Of a DNA stretch of 64,000 bases, positions 1-64,000 are shown piece by piece (within the stretch, counting starts at the first letter, position 1; each line of letters starts with the position of its first letter). The notes under the pieces are model-generated. The model was not told the origin of the DNA and did no database searches. It worked only from the letters and a program-made list of their open reading frames with translations. A program made the translations under genes and the position numbers. Location of the stretch: contig PMTM01000003.1 in the NCBI GenBank assembly GCA_003167365.1, positions 221,645 to 285,644 on the forward strand, in the 5' to 3' direction. The DNA is from Spartobacteria bacterium (GTDB taxonomy: Bacteria > Verrucomicrobiota > Verrucomicrobiia > Chthoniobacterales > UBA10450).

Positions 1-2190
1 GCCGCCATTGGTGATGTTGAGCGTGCCGGTGCCAGACTCGCCGACAGCAAGACTGCCGCTATTGGTCCAAGTCGATAACGTGCCAGCTACCGACACCGTG
101 CCAGTAGAACCAGATTGATTGCCGATTGTGCCATCGGTGTTTGAGACTAATGCTCCGTGAGTAATGTTGAGCGTACCGGTGCCGGACTCACCTACTGTTA
201 AAGTGCCGCTGTTGGTCCACCCGGAGACAAAGATACCAGACTGGCCATCCACGGTCACTGTTCCCGTAGATCCAGTGGCGTTCCCAATAATGCCGTTCAC
301 GTCTGAGACGCCAGCGCCATTAGTGACATTGAGCGTACCTGTACCCGAATCTCCAACCGTAAGATTACCGCTATTGGTCCACTGGGAAGGAGAAATCGTA
401 GCGGTGCCGTCCACGGTCACTGTTCCCGTAGAACCAGACTCAGAGCCGATTATACCGTCGGTATTCGAGACTGCGCCACCATTCGTAATGTGAAGTGTGC
501 CATCGCCGCCGTCGCCAATAGTGAGCGTGCCGCTGTTGGTCCAGGTCGAATTGGTTCCATCGACATTTACGATTCCGACCCCTCGGTCGGGGCTCACATG
601 AACGCCAACGTAACCATCCGTATCCGAGACCGCGCCGCCATTCGTGATGTTAAGTGTACCCGTGCCTTTGCCGCCTACGTCAAGCTCGCCGCTGATCTTC
701 CACGTCGATGTTGGCCCGTCCACAGTGACCATGGCGGTAGACTCGCCGCTGTAAGCGATGTCGCCGAAGTCGCTCGTAACCGCGCCGCCGTTTGTGATGC
801 CAAGCGTGCCGTAGCCGAGGTAGAGCTGGCCGCTGACGGTCAAGGTTGAGCCGGTACCATCAACCGTCACCGTGCTGGCAGGGCCATTGCCAATGTATAG
901 GTCAGCACTCGAAACCGCGCCGCCATTGGTGATGTTCAACGTGCCGGTGCCACTTTCGCCGACGGTCAGATCACCGCTGTTAGTCCACGTGGAAAGATCG
1001 CCGTCGACTGTCACCCGGCCGTTCGAGCCCGCGGAAAATCCGATTTCGCCGTCGGTGTCCGAAACCTTTGCGCCATCCTGAAAGTCAAGCGTTCCAATGC
1101 CGCCGTATCCGACGTAGAGCGCACCGGAATTGGTCCACGACGCTACGATACTGGCGATGGTGACCGCGCCGTTCGATCCCGCGTTGTATCCAATGTAACC
1201 AATCGTGTTCGAGACCACGCCGCCGTCGGTGATGTTCAGCGTGCCATTGCCGCTCAGACCCACTGTTAAGGTAGCGCTGTTTGTCCAGGTCGAGCCGACG
1301 CCGTCTACGCTTACCATCCCGGTCGAGCCTGCGGCGTTTCCAATCGTGCCATCCGTGTTCGAGACCGCGCCGCCGTTGGTAATGCCCAACGTGGCGTTAC
1401 CGGTATTTCCGACGTAGAGATAACCGTTGTTTGTCCAAATCGAGCCTGTACCATCGACTGTAACGGTGCCGCTGGCGCCAGCGCTGGTGCCGGTGCTAAT
1501 GATGCCATTGAGGTTTGAGACCTTGCCGCCGTTTGTGATGTGCACTGTGCCGCTGCCCTCCCCACCAACGAAAAGATTGTTACTATTCGTCCAGGTCGAA
1601 CCCAGGCCATCGACTGTCACCGTTCCAGTGGAACCGGCCGCGTTGGCAATGCTTGCAATGGAACCGACCGAAACTACGGCGCCATCGGTGATGTTGAGCG
1701 TGCCGGTGCCGGCGTTCGCCACGGTCAGGTCGCCACTCATTGTCCATTCAGACGAAAAAATAATGAAGCCACCGTCCACGGTTACTGTCCCATGGGATCC
1801 AGCCGCATTGCCAATAATTCCGTTGACGCTGCCAATCGACCCCGCGAGGGAGATTTGCATCGTTCCAGTTCCAGCATCGCCCACCGTGATATCTCCGCTG
1901 GCCGTAAGCGAACCGATAATAAGCGGTACAGATAGATTGCCGGAGTCACCGGCGTTGAGACCAAGAAAGACATTGTTGGCGGTGTCGCTCGAATTGATTG
2001 AAGCGGTTCCGCCATTGTTAATCTGTGCATCGGTGGTCGAATTGGGCACACCGTTATCCCAATTCCCCGCGGTTTCCCAATTGCCGGTCGCGTCAGTCCA
2101 GGTGGTGGTTTGGGCAAAAATTGGCGAGGCCAACCATGTGATGGCGCCGAAAAACAATGCGACGGCGACTTCGCGGTGACGTGATTTCAT
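1..2190 (-). CDS. Autotransporter-type strand-repeat secreted protein (5' part, runs off the window)
   Basis: The minus strand is open without a stop from ATG at 2190 to the window edge (730 codons), so only the N-terminal part is seen. The start has an AGGAGA Shine-Dalgarno just upstream. The N-terminus is a signal peptide (MKSRHREVAVALFFGAIT, cleavage after IFAQ), followed by a TTTWTDATGNWETAGNWDNG segment typical of autotransporter-associated strand-repeat proteins. The rest is about 12 degenerate repeats of roughly 50-53 residues with the pattern GTVTVDG-GSTWTNSG-LTVG-SGTGTLNITNGG-VSNT-G-IG. Such repeats build a parallel beta-helix in surface or secreted passenger proteins. The missing C-terminus would show whether an autotransporter barrel or a sorting tag is present. 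Function is unknown; adhesion or extracellular structure is an inference. Confidence 0.85.
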   Translation of the reverse strand, partial: MKSRHREVAVALFFGAITWLASPIFAQTTTWTDATGNWETAGNWDNGVPNSTTDAQINNGGTASINSSDTANNVFLGLNAGDSGNLSVPLIIGSLTASGDITVGDAGTGTMQISLAGSIGSVNGIIGNAAGSHGTVTVDGGFIIFSSEWTMSGDLTVANAGTGTLNITDGAVVSVGSIASIANAAGSTGTVTVDGLGSTWTNSNNLFVGGEGSGTVHITNGGKVSNLNGIISTGTSAGASGTVTVDGTGSIWTNNGYLYVGNTGNATLGITNGGAVSNTDGTIGNAAGSTGMVSVDGVGSTWTNSATLTVGLSGNGTLNITDGGVVSNTIGYIGYNAGSNGAVTIASIVASWTNSGALYVGYGGIGTLDFQDGAKVSDTDGEIGFSAGSNGRVTVDGDLSTWTNSGDLTVGESGTGTLNITNGGAVSSADLYIGNGPASTVTVDGTGSTLTVSGQLYLGYGTLGITNGGAVTSDFGDIAYSGESTAMVTVDGPTSTWKISGELDVGGKGTGTLNITNGGAVSDTDGYVGVHVSPDRGVGIVNVDGTNSTWTNSGTLTIGDGGDGTLHITNGGAVSNTDGIIGSESGSTGTVTVDGTATISPSQWTNSGNLTVGDSGTGTLNVTNGAGVSDVNGIIGNATGSTGTVTVDGQSGIFVSGWTNSGTLTVGESGTGTLNITHGALVSNTDGTIGNQSGSTGTVSVAGTLSTWTNSGSLAVGESGTGTLNITNGG

Positions 2191-2389
2191 GTGTTATTTC
2201 TCCTGACGCTGGGTAGGGGCGGACACCGGCCATTCAATTCGAAAACGAGCCGATGTCGAGTTGAAAATATGAATGAGACGACAGGCTGCGCCCTTCGCGT
2301 CAAACGATTTTCGCATCGTCAGGCCGGCGCCAATTCAATGCGTGGTTCAACGATTTGCCATTGATCCAAAGCGCCGAGCAACGGTATCC

Positions 2390-2458
2390 GGTGTAGTGGC
2401 GGTCGCCGCGGCGACCGCATTCTTTCGGCTTCAGCGCGTGAGGACACGCGCCTACATC
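2390..2458. repeat. Palindromic dispersed element in the repeat protein/coaE gap
   Basis: The gap 2191-2485 carries no gene I can support. It holds an element that starts GGTGTAGTGGCGG and ends CGCCTACATC. It contains a perfect 20-bp palindrome, GCGGTCGCCGCGGCGACCGC, and a second hairpin GCGCGTG-agga-CACGCGC. Related sequences occur at 7879-7931 (inside a gene) and near 10442-10475, so I treat it as one member of a dispersed palindromic family. Confidence 0.6.
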
Positions 2459-2485
2459 TGCCGCGGTCGCGACGATCTCAATACA

Positions 2486-3082
2486 TCATGCGCGCAAAAG
2501 TTGCATCAGAGCCGCAGCCTGCTCCGCCAAAACTGATCGATCGCCGTTGTTCCAAATCACGTGATCCGCGCGTTTTATTTTTTCGGTTAACGGCATTTGC
2601 GAATCAATCATTTGTCCGGCGATCGCGCGATCAATCCGGCCGCGTGTCAAAAGACGCGCGACCTGGATCTCGCGCGAACACGCGACCACGACGACGTGGT
2701 CGCACAAGGCTTCACCGCCGGTTTCATAAAGAAGCGGAATATCAGCGAAGAAAAATTCGGGCGTGTGGCGATGCTTTTCGGCTTCCGCGCTCCATTGCCG
2801 GCGAATCCGCGGATGAAGAATCTTTTCGAGCGCACTTTTCTTGGCAGCGTCATGAAAGATGATGGCGCGCAGTCTCTCCCGATCCAACGCGCCACCGGGA
2901 AAATAAGTTTCCGGACCGAACTCGTGCTGCAACTCCTCCTTAACTTGCGGATCGAGATCGACCAGGTCGCGGGCCGATTTATCGGCGTTAAAAAAATTCG
3001 CGTCCGGACAAAGTTTTCTCAGACATTCGCAAAATGTCGTCTTACCCGTAGAAATCCCGCCCGTGATTCCGATGGCCGGCAT
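2486..3082 (-). CDS. coaE: Dephospho-CoA kinase
   Basis: CoaE phosphorylates the ribose 3' hydroxyl of dephospho-CoA with ATP, the last step of coenzyme A synthesis in the cytoplasm. The protein (198 aa) begins MPAIGITGGISTGKTTF; the P-loop GGISTGKT is at residues 8-15, and the family motifs NADKSARDLVD, HPRIRRQW and DIPLLYETGGE follow in order. Length matches the usual 190-210 aa. The frame stays open upstream to 3148, but the added residues are not family-like, so I chose the ATG at 3082, which puts the P-loop in its normal place. The Shine-Dalgarno is weak. It stands alone between the repeat-protein gene and a broken protease gene. Confidence 0.93.
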   Translation of the reverse strand: MPAIGITGGISTGKTTFCECLRKLCPDANFFNADKSARDLVDLDPQVKEELQHEFGPETYFPGGALDRERLRAIIFHDAAKKSALEKILHPRIRRQWSAEAEKHRHTPEFFFADIPLLYETGGEALCDHVVVVACSREIQVARLLTRGRIDRAIAGQMIDSQMPLTEKIKRADHVIWNNGDRSVLAEQAAALMQLLRA

Positions 3083-3171
3083 TGCTATCTTATAACACTT
3101 GGTTAGGCCTAAAACAGCTATGGGTTCCGGAACCCTCATCACCGGCAATCTCGATCGGAGCAGGCCGCGAA

Positions 3172-4133
3172 TTATTTCGCGCTGGCGAAATACAGCTTTT
3201 GCTGACCGAAATCGATAATGCCCCAGTTCTGCCCGAGAACATCCATGCCCAGGAGTCCGATCACCTTGCCTCCGCTGATGGTGTAAAAGCTGCCCGGGCT
3301 CAATGTTATATCGGGCGGATGCATGGCTACTCCGCCAATCTTAAAACTGCGTGCCCTGGTCAATCTCATTTGGTTGGCCACTCCGGCGGCATCGATCATT
3401 GAAATTCCGGAGGCGTAGCCGCTGTCCTTCATCTGCGCAGCAAATCGAGTATCCACGACGCTGAACGTACATCCGGTATCGATGACCATTTTGCCGGTTA
3501 CGCCATTGATCTCCACATCCACCTGGAAGTGGCCGTGCCCGCCCCACGTGATTGGAACTTCTGAAAGTCCTACCGCTTTCAACGCCGATCCGAGCAAGGC
3601 GCGGCGTCCTATTCCAGGCGGCCGCAAATAAAGACGGAGGGTTTCCAGATCAACAATGGCCGAGTTGGTGTGCAAAAAGCTCGCGCCGACGAAACCGCTT
3701 GCCCCGACAGAGCGGCGTATCTGCTCATTTCTCAATGCTCCGATTGTTCCAACAAAGAGAGGCACTCCCTTTATCTGAACATTGCCCAGCACCACTAATC
3801 CGGCCGTTCCTTTCCGGAAGGCCGTTCGGGCCCCGCTCGCACTCACGGCCGCACCCTTAATCGCTTGCAGGGGCAAGTTCAAAGACATCGCGTAACTGCT
3901 GTCCAACGAAATGCCGTCAATGCCCCATCCGTGTCCAGCACCAGCTTGGCATCGCGACCGTTTATGTTCCCGCGAACGACCAAGCTGTTTGGCAAAGGCC
4001 GGCTGATTGGCACCATCCCATAGCCGTCGCGTGCCAGGACCGAGAGATTGAGCGGTGCCTTTGCCTTGGCCGCAGAGAGACAAAGTTCGACTGCGCCAAG
4101 ACCGAGAAGGACTACCAAAACTCGCAAACGCAT
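3172..4133 (-). pseudogene. Frameshifted two-domain retropepsin-like aspartyl protease
   Basis: Two overlapping minus-strand frames join into one protein. The upstream frame starts MRLRVLVVLLGLGAV (signal peptide) and reads to NGRDAKLVLDT, the first aspartyl-protease motif. The downstream frame continues GIDGISLDSSYAM and carries a second domain with GKMVIDTGCTFSVVDTRFA and a C-terminal GLLGMDVLGQNWGIIDF. The joint lies near 3936-3945; adding one G to the run GACACGGATGGGG would restore DTG and a continuous frame of about 320 aa. So a one-base deletion sits in the first catalytic motif. The second DTG and its hydrophobic-hydrophobic-Gly partner are intact. It could be a true pseudogene or an assembly error. 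Native relatives are periplasmic clan AA proteases with repeated domains. Confidence 0.75.
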
Positions 4134-4251
4134 TCGCGGATAAACGGTCTCACGGGAGGAACTGTGCATTGCGCCCGCACCATATCGATGCCGCGATTTC
4201 ACGACAATAAAAAAGGAGCGGGGTGCCGGTCCTAATTCCACCAAGGGCACG

Positions 4252-6825
4252 TCATTTCTTATACATTGGCGTTTCCGGCAGCACCGGAGGCTGGACACCG
4301 TCCTGTTCCTCTTCTTCCTCGGCCTGATTAAGCGGTTGTCCCGCCGGGTTTACCAGCCGTGCTGTCACGAAGATAATCAAGTTTCGTTTGATGTGCTGAT
4401 CGACATTCGTCCGAAACAATCTCCCAATAATCGGAATATCGCCAATGATCGGCGTGCGATCTTCCACCTTCTGCACATCCTCGCGCATCAATCCGCCGAG
4501 GACAACGGTTTGCCCGTCCCACACGCTCACGCTGGTCGTGACTTTGCGCGCGCTGAATACCGGCTGGTTGATCACGTTCGGCGTCAGGACCTGAGTTTGC
4601 GAGACTCCCAATAAGTTGGTCGAGAAAGTTTGGATGGGACTGCCGTAATTGATGAAGCCTTCAAACTCAACTACCTGCGGAACGAGATTCAAATCGATCG
4701 TCACTCCGTCCGGCCCGACGACTGGCTCGACCTCGAGCGTTACGCCTGTGTTTCTCGTCTCGAACGCTGTCGGCGTAGTGGGCGTCACGGGGAAAGAAGT
4801 GGCGTTCACGGTTTGCCCTGGAACGAGGGCGGTGCTGTTTGGATTGTTAAACGACTGCGGAATCTGCGGCGGTTGAAATTGGGTCGGGTAACGGAACTCG
4901 CGCACGATCTCAATCACCGCGCGCTGGCCGCTTTTGGTTGTGACGCGCGGAGCCGAAAGAAGATCGACGCCTTTTTTCTGATTGAGCGCGCGAACAACAA
5001 CTTGGAATTGTGGATCGGTGAAAACACCGGCTAATCCAAAAATTCCCGGCGCCACCGAAGTTGCGCCATTTGTCGGAAAAAGAAGGGCGTCGATCGCGTT
5101 TGCACTAATCGCAAGATTGCCGCTGCGGTTCCCGGCCGTAACTGGGTTTTGGCCGACGGCGGCTCCTGATGAAGAAGCAAACGGGTAATCTGCGGGATTA
5201 ACCGCCGGCGATGTTCCCGCGGTACCTCCCGCTCCAAAGACTCTGTGGTTGCCGACATTGAACTGCCCTAGCAGCCAATCGAAACCCAACTCCTTGAGAT
5301 TGTTTTGCGTGATCTCGATGAACTTGGATTCTATCTCGACTTGTTTCGGCCCCGAAGCGCTCGCCTGTTCAACTAAAGCATCAACGAGTTCGAGATTGTC
5401 TTGCGTATTGCGCACAATCAGACGGCTGCTTTGCGGAAGAAAATTCGCGCTCGCGCCCGGCGGGAACGGCACGCCCTGGCTTTCGAGAAATTCTTTTGCT
5501 CCTTCGCGTTTTACAAGTTGATGACCGCCGGTGGATTCTTGCGTGTCCTTAGCAGTTCCTCCGGCTCCAGCCGCGGCCTTCGCGGGTTGATTCAGCGCTG
5601 ACGCACCGGCGTTTACCGTACCGATAATGAAGTCGGGCGGAACGCGGTATTCCTTTGTGATCAAGTCGTTGCTCTGCTCGCTCAGCGGAATAATTGAGAC
5701 CGCGTAGGGTTCGATCTTAACTTTCAAACCAGCTTGGCTCGCGATGTAGCGCAAAGCTTCACCCAACGGTATTTCATTCAGAGTGATGGTAATGCGTGCA
5801 TCCGTCGTCGAAGCAGAGCGTGTTTCTAGTGAAGCTCCGGGCGACGGCGAAGTGGTTGGCGCGTTTGTGTCTGAAGAGCGTCCTCCCGGACCGAGTCGCA
5901 AGACAATATCGACGCCTTTCCTTCCCTCGGTTGCAGGATCGTTATCCGTCGCTTGTTGCCGAAGAAAATCGATCGCTTCCCGAATGCTCGCGTCACGAAA
6001 CTCGATTCGCGGAATGACGATCGTGTTTAGCTTGTTGGAAATCCGAGCTGTGCCAGTAGCGTCTCTTCGGAAGGCGTCGACGATTGGAGTAACTGTCTGG
6101 CCATATTGTCGAACTGGTTCTTCCCAACCCTTTTCGATCTGCCAAAGCTGGCGCGAGCGCGTCTCATTGTATGCTTCCTCGCCATAATGATATTTCGTCA
6201 GGTTGATCTTTTCCTGGCCGCGTCTGGCGGCAGCGTTGTACGGATCCAAAGCCAGCACCTGCTCGTATTTCTTGAACGCGAGATCGTAACGCCCGGAGCC
6301 GTAGTAGCCGTCAGCTTCCGTGAGCAGTTTTCTCACTTCCTCAACTTTGGCGACGAACTTCGAGCCCATCGTCTTGTTGAAGGAACCGGGTTCTTGCAAG
6401 TGCGCGAGCAATTCTGCGGCCGGACGACAGTTGGGATCGTAACGCTCGTCCAAACACTCGCGCAGGATAAATTCGGCGTCGGCATATTTGGTTTCTGCAA
6501 TTCGTTGCTCTGCCAGTTTCACTCCGCTCTGACAAAAACCCTCAATCGCTTCATCGTGCGACTTGTTGGATGTCACCGCGTCCGGCAGGAAAACAAGCGC
6601 GCTGCGAAACTCCTCGTGCGCGAGCGTGAAATTCTTTTCCCGCATCGCTGCTTGGGCACGGGCCAGGGCTTCTTCGCCTTGCGGCAACGCAGCTTTCCGG
6701 CGCGCCACTTCGCGATGCGCGATGCGTTCCGCATTTTGCGCAGAGGCCGCAACACCTAACAATATTTCCGAACAGATGACCGCGCTGCAAAGAGCGGTCT
6801 TTGCCACAAACCAAATTCTTTTCAT
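4252..6825 (-). CDS. Secretin, outer-membrane channel of a type IV pilus-like machine (Amuc_1098-like)
   Basis: 857 aa. A signal peptide (cleaved near VAASAQ) is followed by a tetratricopeptide-type region (about residues 45-215), a secretin N0/STN-like domain (IPRIEFRDASIREAIDFLRQ to LKVKIEPYAVSIIPL), an N1-type ring domain (LIVRNTQDNLELVDALVEQA) and the C-terminal secretin pore domain with GQTVVLGGLMRED and TPIIGDIPIIGRLFR. Secretins form gated outer-membrane rings for pili or type II secretion. It is the last gene of a four-gene operon after the PilM/PilN, Amuc_1100-like and Amuc_1099-like genes, separated from the latter by 8 bp. TPR repeats before the secretin domain and the gene order match Akkermansia Amuc_1098. 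No pilin, PilB or PilC gene is nearby. Confidence 0.92.
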   Translation of the reverse strand: MKRIWFVAKTALCSAVICSEILLGVAASAQNAERIAHREVARRKAALPQGEEALARAQAAMREKNFTLAHEEFRSALVFLPDAVTSNKSHDEAIEGFCQSGVKLAEQRIAETKYADAEFILRECLDERYDPNCRPAAELLAHLQEPGSFNKTMGSKFVAKVEEVRKLLTEADGYYGSGRYDLAFKKYEQVLALDPYNAAARRGQEKINLTKYHYGEEAYNETRSRQLWQIEKGWEEPVRQYGQTVTPIVDAFRRDATGTARISNKLNTIVIPRIEFRDASIREAIDFLRQQATDNDPATEGRKGVDIVLRLGPGGRSSDTNAPTTSPSPGASLETRSASTTDARITITLNEIPLGEALRYIASQAGLKVKIEPYAVSIIPLSEQSNDLITKEYRVPPDFIIGTVNAGASALNQPAKAAAGAGGTAKDTQESTGGHQLVKREGAKEFLESQGVPFPPGASANFLPQSSRLIVRNTQDNLELVDALVEQASASGPKQVEIESKFIEITQNNLKELGFDWLLGQFNVGNHRVFGAGGTAGTSPAVNPADYPFASSSGAAVGQNPVTAGNRSGNLAISANAIDALLFPTNGATSVAPGIFGLAGVFTDPQFQVVVRALNQKKGVDLLSAPRVTTKSGQRAVIEIVREFRYPTQFQPPQIPQSFNNPNSTALVPGQTVNATSFPVTPTTPTAFETRNTGVTLEVEPVVGPDGVTIDLNLVPQVVEFEGFINYGSPIQTFSTNLLGVSQTQVLTPNVINQPVFSARKVTTSVSVWDGQTVVLGGLMREDVQKVEDRTPIIGDIPIIGRLFRTNVDQHIKRNLIIFVTARLVNPAGQPLNQAEEEEEQDGVQPPVLPETPMYKK

Positions 6826-6833
6826 AGGGGGGA

Positions 6834-7775
6834 CTACGGTGTGAACGAACCGATTTCGATCGGCTCGCCGGGTTTCTGCGTGTTCACGATCACCGCCTTG
6901 GCCGGTTGAACGTCTATCAGTTTATATTTTATTTGTTCCTCTGGGTTCAATGAAAATTCCTGGTCCTTTCGCACTTGGAACTCGCGGCCCTCGCCCCACG
7001 AATAGATAAAGGTCGCGACCGACTCCGGTGAGGTTGCGACTTTCTCCTTTGTTAACGCGAGTCGCTGTTTCGTTTCCTCCTGCTCGAGCGTCAGTTCGGA
7101 AAGATCGACATCGGTTCCATATTTATCCGGCTGATATTTCTCCGTAAATTTTACGATCTTGAACCGGGTTCCGCGGATGGTGTCGCCATTTTTCAGGAAC
7201 TGGGTCGGCTGTTTCAGATCGATCGTATTGATCGCGTAACTGTCGCCCACCCACGACGAAAACATCAGCCGGAATGGCTCTTCGGTGGCCGATTTCAGTT
7301 TCAACTTCGTCACGTAATCAGGATGCGAATTTCTGTTGGTCGGGTCGGAGTGCTCCTGCCATTCGTCGAGATTTGTAAATCCGTCACGATCGGAGTCTTG
7401 CTCGAGCACGTCGCCTTCCGCGATCGGCAAGCTGAATTGCTCCAGCCACTCGTTCGGCACCGGCGGGTGCACTTCCGTCGTCTCCAACGTGGCCAACAAA
7501 CCATTCGCTCCGACAAAATGTTTTTCCGGAACAAAAAGCCCGGAGCGACCGCTGAACGTCCATTGCGGTGGGCGATTAAGTTTTTGCCGCGCCGCTTCAA
7601 TCTCAACCGCCTTCGCCGGAGGCGAAGCCGTTTTCGGCGCTAGCGCGGTCTGCGACGCGGCGAACTCTGTTTGGAAGTGCGCGCTCTTGCGCCAAACCGA
7701 GGCTAAACAAAGCAAAAGAAACGCCGCCGCCGCAATCAATGCAACGCGATCGTAATGTGCGCGGATCCAGTCCAT
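6834..7775 (-). CDS. Inner-membrane-anchored pilus-locus protein (Amuc_1099-like)
   Basis: 313 aa with a single N-terminal membrane anchor (residues 12-27, VALIAAAAFLLLCLAS) and a periplasmic remainder. Residues near 118-135 read DSDRDGFTNLDEW, a calcium-binding loop of the thrombospondin type 3 / EF-hand kind. The C-terminal half (LKLKSATEEPFRLMF onward) resembles beta-rich periplasmic domains of pilus assembly factors by pattern only. It is placed between the Amuc_1100-like gene (3 bp gap) and the secretin (8 bp gap), so it is co-transcribed and probably links inner-membrane parts to the channel, as PilP does in classical systems. That role is inferred from position; homology to Amuc_1099 needs a profile search. 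Confidence 0.75.
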   Translation of the reverse strand: MDWIRAHYDRVALIAAAAFLLLCLASVWRKSAHFQTEFAASQTALAPKTASPPAKAVEIEAARQKLNRPPQWTFSGRSGLFVPEKHFVGANGLLATLETTEVHPPVPNEWLEQFSLPIAEGDVLEQDSDRDGFTNLDEWQEHSDPTNRNSHPDYVTKLKLKSATEEPFRLMFSSWVGDSYAINTIDLKQPTQFLKNGDTIRGTRFKIVKFTEKYQPDKYGTDVDLSELTLEQEETKQRLALTKEKVATSPESVATFIYSWGEGREFQVRKDQEFSLNPEEQIKYKLIDVQPAKAVIVNTQKPGEPIEIGSFTP

Positions 7776-7778
7776 CGT

Positions 7779-8651
7779 TCAAAACACCAATCGCAAAATC
7801 TCGATCCTGGCTGACGTCTCGATGTGTTCGTTGCCAACAATGAAATTCAACGCCGCGTTGCCCGCCGGCTTCGCTCCCAGCGGTATAGTGGCGGCTGTCT
7901 CAGCCGCATTTCCAGGCGCGGCCGCTACTTGTTCTCGCGCCGGGCCTTTCTCTTTCTCATTTCGTACATGTAGCGTGCGAATGATGTAGAGCTGTTGATT
8001 CGCGCTCGCGATTTCATTCAGGACCTTCCGCGCGGCTGAAGGCGCGGAGACGAAAGTCAGCTCAACAATGTTACGTTCGATCATTTTCGGCCGGGCCATC
8101 GCAGCGTTGCCACGCTCTTCCGGCAACGACGTTCGTCGAAGCGCACTCAGCGAATCGACTCGTGCGTCGATCAAAATATTCACGAGCAATTCCACCTGTG
8201 CGAGTTCCTGTCCGAGCAGCGGCGCAACCTCGTTATTTGGCAGCGCCGCGGTGAATTCATCGAAGCTAAGATGAAAATTATCCGGCAGCTTCACTTTGCT
8301 CGCTCGCGCTTTCTCTGTGCTCGCAATCATGGCCTGCCGCAATCGCGACTGAAACTCGTTCGGTGCCAGCGGAACTACCGGCAGCGAATGCTCTTTCAGT
8401 TCTTCCTTAAACTTGGCGAGACCGCCGCCGTAATTGTCGACGCCCGTCTTCAGCTTGCGATAATTCGCATCGCTCGGAAATGGATCGAGCCGCTCCAGTC
8501 GATTTCGTTCCGCGGCCGTTTCGCGACAACGCGCGGAAACTTCCTTGTAATTGCTCTTCGCGGTAAAAAGAAAGGAAACCGCGACCAAAGTGCAGATCCC
8601 GAACACAATGAGAAATCTCCCCAACCACCGATTCTCTTGGAACAAACTCAT
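7779..8651 (-). CDS. Amuc_1100-like pilus-locus membrane protein
   Basis: 290 aa. The start is ATG at 8651, which overlaps the TGA of the PilM gene as ATGA; an upstream ATG at 8705 lies inside the PilM gene and is rejected. One membrane segment (LGRFLIVFGICTLVAVSFLF) is followed by a long helical, coiled-coil-like region (YKEVSARCRETAAERNRLERL) and a C-terminal alpha/beta region. This is the layout of Akkermansia Amuc_1100 and, more distantly, PilO. A low-complexity linker near the C-terminus (AAAPGNAAETAATIPLGA) is encoded by a copy of a dispersed palindromic element at 7879-7931. Family assignment rests on locus order, length and architecture. Confidence 0.78.
   Translation of the reverse strand: MSLFQENRWLGRFLIVFGICTLVAVSFLFTAKSNYKEVSARCRETAAERNRLERLDPFPSDANYRKLKTGVDNYGGGLAKFKEELKEHSLPVVPLAPNEFQSRLRQAMIASTEKARASKVKLPDNFHLSFDEFTAALPNNEVAPLLGQELAQVELLVNILIDARVDSLSALRRTSLPEERGNAAMARPKMIERNIVELTFVSAPSAARKVLNEIASANQQLYIIRTLHVRNEKEKGPAREQVAAAPGNAAETAATIPLGAKPAGNAALNFIVGNEHIETSARIEILRLVF
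7879..7931. repeat. Dispersed palindromic element lying in frame inside the Amuc_1100-like gene
   Basis: On the plus strand the element reads GGTATAGTGGCGGCTG ... CAGCCGC and closes with GCGGCCGCTACTTG; its ends are imperfect inverted repeats (TAGTGGCGGC against GTAGCGGCCGC). The core GGCTG-tct-CAGCC is a hairpin. It resembles the element at 2390-2458. Read on the minus strand it is open and encodes a flexible Ala/Thr-rich linker, so its presence does not break the host gene. Confidence 0.5.
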
Positions 8652-10396
8652 GGGAGTTTCATCGGCCTGCGCAGTTTGACCTTCAGTGTGTACGGAAAAG
8701 CCCACTCCGCATTGTTTGGAACAGTCGGTTCGATGACATCCGACTGCTTGCTTGGATTGACATCAAAAAATGGCGAGACGGTCAGACTCCGGAAATAATC
8801 GACGACTACCTCCTGTTGCTTCGGATTGAACAAATAGAGACCGCGCCCAAGAATCCCGTCGATTGATGGCTCTGCGCTTGTTGCTGTTGCTTTCCCGCGA
8901 GGTGTATCGGAGGGCGCGAGATCGGATGCAATTTCGGCACTGCGTCTTTCATCGACTCCGACAGGTTTTCCGCCTGAGGTCGCGATCAACTCCGTGATCC
9001 AGATGTCCTCTTTCGGCAGGCGAGCATTCAATTCTTCCAGGAGTTCGACCCAGAAACTGCGATCGTTGATGGCCGCGATGAGCGGACCGGCAACGCTGTC
9101 GTGCGCGGCAACTTGTTTACGAAGCTTGTCGATCTGCGCTTCCGCCACGCGCATCGTGTCGACTTTCTGCTGCATTTGTTCTGTGATATGCCGGATCACC
9201 TGAGCAGCTCGCGCGTAATATGCGCCTAACGTGAGTAAGCCGAAAATGAAACAGGCGGCAGCCGCCACAAAAAATGGCCGCTGCTTTTCGAATTGGTGCC
9301 GGCGAACAACTCTCGCCGGACGCAAGTTCAACTTCATCGAACATTCGTTTGCGGTTCGTAGTGCGAGACCCACTGGTTCCCCCAGCAAATGTGCCGACTT
9401 CACAATTTCACTGAGCGATGCGGAGTCGGCCATGGCGACATTGCGCAGTGGATTGAAAAGCTCGGTCGGCAATTGCAATTTCTCGTGAAAAAATTCGCGC
9501 AAGCAGGGTGTGCTTGCACATCCGCCGGAGAGAAAAACCCGCTCCAGTGCACTGCCTTGTTGTTGCGCGCGATAATGGTTGATCGAGCGCATCAACTCCG
9601 CATGCAGTCGCGTCATCGTGCCGCGCACAATTTCTGAGACGCGCACAACATCATCCGGCGCCGTGCCCACTCCGACCAACTTAGCGAAACCATCGCGCTT
9701 TTTGCGAAACTCAGCCGCGGAGAACGGTTCGTCGAACTCCTTGGCGATTGCGGATGTAATAGAACTCCCGCCAATCGGCACGCTCCGACAGAAGATTTTC
9801 GCCGGTTCGATGAAGAGAAGATTGGTCGTGCGCGCCCCGATATCGACGAGGAGCGAACATCCTTTGAGATCCCCGTAGTTGTATCGAAATGCGTTGCAGA
9901 GCGCCATCGTCGCGACATCGACAATCGACGTCCGCAAACCGGTCGCTTCCACTGTCTCGTTGATCTCCTCGAGCAAGTCCGCCTTGATCGCGACGAGAAT
10001 GACTTCGACCTGTTCCTCTGCGCTGCCGCCAACCACCTGGTAATCCCAAACAACTTCATCGATTGGAAACGGAACATTTTGCTGCGCCTCGAAGGAAATG
10101 ATCTGTTCGATCTTCTCCTCCTCGATCGACGGCAGCTTCACGAATCGCGTGAAAACCAAATTCTCGGCAATAGCGTAGTTGACGTTCCCGCTCTTGATTT
10201 GCAGCGCGTCCAGCATTTCGCGCAACGCGTTTGCAACCTGCGCGTGCTGCATTCCTTCCGCCGGATCGACCAGAAGTTCCCGCGTGTGGTAGCCATGCAA
10301 GATCAACCCGCCATCTGGCCGAGCGCGAAACTCCGCCAGCTCGATGCTTTGCGAGCCGAGATTGAGACTAAGAATGCGAGTCCGGGGGGAAGACAT
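8648..10396 (-). CDS. PilM-PilN fusion protein of the pilus-like locus (Amuc_1101-like)
   Basis: 582 aa. Residues 1 to about 350 are a PilM-type actin/FtsA-fold ATPase: ILSLNLGSQSIELAEF, SCLLVDIGARTTNLLFIE in slightly varied form, and VFLSGGCASTPCL. After the basic stretch RRHQFEKQR a membrane helix (FFVAAAACFIFGLLTLGAYY, about 371-393) begins a PilN-like half with a coiled coil and a periplasmic domain (SFWVELLEELNARLPKEDIWI). In classical systems PilM and PilN are separate proteins that bind each other; here they are one chain. First gene of the operon, overlapping the Amuc_1100-like gene by 4 bp (ATGA). Confidence 0.88.
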   Translation of the reverse strand: MSSPRTRILSLNLGSQSIELAEFRARPDGGLILHGYHTRELLVDPAEGMQHAQVANALREMLDALQIKSGNVNYAIAENLVFTRFVKLPSIEEEKIEQIISFEAQQNVPFPIDEVVWDYQVVGGSAEEQVEVILVAIKADLLEEINETVEATGLRTSIVDVATMALCNAFRYNYGDLKGCSLLVDIGARTTNLLFIEPAKIFCRSVPIGGSSITSAIAKEFDEPFSAAEFRKKRDGFAKLVGVGTAPDDVVRVSEIVRGTMTRLHAELMRSINHYRAQQQGSALERVFLSGGCASTPCLREFFHEKLQLPTELFNPLRNVAMADSASLSEIVKSAHLLGEPVGLALRTANECSMKLNLRPARVVRRHQFEKQRPFFVAAAACFIFGLLTLGAYYARAAQVIRHITEQMQQKVDTMRVAEAQIDKLRKQVAAHDSVAGPLIAAINDRSFWVELLEELNARLPKEDIWITELIATSGGKPVGVDERRSAEIASDLAPSDTPRGKATATSAEPSIDGILGRGLYLFNPKQQEVVVDYFRSLTVSPFFDVNPSKQSDVIEPTVPNNAEWAFPYTLKVKLRRPMKLP

Positions 10397-10488
10397 TCAA
10401 CCGCAAGGATTCCACAACTCGGCGGCGTTATACCAGCCCAAATTTCCCGGTGTAGAAGCGGCTGTGTCAGTCGCCTAATTTTCCAATC

Positions 10489-10680
10489 CTAAAACTCCGA
10501 GCAATTCAAAACAACGCGGCCGCGACAGGTGTCGCTCCGGCAAATCACTTTGCATTTCTCCTGCACCAGGGCTGCGCCGCAGACCGGACATGTCATGTCG
10601 TTGTTTTTAGGAACCGCGGATGGCGCGGATTCAGACGGATTTATCGGAACGGATGACTGGTCGTCGACCATTTCCGGCAA
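10489..10680 (-). CDS. Small zinc-ribbon protein
   Basis: 63 aa. The C-terminal half has MTCPVCGAALVQEKCKVICR followed by SDTCRGRVVLNC, giving CPxC, two single cysteines and a final CRGxxxxxC: a compact zinc-binding ribbon. The N-terminal half is Ser/Pro-rich and probably disordered; an internal ATG at 10596 could be the true start, leaving only the ribbon. It lies 12 bp downstream of the secreted Ig-like protein gene and 92 bp upstream of the pilus operon on the same strand. I do not recognise a named family. A role in RNA or protein binding is possible but unsupported. Confidence 0.6.
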   Translation of the reverse strand: MPEMVDDQSSVPINPSESAPSAVPKNNDMTCPVCGAALVQEKCKVICRSDTCRGRVVLNCSEF

Positions 10681-10692
10681 AGTCTCGTCTGC

Positions 10693-11229
10693 TTAGTGGC
10701 CGCCAGCCGCCGATGGATTGGAAATGTGAGTGTTCAGTCTCTGCAACGAATCGCCGCTCACCGTATCGACATTCTGTCCATTCGGGGTGGTCGTGGCCTG
10801 ACCGTCGTCGTTTACTTCGACCCATCCCCCGCCGATTCTTGTCCCAGTCGGAGCAGGCATGTAAACCAATTTTTTCTTGCTCTTACCAACCGTCGCCGGA
10901 GTTTTTGTCAGATCGAATGTGACGAGTATAGGTTTCTGGGCTTGCGCTTTGACGATCTGCGATGATTGGACTCCGCCCGCGACTATCGCCGTCAATTTAT
11001 AAGTCCCGACCTCCAAATTGGCCACGGCCATCCGGCCCCGCCAGTCGGTCTTCACTAGCATTGGCGCCGTTTTTTTGTCCTGTCGCTCAATCCGAACCTG
11101 GGCGGCTTTGGCCGGCCGGCCATCTACTCCCTTTACGTCCGCTTGAATCGCGGCCTTCTGCCCGAAGGCATTACCTAATAGAAAAAACGTGGAGCAGAAA
11201 ATGACGGCGACTAGACGAGAATTGGACAT
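10693..11229 (-). CDS. Secreted protein with carboxypeptidase-regulatory-like (Ig-fold) domain
   Basis: 178 aa. A signal peptide (VIFCSTFFLLGNAFG, cut before QKAA) is followed by an about 90-residue beta domain of the carboxypeptidase regulatory-like type: IQADVKGVDGRPAKAAQVRI, then TDWRGRMAVANLEVGTYKLT and PILVTFDL. This Ig-like fold is usual in exported proteins and binds surfaces or stabilises other domains. The C-terminal 70 residues (basic KKKLVYMPAP, then GGGWVEVNDDGQATTTPNG) are low complexity. In Akkermansia the fifth gene of the pilus locus, Amuc_1102, is also an Ig-fold protein, but I cannot claim orthology. It is the likely transcriptional partner of the zinc-ribbon gene. Confidence 0.65.
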   Translation of the reverse strand: MSNSRLVAVIFCSTFFLLGNAFGQKAAIQADVKGVDGRPAKAAQVRIERQDKKTAPMLVKTDWRGRMAVANLEVGTYKLTAIVAGGVQSSQIVKAQAQKPILVTFDLTKTPATVGKSKKKLVYMPAPTGTRIGGGWVEVNDDGQATTTPNGQNVDTVSGDSLQRLNTHISNPSAAGGH

Positions 11230-11327
11230 CTTCTTTCTTATTTTATTTAGCCCGGATTAGGCAATTCAATTTTATAAATGGCGATTACGACCCAACTCGT
11301 CGATCATTTCCGATAAGAAACGTACAC

Positions 11328-12065
11328 CTACTGATCTGTTTTCCAATGTGTACGCCCATAGGGCCTAGTTAGTAACTGCAACGTGGCAGAACATGCGACC
11401 GGTTTTCCGTGAAGATACCCGGGCAAGAAAGTGTTACTGCCAATCTTGCTCATCACCTCGTCTCCAAATCCTCGGCCGGGAGGAGACTCAAAAACAAGCT
11501 TCGAGCTGTTCAGCTTGCCCGTCGCATCAACATTGAGTGTCACCACGACGGTTCCGGAGAATCCGCGCCCTTTTTGCGGAAACTGGAACGGTTTGTATTT
11601 TGCGTCATAGATAAAGACCGCCTGCGGCGAGATGAAATCATCCCGCTGTTTAAGATGTCCTGTCTCTTGATTTAAATAAATGCGCAGGTGCGGTTTTCCA
11701 TTAATAACCTCGAAAATAATGCTCCCGGAAATGAGGGCGTCTCTTGTTTTGTGCTGATATACGGTGGGTATAAAAATTGCCCGGTCGCATTTATAGACGG
11801 TCTCTTCGGCCAAGGGGGTAGAGTTAGGCGTACCGCGATAAGTAACCGTGGTGTAGCAGTGGCCCGACGCTCCAACTCCGCAGCTAAACATCACCAGTGC
11901 GTCGGTCTGCCCTCGTTTCATTAATGACTCCGTATCGATCAAATTAATCAGTGATTTGGGACCGGTTCCCAAAAGCGCCGGACGCATTTCGGGCAATTGC
12001 TCAGCGCATAAACTGCTGAGCGAGAGCAGGAGAAAGAAACCGCAAAGACGGGGGAACACACGCAT
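11328..12065 (-). CDS. Secreted protein with TonB-like C-terminal domain
   Basis: 245 aa with a signal peptide (LCGFFLLLSLSSLCA). The last 85 residues have the TonB C-terminal pattern GTVVVTLNVDATGKLNSSKL, then FGDEVMSKIGSNTFLPGYLHG, usually the part that contacts TonB boxes or that occurs alone in periplasmic energy-transducer-like proteins. There is no transmembrane anchor or proline-rich spacer typical of a true TonB, so it is a TonB-domain exported protein rather than an energiser. The middle region (residues 40-150) has three cysteines and is unassigned. It stands alone, 98 bp upstream of the Ig-like gene on the same strand. Confidence 0.65.
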   Translation of the reverse strand: MRVFPRLCGFFLLLSLSSLCAEQLPEMRPALLGTGPKSLINLIDTESLMKRGQTDALVMFSCGVGASGHCYTTVTYRGTPNSTPLAEETVYKCDRAIFIPTVYQHKTRDALISGSIIFEVINGKPHLRIYLNQETGHLKQRDDFISPQAVFIYDAKYKPFQFPQKGRGFSGTVVVTLNVDATGKLNSSKLVFESPPGRGFGDEVMSKIGSNTFLPGYLHGKPVACSATLQLLTRPYGRTHWKTDQ

Positions 12066-12607
12066 CAGTATACACGACGGAATTTTGGCGAAATTTGCAA
12101 GGGCATTCTTAGTGATCCGTTTTCACCGGCACGGACTTGGGGAACCGCGGATGACCTGCCTTCGTCGCGAAACATCACTACTCAACCACTCAAGGCCTCA
12201 ACCGCTCAACTGTTAACAGAAACCGGTGAGACAAAGGTGCGACCGCAAACAAAAGGGGAAATATTATATGTCATCTAAACCGGCCAGCGGTTGGCTGCAG
12301 CGCTTGGTTAGATGGTTTGCGTAACTTCATATCACGTGCAGAGCGCTCTATTTTTGGCATTCCGGTGTCCCACTTAGCGAATTCCAAAGCTCCAACTCGC
12401 GGGTATAAGCAACTAAGGCTCGCGCAACGGATCGGCGCGCGCCAGGAGCTGACTCAAGTTCTGCAATGAGGCGATCCGGCGGAGACTCTCCGTTTTCTTG
12501 CAGCGCGCCAAAACCATCCTCATATCAAACGGATGGCGCTCGAACTGGAAGGCCGGGAGCAAGAGGCTGCGGCGCTGCGATAATCAGTCGACGATCTGGA
12601 ACATCAA
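12066..12607. other. Gene-poor gap before the peptide operon
   Basis: No gene of normal size is supported here. At 12177-12216 there are short-period repeats of the CTCAACC type, related to those between rpsB and tsf. At 12475-12588 the plus strand has a stop-free stretch reading LRFLAARQ and LELEGREQEAAALR, protein-like but without a start, perhaps a gene remnant. An 18-codon plus-strand reading frame at 12268-12324, preceded by AGGGG, is too short to call. Confidence 0.5.
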
Positions 12608-12636
12608 AAAGGCTCGCCGTGGTGGGGCGAGCCTTT
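12608..12636 (-). terminator. Intrinsic terminator closing the peptide/exporter operon
   Basis: An 11-bp perfect stem, AAAGGCTCGCC pairing with GGCGAGCCTTT across a 7-nt loop, is followed on the minus strand by a T run. It lies 60 nt downstream of the stop codon of the glycine-rich peptide gene and reads in the right direction to end that transcript, which supports the small genes being expressed. Confidence 0.8.
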
Positions 12637-12695
12637 CGTGGCAAACCGCCGTGCGGGGTTGGACCGCATAACGGGTTGGGAAACTGTTGTTTTAG

Positions 12696-12839
12696 TTAGA
12701 TGCCTTTGCCGGGGCCGGTTCCGGAGGCGTAACCACCCTTTCCGGAGAGGCCAACGCCTGATGCGGTAGAGCCGCCGCCGCCTTTAGCGTCTTTTTTAGG
12801 TTTCAAATCACGAACTTTGATGTTTTTCTTTGTAGCCAT
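12696..12839 (-). CDS. Glycine-rich double-glycine precursor peptide
   Basis: 47 aa, below usual gene-finder limits. The leader MATKKNIKVRDLKPKKDAKGG (residues 1-21) ends in Gly-Gly and matches the leader of the neighbouring peptide (K-x-I-[RK]-[LV]-x-D-L-x-P-K-x-[ND]-[VA]-x-G-G). The remaining 26 residues are the presumed exported core: 11 Gly plus Ser/Thr, two Lys and one Tyr, no Cys, ending GTGPGKGI. The gene starts 3 bp after the stop of the upstream peptide gene, whose last codons supply the AAGAAGAA ribosome site, so translation is coupled. A strong terminator follows. The C39-peptidase ABC exporter in the same block is the obvious processing enzyme. Bacteriocin, signal or structural peptide are all possible. 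Confidence 0.8.
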   Translation of the reverse strand: MATKKNIKVRDLKPKKDAKGGGGSTASGVGLSGKGGYASGTGPGKGI

Positions 12840-12842
12840 TTC

Positions 12843-13031
12843 TTATTCTTCTTTCTTGTTTTGGGTTGTTTGTTGCGTGTCAGTAGCACCAAATAGCAAT
12901 TGACGGCCGCCAAGGACGTTCCCTTTCGGGATCAGATCATCCAGGCGGATCAATTTTGCCTTCTTGTGCTTTTGCTTTCGAATTCCAGATTCGTCAGCAG
13001 AAACATTTTTGTTCTCTTTCGGCGTACTCAC
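12843..13031 (-). CDS. Double-glycine precursor peptide with 20-residue core
   Basis: 62 aa from a GTG start at 13031 (AGGA eight bases upstream). The first 25 residues are charged (MSTPKENKNVSADESG, then Lys-rich), followed by the conserved leader end KLIRLDDLIPKGNVLGG at residues 26-42. Cleavage after Gly-Gly would release a 20-residue hydrophilic peptide starting RQLLFG and ending NKKEE, rich in Gln and Thr, with no Cys. Eight of the last 17 leader positions are identical to the downstream glycine-rich peptide although the cores are unrelated, the hallmark of a shared leader recognised by one peptidase. It lies 206 bp after the sigma-54 activator gene on the same strand. Confidence 0.8.
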   Translation of the reverse strand: MSTPKENKNVSADESGIRKQKHKKAKLIRLDDLIPKGNVLGGRQLLFGATDTQQTTQNKKEE

Positions 13032-13237
13032 TTGCCGATCCTGTTACCAGTATTCATGCCAGCACTTGTAAACCCGTTGAGTTCGGAAATTCGCCACCCA
13101 TCGCGCGACATTGATCTCCAAGGGTTTATCAAATCGAAACAATTTCTAAATCTACAAGATCGACAAAACGGAGTGATCTCTTAATGCGCGATCCTGGCAC
13201 AACTAAGGTGCAATTTAATACCATCGTTGGCTCACTT
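13032..13237 (-). promoter_or_regulatory. Candidate regulatory gap before the precursor peptides
   Basis: This 206-bp AT-richer gap separates the activator gene from the two peptide genes and is the natural place for a promoter that lets the peptides be transcribed more strongly than the exporter genes. A GC-box pair with sigma-54-like -24 sequence (CTGGCATG) exists near the peptide start but its -12 half is poor and it is too close to the start codon. I cannot name a convincing promoter. Confidence 0.3.
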
Positions 13238-14236
13238 TTAGGCCAATTTACGGAGATGTCGGGCCAGCGTTGCTCGCGAAATTCCCAGAAGCTTTGCGGC
13301 CTGCCTTTGATTACGTGCGGTCTGCTGGTAAACCAAACTGACATGTCGCCCGACCGCTGAAGCTAGTGTGAAGTCATCCTTGGCGGCCTTGTCATTGTTA
13401 TTACTTGGTAAGTTTCCATTATGTTCCGCGCCATGTCTTGACGATGGGACGCCAGTTAAGTCGGGAGGGAACACGACATGTTCCGGCAAGATCACAGGCC
13501 CATCGCAGAACAAGGTCATAGTGCGAACAGTGTGACTCAATTCGCGCAGATTTCCCGGCCAAGGATAGACAGTAAGTCTTTCCATAGCCTGTGGGTGAAT
13601 GGCCGTGATCGCTTTCCCTTCGCGCACTGCTGCCGCTTTCAATTCCGCGGCAATCAGCGCCGGCAACTCTTCCAATCTTTCGCGCAAGGGCGGAATCAAC
13701 AGCGTCAGGCCATTAAGACGATGATAAAGATCCTCGCGGAATTTATCCTGAGCGACTCTTCCCCGCAGCGAGCAGTTCGTTGCGCAAATGATACGCGTGT
13801 CGCACTTGAGCATTCGCTCCGAACCCAATCGTTCGAACTCACCGTACTCGAGAACGCGCAAGATCTTTACCTGTGCGAGGGGGCTCATCTCCGAGATCTC
13901 GTCGAGGAAGAGAGTACCATCGTTAGCCAGTTCGAACTTTCCTTTCACAGCCTGTTGGGCGCCGGTAAACGCGCCACGCTCGTGGCCAAACAATTGGCTT
14001 TCGAGGAGCGTATCGCTCATTGCCGAGGCGTTGAAGGACACGAATGGCTGCGCCGCACGCTCGGAGGAATTATGAATTGCGTGCGCGAGCAATGTTTTCC
14101 CGGTGCCGGTCTCCCCGAGCAAAACAACCGGAACGTCTGATTTCGCGGCGAGAGCAGCCAAGCGGAGACAGCGGGCCATTGCCTCGTTGGTGGTGGTCAA
14201 GTCTTCGACCCGCAAGCTGGAAAACGGCTGTTGCAT
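13238..14236 (-). CDS. Sigma-54-dependent transcriptional activator without sensor domain
   Basis: 332 aa. The AAA+ domain begins almost at the N-terminus: Walker A GETGTGKT at residues 41-48, the sigma-54 contact loop GAFTGA at 88-93, Walker B GTLFLDEI, and the arginine-finger region FREDLYHRLN. The C-terminal 45 residues form a Fis-type helix-turn-helix (RNQRQAAKLLGISRATLARHL). It opens promoters held by RpoN. Like PspF, it has no receiver, GAF or PAS domain, so its activity must be controlled by a partner protein or by its level. It follows the membrane-fusion gene by 16 bp and precedes the precursor peptides, making it the likely local regulator of the export system. Confidence 0.92.
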   Translation of the reverse strand: MQQPFSSLRVEDLTTTNEAMARCLRLAALAAKSDVPVVLLGETGTGKTLLAHAIHNSSERAAQPFVSFNASAMSDTLLESQLFGHERGAFTGAQQAVKGKFELANDGTLFLDEISEMSPLAQVKILRVLEYGEFERLGSERMLKCDTRIICATNCSLRGRVAQDKFREDLYHRLNGLTLLIPPLRERLEELPALIAAELKAAAVREGKAITAIHPQAMERLTVYPWPGNLRELSHTVRTMTLFCDGPVILPEHVVFPPDLTGVPSSRHGAEHNGNLPSNNNDKAAKDDFTLASAVGRHVSLVYQQTARNQRQAAKLLGISRATLARHLRKLA

Positions 14237-14252
14237 ATCGTGGTCGCGAAAC

Positions 14253-15434
14253 CTAGTCGCGGATATTTTCGCGCAATTGCCGGATCGGCTCGAACGCGTA
14301 CTCGATTAAGGTGCGCCGGCCGACAACAATCCTGGCCTCGCCTCGCATTCCGACCCGTATTGGAAGCGGCTTGCCATGCGATTTTTCGCTTTCGTCCAGC
14401 GAAGCGAGCGCGACAAAGTGCGTTCCTTCCGGGGATGAAACCGCCGACGGGCTAATCCAATCGAGCTTGGCATTGACCGCGCCGTAGCGCTGGTAAGGAA
14501 AAGCATCAAAGAAGAAACGCACCCTTTGACCAACGGCGAGTTTAGGCAGACCGGCTTCGCCAAGGAGCAGACGAGCGTGCGGTTGGGCATCAAGGCGAGC
14601 TAATTGACATAACTCCTGGCCGTTTTGAACGACACTTCCTGCGTTGCGTTGCGTAAGCGAAATGACGACTCCGTCATACGGCGCCCGCACCGACAACATG
14701 TTCTGTTGCGAATTCTCCAAATCACTTTTCAACGCCGCTATGCGGAACTTCAGTTTTTCGATTTCGGCCACTTGTTCCCCGCGTAGCTGCGCGTGTTCCG
14801 ACTCCATCCGTTGTCGATCCAGCGTGACCTGCTGCAAAGTTCGTTGCGCAACACTCAAATCCTTTTCGGAAGCAGCCAAATCCAGGCGAAGCCGAATGAA
14901 GTCGACTTTGGATATTCCGCCGCTGTTGGAAAGCGTTTCCATTCGATCAACAAGCTCCCGGCTGGTGGAAGTGTGCTTTTCCCGGAATTTCACTTCGCTT
15001 TCCGCATTTGAAATTTCGGCAAGCTTGATCTCAAGCTGAGACGCGTAAGCCGTGTCGGCTTTGACCAAGCCATGCTCATGGGTTCGCAAATCCTCGGCCA
15101 GAGTACCGGCCTGGGTGCTCAAACCGCGGATTTCATCCGAACGCAAAACGAACAACTCCTGCCCGGCTTTCACCGTCTCGCCTTCGCTGACATTCACTCG
15201 ACTGACGACAGCGAGCCGCGAGGATTGGATGGGATCCGCGCCATTTTTCGGAGCCAAGATAAACGGCGCACTGACTGTTTCCGGAAGATGAACCGTGACG
15301 GCAGCGATCATGGCCGTTCCAAACATCGCGACAAGCAACCACGCGATGCCTCTTATGATCCGCGGTGGCGGATCTTGCGGCATCATTTCCGACTCGGAAT
15401 CGACCGGGTCGTGTTGTCCTAGAGGTGCGCTCAT
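14253..15434 (-). CDS. HlyD-type membrane-fusion protein of the peptide exporter
   Basis: 393 aa. A cytoplasmic N-tail (about 27 aa) is followed by a membrane helix (GIAWLLVAMFGTAMIAAV), a first biotinyl-lipoyl half (VVSRVNVSEGETVKAGQELF), a long alpha-helical hairpin (about residues 115-245), the second lipoyl half (SVRAPYDGVVISL) and a beta-barrel domain (GQRVRFFFDAFPYQRYG). This is the adaptor layout of type I secretion systems, which bridges the ABC exporter to an outer-membrane TolC protein. No TolC gene is present in the window, so a TolC encoded elsewhere would be needed. It lies 9 bp after the exporter gene. Confidence 0.92.
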   Translation of the reverse strand: MSAPLGQHDPVDSESEMMPQDPPPRIIRGIAWLLVAMFGTAMIAAVTVHLPETVSAPFILAPKNGADPIQSSRLAVVSRVNVSEGETVKAGQELFVLRSDEIRGLSTQAGTLAEDLRTHEHGLVKADTAYASQLEIKLAEISNAESEVKFREKHTSTSRELVDRMETLSNSGGISKVDFIRLRLDLAASEKDLSVAQRTLQQVTLDRQRMESEHAQLRGEQVAEIEKLKFRIAALKSDLENSQQNMLSVRAPYDGVVISLTQRNAGSVVQNGQELCQLARLDAQPHARLLLGEAGLPKLAVGQRVRFFFDAFPYQRYGAVNAKLDWISPSAVSSPEGTHFVALASLDESEKSHGKPLPIRVGMRGEARIVVGRRTLIEYAFEPIRQLRENIRD

Positions 15435-15443
15435 AAATTTACT

Positions 15444-18400
15444 TCAAATGGCCATCTGCTGACTGGAGAGATAAAAATAGAGTCCACGTTGCGCCATTAG
15501 CTCATCGTGGGTTCCGATTTCTGCGACACTGCCTTTTTCGAGAACGACGATGGCGTTCGCCTCTCTAACCGTGCTCAAACGGTGCGCGATCACGATTGTG
15601 GTCCGCCCCACCATTAATCGTCCCAGGTTATCCTGAATGGCGCGCTCCGATTCGGTGTCGAGCGCGCTGGTGGCTTCGTCAAAAATCAATACCGGCGGGT
15701 TATTGTAAATCGCGCGCGCGATGGCGACGCGTTGCTTCTGGCCACCGGATAATGAAAGTCCTGATTCGCCGATCTTGGTCTCATAACCCAGCGGCAGACG
15801 CATGATGAAATCGTGAGAGGCGGCTGCTTGAGCGGCCCACAAAACGCGATCCAGGTCGGGCTCGGCGTCGCCGAAGGAAATATTGCGCGCGATTGTCTCG
15901 TTAAAGATGTGATTCTCTTGCAATACCATCCCGATGTGACGGCGGACGTCGCGGTAACTCAGCGACTTAAGATCAACATTATCGAATAGGATCGTCCCCT
16001 CGGTCGGTTCGAGAAGACCCGCGATAAGTTTGATCAGCGTTGTCTTGCCGCAGCCACTGCGTCCGACCAGGGCGACCATCCGCCCCGGCGCAATATCCAT
16101 CGTGATCCCTTTTAGAATATCGGGAGATTCGGGCCCGCCATATTTGAAGCTAACATTGCGAAGTTCAATGCGGCCTTCCAAGCTGTGCACCGGCGTGAGC
16201 CGCGACCGGTCGTGTCCCTGTTCCGGTTCCTGTTCGAAGATATCATTCAGCCGATTCAGAAGAACCGAGGCAAATTGCATGTTGTCCCATATTCCGAGTG
16301 TTCTCATGATTCCGGCGTAAGCCATCGCCGTTAGCGAACTGAACGCAACGAAACCGCCAATGCTGAGCTGCCCGCTGATCACCTGATTCGCACCGACCCA
16401 GAGAAAGATCGCGGTCGAAAGCATCCCAATCGTCGTTAGCACGCTGTCGTACGACATCACGATGAAACCGCTTCGGAATATTTTGCGCGAGACGGCAAGG
16501 AACTCGTTTAGCATCATGTCGCGAAAAACCGACTCCGCCGCGGCCGCCTTTACCGCTTCAATGCCTTTGATCGCGTCGATTTGATGCGAGCTGTATTTTC
16601 CCTGGCTCTCTTCCACGTCGGCGAACAACGGCCGGAGGACTTTGCGCGAGAAATACATGAGGACGCCGTAGAGCGGAGTGGTCGCGAGAAACGCCAGCAT
16701 CAAGGACGTGCTATAGAGCATCATCAAACACAGCGCGCCGGTGAGTTGAATTAAAGCGAGCAGCGCACCGACTCCGTTGCCGACGGCGAATTGTCGAACT
16801 TGCCGCGCGCCATCAAGCCGGCGTTGAATGTCGCCGGTGCGACGACTCGTGAAGTAAGTCATCGGCAGCGACAAAAGCTGGCGACTTAGGAAATCGAGGA
16901 TCGCGGTATCGAGACGGACCGCGGCGAACGAGAGCAGATATTCCTGCGCGAGCGAAGAAGCTTGCACAAAAAAGAGCACGGCTCCCATTCCCAGGAGAAT
17001 TGTTTTGAGCAGGCCGATGTCTTTTTCGACGATGACCTTGTCCACCACCATTTCCGTGAAGACAGGGAAGAGCAGTGAAAGAATGCTGACGGCGACGGCC
17101 AGCAACAACACTTGCAACAAGATCCGGCGGAACTTGGCGAAAAAGGGGAACAGCCATGTGAGCGTGGCTTTTGATTCGGGCGCCTGCTCGAATGCGATTG
17201 TGTAATCGAACAAGGCGGCGTAACCGGACCATTTTTGTTCGAACTCCTTTCGCGGAATGCGGCGCAGGCCGGAGGCCGGATCGGCTACGCGAACGAATTT
17301 TTCATCGACATCGTACAAGACCATCCAGTGGTTGCCTTCCCAATGGACGATCGCTGGCAACGGAAGGTGCGGAAGATTACGCAACGAAACTTTGAGCGCG
17401 CGGGCCGCGAGACCAAGCTCTGTCGCCGCCCGACAAAGCGCTTTCAAGCTCGTTCCGTCCGTCGCGGTGTGACAGAGCTGACGAATGCGCGCGAGGCTGA
17501 CCTTTCTCCCAAAATGCCGGCAGATCATTCCCAAGCTCGCCGCGCCGCAATCCATCTCATCGATCTGCGCAATGTGCTCGAACCGGCGAAGACGCTTTTT
17601 GTTTTTGCGGAAAAAACCGTTCTCATCGGCAAACGGTTCGGCGCCATTTTCGCTTGCCGTAGCAGCGGGTGTTTGTCCGTCTAAAGCCGTCTTGTCGTGT
17701 GTCGCTGCTTCAGCGGGAAGATTTTCCACCGTGAAATCGAGCGGGATGCGCGCTTCGGTCTTTGCCTGATATTGCGCGAGCCGTTCCTCGAGCAGGTTCT
17801 GGAATTCAGGGAAGCGCCGCTTCAGGTCTTGAACCGCATCGGGTTCGAGCGCCAGTAATTGGCACTCGGTGAACGCCTCGACCGAAGCGGCGCGCGCTGA
17901 GCCGTTCAAGATCGACAACTCGCCGAAGTAATCACCATCCCGATAAAACGCGAGGTTGTGTTCACGTCCATTATTCGCCAAAAATGCGCGCGCGCGCCCT
18001 TTCTCCAGAATGAACATTGGCCCGGCCGGATCGCCTTGCTTGATAATGAGTCCGCCCTTTTGGCAAACCATCGGGGTCAGATTCTCCATCATGCTGCGCA
18101 ACGCCGGGACCGGCAGACGGCCGAAATTGCTAAACTGATAGAGAAAACCCTGCAGCGCTCGCTGCCGTCCCGTCATCTCGACGTGATGTCTCAGCTCGGG
18201 GATTTTCTTGAGCAGATCTAAAAACGCTTCACGATCGATGCGCACCAAGACCACCGCCGTGCTACAACGAACAGTCGCCTTTCGCGTTCCTCCTTCCGCC
18301 AGAGCAGCTTCGCCAAAACTGTCCCCCGGTCGGAGAGCGCCCAGTACGATCTCCTCACCGTTCGGCAGTATCTTCAGCGCGCGTGCGCGTCCGGAAGTCA

Positions 18401-18560
18401 GCACATAAAACGCGTCGGCTGGATCTCCTTCGCGAACAATGATCTCGCCAAACTCGTACTGTTCCTCCTGCAATAGCGGGCTGATTTTTTCGAATACCTC
18501 GTCGGGGAGGAATTGAAAAAACGAGGAGCGCCTCAGCGCGGCATCTTCTTCCGTGTTCAT
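15444..18560 (-). CDS. C39-peptidase ABC exporter with two cyclic-nucleotide-binding domains
   Basis: 1038 aa from the ATG at 18560, coupled to the preceding gene by a TAATG overlap; a start at 18587 would add nine residues. Domains in order: two cNMP-binding (CAP-type) domains (about 12-125 and 150-260), a linker, a C39 double-glycine peptidase (catalytic Cys338 in EMDCGAA, His411 in HWEGNHW, Asp427 in VADPA), six membrane helices (from about 480), and the ATPase (Walker A VGRSGCGKTT, signature LSGGQKQR, Walker B LIFDEATSALD, switch His in IAHRLST). Such proteins cut leaders after Gly-Gly and export the core. cNMP domains before C39 recall NHLP-type bacteriocin exporters. The two leader peptides of the same block are the probable substrates. 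Confidence 0.93.
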   Translation of the reverse strand: MNTEEDAALRRSSFFQFLPDEVFEKISPLLQEEQYEFGEIIVREGDPADAFYVLTSGRARALKILPNGEEIVLGALRPGDSFGEAALAEGGTRKATVRCSTAVVLVRIDREAFLDLLKKIPELRHHVEMTGRQRALQGFLYQFSNFGRLPVPALRSMMENLTPMVCQKGGLIIKQGDPAGPMFILEKGRARAFLANNGREHNLAFYRDGDYFGELSILNGSARAASVEAFTECQLLALEPDAVQDLKRRFPEFQNLLEERLAQYQAKTEARIPLDFTVENLPAEAATHDKTALDGQTPAATASENGAEPFADENGFFRKNKKRLRRFEHIAQIDEMDCGAASLGMICRHFGRKVSLARIRQLCHTATDGTSLKALCRAATELGLAARALKVSLRNLPHLPLPAIVHWEGNHWMVLYDVDEKFVRVADPASGLRRIPRKEFEQKWSGYAALFDYTIAFEQAPESKATLTWLFPFFAKFRRILLQVLLLAVAVSILSLLFPVFTEMVVDKVIVEKDIGLLKTILLGMGAVLFFVQASSLAQEYLLSFAAVRLDTAILDFLSRQLLSLPMTYFTSRRTGDIQRRLDGARQVRQFAVGNGVGALLALIQLTGALCLMMLYSTSLMLAFLATTPLYGVLMYFSRKVLRPLFADVEESQGKYSSHQIDAIKGIEAVKAAAAESVFRDMMLNEFLAVSRKIFRSGFIVMSYDSVLTTIGMLSTAIFLWVGANQVISGQLSIGGFVAFSSLTAMAYAGIMRTLGIWDNMQFASVLLNRLNDIFEQEPEQGHDRSRLTPVHSLEGRIELRNVSFKYGGPESPDILKGITMDIAPGRMVALVGRSGCGKTTLIKLIAGLLEPTEGTILFDNVDLKSLSYRDVRRHIGMVLQENHIFNETIARNISFGDAEPDLDRVLWAAQAAASHDFIMRLPLGYETKIGESGLSLSGGQKQRVAIARAIYNNPPVLIFDEATSALDTESERAIQDNLGRLMVGRTTIVIAHRLSTVREANAIVVLEKGSVAEIGTHDELMAQRGLYFYLSSQQMAI

Positions 18561-19741
18561 TACGCGTAGCTCATCGGCCCGTGCCATTGAATGTGATGGG
18601 AGACCAGTTTGGAAAAATGAAGATCAAGAACCCGTTTATCAACCCGTTCGCGGATCGCTGGATCCTCGGCGTTTGGCTCGATCTTTTCGATCATGCGCCA
18701 AAGCTGAAAACCGTCGCCGCGCGCGATCGGTTCGAGCACGCTTCCCTCCGGGACGCTGAGAAATGTTTGCTGAAGATCAGGCTCGATATCTTCGATCAAA
18801 AGTTGAACGCGCCGGTATGGATATCGCCCTTCCTTGGCGACTTCTTCCATGGAAAGTCCATCGACTGTTACGCAAAGCGACGCTTCGCTCGCCGCGTCCT
18901 TCGACTCCACTTCCAGCATTTCCACATCCAGTCGCGTCAACGGCAAACGCAAAGTGCCCATTTCACGCTGACGGATTTGCGGCGTAAGAAGTTCGGTGCG
19001 GATTCGGTTATGAATTGCTTCCAACCGCAACATCTCGTTCAACCACTGCTCGTCCCGTCCAAGTCGGTTCAGCCAAGCGGGCAACTTTTTCCCATCGATT
19101 TCCGCACGTTTGAAGAATTGCTCTTTTTCTGCCGCAAGATCGACATCGGTATTTTTCGATTCCTGGAATCCGGCCACGCGCCAGCTCAATCGCGTTGCTA
19201 GCCGATCGAACTCGCCTAAAAGAATGAGCTCTGCCCTAAGCCACGCGCGCATTTCCTCAGACGCGGAAAGATAGTCGGCGGCTTGAGCCTGAACCGTGTC
19301 CTGCAAGCTGTTTTTCCAATAGTGCCGCGAAAAATAAGCGCCAAACTCATCCATCGTAAGGCCACGCGCCTCGAGCCATTGCTCCGTTTCCTCCGCAGTG
19401 ATCAAGTCGTGGTCGTAGCGAAACGCTTCCACTGCTGCGTCCACGACCGACTCATCCATCTCCACGTCGCCAGATTGGTTTTCGCTCGCGACGCAACGAA
19501 GCAGTTCCTTCCAGGTTGGCTCCAGCTCACCGCGAAAAAGAGCGGCATCAATGACGTCCCGGTCCGTGTAGGAAATGTGCCCACACGTAAAGACGGCGGC
19601 GCCTTCTTGTAAGGCAGGCTGGCTCTCTGGCTTGGACACGAGTCGGACTTTTACTCGAAGTCCTTGTGACAAGTCGAGCCTACAATGCGCCTCTTGGCCT
19701 AATTGTGAGACACAAGGGCAACTTATTGGGCCACTGGCCAT
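18560..19741 (-). CDS. PpiC-related peptide-maturation-type protein
   Basis: 393 aa without a signal peptide. The N-terminal 60 residues look unlike family members and the true start may be a GTG near 19635. Helical SurA/PpiC-like regions (TEETEQWLEARGLTMDEFGAYF) lead to a C-terminal parvulin-like part: SLCVTVDGLSMEEVAKEGRYPYRR and VPEGSVLEPIARGDGFQLWRM. I know a PpiC-related family found beside leader-peptide export genes (TIGR04500, putative peptide maturation protein); this gene fits it by context and layout, but only a profile search can confirm. It heads the export block, with TAATG coupling to the ABC gene. Likely role: chaperoning or presenting the precursor peptides. Confidence 0.7.
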   Translation of the reverse strand: MASGPISCPCVSQLGQEAHCRLDLSQGLRVKVRLVSKPESQPALQEGAAVFTCGHISYTDRDVIDAALFRGELEPTWKELLRCVASENQSGDVEMDESVVDAAVEAFRYDHDLITAEETEQWLEARGLTMDEFGAYFSRHYWKNSLQDTVQAQAADYLSASEEMRAWLRAELILLGEFDRLATRLSWRVAGFQESKNTDVDLAAEKEQFFKRAEIDGKKLPAWLNRLGRDEQWLNEMLRLEAIHNRIRTELLTPQIRQREMGTLRLPLTRLDVEMLEVESKDAASEASLCVTVDGLSMEEVAKEGRYPYRRVQLLIEDIEPDLQQTFLSVPEGSVLEPIARGDGFQLWRMIEKIEPNAEDPAIRERVDKRVLDLHFSKLVSHHIQWHGPMSYA

Positions 19742-19783
19742 AAGGGCCCGATCTTTGTAACTTCTCAGCAGAGTTGAAAGCGG

Positions 19784-19999
19784 TCAGCGTCCGTTGGCAG
19801 GATTTGAGGTATTTGCGGGCGTCTCGGTCCTCTTATCTCGCGCTGGTCGCATCTCTACCGGTGACCCTGAAGCACAATTTTCGCACCAGTGCCGCTTGGA
19901 GGCATCCAGCCGCTTTCTCATTCCGCAATGATCGCAAACAAAGACTTCTTTCCTCACTGCGACTTCATATATCACGCGGGAGATTGCCGCGCCATCCAA
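19784..19999 (-). CDS. Small four-cysteine (zinc-ribbon-like) protein upstream of the export block
   Basis: 71 aa from a TTG start, or 63 aa from GTG at 19975; neither has a clear ribosome site. The centre reads EVFVCDHCGMRKRLDASKRHWCENC, two CxxC pairs 15 residues apart, a standard zinc-ribbon spacing, followed by a basic, Thr/Pro/Asn-rich tail. It ends 42 bp before the PpiC-related gene on the same strand, so it may be the first gene of that operon. I do not recognise the family. The cysteine spacing argues for a real protein; the weak start keeps confidence low. Confidence 0.45.
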   Translation of the reverse strand: MDGAAISRVIYEVAVRKEVFVCDHCGMRKRLDASKRHWCENCASGSPVEMRPARDKRTETPANTSNPANGR

Positions 20000-20102
20000 A
20001 GGGCCAAATTCCAGGCCTTGCGAATGCCGATAACGAGAAACAGGATGACAGCGAGTGGCTTCTGTAAATCGAAGGCCGGCGGCGAGAACTACCTTGGAGG
20101 AG

Positions 20103-20654
20103 TTAATGGCGCGGAAAGCGCCAGCTCGACTCCTCGGAACTCACGCCGGCTGTGATTTGGAATTTATCATTCCCGACGGTGCCCTGGATATAGGCCTGCT
20201 TGGTCTCGTAACCGAATTTACCAATCGTTGTCCCGTATAAAACGCCCATTTCCCCGCTGGAATAAAGATCCCGATTCGATCGCGAGTAATCCACCTCGCC
20301 GGGTAAATCCTTACTATCTATCGGAGAGGCGTTCCGTTTCGGTACTTCTACAGCGCTCACCAACGCGACCGGAAAAATATCGAGTGGCATCATTCCTATC
20401 CGAGCCAATTCGCTCGAAACAGGAAAGCGCCGTCCGTCCAGAAGGGTCGGCACCGGTAGGCCATGAATCAAAACTGCACTATCCACCGTGCTGAAGATAT
20501 CCGGTTGATAAAGGGTCAGCACGGCAGCGGCGTCCAGCGCGCTGGTGCCGCGCAATTGTTCGAGCGCGATCGTTTCATCTTCGGTTTGCTGCGCCGCCAG
20601 GGGAAGGCAAAGACTGAGAAAGCCGAGAACGCCAGGAAGTGCGCGTTTTATCAT
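20103..20654 (-). CDS. Exported TonB-receptor plug-like protein
   Basis: 183 aa from the ATG at 20654 (a second ATG at 20672 adds six residues). Signal peptide (LPGVLGFLSLCLPLAAQ), then a plug-like sequence without any barrel: VDSAVLIHGLPVPTLLDGRRF, followed by MMPLDIFPVALVSAVEVPKR. Those match the plug region of TonB-dependent receptors, where the loop holds the VLIDG-R box. The protein stops where strands of a barrel would begin, so it is either a stand-alone plug-like protein or a truncated receptor. It is followed by the zinc-ribbon gene on the same strand. Confidence 0.6.
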   Translation of the reverse strand: MIKRALPGVLGFLSLCLPLAAQQTEDETIALEQLRGTSALDAAAVLTLYQPDIFSTVDSAVLIHGLPVPTLLDGRRFPVSSELARIGMMPLDIFPVALVSAVEVPKRNASPIDSKDLPGEVDYSRSNRDLYSSGEMGVLYGTTIGKFGYETKQAYIQGTVGNDKFQITAGVSSEESSWRFPRH

Positions 20655-20748
20655 GAGAGAATTCTCAGCCAAAAAGCCGCGAGCGCCAGCGAATATTTAT
20701 CCCTCAACCATCAACTGTGAGATCGATGTCGCCGCTATAATCAGCTTT

Positions 20749-21711
20749 CTAGCTGTCTTTCAAGTGTTCCCTGAAGTAATCGATCGTTTTCCTGATTCCT
20801 TCGTCGAACTGGACTTTTGGTTCCCAGCCGAGAACGTTTTTCGCGCGGGTGATGTCGGGCTGGCGAACTTTCGGGTCGTCCACCGGCAATGGTTTGTATT
20901 CGATTTTCGATTTTGCGCCGGTGATGCGAAGGATTTCCTCGGCAAATTGTTTGATCGTCATCTCGCGCGGGTTGCCGATGTTGACCGGTTCGTGGAAATC
21001 GCTCATCGCGAGTTGGAAAATTCCGTCGATCAAGTCGGAGACGTAACAGAACGAGCGCGTCTGCGAGCCGTCGCCGAAAATGGTGAGCGGCGTTTCGCTT
21101 AAGGCCTGCCCGATAAACGCGGGCACAACGCGGCCATCGCGCAGACGCATGCGTGGACCGTAAGTGTTGAAGATGCGCACGATCTTCGTGTCGATCTTGT
21201 GATAACGGTGATAGGCCATGGTCATCGCTTCGGCGAAACGTTTCGCTTCATCGTAAACGCCGCGCGGTCCGATCGGGTTGACATTGCCCCAGTAATCTTC
21301 CTTTTGCGGGTGGACCAGCGGATCGCCGTAACATTCCGAGGTGGATGCAAGAAGGAAGGCGGCCTTCTTGGCTTTGGCCAGGCCGAGGGCGTTGTGGGTG
21401 CCGAGCGCGCCGACTTTCAATGTCGGAATTGGCAGCTCGAGGTAATCGATCGGGCTGGCCGGCGAAGCGAAATGGAAGATGTAGTCGATCTTTTCTTCCG
21501 GCAGCATGATGAAGTTGGAAACGTTGTGCTTGATAAAACGGTAATCGGCGTTGCCGACGAGATGTCCTATGTTAGCGAGGTTGCCGGTGATGAGATTGTC
21601 GATCGCGATGACGCTGTGGCCTTCCGCAAGCAAACGGTCGGTCAAATGCGATCCCAGAAATCCGGCGCCGCCGGTGACGACGGAAATTGGGTTGGATTTC
21701 TTCGCAGACAT
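20749..21711 (-). CDS. uxs: UDP-glucuronate decarboxylase (UDP-xylose synthase)
   Basis: 320 aa short-chain dehydrogenase of the extended family. The NAD site is [13 protein letters not shown] (residues 10-22), the catalytic pair is in [11 protein letters not shown] (YxxxK), with a TSECYGDP motif before it and [10 protein letters not shown] after it. These, with [10 protein letters not shown] and [12 protein letters not shown], are typical of UXS enzymes that convert UDP-glucuronate to UDP-xylose; dTDP-glucose dehydratases lack several of them. The product feeds capsule or glycan synthesis. It sits alone between the plug-like gene and a divergent secreted-protein gene. Confidence 0.9.
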
Positions 21712-21754
21712 CGGGCGTTAACTAACGGCTGAGCAAGGAATATGCGAGGAAGAA

Positions 21755-22330
21755 TTGGGAAAAGACTGCCGACAATTTCCTTTACAGGAAAGCCATCGCT
21801 TCGTCAGCCTGAGCAGCGTGCGATGGCTTCCCCCCGCCCTGCTAATCCTCCTGCTTCTGCCACGCCTCTGGGCCCAGGAACAGGAACGCAAACTGATCGA
21901 TCGGTTGCTCAAACCGGACCTGACGTTGCAGAACAGCGCGCAAAACAAGAAATTCGTGATCAGAAGCACTTCGGAAGATCGACCGTTGAAGTCGAGAAGA
22001 TTTTTCTGGCAGGAGAAAACGATCACGAAAAGTATTTCGGACACGCGCGATTTTTCTCCACGGTCATTTTACACCCGACCCTTCAACAACACGAAGGGTG
22101 TGGCTGGCAGTCTGTCTGCGAAAACTGCGCCCAGGTCACACCTCGCGTTTGGAACGCAGACAGCAAGAGGAGTTCGCCGAGCCGCGGATGGCGACAAAAA
22201 AGTAAATGGCCGCGACTTCGCCGGTAATCGGCCGTTTCTCGGTCAGGGAAAAAGCCAAAAGGCTCTCAGCACCCAGGATAAGCCGTTGACCATCGAGCAG
22301 GTGCGCGAATTACTGAACAAAAACAAATAG
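21755..22330 (+). CDS. Small exported protein of unknown function
   Basis: 191 aa if started at 21755; a GTG at 21818 gives 170 aa and puts a clean signal peptide (LPPALLILLLLPRLWAQ) at the very N-terminus, which I find more likely. The mature protein is basic and predicted mostly disordered, with QERKLIDRLLKPDLTLQNSA, a Ser/Thr/Arg-rich centre (RPFNNTKGVAGSLSAKTA), and a C-terminal helix DKPLTIEQVRELLNKNK. I do not recognise the family. It runs 36 bp ahead of tyrS on the same strand and may share its transcript. Confidence 0.6.
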   Translation: MGKDCRQFPLQESHRFVSLSSVRWLPPALLILLLLPRLWAQEQERKLIDRLLKPDLTLQNSAQNKKFVIRSTSEDRPLKSRRFFWQEKTITKSISDTRDFSPRSFYTRPFNNTKGVAGSLSAKTAPRSHLAFGTQTARGVRRAADGDKKVNGRDFAGNRPFLGQGKSQKALSTQDKPLTIEQVRELLNKNK

Positions 22331-22366
22331 CGCGGTTACCGGTGCTGCACTATTCCGTAATGGATC

Positions 22367-23533
22367 ATGCAACCGGCTGAAGCTCTCGCCTCTCTCAAGC
22401 AAGGCGCCGCCCAAATCATCAGCGAAGCCGAGTTACAACAGAAACTCGCACTGGGCCGGCCGTTGCGCGTGAAGCTCGGGGTCGATCCGAGCACCACCGA
22501 CCTCCATCTGGGACATTCGATTGTCTTGCGCAAGCTCCGGCAATTTCAGGATCTCGGTCACCAAGCTGTTTTGATCATTGGCGATTTTACCGGCATGATC
22601 GGCGATCCGAGTGGGCGTTCAGCGACGCGTCCGCAATTGACTCGCGAAGAGGTAATGAAAAACGCCGAGACTTATCGGGACCAGGCCTTCAAGATTCTCG
22701 ATTCGGCGCGAACTGAAACCGTTTTCAACGGCGACTGGTTCCGAAAAATGAATTACGAGGAGGTTATCCGATTGAACAGTCGCGTCACTCTGCAGCAGAT
22801 GCTCCAACGCGAAGACTTCCACGCGCGGATCGAAAAGCAGCAGGCGATTCATGCGCACGAGATTCAATACCCGATCATGCAAGGCTGGGATTCGGTCATG
22901 GTAAAAGCAGATGTCGAATTGGGCGGGACCGACCAGCTTTTCAACATTTTGGTCGGACGCGATTTTCAAAAAGAGGAAGGCCAGCCGCAGCAGGTCGTTT
23001 TTCTCCTTCCGATTCTCGAAGGACTTGATGGCTCGAAGAAGATGAGCAAGAGCCTCGGGAACTTTGTCGGCATCAGCGAGTCCGCGTCCGAGATTTTTGG
23101 AAAACTGATGAGCATCTCGGATGAGTTGATGGCGCGTTATTATCCGCTGCTACTGGAACGTTCGTTGTCCAAGGAAGCGCATCCACTCGAAGCCAAGAAG
23201 CAACTCGCCTTTGAGATCGTCCAAACCTACCACTCGGCCGACGCCGCCAAGAGAACGCTGGATGAATGGAACGCGCGTTTCAGCGAGAAGCGATTATCAG
23301 ATGCCGAGCTGCCCGAGTTTGCGGCGCAAGATCGCGATGGCGTCACCATCGTGGTAAGCGCTTACTCCGAAGCTTTCGAGATCACGAAATCACGCGCGGA
23401 TGCTCGCCGCTTAATCGAACAAGGCAGCGTGCAACTCGACGGGAAGAAAGTTACCGATTCCAAGGCAGCACTTTCTCTTCGAACCGGTCAGGTGCTGCGC
23501 CTCGATAAGACCCGCGCGGTGCGAATCAAATAA
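22367..23533 (+). CDS. tyrS: Tyrosyl-tRNA synthetase
   Basis: 388 aa class I aminoacyl-tRNA synthetase that charges tRNA-Tyr. The KLGVDPSTTDLHLGHS stretch carries the HIGH box (HLGH); DGSKKMSKSLGN holds the KMSKS loop. The C-terminal 60 residues are an S4 RNA-binding domain (SRADARRLIEQGSVQLDGKK). The sequence around the HIGH box (PTTDLHLGH) and the length point to the TyrZ-like subgroup rather than the longer E. coli type. A strong hairpin follows the stop codon. Confidence 0.95.
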   Translation: MQPAEALASLKQGAAQIISEAELQQKLALGRPLRVKLGVDPSTTDLHLGHSIVLRKLRQFQDLGHQAVLIIGDFTGMIGDPSGRSATRPQLTREEVMKNAETYRDQAFKILDSARTETVFNGDWFRKMNYEEVIRLNSRVTLQQMLQREDFHARIEKQQAIHAHEIQYPIMQGWDSVMVKADVELGGTDQLFNILVGRDFQKEEGQPQQVVFLLPILEGLDGSKKMSKSLGNFVGISESASEIFGKLMSISDELMARYYPLLLERSLSKEAHPLEAKKQLAFEIVQTYHSADAAKRTLDEWNARFSEKRLSDAELPEFAAQDRDGVTIVVSAYSEAFEITKSRADARRLIEQGSVQLDGKKVTDSKAALSLRTGQVLRLDKTRAVRIK

Positions 23534-23539
23534 AGAACA

Positions 23540-23569
23540 AAGAGCACGAGCCCTTCGGCTTCGTGCTCT
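23540..23569. terminator. Hairpin after tyrS
   Basis: AGAGCACGA pairs with TCGTGCTCT around a loop containing CTTCGG (23541-23549 with 23561-23569). It lies seven bases beyond the tyrS stop, between convergent genes, so it could serve both. There is no long T run on either side. Confidence 0.6.
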
Positions 23570-23593
23570 TCGCAAGAGAGATTGATTGTCGAT

Positions 23594-24046
23594 CTACGCT
23601 GCTGCGGCCTCGAACATTGGCAATCCGGGCGCAGGCTCAAGGTAAGGCATCGCAATGCCCTCGAAGTGTGCGCGGATGCTGCGCAACTCCGAAGTCAGGA
23701 TTGCGTCGACGAAATGGAAACGCCGATCAAGCCACGCGAACAGCTTGTTCTTGATTTCGTAATGAGCGGCCAGCGTCACTTCGGTGCAGTTCGGCCGGAT
23801 CTCGGCGAAATCGACGAGCCCCATCAAATCGATGTTCCCTCCCACTGATTCGAAGGCGAACTGATCCGGCGACTCGCTATCAACCGCCAGAAGCACCGTG
23901 CGGCCTTGAAAGCTCAACGGGCCGCGGAAACTGAAATCAACCGTTTTCGATGAAGTAACGGTTGCTTTCGTCACCATAAGAAACTGCCGGCGATAGGAGT
24001 GAATGGTGGCGAGCCGCGCTTTGCACTCGGCCAGCGACTGACTCAT
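23594..24046 (-). CDS. SRPBCC-like (START/cyclase fold) protein
   Basis: 150 aa from the ATG at 24046; the ATG at 24070 overlaps a good -10 box (TATCAT) and is unlikely. No signal peptide. Pattern of a small helix-grip domain: alternating strands (VTKATVTSSKTVDFSFRGP, TVLLAVDSESPDQFAFES), a VTLAAHYEIKNKLFAWLD strand-helix and a long C-terminal helix (DAILTSELRSIRAHFEGI), as in polyketide cyclase / SRPBCC proteins that bind hydrophobic ligands. Family call is by fold pattern only. It follows bioD on the same strand by about 120 bp with its own likely promoter and an upstream palindrome. Confidence 0.55.
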   Translation of the reverse strand: MSQSLAECKARLATIHSYRRQFLMVTKATVTSSKTVDFSFRGPLSFQGRTVLLAVDSESPDQFAFESVGGNIDLMGLVDFAEIRPNCTEVTLAAHYEIKNKLFAWLDRRFHFVDAILTSELRSIRAHFEGIAMPYLEPAPGLPMFEAAAA

Positions 24047-24154
24047 GTGTAGTGTCTTTTGTAGGAGCATGATAAGTATGGTTTGAGGGAATATTTAGCA
24101 ACGCGGGTGCCACCATGTTTCTACGAGGGAAGGCTAGTTTCGGAGAGCGATTTC

Positions 24155-24173
24155 GTGTAAATTTAATTTACAC
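24155..24173. promoter_or_regulatory. Perfect 19-nt palindrome upstream of the SRPBCC-like gene
   Basis: GTGTAAATTTAATTTACAC is a perfect inverted repeat (9-bp arms, one central T) overlapping the bioD stop codon and about 110 bp upstream of the start at 24046. AT-rich symmetric sites of this size are typical of dimeric repressors. It is not the split BirA-type operator, whose arms are about 15 bp apart. Confidence 0.4.
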
Positions 24174-24857
24174 TTGTGTCCGTTTCAGTGACGTTTCTGA
24201 CTTGCCCAAGCACCTCGTTATCTGCTCCCATTCCGGCGGTAACTCGCTCATGTTTTCCGCCAATCCAGAGATGACCGGGACACCGACAATGCGCCTCAGA
24301 ATGTCTACGTTCGTCGAAACCGCGATGCCTTTTTGACCCGGGGGATTGTTGATCACCAGGCCGGCGCATTTGAGTCCGTGATCACGCACGCTGTTTGTTG
24401 TAAGCATGGAATGGTTCAGACAGCCCAGACGATTTTGAGCGACAACTAGCACCGGCAATTTCATTTCCGCCGCCAAATCGCTAACAAAATAATTAGCCCG
24501 AATCGGCACGAGCCAGCCGCCCACTCCTTCCACCACCACGCAATCGAATCGCCGTTGAAGATCGGCCATCGCTCCGAGCACGCGCGGGATATCGATGTCG
24601 ACGTGCTCAACAAGAGCAGCCGCGAACGGCGCCGCCGGCGTTTTCAACCAAATCGGGTTGATTTCGTCAATCGTTAATCCTTCGCTCCCGGCGGCCAGAA
24701 GAAGTTGTGCGTCCTGACGATCGCCACAGCAAATTGGCTTCATCCCAACGCACCGCAGACCCGACGCGCGCAACAAACGCAAGAGCTGCACGACCGTATG
24801 CGTTTTTCCGACAGCTGTATCCGTGCCGGTGACGAACAAGCTCACGCTGGTTGCCAC
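24168..24857 (-). CDS. bioD: Dethiobiotin synthetase
   Basis: 229 aa. BioD makes dethiobiotin from diaminopelargonic acid, CO2 and ATP. The P-loop is in FVTGTDTAVGKTHTV, with MKPICCGDRQDA and VVVEGVGGWLVPI (E-G-x-G-G) as the other family motifs. The GTG start follows directly after the TAG of purQ, with no space, so translation is coupled. No other biotin gene is nearby; BioD here rides on a purine operon. Length fits the family. Confidence 0.92.
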   Translation of the reverse strand: MATSVSLFVTGTDTAVGKTHTVVQLLRLLRASGLRCVGMKPICCGDRQDAQLLLAAGSEGLTIDEINPIWLKTPAAPFAAALVEHVDIDIPRVLGAMADLQRRFDCVVVEGVGGWLVPIRANYFVSDLAAEMKLPVLVVAQNRLGCLNHSMLTTNSVRDHGLKCAGLVINNPPGQKGIAVSTNVDILRRIVGVPVISGLAENMSELPPEWEQITRCLGKSETSLKRTQV

Positions 24858-25568
24858 CTAAGCCGCCACCGCGCGACTGGCTTCGATGGTTTGCATCATC
24901 GACCGAAAAATCTTCACGCCGTCAGCGCTGCCCAATCTCTCGTCGGAAGCGCGGTCTGGATGCGGCATTAACCCGAAGACGTTACGTTCGCGATTACAAA
25001 TCCCGGCGATGTTTTCGATCGAGCCGTTCGGATTCGCTTCCGGAACCACGCGTCCCTGGCCATCCGAGTATCGCAGGATGACTTGTCGATCCTCGTTGAG
25101 CTGGCGCAAAGTCTCCGGATCGGCATAGAAGCAGCCCTCGCCATGCGCAATCGGCAGGCGCAAAAGCGTTCCTCCCGGAATCCCCTGTGTGAAAGGCGAA
25201 TCCGGAACTTCAACTCGCGTTGTTACCACCTCGCAGATGAAGCGCAGGGATCGATTCCGCACGAGAGCACCCGGCAGCAGTCCGGCTTCGCATAAAACCT
25301 GGAAACCGTTGCACGTTCCGAGCACGAGCTTGCCGGCGCGTGCATCGTTCAACACTGCTTTCATAATCGGCGAAAACCGCGCGATCGCGCCGCAGCGCAG
25401 ATAATCGCCGTAAGCAAATCCGCCCGGCAAAACGATTGCATCAAAACCGCGCAGCGACGTTTCCTTGTGCCAGACGTATTCAGCACGCAATCCTTGAATT
25501 CCATTGATCGCCGCGATGCAATCCTGGTCGCAATTTGAGCCGGGGAATTGAATGACCGCGAATTTCAT
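24858..25568 (-). CDS. purQ: Phosphoribosylformylglycinamidine synthase, glutaminase subunit
   Basis: 236 aa class I glutamine amidotransferase that supplies ammonia to PurL for the fourth step of purine synthesis. Nucleophile Cys is in [23 protein letters not shown] and HPDRASDE (His, then Glu of the triad further on) are the other signatures. It lies between yqaE (6 bp upstream) and bioD, in a purS-yqaE-purQ-bioD string. The leader just before its ATG is TTAGATCGAC, a motif also seen before other genes here. Confidence 0.95.
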
Positions 25569-25574
25569 GTCGAT

Positions 25575-25769
25575 CTAACGAGCCATCGCATAACGGGCGG
25601 CGCGCTGCTCTTCATGATAATCGTTTACGACAAGGCAGGCATGAATGATTCCCGGAATCCATCCCAGCAAAGTCAGAACAATACTGAGTAGAAAACTTCC
25701 CAGCCGCCCCGTCATCAGCACGGCGACCGGCGGAAGCACGATACAGAAAAAATATCGCAATGCTTTCAT
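25575..25769 (-). CDS. YqaE/Pmp3-family small membrane protein
   Basis: 64 aa, two membrane helices: MKALRYFFCIVLPPVAVLMTG and GSFLLSIVLTLLGWIPGIIHACLVV, the PxxPPxxVxLxxG and LTLLGWIPGxxHAxxV pattern of the Pmp3/YqaE (UPF0057) family. These proteins affect membrane potential or stress tolerance in other organisms; the mechanism is unsettled. The frame extends upstream to 25859 but the ATG at 25769 overlaps the purS TGA as ATGA and begins exactly where the family does. Placement inside a purine operon is unusual. Confidence 0.85.
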   Translation of the reverse strand: MKALRYFFCIVLPPVAVLMTGRLGSFLLSIVLTLLGWIPGIIHACLVVNDYHEEQRAARYAMAR

Positions 25770-26038
25770 CGACCTACTTTCCCTTTTTTCTGCTTTCCTG
25801 CTTCGCCCTTCTGCAGCTCGTAATCTTCGATCACCGGATTGGAAAGCAGATTGCGGCAAAGTCCATGCAGCCGTTTCTCGAGATCGCCATCTTCTCCTTC
25901 GAGATCGATCTCAAGATATTTGCCGATGCGAACGCTGCGAACTTCCGGCATTCCCAAGTGCTTCATTGCGTCCCGGACAGCGGCGCCCTGCGGATCGAGC
26001 ACTGCTTCTTTTGGCATCACCACCACGCGAGCTTTCAT
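25766..26038 (-). CDS. purS: Phosphoribosylformylglycinamidine synthase, small subunit
   Basis: 90 aa. PurS bridges PurQ and PurL in organisms with a three-part FGAM synthase. The family core is MKARVVVMPKEAVLDPQGAA, followed by VRSVRIGKYLEIDLEGED and an acidic/basic tail. I chose the ATG at 26038 because the 26 residues upstream are not PurS-like. The stop overlaps the yqaE start. PurL is not in the window. Confidence 0.9.
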   Translation of the reverse strand: MKARVVVMPKEAVLDPQGAAVRDAMKHLGMPEVRSVRIGKYLEIDLEGEDGDLEKRLHGLCRNLLSNPVIEDYELQKGEAGKQKKGKVGR

Positions 26039-26156
26039 TGTGTAAACGTAGTGCGGTGTCACACCAAGACGCAAGTAGCTAAGACGCTTGACTGAATTAA
26101 GACTTTTCGTCAGCATCGCTTTTCCCCTTAGAATCTATCCCCCTAACTCAACCCCC

Positions 26157-26789
26157 ATGAAGCTCATGAAAAAATCCAGATCCATAGATCTATTTTCGAA
26201 CACCGCGAACGCATCGGGCAATTTCTCCGCGATGTTTGGCGCGCTCGGCCTAACTGCGGCGCTATTCTTATCAAGTTGCTGCAAGCCGCCGGATAACATC
26301 GGTTCGCAGCCAGTGACTTTGCGTCCGCAACAAACGTCAATGTGGTGTTGGGCGGCCAGTGGCCAGATGGTGATGGAGTTCTTGGGCGTCAACGTCACGC
26401 AGTGCGACGAAGCGAACAAACGCTTCGGTCATACAGATTGCTGTGACGCGCCCACACCCAACGCTTGCGTTAACGGTGGCTGGCCCGAGTTCGACAAGTA
26501 CGGGTTCACTTTCAAAACTACGGCCGACGCACCGTTGACTTGGGATCAGCTGAAGAATCAAATCTACTGCAGTAAGAAGCCATTTGCCTTCTCCTGGCAT
26601 TGGACCGGAGGAGGAGGCCACATGATGGTCGTCACCGGTTACCTTACGATTGACGGAACCAAGTATGTCAGCGTCAACGATCCCTGGCCGCCAAACGTAG
26701 GCGATCAATACAACACGACCTATGATAATTACGTGAGCGGAGCCGACCACACTCACTGGAACGATTACTACGACGTTACAAAACAATAA
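26157..26789 (+). CDS. Papain-like (AvrRpt2-type) cysteine-peptidase lipoprotein
   Basis: 210 aa from the ATG at 26157 (an upstream in-frame ATG at 26088 is less likely). The N-terminus ends in lipobox LSSC, Cys41, so a lipid-anchored envelope protein is expected. The catalytic core is QQTSMWCWAASGQMV with Cys64, GGHMMVVTGY with the His, and VSVNDPWP with the Asn/Asp: the order of papain-like peptidases of the AvrRpt2/C39-like group (PF12385-type). Two extra CC pairs (CCKPPDN, DCCDAP) may form disulfides. It is followed after 11 bp by a secreted protein, which looks like its partner or substrate. Confidence 0.8.
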   Translation: MKLMKKSRSIDLFSNTANASGNFSAMFGALGLTAALFLSSCCKPPDNIGSQPVTLRPQQTSMWCWAASGQMVMEFLGVNVTQCDEANKRFGHTDCCDAPTPNACVNGGWPEFDKYGFTFKTTADAPLTWDQLKNQIYCSKKPFAFSWHWTGGGGHMMVVTGYLTIDGTKYVSVNDPWPPNVGDQYNTTYDNYVSGADHTHWNDYYDVTKQ

Positions 26790-26800
26790 AGGAGTCCCCC

Positions 26801-27448
26801 ATGCGATCATTCATTCTTATAGTTTCGTTAGTCGCGGGAGCCACCATCGTGGCCGCGCAGCAAACCGTTCAAACCAACGTGAAAGAAACCGAGGCCATCG
26901 CTTCTCGTTCACTTGAAACATTCCGGCAACTTGCGAACACAGGAAACTTCAAGACCATGGGTTTCGAGTCGGCCGAAGAAGCGGCCGGGGCGACGTTGGG
27001 CGAACCCATCGCCGTCTCGATGGTGACACTAGAGGATTTGCGCGCCTATCAATCCGGCTCTGATCCTGAGAAACTGCTCAAACCATCCGATAAAGTGATT
27101 TATCCGGTTTCGTCGAAAGACCAAGTGCGCTCTTCCATCACAGTTCAGAAAACGAACGAAGGCTGGAAAGCCACCGAGTTCGGCAGACCAAATCTTGCCA
27201 AACTGCTCACGAGCGCGCTTCAGCGCAGCTCCACCGCCAACCAGGTTCCTGCGAACGCCCATTTCGCGGTGCAAATTCCCGCGCTCAACGCCTATTTCAC
27301 GGCCTATCGCGCAAACGGGAAACTGATGCTGACCTCGGTAATCGACGATTCAGGATTAAACCTGGCAGCTGGCAGGACCCTGCCGGCGGAGGAAGTGTTT
27401 GGTGCACTCGCGCCTATCGCGCAAAAATACAACGGTCTGCCAATGTAA
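26801..27448 (+). CDS. Exported partner of the cysteine-peptidase lipoprotein
   Basis: 215 aa with a signal peptide (LIVSLVAGATIVAAQQ). No known family recognised. The mature part begins with a helix (TEAIASRSLETFRQLAN) and has a beta-rich C-terminal half (VPANAHFAVQIPALNAYFTA and GKLMLTSVIDDSG). It starts 11 bp after the peptidase gene with AAAGGAG before its ATG, so the two are one transcript. A protein encoded with a peptidase in this way may be its inhibitor, chaperone or substrate; nothing in the sequence decides between them. Confidence 0.6.
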   Translation: MRSFILIVSLVAGATIVAAQQTVQTNVKETEAIASRSLETFRQLANTGNFKTMGFESAEEAAGATLGEPIAVSMVTLEDLRAYQSGSDPEKLLKPSDKVIYPVSSKDQVRSSITVQKTNEGWKATEFGRPNLAKLLTSALQRSSTANQVPANAHFAVQIPALNAYFTAYRANGKLMLTSVIDDSGLNLAAGRTLPAEEVFGALAPIAQKYNGLPM

Positions 27449-27483
27449 AGCGCGGCGGTTTCTTGCTGTTTCGAACGTAAGGC

Positions 27484-27501
27484 CCGCAGCTTAAGCTGCG
27501 G
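27484..27501. repeat. Perfect 18-nt palindrome over the ku stop codon
   Basis: CCGCAGCTTAAGCTGCGG is a perfect palindrome between convergent genes; the TTAA centre contains the stop codon of ku. It may act as a weak terminator for both directions, but it has no T run. Confidence 0.4.
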
Positions 27502-28342
27502 CGCGTCGCTTTTGTTTAACCAAAGACGATGTCGATCTTCGCGCGCCGTTGGAACCGCGTTTCACCCTTACCGACTTACTCCGATTCAAGCTTTCCTGTA
27601 GAACTTTAACCAGATCGACAACGTTCGTGCTCGGCGGTGGCGCAACGGCTCGCGCGGGAATCTTTTTGTTTTTCGCTTTTTGCTCGATTACCTCAAGCAT
27701 CGCGGTGCGGTATTCATCGCGATATTTCTCCGGCTCCCAATCGCTCGACATGCTGTCGATCAAGGCTTGCGCCATCTTCAATTCCTTTTCGTTCAGAGCT
27801 GTAGAGGGTCCGCGATTCAATTCTTCCGCGCTCAGAATCTCACTGGCGAAATGCATCAACTCCAAAATCAGAAACAAGCCGTCGGGCTTGACCGCAGCGA
27901 GATGCTCCCGATTGCTAATCACTACCTTGGCGATGCCGATCTTGCCGGTTCCGCTCAGTGCTTTGTGTAAAAGCGCGTAAGCTTTCTCGCCGCCTTTTTG
28001 CGGTTCGAGAAAATACGGCTTGTAGAAAAACTTCGGATCCACTTGGTGAAGATCGACGAAATCGGTGATGTCGATGGAATGAGTCGATTCGATTTTTACT
28101 TTCTCGAAATCTTCGTCACTCAACACAACATACCGGCCGCGTTCGTACTCGAAGCCTTTTACGATCTCTTCCGTAGCCACTTCTTTCGAATCCGCTTCGG
28201 CCACCTTCTTGTATTTGATCGGGCTGAGATCGGTGCGGCGTAGCTGACGAAAACTTAGCTTCTCCTCGCGCGTGGCGGGATAAACCGCGATCGGAATGTA
28301 AACCAATCCAAAGCTGATGCTGCCTTTCCAAGTCGGACGCAT
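27491..28342 (-). CDS. ku: Ku DNA-end-binding protein (NHEJ)
   Basis: 283 aa. Bacterial Ku forms a homodimeric ring on double-strand ends and recruits LigD. The Ku core starts MRPTWKGSISFGLVYIPIAVY, then SFRQLRRTDLSPIKYKKV and DITDFVDLHQVDPKFFYKPYFL. The C-terminus is a Lys/Arg-rich tail (SKSVRVKRGSNGARRS, then KQKRRAAA), the extension that aids threading and LigD contact in other species. It is placed 206 bp downstream of ligD on the same strand. The gap between them has no gene; it holds a hairpin (GTGTTCCC...GGGAGCAC) and an A-rich run. Confidence 0.93.
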   Translation of the reverse strand: MRPTWKGSISFGLVYIPIAVYPATREEKLSFRQLRRTDLSPIKYKKVAEADSKEVATEEIVKGFEYERGRYVVLSDEDFEKVKIESTHSIDITDFVDLHQVDPKFFYKPYFLEPQKGGEKAYALLHKALSGTGKIGIAKVVISNREHLAAVKPDGLFLILELMHFASEILSAEELNRGPSTALNEKELKMAQALIDSMSSDWEPEKYRDEYRTAMLEVIEQKAKNKKIPARAVAPPPSTNVVDLVKVLQESLNRSKSVRVKRGSNGARRSTSSLVKQKRRAAA

Positions 28343-28548
28343 AAATCTTAGAGCGGGAATGTCGTTTCCATCAATTGTGAATAAATGTCAATAACCTTCT
28401 TGTGGAAGCTTATTCACTAAGCACGAAGTGTTCCCACATTGCGGGAGCACCGAACAAGAAAAAAAAGCCTCGCAATTCCTACAAGGTCGTCCTCACGACG
28501 CAAAGAGATTGAGCATTTCGCGATGACGGGGGCAATCTGTAAGTCGCG

Positions 28549-30273
28549 CTAGTTTTCTCGCCCGACCTCTATCGCATCCTTGTCTTCGCGCAGGCCCAGA
28601 AAGACCGGTTGGCGCAGTTTTCCATCGCGCGTCCACTCCGCGAACTTGATTTGAGCAACAAAGACGGGATTCACCCAATGCATCTTCTTCATCATGGATG
28701 GGGTGATGCCTTGCACCCATTGGCCCCCCTGTTTTGAAGGCAGGTCGGCAAAAGGACAATCGCTACGTCGTTCCTTCTGAAATTTCTTGTACAACATCGC
28801 CAACGACTGCGACGTAAAACCGCTGCCGACTTTGCCCGCGAACAAGAGTTTCCTGTCCTTGTAGTAACCGACCAGGATTGCGCCGAAGTATTTTCGCGAT
28901 CCGCCCGGCGGCGTGTACCCGCCAATAACGAATTCCTGTTCGTTAACGCATTTTAGTTTGATCCAGGCCCCGCTTCGCCGTCCGGGTTCGTAAACAGAAT
29001 TCTCTTTCTTGCCGACAAGTCCTTCGAGCCCGCGGCGTTTTACTTCTGCTAGTAACTTTGGCGCATCCGAACCGATCTCTCCGGAAAAACGAATGGGATC
29101 GCCGGCGCCTGCGCAGATCCTGGAGAGGATTTCCTTGCGTTGCACAAGAGGTAACTTGATCAAGCTCCTGCCTTCGAGCTGAGGCAGATCGAAAACGTAA
29201 AAGCAGATCGGCGCCTCTTGTCTCTCCATTTCATGCGCCTGCAGGAGTTGAAATGAGGAGCGGCCTTCCTTATCCAGCGCAACAATTTCACCGTCGATTA
29301 CACACTCGTGAAGTGGCAATTTCTTCACTGCGTCCGCGATTTCGGGAAACCGTGTGCTCAATTCATTTTCGTTTCGCGACATTAAATTTACTTTGCCGCG
29401 ATTTTTCATGGCGATCGCGCGAATACCGTCGAATTTCAGTTCGTAGATCCAGTCACCAGCTGTCGGTGGAGTCTCCACCAAACGCGGTTTCATCGGTTCG
29501 ACGAAACGCGGTTTCGCCTTAGGCAGCGACTCAGGTAGGGACGGATCTCCGAGCCGTCCGTCAAAATGCGCTTTGTCTTTGATTTGTCGGCGCGCTCGGA
29601 GATCGCGCCCTACCTTTGATTTCGGCAAGCGACGCGCCTGCCCGACAATCTTTTTGATCCGCGCCTTGAATGAATCCGGTTCGTCGCCTGGACGGTTTGA
29701 TTGCCACTCCGCGTCGCGCTCTTCACCGATCTGCTTCATGGTCCGGTTGGTCTTCACCGATTGATCGTCCAATTTCTTGGAAACCGGCTTAACGCTCGAA
29801 CCGGTTTTTATGATCAGCCAATTCTTTCCTCCATCGCCGCGAATGCGAACGAGAGTCCATTCGCCTTTTGCTTTCTTCCCGTCGAGAACGAGATGGAGCC
29901 GGCCTTCGCGCCAAGCTTTGAGCGGCTGCTCGCCGTAAACGTAATAGTTGCCCCGGTCCCACAACATGACGGTGCCGCCGCCGTATTGTCCCTTTGGAAT
30001 CAGGCCTTCGAACGTGGCGTATTCGACTGGATGATCTTCCACTTCGACGGCGAGATGTTTCTCGCTCGGCTTCCAGGGCAAACCTTTCGGGACCGCCCAC
30101 GATTTCAGAACGCCGTCCATCTCCAGACGGAAATCGTAATGCAACCGGCTGGCATCGTGTTTTTGAATGATGAACCGTGATGCGCCTTTCACCGCTTTCG
30201 GCAAAGGCTTTCCGCCTTTCGGCTCGGCCGTTTTTCCGAAGTCGCGCTTTCGTTTGTATTCAACCAGTCCCAT
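28549..30273 (-). CDS. ligD: DNA ligase D with phosphoesterase and ligase domains (no polymerase)
   Basis: 574 aa. Residues 30 to about 160 are the 3'-phosphoesterase domain (RFIIQKHDASRLHYDFRLE with its His and Asp metal residues). Residues 255-560 are the ATP-dependent ligase: adenylated Lys280 in YELKFDGIRA, DGEIVALD, and the OB-fold part GLVGKKENSVYEPGRRSGAW. The polymerase domain found in the three-domain LigD of Pseudomonas or Mycobacterium is absent, so gap filling must come from elsewhere. The linker (residues 221-247) is encoded by an 81-bp inverted-repeat element at 29534-29614. Works with Ku encoded next to it. Confidence 0.93.
   Translation of the reverse strand: MGLVEYKRKRDFGKTAEPKGGKPLPKAVKGASRFIIQKHDASRLHYDFRLEMDGVLKSWAVPKGLPWKPSEKHLAVEVEDHPVEYATFEGLIPKGQYGGGTVMLWDRGNYYVYGEQPLKAWREGRLHLVLDGKKAKGEWTLVRIRGDGGKNWLIIKTGSSVKPVSKKLDDQSVKTNRTMKQIGEERDAEWQSNRPGDEPDSFKARIKKIVGQARRLPKSKVGRDLRARRQIKDKAHFDGRLGDPSLPESLPKAKPRFVEPMKPRLVETPPTAGDWIYELKFDGIRAIAMKNRGKVNLMSRNENELSTRFPEIADAVKKLPLHECVIDGEIVALDKEGRSSFQLLQAHEMERQEAPICFYVFDLPQLEGRSLIKLPLVQRKEILSRICAGAGDPIRFSGEIGSDAPKLLAEVKRRGLEGLVGKKENSVYEPGRRSGAWIKLKCVNEQEFVIGGYTPPGGSRKYFGAILVGYYKDRKLLFAGKVGSGFTSQSLAMLYKKFQKERRSDCPFADLPSKQGGQWVQGITPSMMKKMHWVNPVFVAQIKFAEWTRDGKLRQPVFLGLREDKDAIEVGREN
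29534..29614. repeat. 81-bp inverted-repeat element inserted in frame in ligD
   Basis: The left end GGTAGGGACGGATCTCCGAG and the complement of the right end, GGTAGGGCGCGATCTCCGAG, agree at 17 of 20 positions, so the element has about 25-bp terminal inverted repeats around a short unpaired centre. It is 81 bp (27 codons) long and open on the minus strand, encoding the basic linker VGRDLRARRQIKDKAHFDGR and seven more residues of LigD. Confidence 0.75.
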
Positions 30274-30337
30274 CGGAGGTTGAATTTATCGGCGATGGCA
30301 GATGCCGCTACAGGATTAAACGATAGCCTGCCGCGAT

Positions 30338-30958
30338 CTACGCCGCCGTTGTTGCGGCTTCGTCCTCGAGCGGTTCGCCCACAAGATAACGCGTGAAACG
30401 CCGGATAACGATGTTCTCGCCCAGTTCGGCAATCTTCGCCTTAGCGAGGTCGTTGATTGTCTGATCGGGATTCTTGATAAATCCCTGCTCGAGCAAACAA
30501 ACGGTGCTGTAAAACTTGTCTAGCTTTCCATCGACAATCTTGCCGACAACATTTGCCGGCTTGTCCTTTACCTGCGCCTGATAAATCTCGCGTTCCGTTT
30601 CAATTGTTTTAGGCGGAACCTGATCGCGGCTGACGTAAAGAGGATGAGCAGCCGCGATGTGCAGAGTGATGTCTTTGACAAAGGCGCGGAAGTTTTCATT
30701 CTTGGCCACGAAGTCAGTTTCGCAATTGACCTCCAAGAGCACACCGACTTTTCCTTGCAAATGAATGTAGGAAGCGACGATGCCTTCTTTGGTCGCGCGC
30801 GACGCCTTCTTGCCCGCGCTCGCGATGCCTTTTGTGCGCAGAATTGTCTCGGCCTTTTCAAAATCGCCGCCGGCTTCGGCCAAAGCGCGTTTGCAATCCA
30901 TCATGCCCGCGTTCGTTTTCTCGCGGAGTTGCTTAACCAGTTGTGGGTTGATTTCCAT
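30338..30958 (-). CDS. tsf: Elongation factor Ts
   Basis: 206 aa. EF-Ts recycles EF-Tu-GDP. N-terminal module MEINPQLVKQLREKTNAGMM with DCKRALAEAGGDFEKA, then the core CETDFVAKNENF. It is on the short side (E. coli 283 aa): the second half of the dimerisation region is missing, as in some other phyla. The ATG at 30958 is the family start; upstream in-frame codons to 31033 come from an intergenic repeat. It follows rpsB in the usual order. Confidence 0.95.
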   Translation of the reverse strand: MEINPQLVKQLREKTNAGMMDCKRALAEAGGDFEKAETILRTKGIASAGKKASRATKEGIVASYIHLQGKVGVLLEVNCETDFVAKNENFRAFVKDITLHIAAAHPLYVSRDQVPPKTIETEREIYQAQVKDKPANVVGKIVDGKLDKFYSTVCLLEQGFIKNPDQTINDLAKAKIAELGENIVIRRFTRYLVGEPLEDEAATTAA

Positions 30959-30965
30959 TAAGAAG

Positions 30966-31055
30966 TTGAATCGTTGAGATGTTGAATGGTTGAGTAGGAG
31001 CCTTAAAGGGCGAGTAAGCGAGATTTCTCTCAACTTCTCAACACTTCAACAACTC
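30966..31055. repeat. Short-period inverted repeat between rpsB and tsf
   Basis: The left arm is built of units like GTTGAAT, CGTTGAG, ATGTTGA, ATGGTTGAG, and the right arm of their complements (CTCAACTTCTCAACACTTCAAC). The arms can pair over about 25 positions with mismatches. Units have a 7-8 nt period. A related array (CTCAACC units) is at 12177-12216. Confidence 0.6.
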
Positions 31056-31064
31056 ACCTGCCGT

Positions 31065-31796
31065 TTACGCGGACACGCCGGACATTTCCATCTGCTCGCG
31101 AATTTTCGCTTCGCCGCTCGCGGAAACAATTGCGTCAACCAGCTTTTGCAAAACGATGCGGATTGCGCGAATCGCGTCGTCATTGCCGGCAATCGGATAA
31201 TCGATCACCTCAGGATCGGCATTTGTATCCACAATTGCGACCACCGGAATTCCAAGCCGGCGCGCTTCGTTGACTGCGTTCTGCTCGCGCGGGGTGTCGA
31301 TGATAACAAGCGCATCGGGCAACTGCGCCATGTCGAGAATGCCTTCGAGATTGCGCCGCAGCTTGGCCGCTTCGCGGTTAAGCGCCGCGATCTCCTGTTT
31401 TCCCATTTTCTTGTAGTCGGGCGACTTCTCGATGTCCTCAATGAACTTCAGACGCCCAATGCTCTTGCGAATGGTGGCCAGGTTGGTCAGCGTGCCACCG
31501 AGCCAGCGCTGATTAACGTAGAATTGTCCGCATGCCAGCGCTGCTTCTTTGATCGCTTCCTGCGCCTGTTTCTTGCAACCGACAAACAGGATCTTGCCGC
31601 CACGCTTCGTCAGCTCCTGCAAAAAATCGGTCGCACGCTGCAATTGACGCACGGTCTCATCCAGATTGATGATGTAAATCTGATTCCGCTTCTCGAAAAT
31701 GTACGGCCGCATCTTCGGGTTCCAGCGCTTGGTCTGGTGCCCAAAATGCACGCCTGCCTCCAATAATTCAGGCACTAATTCTGTGGTATTTGCCAT
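31065..31796 (-). CDS. rpsB: 30S ribosomal protein S2
   Basis: 243 aa. Family start MANTTELVPELLEAGVHFGH with QTKRWNPKMRPYIF, then NQRWLGGTLTN and DALVIIDTPREQNAVNEARR, then PGNDDAIRAI-like GNDDAIRAIRI. S2 binds the 30S head and is commonly followed by tsf, as here. The 202-bp region upstream to the adenosyltransferase gene has no gene and presumably holds the promoter; I found no convincing boxes. Confidence 0.96.
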   Translation of the reverse strand: MANTTELVPELLEAGVHFGHQTKRWNPKMRPYIFEKRNQIYIINLDETVRQLQRATDFLQELTKRGGKILFVGCKKQAQEAIKEAALACGQFYVNQRWLGGTLTNLATIRKSIGRLKFIEDIEKSPDYKKMGKQEIAALNREAAKLRRNLEGILDMAQLPDALVIIDTPREQNAVNEARRLGIPVVAIVDTNADPEVIDYPIAGNDDAIRAIRIVLQKLVDAIVSASGEAKIREQMEMSGVSA

Positions 31797-31998
31797 AAAG
31801 AGAAAACCGCGCCGGCGAGGTGCCGCAACGGGACTAGAAAGATGCTACAGCAATACGGGTATGGCAAATTTTTTCACCAATTGGATCGGCGATAACGGAG
31901 GCTTTCAATCTTTACTTCTGTAACAGTGGGCCATAGCTAGCGGCAAAATCGACTCGCGGCAATACCAAAAGTTTAAGGCAATCGCAGAAATAAGCGGC

Positions 31999-32532
31999 TT
32001 ACTTGCAGGATTCGGCGTAACGGCCAAGCACCCAACAAAAATCGGAGAGCCGGTTTAAGTAGCGAAGAATTTCTCCGTTAACGTCCTTTCCGTCGCTCAT
32101 CAACGCCGCGACGCTTCGCTCCGCCCGCCGACAGATTGTCCGCGCGAAATCGAGTGCCGCCGAGACAGCATTTCCTCCGGGAATCACCCAATCTTTTGGA
32201 TATAGCGATTTATCCTTTTCAAGATCGACAATCACCGACGTGAGGCGATCGACCATCAACGCAGTGGTGAGTTTGAAGCCATCTTTCACGTATCGATCGA
32301 TATCTTCGCGCGCGGTCGCCAGTTCGCCCATCAAAGTGATCAAATCCTTTTGCGCGGCCAGAATTTCTTTTGCAACGAATTCGTTTTCGCTAACGACGCG
32401 AACCAAGCCCAGAGCGGCGTTTAGTTCGTCCACGCAACCACACGCTTCGACCCGAAGATCGGTCTTGGAGACACGCCGGCCGTACATGAGCGAGGTCTCG
32501 CCCTCATCGCCGGTCTTTGTCACGATCGACAT
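31999..32532 (-). CDS. pduO: Cob(I)alamin adenosyltransferase, PduO type
   Basis: 177 aa. Transfers the adenosyl group of ATP to cob(I)alamin, making coenzyme B12. Family signatures: TKTGDEGETSLMYGRRVSK at residues 5-23 (ATP-binding loop), VDELNAALG, and ICRRAERSV with RYLNRLSDFCWVLGR near the C-terminus. It sits downstream of rpoC, separated by a hairpin, with AGATCGAC directly before its ATG. With the B12-riboswitch receptor at 60-62 kb it shows that the organism takes up and uses cobalamin. Confidence 0.93.
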   Translation of the reverse strand: MSIVTKTGDEGETSLMYGRRVSKTDLRVEACGCVDELNAALGLVRVVSENEFVAKEILAAQKDLITLMGELATAREDIDRYVKDGFKLTTALMVDRLTSVIVDLEKDKSLYPKDWVIPGGNAVSAALDFARTICRRAERSVAALMSDGKDVNGEILRYLNRLSDFCWVLGRYAESCK

Positions 32533-32543
32533 GTCGATCTAAC

Positions 32544-32577
32544 TGGAGCGATGGAGTAATGGCACTCCATCACTCCA
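32544..32577 (-). terminator. Hairpin after rpoC
   Basis: TGGAGcGATGGAGT pairs with ACTCCATCaCTCCA around a 6-nt loop (13 pairs, one mismatch), eight bases past the rpoC stop on the minus strand. There is no T tract, and its units (ACTCCATC, ACTCCATT) resemble the short-period repeats elsewhere in the window, so it may be a repeat doing terminator duty. Confidence 0.5.
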
Positions 32578-32584
32578 TTGATTG

Positions 32585-35500
32585 CTACCCAATCGCCGGT
32601 TGCGGCTCCGGTTCGTCCATGATCGCAGCGCCGATCGGCTCACCCTTCTCGACGAGTTTGATCTCGCGATGCTGGGGAAAGCCGGTACCCGCTGGAATTA
32701 AGTGACCCATGATCACATTCTCTTTGAATCCGCGCAGCCTGTCGATCTTGCCCAGCGTCGCCGCTTCGGTAAGAACGCGCGTCGTGTCTTGGAAGGACGC
32801 GGCTGAAATAAAGCTGTCGGTTTCGAGCGAAGCCTTGGTGATGCCGAGCAGGACTGGCGTTGCTTCCGCCGGTTTTCCACCCTGCTCTACCACGCGGGCG
32901 TTTTCCGCTTCGAAATCGAGCCGGTCGACTTGATCGCCCCAGAGCAACGAGGTGTCGCCCGGATCGGTGATCTTAACCTTGCGCAACATTTGCCGCACAA
33001 TGATCTCGATGTGCTTGTCGTTAATCTCGACGCCTTGGAGCCGATAAACTTCCTGCACTTCGTTCACCAAATGTTCCTGAAGATCCTGCGGACCGCAGAC
33101 TTCGAGGATTTCGTGCGGCACCATCGGGCCTTCGGTCAGCTGCTGACCTTTCTTCACGAAATCGCCTTTGAACACGATGATGTGCTTGGTCAGCGGAATG
33201 AGATGTTCCTCTTCGGTCCCTGTCTCCGGATCTTTCAAAATGAGCTTCCGTTTTCCGCGCGCTGTGCCGCCCATTTCGACCGTGCCATCGATCTTTGCAA
33301 TCTCAGCCGCATCTTTTGGCCGGCGTGCCTCGAATAACTCAGCCACGCGCGGCAGACCGCCGGTGATATCTTTGGTCTTGGCAATTTTTCGCGGCGTTTT
33401 GGCGAGTAATGCGCCGCCGCGGATCTTCTGACCTTCCTCGACGACGACGTGTGCGCCCGCTGGAATTGAATAGCTGGAAAGCACCTCCTTTTTGTCGCCA
33501 ATAATGACGATCTGCGGGTGCAAGTCTTCCTTATGCTCGATGATGACCGTTCCCATCAGACCGGTCGCTTCATCGACGTCGCGCTTGATCGTGACGCCCG
33601 CGATCATGTCGCGGAACTCGACCTTACCAGCTTTTTCGGTAAGAATCGGCACGTTGTACGGATCCCATTGCACGAAAGTCTCGCCCTTCTTCACGCTCGC
33701 ACCCTCGGCCTTCGAAATCATCGAGCCGATGACGACGTTGTAACGCTCGAGCTCGCGGCCCTCGGCGTTGTGCACGCTGATCGAGCCGTTCTTATTCAAC
33801 ACGATCCAGCTGCCGTCCAATGCTTGAACGGTGCGCAGATCGTTGAACTGAATGGCTCCGTCGTTTTTCGCCTTGATAATCGGCTGCTTGAACGTCTGGC
33901 TCGCCGTGCCGCCAATATGGAACGTACGCATGGTCAACTGCGTGCCCGGTTCCCCGATCGATTGCGCGGCAATGATGCCGACCGCTTCTCCCAGTTTCAC
34001 ATATTGGCCGGTCGCAAGATTGCGCCCGTAGCACATCGCACAAACGCCGCGGCCGCATTCGCAAGTAAGCACGGAGCGAATCTTCAATTGCTCCACGCCG
34101 ATGCGCTGTAAATCATTCGCGATCTTCTCATCGATCAGTTGATTGGCTTTGACGATCTTCTTTTTCTTTTCGACTGGATCGACAATCGTTTCGCAACTGA
34201 CGCGGCCGATGATGCGCGTGGCAAGATCGACAACCTCTTCGTCGCCCTCATAAATCGAGCGAACAAGAATGCCGTTAACGGTGCCACAATCCATCTCGTT
34301 GATGATTACGTCCTGTGAAGCATCCACGAGTTTGCGCGTGAGATAACCGGAATCGGCCGTCTTCAGCGCGGTATCGGCCAGACCTTTGCGCGCGCCGTGG
34401 GTGGAAATGAAATATTCCAGCACGCTCAAACCTTCGCGGAAATTTGAAGTGATCGGACGCTCGATAATTTCGCCGGAAGGTTTCGCCATCAAACCGCGCA
34501 TGCCGGCAAGTTGTCGGACCTGTTGACGATTTCCGCGCGCTCCCGAATCCACCATCAAATATACCGGATTCAACTCTTTGCGGCCCTCGTTGTGTTCGAG
34601 GGTGCGGAACATCACGCTGGATATTTCGTCGCCGGCGTGCGTCCAAATGTCGATGATCTTGTTGTAACGCTCACCATCCGTGATGATGCCTTTGCGGTAT
34701 TGCTGTTCGACCTGGCGGATCTGCCGGTAGGCGTTCTCGAGTTCCGTCTGCTTCTCTTTCGGAATAATCATGTCCGAAATACCGATCGAGATGCCGGCCC
34801 GCGTGGCCTCGGTAAATCCAAGTTCCTTTAACTGATCGAGTGTTTCGACCGTGCTTTGCTGACCTGCCACTTGATAGCAACGCCAAATAATGTCGCTGAG
34901 TTGTTTCTTGCCCGCCGGCTTATTGAAGAAGCCGAGCTTTTTCGGCCAGATTTGATTGAAGATGACTCGCCCCGCCGTGGTATCGATGACGCGCGTATCT
35001 TTGTTCCCGTAAACCGTGTCTTGACCGAAATCAGGGTTTCTAAAGCGAATGCGGTCGTGGGTTTTGACCGCTCCTTCTGCCATGGCGAATTCGACCTCCA
35101 CTGCTTCAGAAAACAACGAAAGGTGTTGGCCTTCCTTCTTTACGCCGCGCGGAGCTTGCGTGAGATAATAGCAGCCGAGCGTAATGTCTTGCGACGGCGT
35201 GGTGATTGGCTTGCCGCTGGACGGCGAGAAAATATTGTTCGGCGCGAGCATCAACATGCGCGCTTCCAGTTGCGCCTCGACCGAGAGCGGCACATGCACG
35301 GCCATCTGATCGCCATCGAAGTCGGCGTTGTAAGCCGTGCAAACAAGTGGATGAATGCGAATCGCTTCGCCTTCGATCAGTTGCGGCTCGAAAGCCTGGA
35401 TCGACAATCGATGCAACGTGGGCGCGCGGTTCAAGAGCACAGGATGTCCACGCGTGACTTCGTCGAGAATGTCCCAAACTTCGGGCGTTTGCCGCTCGAT

Positions 35501-36703
35501 CATTTTCTTCGCGCTGCGAACGGTGTGGACGTATCCGAGATCTTTCAATCGGCGAATGATGAATGGTTCGAAAAGAACGAGCGCCATCTTCTTCGGCAGA
35601 CCGCACTGATGCAGTTTCAGTTCGGGACCGATGACGATAACAGAACGGCCGGAGTAATCGACGCGCTTGCCGAGGAGATTCTGACGGAACCGTCCGCCCT
35701 TGCCCTTGAGCATGTCGCTGAGTGATTTCAGCGGGCGATTGCCGGCGCCGGTGACGGCGCGGCCGTGACGGCCATTGTCGAACAGAGCGTCCACCGCTTC
35801 CTGCAACATGCGCTTCTCGTTGCGGATAATGACGTCCGGCGTTTTGAGCTGAAGCAAATTCTTGAGCCGGTTGTTACGGTTGATGACGCGGCGATAAAGA
35901 TCATTGAGATCGCTGGTGGCAAAGCGTCCGCCTTCGAGCGGAACGAGCGGACGCAAATCCGGAGGGATGACCGGCAGTACATCGAGAACCATCCAATCGG
36001 GACGCGCGTGCGAGTTTTGGAAGCCCTGCACCAGCTTGGTCCGTTTCGCCAGCTTCTTGCGAATCTGTTTGCTCTTGGTGGCGCCCATCGCCTTATCCAG
36101 CTCCTTGTTGAGCTTGTTCAGATCGATTTCCGCGAGCAGTTTTTTCACCGCTTCCGCGCCCATGCCGGCGACAAAGTCTTCGCCGTATTGCTCCTGCGCT
36201 TCGCGATATTCGACTTCGTTGAGCAGTTGGGTCTTTGTCAGCGGCGTCTTACCCGGATCGATGACGATGTAGTCTTCGTAATAGATCACGCGCTCGAGTT
36301 GACGCGCGCTCATGTCGAGCATGAGGCCCAGACGCGAAGGCATGCATTTGTAAAACCAAATGTGCGAAACGGGCACGGCCAACTCGATATGGCCCATGCG
36401 TTCGCGACGAACGCGCGCAAGCGTGACCTCCACGCCGCAACGGTCGCAGATCACGCCTTTGTGCTTGATGCGTTTGTATTTTCCGCAGGAGCATTCCCAA
36501 TCGCGCGTCGGACCGAAAATGCGTTCACAGAAAAGGCCGCCCTTTTCCGGCTTGAAGGTGCGGTAATTAATCGTCTCTGGATTTTTGACTTCGCCTTTGC
36601 TCCACGACCTCATCGTGTCGCTCGAGGCAACACCGATCGCGACTTGATCAAAACCAACCGCACGCTCTTCTCCTACTAACTCACGCCAGGAATGTTCGTT
36701 CAT
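32585..36703 (-). CDS. rpoC: DNA-directed RNA polymerase, beta' subunit
   Basis: 1372 aa, near the E. coli length of 1407. N-terminal zinc ribbon [20 protein letters not shown], catalytic magnesium loop [12 protein letters not shown], bridge-helix and trigger-loop region ([22 protein letters not shown]), and the second zinc site [13 protein letters not shown]. The start at 36703 gives [20 protein letters not shown], a reasonable N-terminus. It follows rpoB by 32 bp, a gap containing a T run and TAGATCGACA. Confidence 0.98.
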
Positions 36704-36735
36704 GATTTGCTAAGAAACTGTCGATCTAAAAAAAA

Positions 36736-39700
36736 TTAAGCTGCATCAAAGACGCTGGCAGGCGCTTGGCCGCCGACTTTGACGTCGAGACCGAGGCTTT
36801 GCATTTCCTTGATTAACACGTTGAAAGATTCGGGCGTGCCCGCTTCGAGCGAGTTGTCGCCTTTAACAATGGATTCGTAGATGCGGGTGCGGCCTTGCAC
36901 GTCGTCGGATTTTACGGTGAGTAATTCCTGCAACGTGTAAGCAGCGCCGTAGGCCTCGAGTGCCCAGACTTCCATCTCACCGAAACGCTGGCCGCCGTAC
37001 TGCGCTTTTCCGCCGAGCGGTTGCTGAGTGACGAGTGAGTATGGGCCAACCGCGCGCGCGTGAATCTTGTCCGCCACGAGGTGGCCAAGCTTCATCATAT
37101 ATATATAACCAACGACGACTTCCTGATCGAAAGCGTCGCCGGTGCGACCATCAAACAAACGCGCCTTTCCGTTTTCCTGCACCCAAGTGAAGCCTTCCTT
37201 CTTCTTCGCGTCCTTCAAATACTCGCGAATCTTGGCTTCCGAGATTCCGTCGAACACCGGAGTGGCGACTCTAAAGCCAAGGGCTTTCGCCGCTACACCT
37301 AAGTGCGTCTCCAAAACCTGACCAACGTTCATACGGCTCGGAACGCCAAGTGGGTTGAGGACGATTTCGACCGGTGTGCCGTCGGGTAAGAACGGCATGT
37401 CCTCTTCCGGAACAATGCGAGCGACGACGCCTTTATTGCCGTGCCGCCCAGCCATTTTGTCGCCGACACTGAGTTTCCGTTTGCTCGCGATATAAACTTT
37501 GACCTGCTTGATAATACCGGGATCGATGTCGTCACCGCTCTCCACCCGGTCCATCGAGCGTTCGCGCTCGAGCTCGAGCTCCGCGAACTTATGCTCGTAC
37601 GAGGCAATGATTTCGCGAATCTTGTTCCGGATCGGACTGGGATCGATTTCGATGTGATCGTAGACGTTCGCCAGTTTGCGGAGAAGCGTCTTGGTGATCT
37701 TGCGATTCGCCGGAATAATAATCTCGCCGGTTTCGGCATTGACTACGTCGAGCGGAATTTTTTCTCCGAGAAGAATATTCGAAAGGGCATCGGTTAACTG
37801 CTCGGTCAATTCTTCCTTCTTCCGCCGGTTCTCTTCGTTAATCGACTTGAGCTGGCGCTTCGTCTCCGCCGGCGTGAGTTTTTCGCGCGAAACTTCGCGG
37901 CGCGAAGAAACTTTCACGTCCATCACGATTCCATACGTTCCGGATGGAACAGTCAGTGATGTGTCTTTAACGTCCGCGGCCTTTTCACCGAAAATTGCGC
38001 GCAACAAACGCTCTTCCGGCGCAAGTTCTGTCTCGCTCTTCGGTGTGATTTTTCCGACGAGAATGTCGCCCGGCTTCACTTCCGCGCCCACCCGCACGAC
38101 GCCGTCCGGACCAAGATTGCGCAACGCTTCTTCGCTGACGTTCGGAATATCACGGGTAATTTCCTCCGGTCCGAGCTTCGTATCGCGCGCGCCGATCTCG
38201 AATTCATCAATGTGAATGGAGGTGTAAATGTCCTCTTTCACGACCTTCTCGGAGATCATGATGGCGTCTTCGAAGTTATAGCCATTCCACGGCATGAACG
38301 CGACGAGCACGTTGCGACCGAGTGCGAGCTCGCCTTGATCGGTGTTCGGTCCGTCGGCAATGACCTGGCCCTTCTTCACGTGCTGCCCTTTGTGCACGAT
38401 CGGTTTTTGGTTCACGCACGTGCCCGCATTCGAGCGCATGAACTTGCGCAGTTCATAAACGTGAACGCCGGCCTCGGCATCGGTCTTTAATTTCTTTCGG
38501 TGCTCGGGCATGTGCCCGTCTTTTGTGACAACGATTTGATCGGCCGTGACCGAAGCGACTTTCCCGCTTTCAATCGCGATCAAAACCGCGTGTGAATCCC
38601 GCGCCACCTTCGCTTCCAAGCCTGTGCCGACCAATGGCGTTTCCGAAACAATCAACGGAACTCCCTGGCGTTGCATGTTCGAACCCATGAGCGCACGGTT
38701 TGCGTCGTCGTGCTCAAGGAACGGAATGAGACCCGCCGCCACCGAGACAAGCTGTTTCGGCGAGACGTCCATGTAATGGACCTTCGACGGTTCGACTTCC
38801 AAGAAGTCGCCGCGATAACGCACTGAAACTTTTTCGCCGGTGAAATGTCCACGTCCATCCATTGGCGCGTTCGCCTGCGCTACGAGAAAATTCTCTTCCC
38901 GATCGCCCGTGAGATAATCAATGTCGTCCATGACCCGACCATTGTGGACTCTGCGGTACGGCGTCTCGATAAAACCAAATTCGTTAATGCGCGCGAACGT
39001 CGACATCGAGCTGATTAAACCGATGTTCGGACCTTCCGGTGTCTCGATCGGACAGATGCGCCCGTAATGCGACGGATGCACGTCGCGCACTTCGAATCCA
39101 GCGCGATCGCGGCTCAAGCCGCCTGGCCCGAGAGCGGAGAGACGACGCTTGTGGGTCAACTCCGCCAACGGATTGGTCTGATCCATGAACTGCGAAAGTT
39201 GCGAGCGACCGAAGAAATCACGAATGACTGCGCTCAGCGCCTTCGGGTTAATCAACTTTTGCGGCGTCATTCCATCGACATTGATGTCGAACAAAGTCAT
39301 GCGTTCTTTAACGAGGCGCTCGGTACGGGCGAGACCGACGCGGCATTGATTGGCCAGCAATTCGCCAACCGTTCGCACACGCCGGCTGCCGAGATGATCG
39401 ATGTCATCGAGCGTGCCTTCGCCGCGGCGAAGATTGATCAAATACTTGATGGCACCGATGAAATCTTTGTCCGTGAGAATGCGTTCGCCAAGATCGACAT
39501 CTATACCAAGCTTTTGATTGATCTTGTAGCGCCCAACACGACCGAGGTCGTATTTCTTCGGATCGAAGAAAAGCCGCTTGAGCAACGCGCGAGCATTCGC
39601 CACCGTCGGCGGATCGCCAGGGCGAAGCTTCCGGTAAATATCTTTTAGCGCTTCCTCCTGATCGTGCGCCGGATCTTTCTTGAGCGCCTTCACGACAGTG

Positions 39701-40539
39701 TCATCGTTCGAGATGTCGATCACTTTCGCCTCTTTGATTTTGAGGGCCATGATCTGACGAACTGTCGCCAGCGTGAGTGGCTCAAAGGCGCGAGCGACTG
39801 TCGCTTCGCCATCGAGGATGTCCGCGGTTAACACTTTTGTCGCGAGCTTTTCCTCGTCGAGCTTCTCGCTCAATTTCAGATTCTCGATGGTATAAAAAAG
39901 TTTGATAACTTCCTCGTCCGGGCCGTAGCCGAGTGCGCGCAAGAAGGTAGTGGCGAGAAATTTGCGACGTCGTTTCCGGCGATCGAGATAAATGTAAAGC
40001 AGATCGGCGGTATCGAATTGCACCTCGATCCACGAACCGCGGTCCGGAATGATCCGAAAGCTGTAGAGCACCTTGCCGTTAAGGTGAATGCTCGATTCGA
40101 ACGCAATTCCAGGGGAACGATGCAGTTGTGAAACGACCACACGCTCGGCGCCGTTGATCACGAAAGTTCCCTGTGCCGTCATGAGCGGAATTTCGCCCAT
40201 GTAAACTTTCTCTTCCTTTGTGCCGCGCTCTTCCCGCAGCTGGAAAGTGACATGCAGCGGCGCGCTATAGGTTTGGCCTTCGCGTTGCGCTTCCAACGCG
40301 GTCAGCTTCGGTTCGCCAATTTCGTAATGGCCGAAGTCGAGCACCGCTTTTTCGTCATAACTCTCGATCGGGAAAACTTCTTTAAAGACTGCTTGCAGAC
40401 CGGCGGTCTTGCGCTTGTTGAACGGGACATCCTTCTGCAAAAAATCGACATACGAGTTGAGTTGAACCTCGATTAGGTTTGGAGGCTCAACACCTTCCTT
40501 AATAGTTCCGAAATGAATGCGCTCTGCCCGTTCTGACAT
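36736..40539 (-). CDS. rpoB: DNA-directed RNA polymerase, beta subunit
   Basis: 1267 aa. Signatures in order: [12 protein letters not shown], the rifampicin region [20 protein letters not shown] with [20 protein letters not shown], then [33 protein letters not shown], and the C-terminal [18 protein letters not shown]. In the rifampicin cluster the drug-contact residues Q, D, H and S keep the sensitive-type sequence. An (AT)n-like stretch near 37097-37107 is coding ([11 protein letters not shown]). Separated from rplL by 274 bp with a hairpin. Confidence 0.98.
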
Positions 40540-40763
40540 AATAGTTACTGCGTAAGGGTCGCCAGCGTCTTACTGGGAGCGCTGCGAGCCTGGGATTTAC
40601 GGCATCAGCCGAGTGCGAAGACAGCAAAAATGACAGCGAATCGGCAGTGTGTCAAATCCACCTATCCACCTCCACCGTTTCGTTGCCTATCTGAAATCTT
40701 TCCGTCGTCCGCGCGGTTAAAAATAATTCTGCCTACTTCTAACGAAACAATATTCTAGTGAGG

Positions 40764-40803
40764 TAATGGCGACCGCGCAACTGATTTTACGCGACCGCCA
40801 TTA
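40764..40803 (-). terminator. Hairpin between rplL and rpoB (attenuator candidate)
   Basis: TAATGGCG pairs with CGCCATTA and CGCG with CGCG across an ac/ac internal loop (40764-40803), ten bases after the rplL stop. In E. coli a partial terminator at this same place lowers polymerase relative to ribosomal protein synthesis; an analogous role is inferred from position. No T run follows directly. Confidence 0.45.
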
Positions 40804-40813
40804 TGAAAATCAA

Positions 40814-41197
40814 TTACTTAATCTCGACTTTCGCGCCGGCTGCTTCGACCTTTTTCTTGATCTCGTCAGCTTCTTGCTTGGTCACGCCTTCCTTGATCGT
40901 CTTGGGAGCGCCTTCCACCAAGGCCTTCGCTTCGGCCAAACCTAGTCCCGGAACAGCACTGCGGATTTCTTTAATGACGCCGATCTTATTCGCGCCCATC
41001 TCTTTCAAGATGACTTCGAAGGTGCTTTTCTCTTCAGCAGGTGCCGCTGCACCTCCGCCAGCCGCCGGAGCAGCTGCAACGGCTACAGGCGCCGCTGCGC
41101 TCACGCCCCATTTTTCCTCGAGTTGTTTTACCAAACCAGCAATCTCGAGCACGGATAATCCGCTGAGTTGCTCCACCATTTTATTTGTATCTGCCAT
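40814..41197 (-). CDS. rplL: 50S ribosomal protein L7/L12
   Basis: 127 aa. N-terminal dimer domain ([20 protein letters not shown]), Ala-rich hinge ([21 protein letters not shown]) and C-terminal factor-binding domain with [20 protein letters not shown] and [22 protein letters not shown]7/L12 dimers form the ribosomal stalk that recruits EF-Tu and EF-G. It follows rplJ. Confidence 0.97.
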
Positions 41198-41313
41198 TTT
41201 GTTTTCTCCAATCGCCGCGCACGAAAGCTTTCGCGCAATTAAGGCCGATCGCTATCGGCCCGGACAGTTTTTGTTTTGTTGCTCGCAACCCCATCAAGGC
41301 GTTGCGAAAATTT

Positions 41314-42087
41314 TTATCCAGCCGCCTCTGTTGCTGGTGGTTCCTCTTTTTTCGCCTCTGCCGGAGCCGTCTCCGCCTTCGGTTCCGCTGCCGGCGTTTC
41401 TTGCAGCGCGGTTGCGGCAGGTTCATTCACTTCGTTTTTCGGCGCCTCTTCTTTAGATTCCACTGCCTGCGGCTCCGGTGTCGCTTCCGCGACTGGGGCG
41501 CCTTTAACTTCGGCCGCTGGTGCTTCTTCCGTGCTCACCGTCGCAGTCGAACTCTTTGGTTCGCTCGCCGCAGCAGGTTCGCCTTTGCTCGCTTTCGCGT
41601 TGAGAAGCCGCGCAAAAGCGGAGGCCGGCTCATTCAATACTCGCACCAAACGCGTCGCCGGAGCGAGGAATAGTCCGAGCAATTGCGCCAGGAGAATTTC
41701 CCGCGGTGGCAGATCGGCCAGTGCTTCCACGTCCGCCGTCGAAACCACCGCGCGATCGATCAAGCCCATCTTGAGCGCCGTCGTTTTAAATTCAGCGGCG
41801 AACGCCTTTAGAATCTTCGCGACTGGCGCGACATCTTTCTCGCCTGTCACCACCGCGGTCTGACCGGTCAATTTATCACCTACGTCCGGGAAACCGGAAT
41901 CAACCAGCGCGCGTTTCAGGAAACTGTTCTTGACCACGTGCATCTCGGCGCCGACCGGCACGAGCCGGTTTCGGAGTTCGCCGAAATGTCCGACATTCAT
42001 TCGCTGATAATCGGCCACGAGCACAAACGGAGAGCGTTTCATTTTCTCCGCGAGTTCGGCAACGATGTTGGCTTTTTCAGGTCTCAT
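41314..42087 (-). CDS. rplJ: 50S ribosomal protein L10 with long Ala/Glu/Pro tail
   Basis: 257 aa, against about 165-175 aa in most bacteria. Residues 1-165 are ordinary L10 (MRPEKANIVAELAEKMKRSP, then VADYQRMNVGHFGELRNRL and VVKNSFLKRAL). About 90 residues follow of low complexity, mostly Ala, Glu, Pro, Lys and Thr with no predicted fold. The tail is acidic; it starts after the helix that binds L7/L12 (ARLLNAKAS). It overlaps no other gene. The ATG is preceded by AAGATCGATAAT and no Shine-Dalgarno. Confidence 0.95.
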   Translation of the reverse strand: MRPEKANIVAELAEKMKRSPFVLVADYQRMNVGHFGELRNRLVPVGAEMHVVKNSFLKRALVDSGFPDVGDKLTGQTAVVTGEKDVAPVAKILKAFAAEFKTTALKMGLIDRAVVSTADVEALADLPPREILLAQLLGLFLAPATRLVRVLNEPASAFARLLNAKASKGEPAAASEPKSSTATVSTEEAPAAEVKGAPVAEATPEPQAVESKEEAPKNEVNEPAATALQETPAAEPKAETAPAEAKKEEPPATEAAG

Positions 42088-42097
42088 ATTATCGATC

Positions 42098-42799
42098 TTA
42101 CACGGTCACGTAGGGCGAAGGATCAAGATGAATTCCTGGCGACATCGTCGCGCTCAACGTTATCCCTTCCAGATAACGTCCTTTAGTCGTTGCCGGCCGC
42201 GCCCGCACGACTGCATCGATCACCGCTGTCCCGTTTTCCACCAACGCATTTTCCGCAAATGAAAATTTTCCCACCGGCACCGCGACATTGCCGTTCTTAT
42301 CGAGCTTAAACTCAACGCGGCCCGCCTTCACTTCCTGCACCGCTTTTGCCGTATCGTCCGTCACCGTTCCAGTCTTCGGATTCGGCATCAATCCGCGCGG
42401 ACCGAGAACTTTTCCGAGTTTTCGCACTTCCGCCATCGCCGCTGGCGTCGCGACCGCAACATCAAAATCTTGAAAACCTTCCTGACATTTCTGAATCATG
42501 TCTTTGAATCCGACAAACTCCGCGCCGGCTTCCTTCGCTGCCTTGGCCGCCGCGCCTTCCGCAAAAACCAGCACGCGCACTTGCTTTCCGCTTCCATGCG
42601 GCAGCGGGCAGGTTCCGCGCACCATCTGGTCGGATTGTTTTGGATCGACCCCGAGCCGGAACGCGACGGTCACAGTCTGGTCGAACTTCGTCGCCGGCAT
42701 TTTTTTCAAAGCCGAGACCGCGTCGGTCAGATTGTAAGTCTTCTTGCGGTCCACCTGCTCGGTGGCGGCGCGATAACGTTTGCTGCGATTTTGGTGCAT
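42098..42799 (-). CDS. rplA: 50S ribosomal protein L1
   Basis: 233 aa. [20 protein letters not shown] is followed by [18 protein letters not shown], then the L1 signature region [21 protein letters not shown] and [15 protein letters not shown]1 binds 23S rRNA at the E-site stalk and represses its own operon in other bacteria. Normally it directly follows rplK, but here rplK is 3.6 kb away, beyond three unrelated genes. It is 10 bp upstream of rplJ. Confidence 0.97.
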
Positions 42800-42937
42800 G
42801 TCTTGGTGCAGTATTAGCGCCCGTTTAATAGGCTCCTGCTTAAAATTAGAACCGCTCTTGTGAACGGCAGGACAACCAAAGTAGAGGCTTTTTTTACCTT
42901 GTCAAAACGAAGTTCGTCCTGATAAACCTAGCAGATC

Positions 42938-43789
42938 ATGAAATGCCCCACTGTTTATAGCGTATCAGTAATCACGATAGGGTTCATCGGGTGGATTAAC
43001 TGTGCGATGGCACGGCCAATCGACTTCAGCGAAGTGTCGCTGCTCGTCCGGGCCCACGAACCAGAATCATCCATTATCGATGATGTGTCGCAGCGAAGGC
43101 TGGTTCACAGCCTGACCTCGCAACAGGAAAACACGCTGAAAGCGCAAGGCGCCAGCAACTCTCTGGTCCAGTCGCTCCGCAATTCCAATTTTGTCCTGTC
43201 GAAAGAAGAAGCCGCGGCCTTCGACGCGCAACGCGATCAGCAAGCGAAGGTAGCAAGAGTTTCGAAGGATCCGTCAAACGAATGTGACGCTTCCCAAAAC
43301 ATCCAGGTGTTTGACGTGGCACTCGGTCACCCGATCAATCTCAGTCAATGGGGCGGTTACGATTATGAGCTCGCCTTTTACGCCTACCGAACCGCCGGCG
43401 AAGACATCGTTGAGCCCGTGAATATCGATCCGATTCGAACGTATTCAGATGTCCATAGATATGTTTCCGGCTCTGAAGACGAAGTGTTCGCAGATAATTC
43501 GTTTCGTCGCCAAAGGTTTATGTCTTACGACAACGACGGCCATCGATTCACACCGTATAATGGCCGGCGCGATCTCAAGGATGATCGCATCAAGCTGGAC
43601 GAAGCAACTGTCTCTGTAGAATCGCGTTCCGTTTCTCGGCCGCTAGCGATTGACTGGAGTAGTCCAGTCACAATCAAAGGCGTGCCCTACGCGCTCTATC
43701 CGGTTTACGGGGAGGGTGGCGTCTCTTTGTATTACATCAGCTCTTCCAGCACTTCCGTTCGGCTCGCCGTCAGCACGACAAGAATGTAG
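42938..43789 (+). CDS. Exported protein with conserved helical N-domain, unknown function
   Basis: 283 aa. Signal peptide MKCPTVYSVSVITIGFIGWI, cut after AMA. The segment DFSEVSLLVRAHEPESSIID to SLTSQQENTLKAQGASNSLV, then LVQSLRNSNFVLS, is an about 60-residue helical region of a type I associate with exported verrucomicrobial proteins, not tied to any named domain. The rest (residues 130-283) is unassigned, with a Tyr-rich part (GGYDYELAFYAYRTAGED) and a C-terminal beta stretch. First of three genes between rplA and rplK, on the strand opposite to the ribosomal genes. Confidence 0.65.
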   Translation: MKCPTVYSVSVITIGFIGWINCAMARPIDFSEVSLLVRAHEPESSIIDDVSQRRLVHSLTSQQENTLKAQGASNSLVQSLRNSNFVLSKEEAAAFDAQRDQQAKVARVSKDPSNECDASQNIQVFDVALGHPINLSQWGGYDYELAFYAYRTAGEDIVEPVNIDPIRTYSDVHRYVSGSEDEVFADNSFRRQRFMSYDNDGHRFTPYNGRRDLKDDRIKLDEATVSVESRSVSRPLAIDWSSPVTIKGVPYALYPVYGEGGVSLYYISSSSTSVRLAVSTTRM

Positions 43790-43833
43790 AGGGACAACGG
43801 TTTGCCGTTCCCTTCGGTGATCGCGTTTGCGGT

Positions 43834-45243
43834 TCAATCCGCAAACGCGGACATCCGCAGCTCTTCCTCTGAAGTTGCCGCCGTCTTCGGAGTGGGTGGC
43901 CCGTTTCTGATAATCTTTCCTTCTTTCATCACAAAGGAAACGCGTTCCGTCGCGGTGATGTCGGCCGTGGGATCGCCCGGCATGGCGACGATGTCGGCCA
44001 ATTTTCCTTTTTCCAATGTCCCCACCTTTGTCGCGATGCCCAAGAGTTCGGCATCACTCGAGGTGGCCGATCTCAGCGCGTCGATCGGCGTCATACCAAA
44101 GTCGGTCATCAGCTTAAACTCCTTTGCATTCTGCCCATGCGGATAAACGGCCGCGTCCGTGCCGAACGAAATTTTCACGCCAATTTTGACCGCGTTGCGA
44201 AACATTTCCGAGCGCGCCGCCGCCGCCGCCTTCGCCTTTGCTTGCAGCGCCGCGGGATAATTGTTGAGCTTGCCCATGATCCACTCCGTCGCCAATAAAG
44301 TTGGCGTCAGGAATGTTCCCTTGGTTTTCATCAAGGTCAGCGTCTCCGGTTTCATAAACGAACCGTGCTCGATCGAATCGACGCCGGCCTCAATCGCCTC
44401 GCGCGCCGCCTGATCGCCGTGGCAATGCACCGCCACTTTTTTCCGCAGCCGATGCGTTTCATCGACCAGCGCCGCCATTTCGGCGGGTGTAAGTTGTGGC
44501 GTGTCCACTTCGTCCGTAAGTGAAAGCACGCCGCCTGAAACCGCGGCCTTGATCACATCAGCGCCATTTTTGATCTCAAAACGCACCGCTTTCCGGATCG
44601 CATCCGGGCCATCAGCTATTCCTTCGCTGTAATCGGGTTCGTATCCAAAAAGCATGTCGCGAAAACCGGCGGTGTTGTCGAAATGTCCGCCGGTCGCGCC
44701 GATGCCGTAAGTCGCGACCAGCATGCGCGGACCCACGACCAGACCGCGATTGATCGCGTTGCGCAGCGCGACATCGACAAATTCCTTGCTGCCGACGAAG
44801 CGACTGCCGAGATCGCGCACCGTCGTGAAGCCGGCTTCGATGGTGTCGCGCGCAAAAACGGTAGCCTGGATCGCCTGTTCGGAGACATTTAGATCCAGTT
44901 CTTTTAATCTGCGGTCGTTGTAGTTCCCCGAGTAATCGGATGTCAGGTGCGTATGCGCGTCCATGAATCCTGGCGACAGAGTTGCGTCGCCGAGATCGAT
45001 CACTTTCGCGTCGCTGGGAATCGCCAAGCCGCTGCCAGCATCGACAATTTTATCGCCCTGCACGATGACAATACCGTTTTGCACCAGCGCCTTCGACTTT
45101 CCGTCGAATAGCCGCGCAGCCTTCAGCACGATCGTCTGATCCGCGGCCAGCGCGGCGACGGATGAGAATAAAAGAACAACGAGCGCACCAGATAGACCGA
45201 GTAATGCACGCGTCCGAAGTGAAGGAGAAGCTGAGGTTCGCAT
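43834..45243 (-). CDS. Secreted amidohydrolase (imidazolonepropionase/Xaa-Pro dipeptidase-like)
   Basis: 469 aa with a signal peptide (LGLSGALVVLLFSSVAALA). Amidohydrolase-superfamily TIM barrel with metal residues in MDAHTHL (HxH), IKAAVSGG (Lys), VHCHGD, SIEHGSF (His) and SFGTDAA (Asp), in the normal order. A final beta segment ADIVAMPGDPTADI completes the small domain. Closest in pattern to the group that includes periplasmic prolidases and carnosinase-like enzymes (ARLFDGKSK start). Substrate is likely a dipeptide or N-acyl amino acid, but this cannot be fixed from sequence. Second of the three genes splitting rplK from rplA. Confidence 0.85.
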   Translation of the reverse strand: MRTSASPSLRTRALLGLSGALVVLLFSSVAALAADQTIVLKAARLFDGKSKALVQNGIVIVQGDKIVDAGSGLAIPSDAKVIDLGDATLSPGFMDAHTHLTSDYSGNYNDRRLKELDLNVSEQAIQATVFARDTIEAGFTTVRDLGSRFVGSKEFVDVALRNAINRGLVVGPRMLVATYGIGATGGHFDNTAGFRDMLFGYEPDYSEGIADGPDAIRKAVRFEIKNGADVIKAAVSGGVLSLTDEVDTPQLTPAEMAALVDETHRLRKKVAVHCHGDQAAREAIEAGVDSIEHGSFMKPETLTLMKTKGTFLTPTLLATEWIMGKLNNYPAALQAKAKAAAAARSEMFRNAVKIGVKISFGTDAAVYPHGQNAKEFKLMTDFGMTPIDALRSATSSDAELLGIATKVGTLEKGKLADIVAMPGDPTADITATERVSFVMKEGKIIRNGPPTPKTAATSEEELRMSAFAD

Positions 45244-45343
45244 CGGATGGGTTTAGAAACTTTTGCCTCCATTGGCAAGAAAGAAGCCGCCAACCCGGAA
45301 GTTTCTTGTTTCCTGCCCGTTCCTTGGTTTCAATCGCGTCGCC

Positions 45344-46366
45344 ATGCGTTCGCTCCTAATTGCTTCGATTATCGCAGGAGCGTTTTTGGCAGGCGTTCCC
45401 GAAACGAAGGCGGAATCAGAAGTTGTTGTGGCCATCCGCTATTTGCGGGCACAGGGAACAAGTCACTCGCATCTGTATTTGTATCGTGAAGACGGGAAGC
45501 TTTTGCGTCAGTTGACCAACGACAACTCAGGACAAGATGTCGATCCTGTTTTCGCGCCGAATGGCGAGACGATTGTTTTCACGCGCGAGAAGGCGAATGA
45601 TGTGCGCGAATTTTGGAGTATTGATCCGCGCGGAACCGGTTTGAAGAAACTCGACGCCGGACCGGATTGGTACTCCACGACGAAGAGTTCTCCCTATTTC
45701 ACAAATCGCGAAGACGAGAAACCCGCGGAAAGTCCTACCTCTCCCGAGCCGACCGTGTCGCCGCAAGAATCTGCTTCACCAGAAAAAGAAGCACCGCCCG
45801 AGAGCTACAAAGCGCCGGACGGTTCAGTCGAACTGGTCTTACGCGAAGATCAAAATGACGAAGACGATCAAATCGACGGAGAAGGTCACGGCAAGCATTA
45901 TCTATTGCGAGATTTGAAATCGGGGACCGAAACTGAGTTCAGCAAGTTGCCGGGCTTCATTGGCGTCTTCGAACTGCTTCATGATTGGCGAGACAAAGAT
46001 CGGCATTTTCTTTTCGATGGGCCGCTGCGTCTTGCCTTTTTCGGCTTGCATCTAAACAGCTCAGATGGCGACACCAGTTTCGCGCTCGATCTCAACGGCC
46101 CGCGACTGATGCGTTTGTCACCAAACTGGGCTGCGCCAATTCCACTCCCAGGAGAGGCTGCATTCCTCACCTTCACCGAAAACCGTTACGTCCCAATCCC
46201 CGGAAGCTCAAAAACCGCAAACTGCTCTTACTTGGAACGCTGGGACGCGCAGCTCAAGAATGTACGTTACGCGCGACCGAACATTGCTGCGATTTGCTAC
46301 GGCGCGTCGATGTATCGACCAGGCCATGCGCCGCCGATCATCACAATCCGCAAGAACGCGGATTAG
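45344..46366 (+). CDS. Exported TolB-like beta-propeller (PD40) protein
   Basis: 340 aa from the ATG at 45344; in-frame codons upstream to 45263 are not signal-like. Signal peptide SLLIASIIAGAFLAG. Two PD40 blades are clear (GKLLRQLTNDNSGQDVDPVF with APNGETIVF, and EFWSIDPRGTGLKKL), then an acidic Pro/Glu/Ser-rich linker (ESPTSPEPTVSPQESASPEK) and further beta segments (LLRDLKSGTETEFSKLPGFI). Fewer blades than a complete propeller, so it may be a divergent partial one. Third gene in the rplK-rplA insert; it ends 13 bp from the convergent rplK stop. Confidence 0.75.
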   Translation: MRSLLIASIIAGAFLAGVPETKAESEVVVAIRYLRAQGTSHSHLYLYREDGKLLRQLTNDNSGQDVDPVFAPNGETIVFTREKANDVREFWSIDPRGTGLKKLDAGPDWYSTTKSSPYFTNREDEKPAESPTSPEPTVSPQESASPEKEAPPESYKAPDGSVELVLREDQNDEDDQIDGEGHGKHYLLRDLKSGTETEFSKLPGFIGVFELLHDWRDKDRHFLFDGPLRLAFFGLHLNSSDGDTSFALDLNGPRLMRLSPNWAAPIPLPGEAAFLTFTENRYVPIPGSSKTANCSYLERWDAQLKNVRYARPNIAAICYGASMYRPGHAPPIITIRKNAD

Positions 46367-46379
46367 AAAATTCCTGATC

Positions 46380-46805
46380 TTAATCGACGATTTCGAGGCC
46401 CATTTGGCGGGCGGTACCGGCGATGACGCGGAAACCGGCTTCATCACTGCGCGAGTTCAGGTCTTTGGCTTTCGTTTTCACGATGTCCATGACTTGTTTG
46501 CGCGTAACCTGGCCGACTTTGACCTTGTTCGGTTCTTTGGAACCGGCGGCAATGTTCGCGGCTTTCTTCAAAAGAATCGCAGCGGGCGGACTCTTGGTGA
46601 TGAAGGTGAACGACTTGTCTTTGAAGACAGTGATCACGACCGGCAAAATGTCGCCGGCTTGTTTCTGAGTGGCAGCGTTAAATTCCTTGCAGAACGCCAT
46701 GATGTTGACGCCGCGCGGTCCGAGCGCGGTGCCGACGGGCGGCGCGGGGTTGGCTTGCCCCGCAGGGATCTGCAATTTGATATGTGCTACAATTTCTTTG
46801 GCCAT
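46380..46805 (-). CDS. rplK: 50S ribosomal protein L11
   Basis: 141 aa. [20 protein letters not shown] is followed by [20 protein letters not shown], then [21 protein letters not shown]11 forms the GTPase-associated centre with 23S rRNA. Preceded by nusG with a 74-bp repeat between them, and followed by the convergent PD40 gene instead of rplA. Confidence 0.97.
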
Positions 46806-46815
46806 AAAATTCTTT

Positions 46816-46889
46816 AGACAGGATTAACAGGATTGTAAGATTGGCCCTGAAAAGTTCTGTCTGCTCTTTTAATCTCGTTAATCCTGTCT
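46816..46889. repeat. Inverted-repeat element between nusG and rplK
   Basis: AGACAGGATTAACAGGATT at the left and AATCTCGTTAATCCTGTCT at the right pair at 17 of 19 positions around a 36-nt centre. The unit ACAGGATTA repeats with a 9-nt period at the left end. It fills nearly the whole 88-bp gap. Confidence 0.65.
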
Positions 46890-46893
46890 CCTT

Positions 46894-47463
46894 CTAACCG
46901 CGTTCGACTTGCCAGTACTCGAGATCGACCGGCGTCGCGCGACCAAAAATCGTGACCGAGACACGCAGCTTCCCGCGTTCGGGATCGATTTCTTCGACAA
47001 TGCCATTCTGATTTTGGAACGGGCCGTCGGCGACCTTGACGGTTTCGCCAACTTCGAAGCTGACTTTCGGTTTCACCTTCTCTTCGCGCTCTTTCATCTG
47101 CGCGAGCATGCTGTCGACTTCCGATTGCCGCATCGGGATCGGCTTGTCTTTGGTTCCGGCAAAACCGATCACGCCGGGGGTCTCACGAATGAAATACCAG
47201 GTGCGGCCGACGAGCTGATTGTTTTCGTCGAGCAAATGCATGTTAACGATCAGGTAGCCGGGAAAAAATTTTCGGGTAGTTTCGCTTTTCTTGCCCTTCT
47301 TAATTTCGGAGACGCGTTCGGTAGGAACGAGTACTTCATAAACCAAGTCGCCCATCTCCTCGGTCTTGACTCGCTTCTCGATGTTCTCGCGCACTTTGTT
47401 CTCCTGACCGGAGAGCACGTGCACCACGAACCATTGATCTTTGCCTGCGAGTGCTTGCGCCAT
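46894..47463 (-). CDS. nusG: Transcription termination/antitermination factor NusG
   Basis: 189 aa. NGN domain (WFVVHVLSGQENKVRENIEK, then FFPGYLIVNMHL and WYFIRETPGVIGFAG) and C-terminal KOW domain (VKVADGPFQNQNGIVEEIDP). It binds RNA polymerase and couples it to Rho or the ribosome. Starts 3 bp after secE. A canonical member of the secE-nusG-rplK block. Confidence 0.97.
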   Translation of the reverse strand: MAQALAGKDQWFVVHVLSGQENKVRENIEKRVKTEEMGDLVYEVLVPTERVSEIKKGKKSETTRKFFPGYLIVNMHLLDENNQLVGRTWYFIRETPGVIGFAGTKDKPIPMRQSEVDSMLAQMKEREEKVKPKVSFEVGETVKVADGPFQNQNGIVEEIDPERGKLRVSVTIFGRATPVDLEYWQVERG

Positions 47464-47465
47464 AA

Positions 47466-47684
47466 TTAGTGCAGCCGGGTAAAAAAGTGGATGAAGTTCA
47501 CGAGAATGAAGTCGAAGAGCGAGACATAACCGCCGAGCAGCAGCATTGCGATGATGACGACAAGCGTCGAGTCAGTCAGCTCCTTGTAACGGCGGATTCC
47601 CTTTTCCTTGGATTCCCACGGCCACGAAGCTTTTTGCAGCTCGACCTTCACTTCGCTGAGGAAATTTCTGGTTTTCGTTAGCAT
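47466..47684 (-). CDS. secE: Preprotein translocase subunit SecE
   Basis: 72 aa from the ATG at 47684. The short form with one membrane helix: KTRNFLSEVKVELQKASWPW, then the helix TLVVIIAMLLLGGYVSLFDF. The KVELxKxxWPxxxE amphipathic segment is the family signature. The frame extends to 47741 through a GAACGCC repeat array, which I reject. It lies between tRNA-Trp and nusG. Confidence 0.93.
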   Translation of the reverse strand: MLTKTRNFLSEVKVELQKASWPWESKEKGIRRYKELTDSTLVVIIAMLLLGGYVSLFDFILVNFIHFFTRLH

Positions 47685-47711
47685 GGGAACTGGAGCGAAC
47701 TGATCGAAGAA

Positions 47712-47799
47712 AACGCCGAACGCCGAACGCCGAACGCCCAATCTCGAATGGTTGCTGAAATCACATCATACATCAAACATCGACCTTCAAACATCAACA
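47712..47799. repeat. Short-period repeats between secE and tRNA-Trp
   Basis: CGCCGAACGCCGAACGCCGA (7-nt period, unit GAACGCC, about 3.5 copies) lies at 47711-47739, followed by CATCAAACATCGACC, TTCAAACATCAAC units at 47769-47798. Both fit the family of 7-nt-period arrays seen elsewhere in this window. Confidence 0.55.
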
Positions 47800-47872
47800 C
47801 ACGCCAGGAGGGACTCGAACCCCCAACCGACGGTTTTGGAGACCGCAACTCTACCAATTGAGCTACTGGCGT
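47800..47872 (-). tRNA. trnW: tRNA-Trp (CCA)
   Basis: 73 nt. Acceptor ACGCCAG pairs with CTGGCGT; D stem GCTC/GAGT; anticodon stem GCGGT/ACCGT around loop CTCCAAA, anticodon CCA; T arm with GGTTCGAGTCC. Discriminator G. The 3' CCA is not encoded. It sits directly after tuf, as in many bacteria. Confidence 0.95.
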
Positions 47873-47886
47873 AATTCGTAGGTAAG

Positions 47887-49071
47887 TTAGTCGAGAATGT
47901 CGCTTACGCGACCCGCGCCTACGGTTTTTCCGCCCTCGCGAATAGCGAAACGAATCGTCTTCTCCATGGCAACAGGTACGCCAAGTTCAACTTCGATGGC
48001 AATGTTGTCTCCGGGCATGACCATTTCTACGCCGTCGGGCAATTTCACCGCGCCGGTAACGTCGGTAGTACGGAAATAAAACTGCGGCCGGTAATTCGTG
48101 AAGAATGGCGTGTGACGCCCGCCTTCTTCTTTGCTCAGCACGTAAACTTCCGCTTTAAATTTCTTGTGCGGCGTGATGGAGCCGGGCTTGGCAATGACCT
48201 GGCCGCGCTCGATGTCTTCCTTCTTGGTGCCACGCAACAGCACGCCGACGTTGTCGCCCGCACGCGCTTCGTCGAGAAGCTTGCGGAACATTTCGATATC
48301 GGTCGCGGTCGTCTTGGCCGTGGGCTTGATGCCGACGATTTCGACTTCCTCCATTTTCTTGAGAATGCCGCGCTCGACACGACCGGTCGCGACGGTGCCG
48401 CGACCTTCAATGTTGAAGACGTCTTCGACCGGCATCAGGAACGGCAGATCGACCGGGCGCTCGGGCACGGGGATGTAATCATCGATCGCCGCGACCAGAG
48501 CCATGATTTGCTTCTCCTGCTCGGGGTCGCCTTCGAGCGCCTTAAGCGCACTGCCTTTGACGATCGGGATTTTATCTCCCGGAAATTCATATTGCGTGAG
48601 CAGATCGCGCACTTCCATCTCGACCAAGTCGAGAAGCTCGGGGTCATCGACCATGTCCACCTTGTTCAGGAAAACAACAATCGATGGCACACCGACCTGG
48701 CGCGCGAGCAGAATATGCTCACGAGTTTGCGGCATCGGACCGTCCGCGGCCGAGACGACCAGGATGGCACCGTCCATTTGCGCGGCGCCGGTGATCATGT
48801 TCTTGACGTAATCGGCGTGACCGGGGCAATCGACGTGGGCGTAGTGGCGCTTCTCGCTTGAATATTCCACGTGCGCGGTGTTGATCGTGATGCCGCGCTC
48901 TTTTTCTTCGGGCGCGTTATCAATTGAATCGTAGGCGCGCGCTTCGGCCATGCCCTTTTTAGCGAGCACGCTCGTAATCGCGGCGGTCAAAGTTGTTTTG
49001 CCATGGTCCACGTGCCCAATCGTACCGACGTTCACGTGCGGCTTGTCGCGTTTGAATGTTTCCTTAGCCAT
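47887..49071 (-). CDS. tuf: Elongation factor Tu
   Basis: 394 aa. G1 [10 protein letters not shown], switch [13 protein letters not shown]3 [13 protein letters not shown]4 NKVDMVDD, G5 GSALKAL; then domains 2 and 3 with [13 protein letters not shown] and [13 protein letters not shown]. Delivers aminoacyl-tRNA to the ribosome. It is flanked by tRNA-Thr and tRNA-Trp. AAAGATCGAA directly precedes the ATG in place of a Shine-Dalgarno. No second tuf in the window. Confidence 0.98.
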
Positions 49072-49131
49072 TTCGATCTTTCTTTTTAACTAATAACTGC
49101 GTCTTAAATAATTTCCTGCCGGCCCGAGCTC

Positions 49132-49207
<76 letters not shown>

Positions 49208-49305
49208 CGGTCTGCTCCCCACGGTAGAACTAAAAGTCCCAGAGCCGCGTCAAACCGCAATTTGAACGACCATGGGACCGCCTCGTTCTCGCAAAAAGCG
49301 TCCGC

Positions 49306-49333
49306 AAGCTAACAGCGCGACAATTGGTGTCAA
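49306..49333 (-). promoter_or_regulatory. Candidate sigma-70-type promoter for tRNA-Thr-tuf
   Basis: On the minus strand TTGACA (49328-49333) is followed after 16 bp by TAGCTT (49306-49311), about 100 bp upstream of tRNA-Thr. The -35 is consensus, the -10 only partly. A second TTGACG lies closer to the tRNA. Both suit a strongly expressed tRNA/tuf operon. Confidence 0.4.
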
Positions 49334-49398
49334 AGAAATTTCTTTCCTGTAGCCGCCTCGCTCCTGCGGAGACACTTCGTCGATCAAAGTACTATTAA

Positions 49399-50325
49399 TT
49401 ACCGAATTCTGGTGCTGCTGCTGGGAATTTCCGGCTTCCCTCGCTTCTTTATTCTTACCACCACGGCGATGATGACGATCAAAGCCAGAGCGATCCCGAT
49501 ATTGAGGGGCGTGATCAATCCCGACTTTTCCGGCGGAGCAGGCGTCGGAGTGGGCGGTGGAGCATTCTTTGCCGCCAGCAAGCTGCGCGCGTATTGCAAT
49601 CGTTGCGGCGTGTCGATGTCGTTCGGATTCAACTTCATTGCTTGCTCGTAATCCGAGATCGCCTTCTCGTACTGCTGCATAAAGCTGTAGGTATATCCGC
49701 GCTTGGCCCAGGTTTCGGATTCATCCGCTTTTACCTCCAGGCTCTTGCTGTAATCGGCGATGGCCGCGTCGTAGTTTTTCAAACTCCGATAAGCAAACGC
49801 GCGCCTTTCATAAGTTTGAAAATCTGTCGGGTTCTTTTCGGCTGCGGCGGTGAAATCTGCGATCGCTTTGTCCCATTCCGTTCTTCCGATCCAGACGAAA
49901 CCGCGGAACTTTAAAGCGTTTGCTTCACCAGGCTTGAGTTCGAGCGCTTTGTCCAAATCGGCCATTGCGGGCTCAAACTGCTTCAGCGCTTGCTCAGTTT
50001 GTCCACGCTCGAAATATCCTTCGAAATCTTTAGGAGCGATTTGAATCATTTTCGAAAAATCGGCCAGTGCTTCCGGGAATTTCCCCGCCTGTCGATAAGC
50101 AGTACCACGATTGCGATACATGACCGGATTCCCGGGAGCGGCCTGAATGGCTTGAGTAAACTCTACAATCGCGGCATCGAATTGCTTTTGTTGGTCCAGC
50201 TCAACGCCTTTTCGGGTATGAGCATCCGCGTCGCCACTCCCATGCTTCTTGGCTGCGACCGCGCTCATTTGCGAAATCCACAAGACTGTTGCTATCGCCA
50301 AAATCACTGTTCGATTGATATTCAT
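49399..50325 (-). CDS. Tetratricopeptide-repeat protein with C-terminal membrane anchor
   Basis: 308 aa from the ATG at 50325. Signal peptide (MNINRTVILAIATVLWISQM), then six TPR units from about residue 33 (e.g. TRKGVELDQQKQFDAAIVEF and RNRGTAYRQAGKFPEALADF), a Pro-rich spacer (PPPTPTPAPPEKSG) and one C-terminal helix (NIGIALALIVIIAVVVRIKK). Probably periplasmic TPR scaffold, anchored at the C-terminus. It has no operon partners; the EamA transporter runs away from it on the other strand. Confidence 0.8.
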   Translation of the reverse strand: MNINRTVILAIATVLWISQMSAVAAKKHGSGDADAHTRKGVELDQQKQFDAAIVEFTQAIQAAPGNPVMYRNRGTAYRQAGKFPEALADFSKMIQIAPKDFEGYFERGQTEQALKQFEPAMADLDKALELKPGEANALKFRGFVWIGRTEWDKAIADFTAAAEKNPTDFQTYERRAFAYRSLKNYDAAIADYSKSLEVKADESETWAKRGYTYSFMQQYEKAISDYEQAMKLNPNDIDTPQRLQYARSLLAAKNAPPPTPTPAPPEKSGLITPLNIGIALALIVIIAVVVRIKKRGKPEIPSSSTRIR

Positions 50326-50434
50326 GTTCCTCCTAAAACTTCGTATCTGACGCTTTAATCGTTTGCAGAGCAAGAACGGAAACTGCAAAACCTGCGTAAG
50401 CCATCCGCCTCCCGGCGCAGTTGGCGAGATATCA

Positions 50435-51367
50435 ATGCAGGATCATAAAAGAGTCTCGAAAGGCTACACCGCGCTCGTCGCCACGGTCGTCATCTGGTCG
50501 ATGCCGTCGCTCTTTCAATATTATCTCAATCGTTACTACGATCCGTGGGCGCAAAATTTCTATCGTTACTCTGTCGCCTGCCTAGCCATCGCTCCGTTCG
50601 TCTTCTATCGCGTCCGCCGGGGCGGGCCTCCCATCGATCGGAAAGCAGTGATGCTTTGCCTCATTCCCTGTATTCCCAACGTTGTTCACCAAGTCGCCCA
50701 GGTGATGGCGTTGCTCTACATGGGCCCGGGCGTCTACGCGATCTTCAACCGCTCCTCTGTGATCTTCACTTCCCTGCTCGCGCTCGCGTTCTTTCCCGAG
50801 GAACGTTACATCATCCGACAATGGCGATTTCAAGCCGGCACGCTGCTCGGTTTGGTTGGCGCGTTCGGCGTCGTCTGGTTTCAAGCTAATCGGGAGACTG
50901 GCGCAATCGCCCTGCGCGGATTGATCATCGCGTTTACCGCGACGTTTTGTTGGGCACTCTATGCCGTGCTCGTGAAACGCCCTTCCCAGCGGCTTGGGTC
51001 TATCCGCAGTTTCGGACTCATCAGCTTCATCACTTCGACGCTGCTGTTGCCGCTGACTTTCGTTTTTGGAAAAATCGCTACTCCACTTCACGCAGGGCTC
51101 CACGTTAACCTCATCTTGATCGTTTCCGCCGTGACCTGTATCACCATGGCGCACGTCCTCTATTACGTGGCCATCCGTGAGGTCGGCGTCGCACTTTCAC
51201 AAGCGCTGCAACTGCTTTGTCCCATCGGCGCACTCGGACTTTCCGCGCTTATTTTTCACGAGCGACTCACGCACGCCCAACTCGGGAGCGCCGGGATATT
51301 GCTCCTTGGCGCGTTTCTCGCCATGCGCGTCAAGCCGCCGGCTCCCGAATCAGCCGAGAATCTTTAA
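50435..51367 (+). CDS. EamA/DMT-family transporter
   Basis: 310 aa from the ATG at 50435 (upstream codons to 50363 are not family-like). Ten predicted membrane helices in two EamA halves: TALVATVVIWSMPSLFQYYL ... MALLYMGPGVYAIFNRSSVI, and IALRGLIIAFTATFCWALYA ... LCPIGALGLSALIFHERLT. Drug/metabolite-type exporters of this family move amino acids or other small metabolites out of the cell; the substrate is unknown. A long hairpin follows the stop codon. Confidence 0.88.
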   Translation: MQDHKRVSKGYTALVATVVIWSMPSLFQYYLNRYYDPWAQNFYRYSVACLAIAPFVFYRVRRGGPPIDRKAVMLCLIPCIPNVVHQVAQVMALLYMGPGVYAIFNRSSVIFTSLLALAFFPEERYIIRQWRFQAGTLLGLVGAFGVVWFQANRETGAIALRGLIIAFTATFCWALYAVLVKRPSQRLGSIRSFGLISFITSTLLLPLTFVFGKIATPLHAGLHVNLILIVSAVTCITMAHVLYYVAIREVGVALSQALQLLCPIGALGLSALIFHERLTHAQLGSAGILLLGAFLAMRVKPPAPESAENL

Positions 51368-51426
51368 TCTGGAAGCCAGGAAAGGGAAACAAGCTTTGCT
51401 TCAGAAACCTTCCTGGCTTCCAGATT
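51366..51426 (+). terminator. Long hairpin after the EamA gene
   Basis: AATCTGGAAGCCAGGAA (51366-51382) pairs perfectly with TTCCTGGCTTCCAGATT (51410-51426) over 17 bp, starting at the stop codon, with a 27-nt loop and a short T-rich tail. Likely a terminator, but its size also fits a small dispersed repeat. Confidence 0.55.
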
Positions 51427-51550
51427 TGTTCAGCTCTTCTTCAATGCTTGCGCCTTTCGCGCCAGCTCGATGAACCCAGCGCGATATCCCTTGGCGTCGC
51501 TGCCTTTGCCTTCCTGCGCCCATCCAGCACCCCGAGAGTTCCATTTCCTT
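51427..51550 (-). pseudogene. Possible 3' remnant of a von Willebrand-type protein gene
   Basis: A stop-free minus-strand stretch reads AGWAQEGKGSDAKGYRAGFI, then ELARKAQALKKS and stop at 51430. The GYRAxFIELARKA ending resembles the C-terminus of VWA-domain proteins of the YfbK kind, but no start or upstream domain remains. The rest of the gap 51551-51727 has only a 7-nt-period repeat at 51642-51710. Confidence 0.3.
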
Positions 51551-51641
51551 TGTGCTCGGAATTTCAAATCAGACGGCGCCCTTAGATCCGCGAGTCTTGG
51601 AGAACTCAAGAACTTTCGGCCCTCTTAAGGGTGATTGCTCC

Positions 51642-51710
51642 CGATGCTGGATTCTGGATACTGGATGCTCGAGTTTTCATCCAGAATCCATTACCTAGCA
51701 TCCAGCATCG
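51642..51710. repeat. Seven-nt-period inverted repeat before the polyprenyl synthase
   Basis: Units GCTGGAT, TCTGGAT, ACTGGAT on the left and ATCCAGA, ATCCATT, ATCCAGC on the right give an imperfect hairpin with outer arms CGATGCTGGAT / ATCCAGCATCG. The open frame upstream of the synthase reads through it, which makes a false longer N-terminus. Confidence 0.65.
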
Positions 51711-51727
51711 TCGTCACCCGATCGGCA

Positions 51728-52609
51728 ATGAATTTGAAAATTTATCTTAAGTTGCGCCAAAAGAAGATCGACCGCGCGCTCGACCGTTATCTGCCGCAAG
51801 AAAGCGTCAAGCCAACGACGATTCACAAAGCGATGCGCTACAGTTTATTTGCTGGGGGCAAACGGCTCCGGCCAATCCTTTGCCTGGCCGCGGCCGAAGC
51901 AGCCGGCGGCAAGATCGACAATGCTCTTCCCTTCGCCTGCGCGCTTGAATGCATCCACACCTATTCGCTCGTCCACGACGATCTCCCGAGCATGGATAAT
52001 GACGACCTCCGCCGCGGCCGCCCGACCTGTCACAAGGTTTTCGGCGACGGCATCGCCGTCCTCGCGGGCGATGCGTTACTCACGATCGCCTTCGAAATTG
52101 TGTCGCGCGCAAAACCGACGCGGCGCTACGACATGTCGATCTTGCTTCGCGAAGTCGCCGTTGCCGCCGGCAGTCGAAGACTAATCGCCGGCCAAGTCGC
52201 CGATCTTGAAGCCGAAGGTCACCAAACCGATCGCGAGCAACTGCGTTACATCCACGAAAACAAAACGGCCGCGATTCTGACGACGTCAGTCCGCCTCGGC
52301 GCGATGAGCGCGAACGCAAATCCGAAGCAGCTCGACGCGATCACAAAATTTGGCCGGACGCTCGGTCTCGCCTTCCAGGTAATCGACGACATTCTGGATG
52401 TCACCCAAACATCGGAGAAGCTTGGGAAGAGCGCCGGCAAAGATGTCACAGCGAAAAAGGCGACATATCCGGCTGTCATCGGTTTGAATAAATCGCGCGC
52501 CGAAGCTCGGCGGCTCACGCGTCAGGCGCACAATTCATTGTCGATCTTCGACGGGAAGGCAGAGGCGCTTCACACTCTGGCCAATTATCTTCTCGAGCGC
52601 GAGTACTAA
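51728..52609 (+). CDS. ispA: Polyprenyl (farnesyl/geranylgeranyl) diphosphate synthase
   Basis: 293 aa from the ATG at 51728; an in-frame start at 51635 lies in a repeat and is rejected. First aspartate-rich motif DDLPSMDNDD with RRGRPTCHK, FARM region YSLVHDD, and the second motif FQVIDDILDVTQ. Two residues between the first aspartates (DDxxSMDNDD) match short-chain prenyl synthases of the IspA type that make farnesyl diphosphate. Product chain length cannot be fixed from sequence alone. It runs toward tsaD, stops 1 bp apart. Confidence 0.9.
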   Translation: MNLKIYLKLRQKKIDRALDRYLPQESVKPTTIHKAMRYSLFAGGKRLRPILCLAAAEAAGGKIDNALPFACALECIHTYSLVHDDLPSMDNDDLRRGRPTCHKVFGDGIAVLAGDALLTIAFEIVSRAKPTRRYDMSILLREVAVAAGSRRLIAGQVADLEAEGHQTDREQLRYIHENKTAAILTTSVRLGAMSANANPKQLDAITKFGRTLGLAFQVIDDILDVTQTSEKLGKSAGKDVTAKKATYPAVIGLNKSRAEARRLTRQAHNSLSIFDGKAEALHTLANYLLEREY

Positions 52610-52610
52610 C

Positions 52611-53594
52611 CTAACTCGCTAGCGCCAGATTGGGGTCAATCTCTTCGGCAACATTCGAAGCGAAACCACTTTCGAGTCTTAGCATCGCGGCAAACGCGAT
52701 CATGGCTGCGTTGTCGGTGCATAACCAAGCCTCCGCGCTTTTGAATTCCAATCCTTCACGTTCACACGCGTCGCGCAATTGCCGGAGCAATTCTTGATTG
52801 CAACTTACGCCGCCGCTGACAGTGACAAGATCGACGTTGTGCTTCTGCGCGGCTGCGATCGTTTTGCGCACCAGGACATCGACAACGGCTTGCTGGAATG
52901 AAGCGCAAAGATCGGCCAAGTAATCACCGTGCAACTTCGGCAACAAATAGCGCACCGCTGTTTTTAAACCACTGAAGCTGAAGTTGGTCGCGTCGAGCAT
53001 ACTGCGCGGCAAATCGAACCGTTTCGGATCGCCAGAGCGAGCGCGCTTCTCGATCTCGGGTCCGCCCGGATAACCGAGCCCAATCATCTTGGCGACTTTA
53101 TCGAACGCTTCGCCGGCGGCATCATCAACGGTGCGGCCGATGATTTGATAATCGCCGAGAGCGCGCACAAAGATCGACATGGTGTGTCCGCCGCTAACGA
53201 TGAGCGCGACGTTCGGTTTCATTTCGCCATCGCCAAGAAAGGGCGAGAGCAAATGACCTTCGAGATGATTGATCGCGAGATAAGGTTTTCCGTAACCGAT
53301 CGCCAAACCCTTGGCGATTGACGCGCCGATCATCAGCGAACTTGCGAGACCAGGTCCGCTCGTTGCCGCGAATGCATCGACGTTGGACATGTCGATCTTG
53401 GCGGAGCGTGTCGCACATTCGAGCAATCGTGGCGCGTGCACGAGATGATTGCGCGAAGCGACTTCGGGAACGACGCCGCCGTACTTTTCATGCTCAGCGA
53501 TTTGGGACGCGACCTCGCTGGCGAGCAACTCGCGATGGCGCAGGATCGCGACCGCGGTTTCATCGCAGGAAGTTTCTAGCGCCAAGATTGTCAC
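52611..53594 (-). CDS. tsaD: tRNA N6-threonylcarbamoyladenosine transferase
   Basis: 327 aa from a GTG at 53594 (TILALETSCDETAVAILRHR). TsaD transfers the threonylcarbamoyl group to A37 of ANN-decoding tRNAs. Metal-binding residues lie in HLVHAPRLL and AINHLEGHLLSPF (H-x3-H); the ATP motif is VSGGHTM. The frame extends upstream to an ATG at 53636, but those residues (MCEIPRSARDDN) are encoded by a dispersed TCATCCCGA element, so I reject that start. No good ribosome site precedes the GTG. Confidence 0.92.
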   Translation of the reverse strand: MTILALETSCDETAVAILRHRELLASEVASQIAEHEKYGGVVPEVASRNHLVHAPRLLECATRSAKIDMSNVDAFAATSGPGLASSLMIGASIAKGLAIGYGKPYLAINHLEGHLLSPFLGDGEMKPNVALIVSGGHTMSIFVRALGDYQIIGRTVDDAAGEAFDKVAKMIGLGYPGGPEIEKRARSGDPKRFDLPRSMLDATNFSFSGLKTAVRYLLPKLHGDYLADLCASFQQAVVDVLVRKTIAAAQKHNVDLVTVSGGVSCNQELLRQLRDACEREGLEFKSAEAWLCTDNAAMIAFAAMLRLESGFASNVAEEIDPNLALAS

Positions 53595-53602
53595 AAACAG
53601 AT

Positions 53603-53713
53603 TGTCATCCCGAGCAGAGCGAGGGATCTCACACAAGGTCTAGTTTTCACGCAAGTTATCGCAGCGTGATCCAACCGCTTTTGCGAGGTCCCTTACATTC
53701 GTTCGGGATGACA
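53603..53713. repeat. TCATCCCGA-type imperfect inverted-repeat element, copy 1
   Basis: It begins TGTCATCCCGAGCAGAGCGA, continues GGGATCTC, and ends with GCGAGGTCCC ... GTTCGGGATGACA. Two related copies lie at 58734-58850 and 60181-60290. All have TGTCATCCCGA...GAGGGATC at one end and its complement at the other, spaced about 110 bp. This copy covers the region upstream of tsaD. Confidence 0.85.
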
Positions 53714-53761
53714 CGCGGAGAAAATTTTTGAACACAAAATGTGCTCGAAGAACGCACGCCG

Positions 53762-55075
53762 CTACTTCTTCGTCCCCTGCGCTTTCGTACCGTTCTGTTG
53801 CGCGTAGATCATTACGCCTTTTAGCGCGTCGATCGCGCGCAGCATCTGCGGATCTTTCGACTTTATGAGGTTCTTCTCGTCGTCGGGTTTGAGGTTCTCC
53901 TCGCTGCGCAACGCAAAGAGTGTGCGCTCTTGTTCGGCGCTCATAGGGACGCGGATGTTTGGTGTTACACCGTTGCCATGAATGGTCTGCTTGCTCGGCG
54001 TATAGTATTTGGCGGTAGTGAAACGCAACGCGGAACCGTCTGGCAGTTGCATGACGTTTTGGACCGAGCCTTTTCCGAATGTGGTTTCGCCGACGACGAT
54101 GGCGCGATTCAAATCCTTGAGCGCGCCGGAGACAATCTCGGCACCGCTCGCACTGCCTTCGTTGACAAGGACCGCCATCGGGAAACGCGGCCGCTCCCTG
54201 GTTGCGCCCGAAGTGGAATATTCGCGCTGCTGCGAGGCGGCGCGGCCCTGCGTGGAGACGACCTTTGTGTTCGGCGGCACGAATTGCGCGCACACGTCCA
54301 CCGCGCTGTTCAAAAGGCCGCCGGGATTGTTGCGCAGATCGAGAATGAGCGCTTGCATCCCCTTCTTCTCCAAATCGTCCAACGCCCTCGACAGCTCATC
54401 CGCCGTCGGCTCATTGAATTGAATCAGCCGGATATAACCGATCTTGAAGGAGCCGGTCAGCTCCGGATCGAGCAGCTTCGCGCCTTTAACGCTTTGCACT
54501 TTTATTTCGGCACGCTCCAAATTGAATTCCTTGATCTCCTTTGTCGCCGGCCGCATGAGCGTGAGCGTTACTTTCTGGCCAGGCGCGCCGCGAAGAAGAT
54601 TGATCGCATCCTGCAATTCCATTCTTTCCGTGGACGAGCCGTTGATTTTCAAAATCTGATCGCCGGATAGAATGCCGGCTTTCGAAGCGGGCGTGTCTTC
54701 CATGGCGGTGACGACGGTGGGCAAACCATTTTTCATCGACACTTCGATGCCGAGACCGTTGAAGCGGCTGCGCGTATCGTCCTGCATGTCACGAAAATCT
54801 TCCGGATCCATGAACTGGCTGTGCGGATCGAGCGAGGCGAGCATGCCCTTCATCGCGGCGTTGATGAGATCGTGATAACTCGTTTTGTCTCCATCCACGT
54901 AATCCTGCCGGAGAAGCTGGACAGCCTTGGCAAAGATGGAAATCTGTGAGTAACCGTTATCGTCACCCTCGGCTTCCGTCTTCTCCGGTTTGTCCGCTTT
55001 CTCCGCTCTCGAGTTGTGAAAGCTGATGGCTGAGACGACGCAAATGATCGCGGTCAGAATTAATTGTCGATTCAT
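53762..55075 (-). CDS. ctpA: Carboxy-terminal processing protease, S41 family
   Basis: 437 aa. Signal peptide (LILTAIICVVSAISF), N-terminal domain, PDZ domain (IEVSMKNGLPTVVTAMEDTP, then AGILSGDQILKINGSS) and S41 peptidase core: LILDLRNNPGGLL, catalytic Ser in VNEGSASGAEIV and Lys in TTFGKGSVQNV. Such periplasmic proteases trim or degrade proteins from the C-terminus. It is divergent from the first DUF885 gene with a 105-bp shared upstream region. Confidence 0.93.
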   Translation of the reverse strand: MNRQLILTAIICVVSAISFHNSRAEKADKPEKTEAEGDDNGYSQISIFAKAVQLLRQDYVDGDKTSYHDLINAAMKGMLASLDPHSQFMDPEDFRDMQDDTRSRFNGLGIEVSMKNGLPTVVTAMEDTPASKAGILSGDQILKINGSSTERMELQDAINLLRGAPGQKVTLTLMRPATKEIKEFNLERAEIKVQSVKGAKLLDPELTGSFKIGYIRLIQFNEPTADELSRALDDLEKKGMQALILDLRNNPGGLLNSAVDVCAQFVPPNTKVVSTQGRAASQQREYSTSGATRERPRFPMAVLVNEGSASGAEIVSGALKDLNRAIVVGETTFGKGSVQNVMQLPDGSALRFTTAKYYTPSKQTIHGNGVTPNIRVPMSAEQERTLFALRSEENLKPDDEKNLIKSKDPQMLRAIDALKGVMIYAQQNGTKAQGTKK

Positions 55076-55180
55076 GATATCAACCCATGTCGCAAACCGC
55101 TAACATTCGCTCAGGTGGAAATTTTTGGCAACGCGCAAAGCGTCGTCTAGGTTGCGCCGCACAAATCGGTTAGACGCTTC

Positions 55181-56947
55181 ATGAAAAATATTCTCAACTT
55201 AGTGCGCGCCGTCGTAATTGCTTTTCCGATCGCGGCAACTTTCGCGGCGCAAACTCAGGATACCGAATACGAGGCCGTGGCCGATGAATACATCAAGGGA
55301 TATCTCGCCGCGCATCCGCTCCACGCGACTTCGCTCGGTTTCCATGAATACGACGGCAAGATTAGCGATTTCAGCGGGCTCGCGCTCGATGCCGAGCTTA
55401 CCCGCATTCGACGTTTCGACGATCGGTTGAAGAAATTCGATCTCGATAAATTGAGCGCGCGCCAGTCGATCGATCTGCGCATCCTGCAAGCGGCGATCAA
55501 GCAAGAGCTCTTCGAGCGCCAAGAGATGTCGAGCCTGGAACGCAACCCGATGATTTACGCGCGGGCTGGCGATTTGAATGTTTACATCAAACGAAACTTC
55601 GCGCCGATCGAGGATCGCGTGCACAGCATCGTGCTAATCGAGCAACAGATTCCAAACATCATCATCGCGGCAAAGACGAACCTGAATCCGGTATTGCCGA
55701 AGCCGTATGTCGAACTTGCGATCCAGATCGCGAGAGGTTCCTCGGAGTTTTTGAAAACTAATTTGGTCGAAGCGCTCGCCGATTTGAAAGACGAACGCAT
55801 CCGCGCCGAGTTTCAGGATTCAAATCGTAAAGCGGCGACCGCGCTGGCAGATTACGCGGCCTGGCTGGAGCGCGAGAAACTTCCGAAAGCTTCGGCCGAC
55901 TTCGCGCTGGGCGAGGAAAAATACCGGCGACTCCTGTCCGAAACGGAACTGGTCGATCTTGCCCCGGAAAAAATTCTCGAGATCGGATTAGCCAAATTAA
56001 AAGAGGAACAAGCCGCTTTCGCCGAAGCGGCCAAGAAAATCGATCCAAGCAAATCGCCTATTGAAGTTTTCAAACAAATCCAACGCGAACATCCGACGCC
56101 GGAGAACCTGATTCCCGACATCTCGAAAAACCTCGAGCAAATCCGCAAATACGTTACCGCGCATCATTTGATCACGATTCCCTCCGAAGTGCGGGCCCGC
56201 GTAAAAGAAACGCCGCAATATCGCCGCGCCACATCGTTCGCCTCCATGGACACGCCGGGCCCTTTCGAGAAACGCGCGACCGAAGCGTATTATTATGTCA
56301 CGCCGACGGAGAGCGATTGGACAGCCGAACAAAAGGAACAATGGCTTACCGCATTCAATTATTACACGGCCGACGTTGTCTCTATTCATGAAGCTTATCC
56401 CGGGCATTACGTGCAGTTTCTGCGCCTGAACGCATCGGCCGCGAACAGGGTCGAGAAGATTTTTGGCAGCTATGGCTTCATCGAAGGCTGGGCCCATTAC
56501 TGCGAGAAAATGATGCTCGAACAAGGCTACGGCGGGCCGGCCGGAGCGACGCCGACCGAGGAAGAAACAAAACGGGCCGCAAAATATCGCATGGCGCAAG
56601 CCGACGAAGCGATGCTGCGGTTATGCCGCTTGTGTGCGTCGGTCAAGATGCACACCCAAAAGATGACGATCGAAGAAGCAACCAAGTTTTTTCAGGATAA
56701 TTGTTACTATGAAGAAAAGCCGGCGCACTCCGAGGCGATGCGCGGGACATTTGATCCGGCCTACTTCAATTATACGCTCGGAAAATTACAAATCCTGAAA
56801 CTGCGCGATGATTACAAGGCGCAGGAAGGCGACAATTTTTCGCTGCAGAAATTCCACAACCAAATGCTCGATCACGGCATGCCGCCGATTCGCTTACTCC
56901 GCGAGATCATGCTCAAGGACAAAACAAAATGGAACGACGTGTTATGA
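55181..56947 (+). CDS. Exported DUF885-family (putative metallopeptidase) protein, copy 1
   Basis: 588 aa with a signal peptide (LVRAVVIAFPIAATFA). DUF885: FDRLKKFDLDKLSARQSIDL in the N-terminal half, and the motif IHEAYPGHYVQF (HExxPGH) with EGWAHYCEKMML 60 residues later, which recalls the HExxH...E zinc site. Periplasmic hydrolase of peptides is the likely class; activity of the family is poorly defined. The downstream gene is a close paralog: both have the same motifs and the same length. Confidence 0.85.
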   Translation: MKNILNLVRAVVIAFPIAATFAAQTQDTEYEAVADEYIKGYLAAHPLHATSLGFHEYDGKISDFSGLALDAELTRIRRFDDRLKKFDLDKLSARQSIDLRILQAAIKQELFERQEMSSLERNPMIYARAGDLNVYIKRNFAPIEDRVHSIVLIEQQIPNIIIAAKTNLNPVLPKPYVELAIQIARGSSEFLKTNLVEALADLKDERIRAEFQDSNRKAATALADYAAWLEREKLPKASADFALGEEKYRRLLSETELVDLAPEKILEIGLAKLKEEQAAFAEAAKKIDPSKSPIEVFKQIQREHPTPENLIPDISKNLEQIRKYVTAHHLITIPSEVRARVKETPQYRRATSFASMDTPGPFEKRATEAYYYVTPTESDWTAEQKEQWLTAFNYYTADVVSIHEAYPGHYVQFLRLNASAANRVEKIFGSYGFIEGWAHYCEKMMLEQGYGGPAGATPTEEETKRAAKYRMAQADEAMLRLCRLCASVKMHTQKMTIEEATKFFQDNCYYEEKPAHSEAMRGTFDPAYFNYTLGKLQILKLRDDYKAQEGDNFSLQKFHNQMLDHGMPPIRLLREIMLKDKTKWNDVL

Positions 56948-56965
56948 TTGTCGTTCGTACAAGTT

Positions 56966-58726
56966 ATGAAAACATTCGTCCTGCTTAGTCTCGTCCTTTC
57001 CTTTATTTCGTCCGGCAATTTGTTTGCGCAAAGCAACGACGCCGCCTTCGATAAATTCGCCGAAGAATTCATCGGCGGCTGGCTCGCGGCGCGTCCATTA
57101 CAGGGTACGGCGCTCGGCTTCCACGAGTACGACGGCAAAATTAACGACTTCAGCCGGCCTGCGATTGATGGTGAGATTGCCCGTCTAAAGCAGTTCAACG
57201 AGCGCGCAAAGAAATTCGATGCCAGTAAATTGAGCGCACGTGCTTCGGTCGATTTGCGAATTCTGCGCGCCGCCATCGATGGCGAATTGTTTCGCATTGA
57301 AGAGATGAAGGTCTTCGAACGAAACCCGATGACCTACGTCGAGGTGTTCGATATTAACATTTACGTGAAACGCAATTTCGCGCCGCTCGACGATCGAGTG
57401 CGCAGCTTGACCGCGATTGAAAACCAAGTGCCAAACCTGATCGCGGCCGCGAAAACGAATTTACAAGAAAAATTGCCAAAGCCGTACGTCGAGCTGGCAA
57501 TCGATATCACAAAAGGCTCAGCCGATTTTCTGCGCAAAGATCTGGTTGACGCATTGAAGGATCTGAAAGATGAACAATTGATGGCGCAATTCCGCGCCAC
57601 GAACGAAAAGGCGGCGGCCGCGCTGCAGGAGTACGCCGATTGGCTGGCCAAGGAAAAGTTGCCGAAAGCCACGAACGATTTCGCGCTTGGCCGCGACAAA
57701 TTCCGCCGTTTCATCTCGCGGACGGAACTCGTCGATCTAACACCGGAGAAGATTCTCGAGATCGGCACGCGAACACTGAAAAACGAACAGCAAGCTTTCG
57801 CGGACGCGGCCAAGAAGATCGATCCGAGTAAATCGGCGCCCGAAGTTTTCAAGCAGATTCAAAGCGAACATCCGACGCCGGAAAGCCTGATTCCGGACGT
57901 GGCCAAGGATTTGGAAACGATCCGGCAATACTTGCTCGATCATCACATCATTACGGTGCCGTCGGAAGTTCGCGCGCAAGTAACCGAAACACCGCAATAT
58001 CAACGCGCGACCAGTTTCGCTTCGATGGATACGCCGGGACCGTTCGAGGCTAAAGCGACTGAAGCTTACTATTACGTGACACCGACGGAGAAGGAGTGGA
58101 CCGACAAGCAGAAAGAGGAATGGCTAACCTCTTTTAATTATTACACGAGCGACGTCGTCACCATTCATGAAGCGTATCCCGGGCATTATGTGCAATTCCT
58201 TCGTTTGAAAGCCTCGTCGGCTTCGAAGGCGGAAAAGATTTTCGGCAGCTACGCGTTCATCGAGGGCTGGGCGCATTATTCCGAGAAAATGCTGGTCGAT
58301 GAGGGTTTCGGCAGTTGCAATTGCCCGAACCCGACGCCGGAACAAGCCTTACGCGCCGCGAAATATCGCATGGCGCAAGCCGACGAAGCGCTACTGCGCG
58401 AATGCCGGCTCTGTGTCTCGATTAAAATGCACACCCAGGGAATGTCGGTCGATGACGCGACGAAATTCTTTCAACAGAATTGTTATTACGAGGAAAAACC
58501 GGCGCGCTCCGAAGCGATGCGCGGCACGTTCGATCCCGGTTATCTCAACTACACGCTCGGAAAATTGCAGATCCTGAAATTGCGCGACGATTACAAACGC
58601 CAGGAAAGCGCGAATTTTTCACTGCAAAAATTCCACGACGAAATGACGGACCACGGTATGCCGCCGATTCGGCTGCTCCGCGAAACCATGTTGAAAGACA
58701 AATCCAAGTGGAATGAAGTGTTGTGA
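56966..58726 (+). CDS. Exported DUF885-family (putative metallopeptidase) protein, copy 2
   Basis: 586 aa from the ATG at 56966 (signal peptide MKTFVLLSLVLSFISSG). Tandem paralog of the previous gene, 18 bp after its stop, with long identical blocks (YPGHYVQFLRL, EGWAHYSEKM, ARSEAMRGTFDP) and the HExxPGH motif HEAYPGH conserved. Differences cluster in the N-terminal half and in the loop after EKM (FGSCNCPNPTPEQA, with two Cys absent from copy 1). Duplication in place with later divergence; the pair may differ in substrate. Confidence 0.85.
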   Translation: MKTFVLLSLVLSFISSGNLFAQSNDAAFDKFAEEFIGGWLAARPLQGTALGFHEYDGKINDFSRPAIDGEIARLKQFNERAKKFDASKLSARASVDLRILRAAIDGELFRIEEMKVFERNPMTYVEVFDINIYVKRNFAPLDDRVRSLTAIENQVPNLIAAAKTNLQEKLPKPYVELAIDITKGSADFLRKDLVDALKDLKDEQLMAQFRATNEKAAAALQEYADWLAKEKLPKATNDFALGRDKFRRFISRTELVDLTPEKILEIGTRTLKNEQQAFADAAKKIDPSKSAPEVFKQIQSEHPTPESLIPDVAKDLETIRQYLLDHHIITVPSEVRAQVTETPQYQRATSFASMDTPGPFEAKATEAYYYVTPTEKEWTDKQKEEWLTSFNYYTSDVVTIHEAYPGHYVQFLRLKASSASKAEKIFGSYAFIEGWAHYSEKMLVDEGFGSCNCPNPTPEQALRAAKYRMAQADEALLRECRLCVSIKMHTQGMSVDDATKFFQQNCYYEEKPARSEAMRGTFDPGYLNYTLGKLQILKLRDDYKRQESANFSLQKFHDEMTDHGMPPIRLLRETMLKDKSKWNEVL

Positions 58727-58733
58727 CTTAGTC

Positions 58734-58850
58734 TGTCATCCCGAGCGAAGCGAAGGACCCCTCACAGGATGATGGATCACTCTGTTTACAAAGTGTGATG
58801 CACGCTTGGTGGGCGAGATCCTTCGGTCGCCGCGGCGACCTCAGGATGAC
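58734..58850. repeat. TCATCCCGA-type imperfect inverted-repeat element, copy 2
   Basis: It begins TGTCATCCCGAGCGAAGCGA and ends CTTCGGTCGCCGCGGCGACC followed by TCAGGATGAC. The end is more diverged than in copies 1 and 3. It lies eight bases after the second DUF885 stop, toward the convergent rmuC. Confidence 0.75.
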
Positions 58851-58905
58851 CGCGCGAGCGATTGTCGATCTTACGGCGATGCAGGACGCTTGCTGTTCCC
58901 GTTCG

Positions 58906-60123
58906 CTAGTCCTCCGATTCGTCTTTCGGCAACAACTCTTTAAGCAACGGTTGCGGATTCGATGGCAGTTCCTCGACATCGCGCAGCTTCTTTGTGATAG
59001 CGCGCGAACGCACCGCGACATTGTCGACGTGCCGCGCCGCTTGATCGAGTTTGTCTTTAACGGCCGTTAACGCTTCACCAAATTTTCCGAATTCGGTTTT
59101 CACGCCGGAGAGCAAATTCCACACTTCGCTCGAACGTTTCTGGATCGCCAACGTGCGAAAACCCATCTGTAAACTGTTGAGCAATGCGGCCAGCGTCGTT
59201 GGTCCGGCGAATATTACCCGGCAGTCCCGCTGCATCTGTTCGACCAAACCGATGCGGCGTATCGTCTCGGCGTAAAGCCCTTCTGTCGGCAGGAACATGA
59301 TAGCGAAGTCCGTGGTCTTCGGCGGATTAATGTACTTCTGGCAAATATCTTTGGCGGAGCGCTTCAACTGCGTCTCCAGACTTTTCATCGCATCATCGAT
59401 CGCCAGGACATCGCCTTTTTCCTGTGCCGCAATCAGACGCTGATAATCTTCCGTCGGAAATTTTGCATCGATCGGCAACCAGACCGGTGAACCGTTTTCA
59501 TCGCCCGGCAATTTGATCGCGAACTCGACGTGATCCCCGCTGTCTTCACGCGTCTTCACGTTCTTCGCGAATTGATCGGGCGTAAGAACTTGCTCCAGCA
59601 ACGCGCCCAGCTGCACTTCGCCCCAGCCCCCGCGCGTTTTCACGTTCGTGAGGATCTTCTGCAATCCGCCAACGTCGCTCGCAAGTTGCTGCATAGCGCC
59701 AAGTCCTTGATGCACCTGTTCAAGCCGATCGCTTACCAGCTTGAATGATTCACCGAGCCGCTTCTCCAATGTGCCCTGCAATTTTTCGTCAACCGTCGCC
59801 CGCATCTTGTCGATCTGCTTCGCGTTATCTTCCTGCAACTGTTTCAAGCGAAGATCGACAATTGCCCGCACACCCTCGAGCGATTTGCCTAATTCCTCAC
59901 GCTGCGCTTTCGACGCCGTGCCTGCTTCTTCGCGATTGCGGGAAAATTCATCACGCAGTCCGCGATCGATCATTTCCAGCCGCTTCACCAATTCTTCTTC
60001 CATCGGTTTCGAATTCGCGAACATCTGGACGCCCTCCTGGCGCCTGCGAACGACCAAAACGATTGCCGCGACAATGAGGACACCGCCGACTATACCGACG
60101 ATGAGATAGATCAGCGGACTCAC
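58906..60123 (-). CDS. rmuC: RmuC-family DNA recombination protein
   Basis: 405 aa. One N-terminal membrane helix (LIYLIVGIVGGVLIVAAIVL), long coiled coil (about residues 40-150), then the RmuC nuclease-like core GGWGEVQLGALLEQVL, WLPIDAKFPTEDY and FAIMFLPTEGLYAE with DCRVIFAGPTTLAALL. RmuC limits inversion of inverted repeats in E. coli, where its relative is rmuC; the biochemical activity is unproven. In this genome, rich in inverted repeats, that is a notable gene to have. Confidence 0.93.
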   Translation of the reverse strand: MSPLIYLIVGIVGGVLIVAAIVLVVRRRQEGVQMFANSKPMEEELVKRLEMIDRGLRDEFSRNREEAGTASKAQREELGKSLEGVRAIVDLRLKQLQEDNAKQIDKMRATVDEKLQGTLEKRLGESFKLVSDRLEQVHQGLGAMQQLASDVGGLQKILTNVKTRGGWGEVQLGALLEQVLTPDQFAKNVKTREDSGDHVEFAIKLPGDENGSPVWLPIDAKFPTEDYQRLIAAQEKGDVLAIDDAMKSLETQLKRSAKDICQKYINPPKTTDFAIMFLPTEGLYAETIRRIGLVEQMQRDCRVIFAGPTTLAALLNSLQMGFRTLAIQKRSSEVWNLLSGVKTEFGKFGEALTAVKDKLDQAARHVDNVAVRSRAITKKLRDVEELPSNPQPLLKELLPKDESED

Positions 60124-60180
60124 AAGTCGTGATTAAACGATACAACGCGGAATTCAAGCGTTCGCGACATCTAATGAGCA

Positions 60181-60290
60181 TGTCATCCCGAATGGAGTGA
60201 GGGATCTCTCACATACACGTTGAACCTTCATCGAACCGGCGATCGCCTTCGCTTCGATTATAAGGTCCCTCGCTTGCGTTCGGGATGACA
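60181..60290. repeat. TCATCCCGA-type imperfect inverted-repeat element, copy 3
   Basis: It begins TGTCATCCCGAATGGAGTGA, then GGGATCTCTC, and ends GGTCCCTCGCTTGCGTTCGG followed by GATGACA. Outer arms match over about 25 positions. It lies in the short gap between rmuC and the TonB-receptor gene. Confidence 0.85.
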
Positions 60291-60297
60291 GGCGGGT

Positions 60298-62202
60298 TCA
60301 AAAGCGCAACTTCATTCCCGCATAAGCCGTGCGCCCCAGCGCTGGAAATCCAAACACCTCCGAGTACTGCTCGTCAGTCAGATTGTCGATTCTTCCGAAA
60401 ATCGATAGATGCGGATTGATTTCGTATTCGGCCGCGCAGTTGATGAACGAGTAATCTTCAAGATCGATGTTTGGGCCACCGAAGTTTACGGGGTTTAGGT
60501 CCTCGCGCGCGTTCACGAACTTTGCTTCCACTGTCGTGCGAAGTTTTTTGAACCAGAGATACGACGCTGAAACGTAAACCTCGTTCCGCGGCCGCCGCGG
60601 CAAACGCGCGCCTTGCAGCTGCGAAATATCCGCTGCCGAAGTTTTTTCGGCATCGAGATAAGTATAGCTCGCGGTAAAAGTGAGATCTGTAATCGGTTGC
60701 GCATGCAATTCCGTTTCGACTCCCTGCGTTCGCGCGGCACCGAGATTGAGCGTCTCAAATAGCCCGTTGAAGCCAATCACGTTCGACAAGTCGTTGTGAA
60801 AATAAGTCGCACCCACCGTGATCTTATTTTCCCAAAGCCGTTGTTCGACGCCAATGTCCCAACCAAAATCTTTTTCCGGCAGCAAGCCAAAATTATCTCC
60901 AAAAATTTTGTCCTGACTACTCGGCGGGCTGAATCCGGTCGCGACGCTCGAATGCAACGTCATGTTCGTCTTGTCGATTTTGTAACTGCCGGCAAACCGA
61001 TAAGTCCAAACGTTGCCGAACTGATTGAAGTAATCGTAGCGCCCGCCGCCGACTAAAATTAAATTTTCGATCGGCCTAACCGTCGCTTGCAGAAATCCCG
61101 CCGTCTCCTGAGTGTGATCGCTAATAAACGTCGGTTGCGGCCCAAACGCTTGCGAAACAAATGGCCGCTCTTGTCCCGCATCGACATCGCTGTAGAAAAA
61201 ACCGCTCGTCAGCGTCAGCCACGAGGCGGGCTTGAGATCGTTTTGGTAATCGATGGTGAGACGTTTGAATAGTGCGCGCGTCGGGCCAACGAATCCATCG
61301 TCGTTCGGATCGTTCACCTGGCGCTCGTGATCGTAACTGACGATCAGTTTATGCGTCCACCAATCAACCGGTTCAAAATCGATATGCGGCGCGATCAGCC
61401 AGCGCTCGGTCAGAAAATTATCGAATGGTTTTGGAGTGAAGATCGAGTTCGGATCCCCGGTGTCGCTGTTCGAATAGGTAAACAAGCCGCCGAGACGGAA
61501 TTGCTCATTCGGTGACCAGCCGACATTCGCAATGGCGGCAGTATTTCGATATTCATTGTTTGGACGCGCGTTGTCCGTATCAAGGCGGCTCGCACCAAAT
61601 GAGTAATCGAACTTGTCGATCGAGCCGGAAGTTTGCGCCGCTTCGCGAAACGTATCGTAGGATCCGCCTTCGGCGCTGATTTCACCGGCGGGCGTTCCGC
61701 TGCCCTGTTTCGTAAAAATCTGCACGACGCCGGCGAGCGCATGCGGACCATAGAGCGTGCTTTGCGGGCCACGCGCAACCTCAATCCGGTCGATGTTGTC
61801 CGTGGTTAGATCCGCGAAATTGAACTGCCCGGCCAAGCCTTGATTGATCGGAATGCCGTCGAGCAAAACTTGCATGTCTTCGCTCGGCAGGCCGCGCATG
61901 AAAACAGAAGTGAGCTGACCCGGCGTGCCGGTTTGCACAACGTTGAGTCCTGGCACTTCGCGCAACGCATCCGCCACGCGCTCGATCTGTTTTTGTTTGA
62001 GATCGTCCGACGTAATTACGCTCACGCTGGCGGGCGATTCGTTTTCAGGAATCTCCGTGCGCGTCGCGCTGACAATCACTGCTTCGGCTTGCCCTTCGCC
62101 CGGAGATGGCTTGGGCGATGCTTCCTGCGCTCGCCCGATGAGCGGCACAATCGTTAACCAAATTCCAACGAGCCAAGGCCCGAGATAATTTCGCTTCCAC
62201 AT
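60298..62202 (-). CDS. btuB: TonB-dependent cobalamin-type outer-membrane receptor (BtuB-like)
   Basis: 634 aa from the ATG at 62202, with GGAGG eight bases upstream; an in-frame codon at 62268 is rejected. Signal peptide (GPWLVGIWLTIVPLIGRAQ), a TonB box-like AEAVIVSATRTEIPENESPA, plug (SVFMRGLPSEDMQVLLDGIP) and a 22-strand barrel ending GRTAYAGMKLRF, with a terminal aromatic-x pattern. TonB-dependent receptors of this type import vitamin B12; the assignment to cobalamin rests on the riboswitch upstream. Confidence 0.9.
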   Translation of the reverse strand: MWKRNYLGPWLVGIWLTIVPLIGRAQEASPKPSPGEGQAEAVIVSATRTEIPENESPASVSVITSDDLKQKQIERVADALREVPGLNVVQTGTPGQLTSVFMRGLPSEDMQVLLDGIPINQGLAGQFNFADLTTDNIDRIEVARGPQSTLYGPHALAGVVQIFTKQGSGTPAGEISAEGGSYDTFREAAQTSGSIDKFDYSFGASRLDTDNARPNNEYRNTAAIANVGWSPNEQFRLGGLFTYSNSDTGDPNSIFTPKPFDNFLTERWLIAPHIDFEPVDWWTHKLIVSYDHERQVNDPNDDGFVGPTRALFKRLTIDYQNDLKPASWLTLTSGFFYSDVDAGQERPFVSQAFGPQPTFISDHTQETAGFLQATVRPIENLILVGGGRYDYFNQFGNVWTYRFAGSYKIDKTNMTLHSSVATGFSPPSSQDKIFGDNFGLLPEKDFGWDIGVEQRLWENKITVGATYFHNDLSNVIGFNGLFETLNLGAARTQGVETELHAQPITDLTFTASYTYLDAEKTSAADISQLQGARLPRRPRNEVYVSASYLWFKKLRTTVEAKFVNAREDLNPVNFGGPNIDLEDYSFINCAAEYEINPHLSIFGRIDNLTDEQYSEVFGFPALGRTAYAGMKLRF

Positions 62203-62329
62203 AACAAGTTTCCTCCATTTGTTGAGAGGCGGACTTGTCGCCGGAGCGAAAATGTCCACGGCTCTCATTCCTCTTTTTGCGAAGAAGTTTTTTCACGCCG
62301 TCCGCACACGCGGCGGCACGAATGAGGTG

Positions 62330-62500
62330 GACCGGACAAATATTCTGGCTCCTGGCTTACCGTACTCAATTGAGCACGACCCTTCTTCCCGCCTTCACCG
62401 CTCGGCATTTGCCAGGCGATTGGCCCTTGGGAAGTTGTATCCAGTTACAGCAGCGCAACTGCTCCCGATTCACACGGGATTTCTTGCGCCGATCCACGAA
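62330..62500 (-). promoter_or_regulatory. Cobalamin (B12) riboswitch
   Basis: On the minus strand, about 130-300 bases ahead of the btuB-like start, the conserved cores occur in order: CCCGTGTGAATCGGGAGC (62461-62478) and GCAGTTGCG, GGCCAATCGCCTGGCAAATG, CGGGAAGAAGGGTC, and the B12-box AAGCCAGGAGCCAGAATA (62341-62358). This is the standard AdoCbl aptamer. It would shut down receptor synthesis when B12 is plentiful. The gap 62203-62626 holds no gene. Confidence 0.9.
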
Positions 62501-62626
62501 TCAAGCTCGCAAAGAACTGCGTTCAGAAATAGCGACTTGCGTTTACCTGTTCAAGGATTTTCTAGTGCGACTTTCGTCGCGCTCTGTACCTCAGGCAGCG
62601 ACAAAGTTAAAAAGCGAAGGCGTGGA

Positions 62627-64000
62627 CTAACCGCCATTCACCGGATTTCGATTTGGGTACGGCGGGATTGAGGGCAGATCGTATCGCTTCGTCTTCAACT
62701 CCTCCTGAATTTCCTGGATAGCTCGGTCGAGTTGCTGATCTTCGCCACGAAATTCTTTCGCTGGATCGTTATCAACCACGATGTCAGGATCGACGCCGTG
62801 ACCTTCGATTATCCAGCCTTTGCCATCTTTCGAGTACGGCGCGAATTCCGGTTTGAAGAGTTGCCCGCCATCGGTTAGCGGGAGCGGATTGCGAATGCCG
62901 ATGACGCCGCCCCAAGTGCGTTTACCGATCAATTTTCCAAGACCCATCGCCTTGAATCGATAGGGAAAAATATCGCCGTCAGAAGCGGAGAACTCGTCGA
63001 TCAGCGTGACCATCGGGCCGGTGAAAGTCTGCGGCGGGTTGGTCCGCGTGGCGCCATTGCGCGCCATCTCAATCATGACAAGCGCGCGCCGGAGCCGTTC
63101 GATGACGAGCGGTGAGACGAAGCCGCCGCCGTTGCCACGGACATCGATGATGAGCGCCTTTTTGCGAATCTGCGGGAAATAGAGCCTGGTGAAGTCGTTC
63201 AAGCCGGCTTGTCCCATGTCGGGAATGTGGACGTAGCCTACTTCTCCGCCGGTTTTCTTGCTGACTTCATCAATGTTCTTTTGCACCCAAGCCTGGTAAT
63301 AGAGCGGCGCTTCGTCCGCCGTGGGCACGACAGTAATGTCACGCGCGCCGTCTTCGCTCGGTTTGGAATTCACGCGCAGGATAACTTGCTTGTCCGCGGT
63401 GCCAATGAGCGCGTCATAGACATTCGGTAATGTGGAAACGGCGGTGCCATTGATGGCCAGAATGTAATCGCCCTCTTTCACGTTTAGACCGATGGCGGTA
63501 AGCGGTGACTTCGTGTGCTTGCTCCAGTTTTCGCCCGGCAAAATCCGGTCGATGCGATAGGCGCGGCTGGCCGGATCGCGAGAGAACTCAGCGCCAAGAA
63601 GGCCAAGCTTGATGCGCGGTGTCTCGGGCCGTTCGCCGCCAGCGACATAAGTGTGGCCGTTATTCAATTCACCAATCAGTTCGCCGATCAGGTATGTGAG
63701 ATCGTTGCGGTGATTCACGAATGGAAGCAGTGCGGCGTATTTGTCGCGCATTGCCTTCCAATCGACGCCGTTCATGGTCGGCGAATAAAAGAAGTCGCGC
63801 ATCTGCCGCCAAGCCTCGAAGTAGATCTGGTTCCACTCGGCATGGCGATCGAGCTGCATGTCGAGGTCCTTCAATTTGAGCAGGTGGTCCTTGGTCTCGA
63901 GCTTGTCTTTGGGCAGATCGATGATGGCGTAATCCTTATCGATCTTGACCTGCATCTTCTTGCCATCGGCGGTGATCTCGTAGCCTTTCACGTCACCAAG
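62627..64000 (-). CDS. Tricorn-like S41 protease (C-terminal part, runs off the window)
   Basis: 458 codons of an open frame running past the window end. It has the C-terminal modules of tricorn core proteases: a C1 helical domain (WRQMRDFFYSPTMNGVDWKA), a PDZ domain (GLNVKEGDYILAINGTAV) and the S41 catalytic domain with LIIDVRGNGGGF and the nucleophile Ser in LIDEFSASDGDIFPY. A final EGHGVDPDIVVDNDPA is typical of the family. The missing N-terminal part would be beta-propellers. It degrades oligopeptides from larger proteases; membrane or periplasmic location cannot be judged. Confidence 0.9.
   Translation of the reverse strand, partial: LGDVKGYEITADGKKMQVKIDKDYAIIDLPKDKLETKDHLLKLKDLDMQLDRHAEWNQIYFEAWRQMRDFFYSPTMNGVDWKAMRDKYAALLPFVNHRNDLTYLIGELIGELNNGHTYVAGGERPETPRIKLGLLGAEFSRDPASRAYRIDRILPGENWSKHTKSPLTAIGLNVKEGDYILAINGTAVSTLPNVYDALIGTADKQVILRVNSKPSEDGARDITVVPTADEAPLYYQAWVQKNIDEVSKKTGGEVGYVHIPDMGQAGLNDFTRLYFPQIRKKALIIDVRGNGGGFVSPLVIERLRRALVMIEMARNGATRTNPPQTFTGPMVTLIDEFSASDGDIFPYRFKAMGLGKLIGKRTWGGVIGIRNPLPLTDGGQLFKPEFAPYSKDGKGWIIEGHGVDPDIVVDNDPAKEFRGEDQQLDRAIQEIQEELKTKRYDLPSIPPYPNRNPVNGG

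Follow-up and report, generated by a model that had tools for sequence, protein, structure and literature searches.

A proline-marked double-glycine leader class tied to one clade of cNMP-C39 exporters in soil Verrucomicrobia, with two families of predicted secreted peptides

Two tiny and unannotated genes, here called peptide A and peptide B, lie next to each other in the window (the whole stretch of 64,000 nucleotides that was analysed), which is part of a 3.13-Mb verrucomicrobial genome from a family of soil Chthoniobacterales or 'Udaeobacter'-type MAGs. Both are real genes, encoding what are predicted to be precursors of secreted peptides. The favoured reading, to which a probability of about 0.8 is assigned, is that A and B are small secreted-peptide precursors whose lineage-specific leader is read by the adjacent type I exporter. 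An earlier note on this DNA had placed both open reading frames on the minus strand, A running from 13031 to 12843 and B from 12839 to 12696, and this description holds:

12843–13031, minus strand: peptide A precursor, 62 aa, GTG start, based on the open reading frame and 38 distinct orthologues
13031–12906, minus strand: peptide A leader through GG, 42 aa, ending in KLIRLDDLIPKGNVLGG; predicted mature part RQLLFGATDTQQTTQNKKEE
12696–12839, minus strand: peptide B precursor, 47 aa, ATG start, based on the open reading frame and about 100 distinct B precursors
12839–12777, minus strand: peptide B leader through GG, 21 aa, MATKKNIKVRDLKPKKDAKGG; predicted mature part GGSTASGVGLSGKGGYASGTGPGKGI

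The two leaders share eight of 17 aligned positions, as had been claimed (-1, -2, -7, -8, -10, -11, -15 and -17), and their resemblance exceeds chance. Within the 3.13-Mb genome, D-L-x-P-x-x-[DN]-[AV]-x-G-G, searched as a degenerate DNA pattern, has two matches, namely peptides A and B, about 130 bp apart, and its reversed control has none. Among orthologues, the mean codon entropy of the leader at positions 1, 2, and 3 is 0.49, 0.30, and 1.14 bits for peptide A, and 0.75, 0.70, and 1.39 bits for peptide B; since the variation falls mainly on third codon positions, the leaders are conserved as protein, under purifying selection. The nearest relative (G020; exporter identity 91%) has the same B leader (IKVRDLKPKKDAKGG) as the window, and the B cores are unrelated.

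Family A is a single conserved peptide, in which leader and core are both conserved across the 38 distinct orthologues (mean core identity of 56%). Family B comprises about 100 distinct precursors with a mean leader identity of 62% and a mean core identity of 26%, against 25% for shuffled cores, and its conservation drops sharply exactly after GG. Leaders that remain alike ahead of cores at shuffle level are what is expected of export leaders. This boundary, together with the intact catalytic residues of the C39 domain and the strong association with a neighbouring exporter that bears a peptidase (both described below), makes it very improbable that these are small cytoplasmic proteins with a conserved segment serving another role and an incidental GG, an explanation that would suit their basic, low-complexity composition and the fact that cleavage is a prediction.

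The B cores, with a median length of 23 aa, are rich in Gly, Thr, and Ser, contain His, and are hydrophilic (median GRAVY -0.97), too much so for classical membrane-active bacteriocins. Cys is present in three of 100 cores, and no residue pattern is common to them. A repeated 4-mer was found in 21 of 91 cores, compared to a shuffle mean of 5.6 and a maximum of 11, with GQHTGQHTGQH, PTGTQPTGTQ, and AAQGHAAQGH as examples. Within family B, a 'WRR' subfamily (NINVVRSAWRRVKKD...RDLKPVKDVKGG) is scattered in genomes, with several copies within one genome, and its stand-alone precursors hold an extra N-terminal NINVVRSAWRRVKKD segment ahead of the B-type leader (L119, L122, L130, L183, L188, L194, and others). 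No convincing conserved neighbours were recognised for this subfamily, the apparent clusters resolving into antisense frames or into common genes seen at few loci. Another B subfamily, ending in GEIDFMxWD, is located away from the exporter (L113, L114).

The leader itself was examined in 138 distinct precursors, 38 of A and 100 of B. The near-invariant positions common to both families are D-11, L-10, P-8, a mostly acidic or amide residue at -5 ([D/N]), a small hydrophobic one at -4 ([V/A]; Val in 38/38 A leaders, Ala or Val in 93/100 B leaders), and GG. Pro(-8) is present in 137 of the 138 leaders, Gly(-2) in all 138, and Gly(-1) in 137, with the reservation that the B set was partly gathered by pattern, which biases the positions specified by the pattern upward; the exporter-anchored count given below is the unbiased one. 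The A leaders have additional conserved residues at I-15, L-13, D-12, I-9, and V-4, and the family consensus is LIRLDDLIPKxxVxGG-RQLLFGATD. In the B leaders, with the consensus [KR]VRDLKPxKDAKGG, the additional conserved residues are K-6, D-5, and K-3, and Val or Ile is preferred at -13. Hence, of the two residues that had been proposed as fixed from A and B alone, the proline at -8 is retained, but Lys(-7) is rejected as a feature of the class, because it is found in 29/38 A leaders but in only 30/100 B leaders; in B, it is Lys(-6) and Asp(-5) that are fixed.

Classical double-glycine leaders, of the class II bacteriocin or ColV type, follow LSxxELxxIxGG, with Glu at -8 and a hydrophobic residue at -7. 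The GG at -2/-1 and the hydrophobic -4 of this consensus are present in the new leaders, and the C39 domain of the exporter is normal by sequence, as would be expected if A and B simply carried drifted leaders of the ordinary kind, with no recognition class of their own. This explanation is considered unlikely. Glu(-8) and the hydrophobic residue at -7 are absent, replaced by an invariant proline and a mostly polar or variable position, and almost no variation is seen at D(-11), L(-10), or P(-8) in the 38 A and 100 B leaders (nor at K(-6) and D(-5) in B), which sets the leader apart from the classical class, as the earlier note had proposed. Moreover, 31 members gave no relevant match to any leader or bacteriocin model of Pfam or NCBIfam at E ≤ 1, only stray ones. 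No NCBIfam or Pfam match to the NHLP or Nif11 (N11P) leader domains was obtained either, and a literature search with the motif strings returned no match. The suspicion that the class had been overlooked is thus borne out for these family libraries, in which it is missing.

Upstream of the peptides, the operon encodes the following proteins, in the minus-strand order SurA/PpiC-like protein, (cNMP)2-C39-ABC exporter, HlyD, sigma54 activator, peptide A, and peptide B:

18560–19741, minus strand: SurA/PrsA-like protein with a parvulin-type (PpiC) domain (TIGR04500 at 32.9 bits, below its cut-off)
15444–18587, minus strand: peptidase-containing ABC exporter, 1047 aa (PF00027 twice, PF03412, PF00664, PF00005)
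14253–15434, minus strand: HlyD-type membrane fusion protein (TIGR01843 at 6e-42, below the curated cut-off, and PF13437)
13238–14236, minus strand: sigma54-dependent transcription activator, AAA+ with a Fis-type HTH and without a sensor domain (PF00158 at 2e-63)

This arrangement recurs in approximately 25 related genomes, and it is also present in another family of the taxonomic order. The exporter consists of two cNMP-binding domains, a C39 peptidase, a transmembrane region, and an ATPase. The catalytic Cys, His, and Asp of its C39 domain are intact in an alignment to the peptidase domains of ComA and PCAT1, where the Cys is in register with that of ComA, and His and Asp are also in register. 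The AlphaFold model of the SurA/PpiC-like protein is of good overall confidence (pLDDT 86) but of low confidence for residues 1–46, and the true start probably lies downstream of the first ATG. Its best PDB matches are SurA and PrsA, with the parvulin-type part at the C-terminus; whole-chain TM-scores against both are low, so that its domain arrangement differs from theirs. The protein is a putative peptide chaperone.

Genes flanking the operon encode type IV pilus-like proteins, TyrRS, a sugar epimerase, a CobB/CobQ-like amidotransferase, and Ku/LigD, and neither a RiPP-modifying enzyme nor a recognisable immunity gene was found among those examined. The secretin and PilM-like genes, at 4252–10396 of the window on the minus strand, downstream of the peptides, were judged by eye to be of the type IV pilus type; Ku and LigD (NHEJ) are located at 27491–30273.

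A conserved element is found just upstream of peptide A:

13045–13061, minus strand: conserved element, TGGCATGAATACTGGTA

Its consensus, TGGCAY-G-RAT-NN-TGNTA (YTTGGCAYGRATNNTGNTAA), hardly varies among 35 aligned upstream regions. In the window, the element sits 13 nt before the GTG of peptide A, and 24 of the 26 matches in the scanned loci immediately precede a peptide A gene; some stand-alone B genes also have a relaxed copy in front of them. The first half corresponds to the sigma54 -24 box, and the second half is non-canonical, lacking the usual TTGC; no canonical sigma54 sites (TGGCAY-N5-YTGCW) were found near the peptides. Around the peptides, scans for sigma70 promoters and intrinsic terminators yielded no signal exceeding that of shuffles. 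Given the adjoining sigma54 activator and the presence of rpoN in the genome, the likeliest reading of the element is a variant sigma54 promoter, although this reading implies a nearly leaderless transcript, which counts against it.

The link between leader and exporter was quantified by anchoring the search on the exporter. The motif D-L-x-P-x5-GG has 37 matches in the 33 kb downstream of the activator. In the remaining 577 kb of strand-bases it has two, including one true B-type peptide, and the reversed motif has none downstream of the activator and one elsewhere. Thus, matches are enriched more than 300-fold downstream of the operon. Across the family (61 genomes), a related pattern has around 60 matches, in 29 genomes, against one for the reversed control; 25 genomes hold both exporter and motif, four only the exporter, four only the motif, and 28 neither, with a Fisher P of 4e-9 that is only a guide, the related genomes not being independent. 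Most discordant genomes either are fragmented, with remnants of the operon at the ends of contigs, or hold variant peptides that fall outside the pattern. In a survey of 289 genomes of the phylum (at least 85% complete), an exporter at least ~69% identical was present in three genomes, all with the motif; the other 286 gave two background matches, one per genome, and none of the 43 with other C39-type exporters has the motif.

On a larger scale, a strict pattern was found in 76 stretches from 46 assemblies (84,980 species genomes searched), almost all in one verrucomicrobial lineage, and in no viral contig. Outside that lineage, a freshwater genome from another family of the order (G314/L164) holds the whole operon with one A and five B peptides, and a pond member of the Verrucomicrobiales (L173) has a 59%-identical exporter directly upstream of the peptide. 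Co-occurrence of the leader with this exporter is supported, while its co-location stands only in part: enrichment downstream of the operon is strong, but only 44 of the 76 strict stretches have peptide A or an operon gene within the same piece of at most 8 kb. Roughly half of the strict matches are on pieces without the exporter, owing in part to short contigs and in part to the dispersal of the 'WRR' subfamily. Similarly, the proposal that the leader is served by the cNMP-C39 exporter family applies to one clade (at least ~59% identical) but not to more distant homologues (37–42% identical; G174, G186, and others), near which no peptide with such a leader was recognised. No close exporters were found on plasmids, where the only homologues are 32% identical, in Caballeronia. 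The class is, in sum, tied to one exporter clade and to one verrucomicrobial order plus one other order.

Several individual loci deserve comment. The strict match in L171 lies inside a 566-aa frame and was discarded as chance. In L167, from a bin named Bifidobacterium breve that seems to be misnamed, the motif is near the C-terminus of the frame, with no exporter in its 8 kb, and this candidate was also rejected. L195, from an 'Acidobacteria' bin, encodes a peptide typical of the 'WRR' subfamily, and is probably a mis-binned verrucomicrobial contig. The operon and upstream element of L045 (G047:C91) are not followed by a recognisable peptide A, and A and B are found on another contig (L101) of the same genome; either an assembly break or a second copy would account for this. 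Three copies of a frame, IYVEPSEIRRGGN, lie upstream of a distant cNMP-C39 operon (G186; L241:4741–7090, plus strand), and are probably a DNA repeat. The L173 precursor (5773–5979, plus strand) has the predicted core LLLPAVQKIREAAAR, which we take to be reminiscent of a motif close to the beginning of the pilin-like DUF1559 proteins of planctomycetes.

Considering the genes, their conservation, and their neighbourhood, the following mechanism can be proposed. The sigma54 activator and the conserved upstream element would probably turn the peptide genes on. The SurA/PpiC-like protein, acting in the cytoplasm, would probably keep the precursor unfolded, and the exporter would read the leader, [basic stretch]-x-I-x-V-x-D-L-x-P-x-[K/x]-[D/N]-[V/A]-x-G-G, a motif that is presumably what the C39 domain recognises. 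Judging from its intact catalytic residues, this domain is expected to cut after Gly-Gly, and the core would exit via ABC-HlyD and a TolC-type pore encoded elsewhere. By analogy with HetC, the two cNMP domains may gate export through a nucleotide signal. Peptide A would be a conserved single-copy product, and the B peptides fast-diversifying, hydrophilic products rich in Gly, Thr, Ser, and His, some of them encoded far from the exporter; most likely, the products of both families would act as extracellular matrix or competition peptides.

Secreted peptides are searched for with leader rules derived mainly from Firmicutes, Enterobacteria, and Cyanobacteria. The present case shows that a clade of cNMP-C39 exporters can be accompanied by a leader of a clearly distinct kind, and that current family libraries fail to detect its likely substrates, in a lineage that is common among soil metagenome assemblies. 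The leader logo and the exporter clade make the question of specificity directly testable. A more far-reaching proposal, somewhat short of even odds, is that a clade with changed C39 specificity (the D-L-x-P-x-K-D code), genome-wide, fast-diversifying, hydrophilic, and often tandem-repeat peptides, a dedicated sigma54 switch, and two nucleotide-sensing gates may together constitute a separate lineage-specific secretion system of soil Verrucomicrobia.

Among known systems, the rosaritide cluster MirA-D, which directs the synthesis of a graspetide, combines a PCAT with a TIGR04500 partner, the N-terminal domain of which weakly resembles a RiPP recognition element, and it provides an example of a SurA-like protein acting on precursors (PMC13097080). 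The locus described here likewise holds a PpiC/SurA-like partner beside a C39 exporter and a short precursor. As TIGR04500 proteins are required partners in graspetide synthesis (PMC13097080), and the cores are rich in Thr, Ser, and His, A and B could be RiPP precursors, with a motif recognised chiefly by the SurA/PpiC-like partner or by a modifying enzyme encoded elsewhere, and with export as a secondary matter. However, the partner scores 32.9 bits against a TIGR04500 cut-off of 180, no graspetide synthetase was seen (the flanking proteins scanned include no ATP-grasp synthetase, and the flanking genes examined no LanM, YcaO, or radical-SAM gene), and the cores have almost no Cys and no common residue pattern, so this explanation is rated as improbable, a little below that of drifted leaders.

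The closest gene set is that of the cyanobacterial bacteriocin clusters of groups I and II, in which a long-type C39 ABC transporter with an N-terminal CAP_ED (cNMP) domain occurs with HlyD and SurA (PMC3140520, PMC4558948). The same combination is present at the window locus, including the SurA/rotamase protein and several short, Gly-rich GG precursors, many of them unannotated. Nevertheless, the cyanobacterial leader consensus, M(R/K)ELX3E(I/L)X2(I/V)XG(G/A) (PMC3140520), is not matched by the A/B logo, the leader here being D-L-x-P-x-K-D-[AV]-K-G-G, and only here does the operon include a sigma54 activator and a conserved peptide A that precedes the B genes. EbfG1-4 from Synechococcus elongatus, which enable biofilm formation and require the catalytic Cys of the C39 exporter PteB for efficient secretion (PMC4997328), are also several small GG-leader proteins with mature parts devoid of known domains, but from a different phylum and with a different leader.

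HetC from Nostoc PCC 7120 is likewise a C39-ABC exporter with an N-terminal cNMP-type domain, a single one that binds ppGpp in vitro; it has no known substrate or nearby classical leader, and an atypical cleavage signal has been suggested for it (PMC10986499). The exporter described here differs in having two cNMP domains and proposed substrates, and offers a concrete precedent for HetC-type exporters, for which such a signal has been suggested (PMC10986499). A and B thus represent a new class of leaders and precursors, most likely served by an already known kind of exporter.
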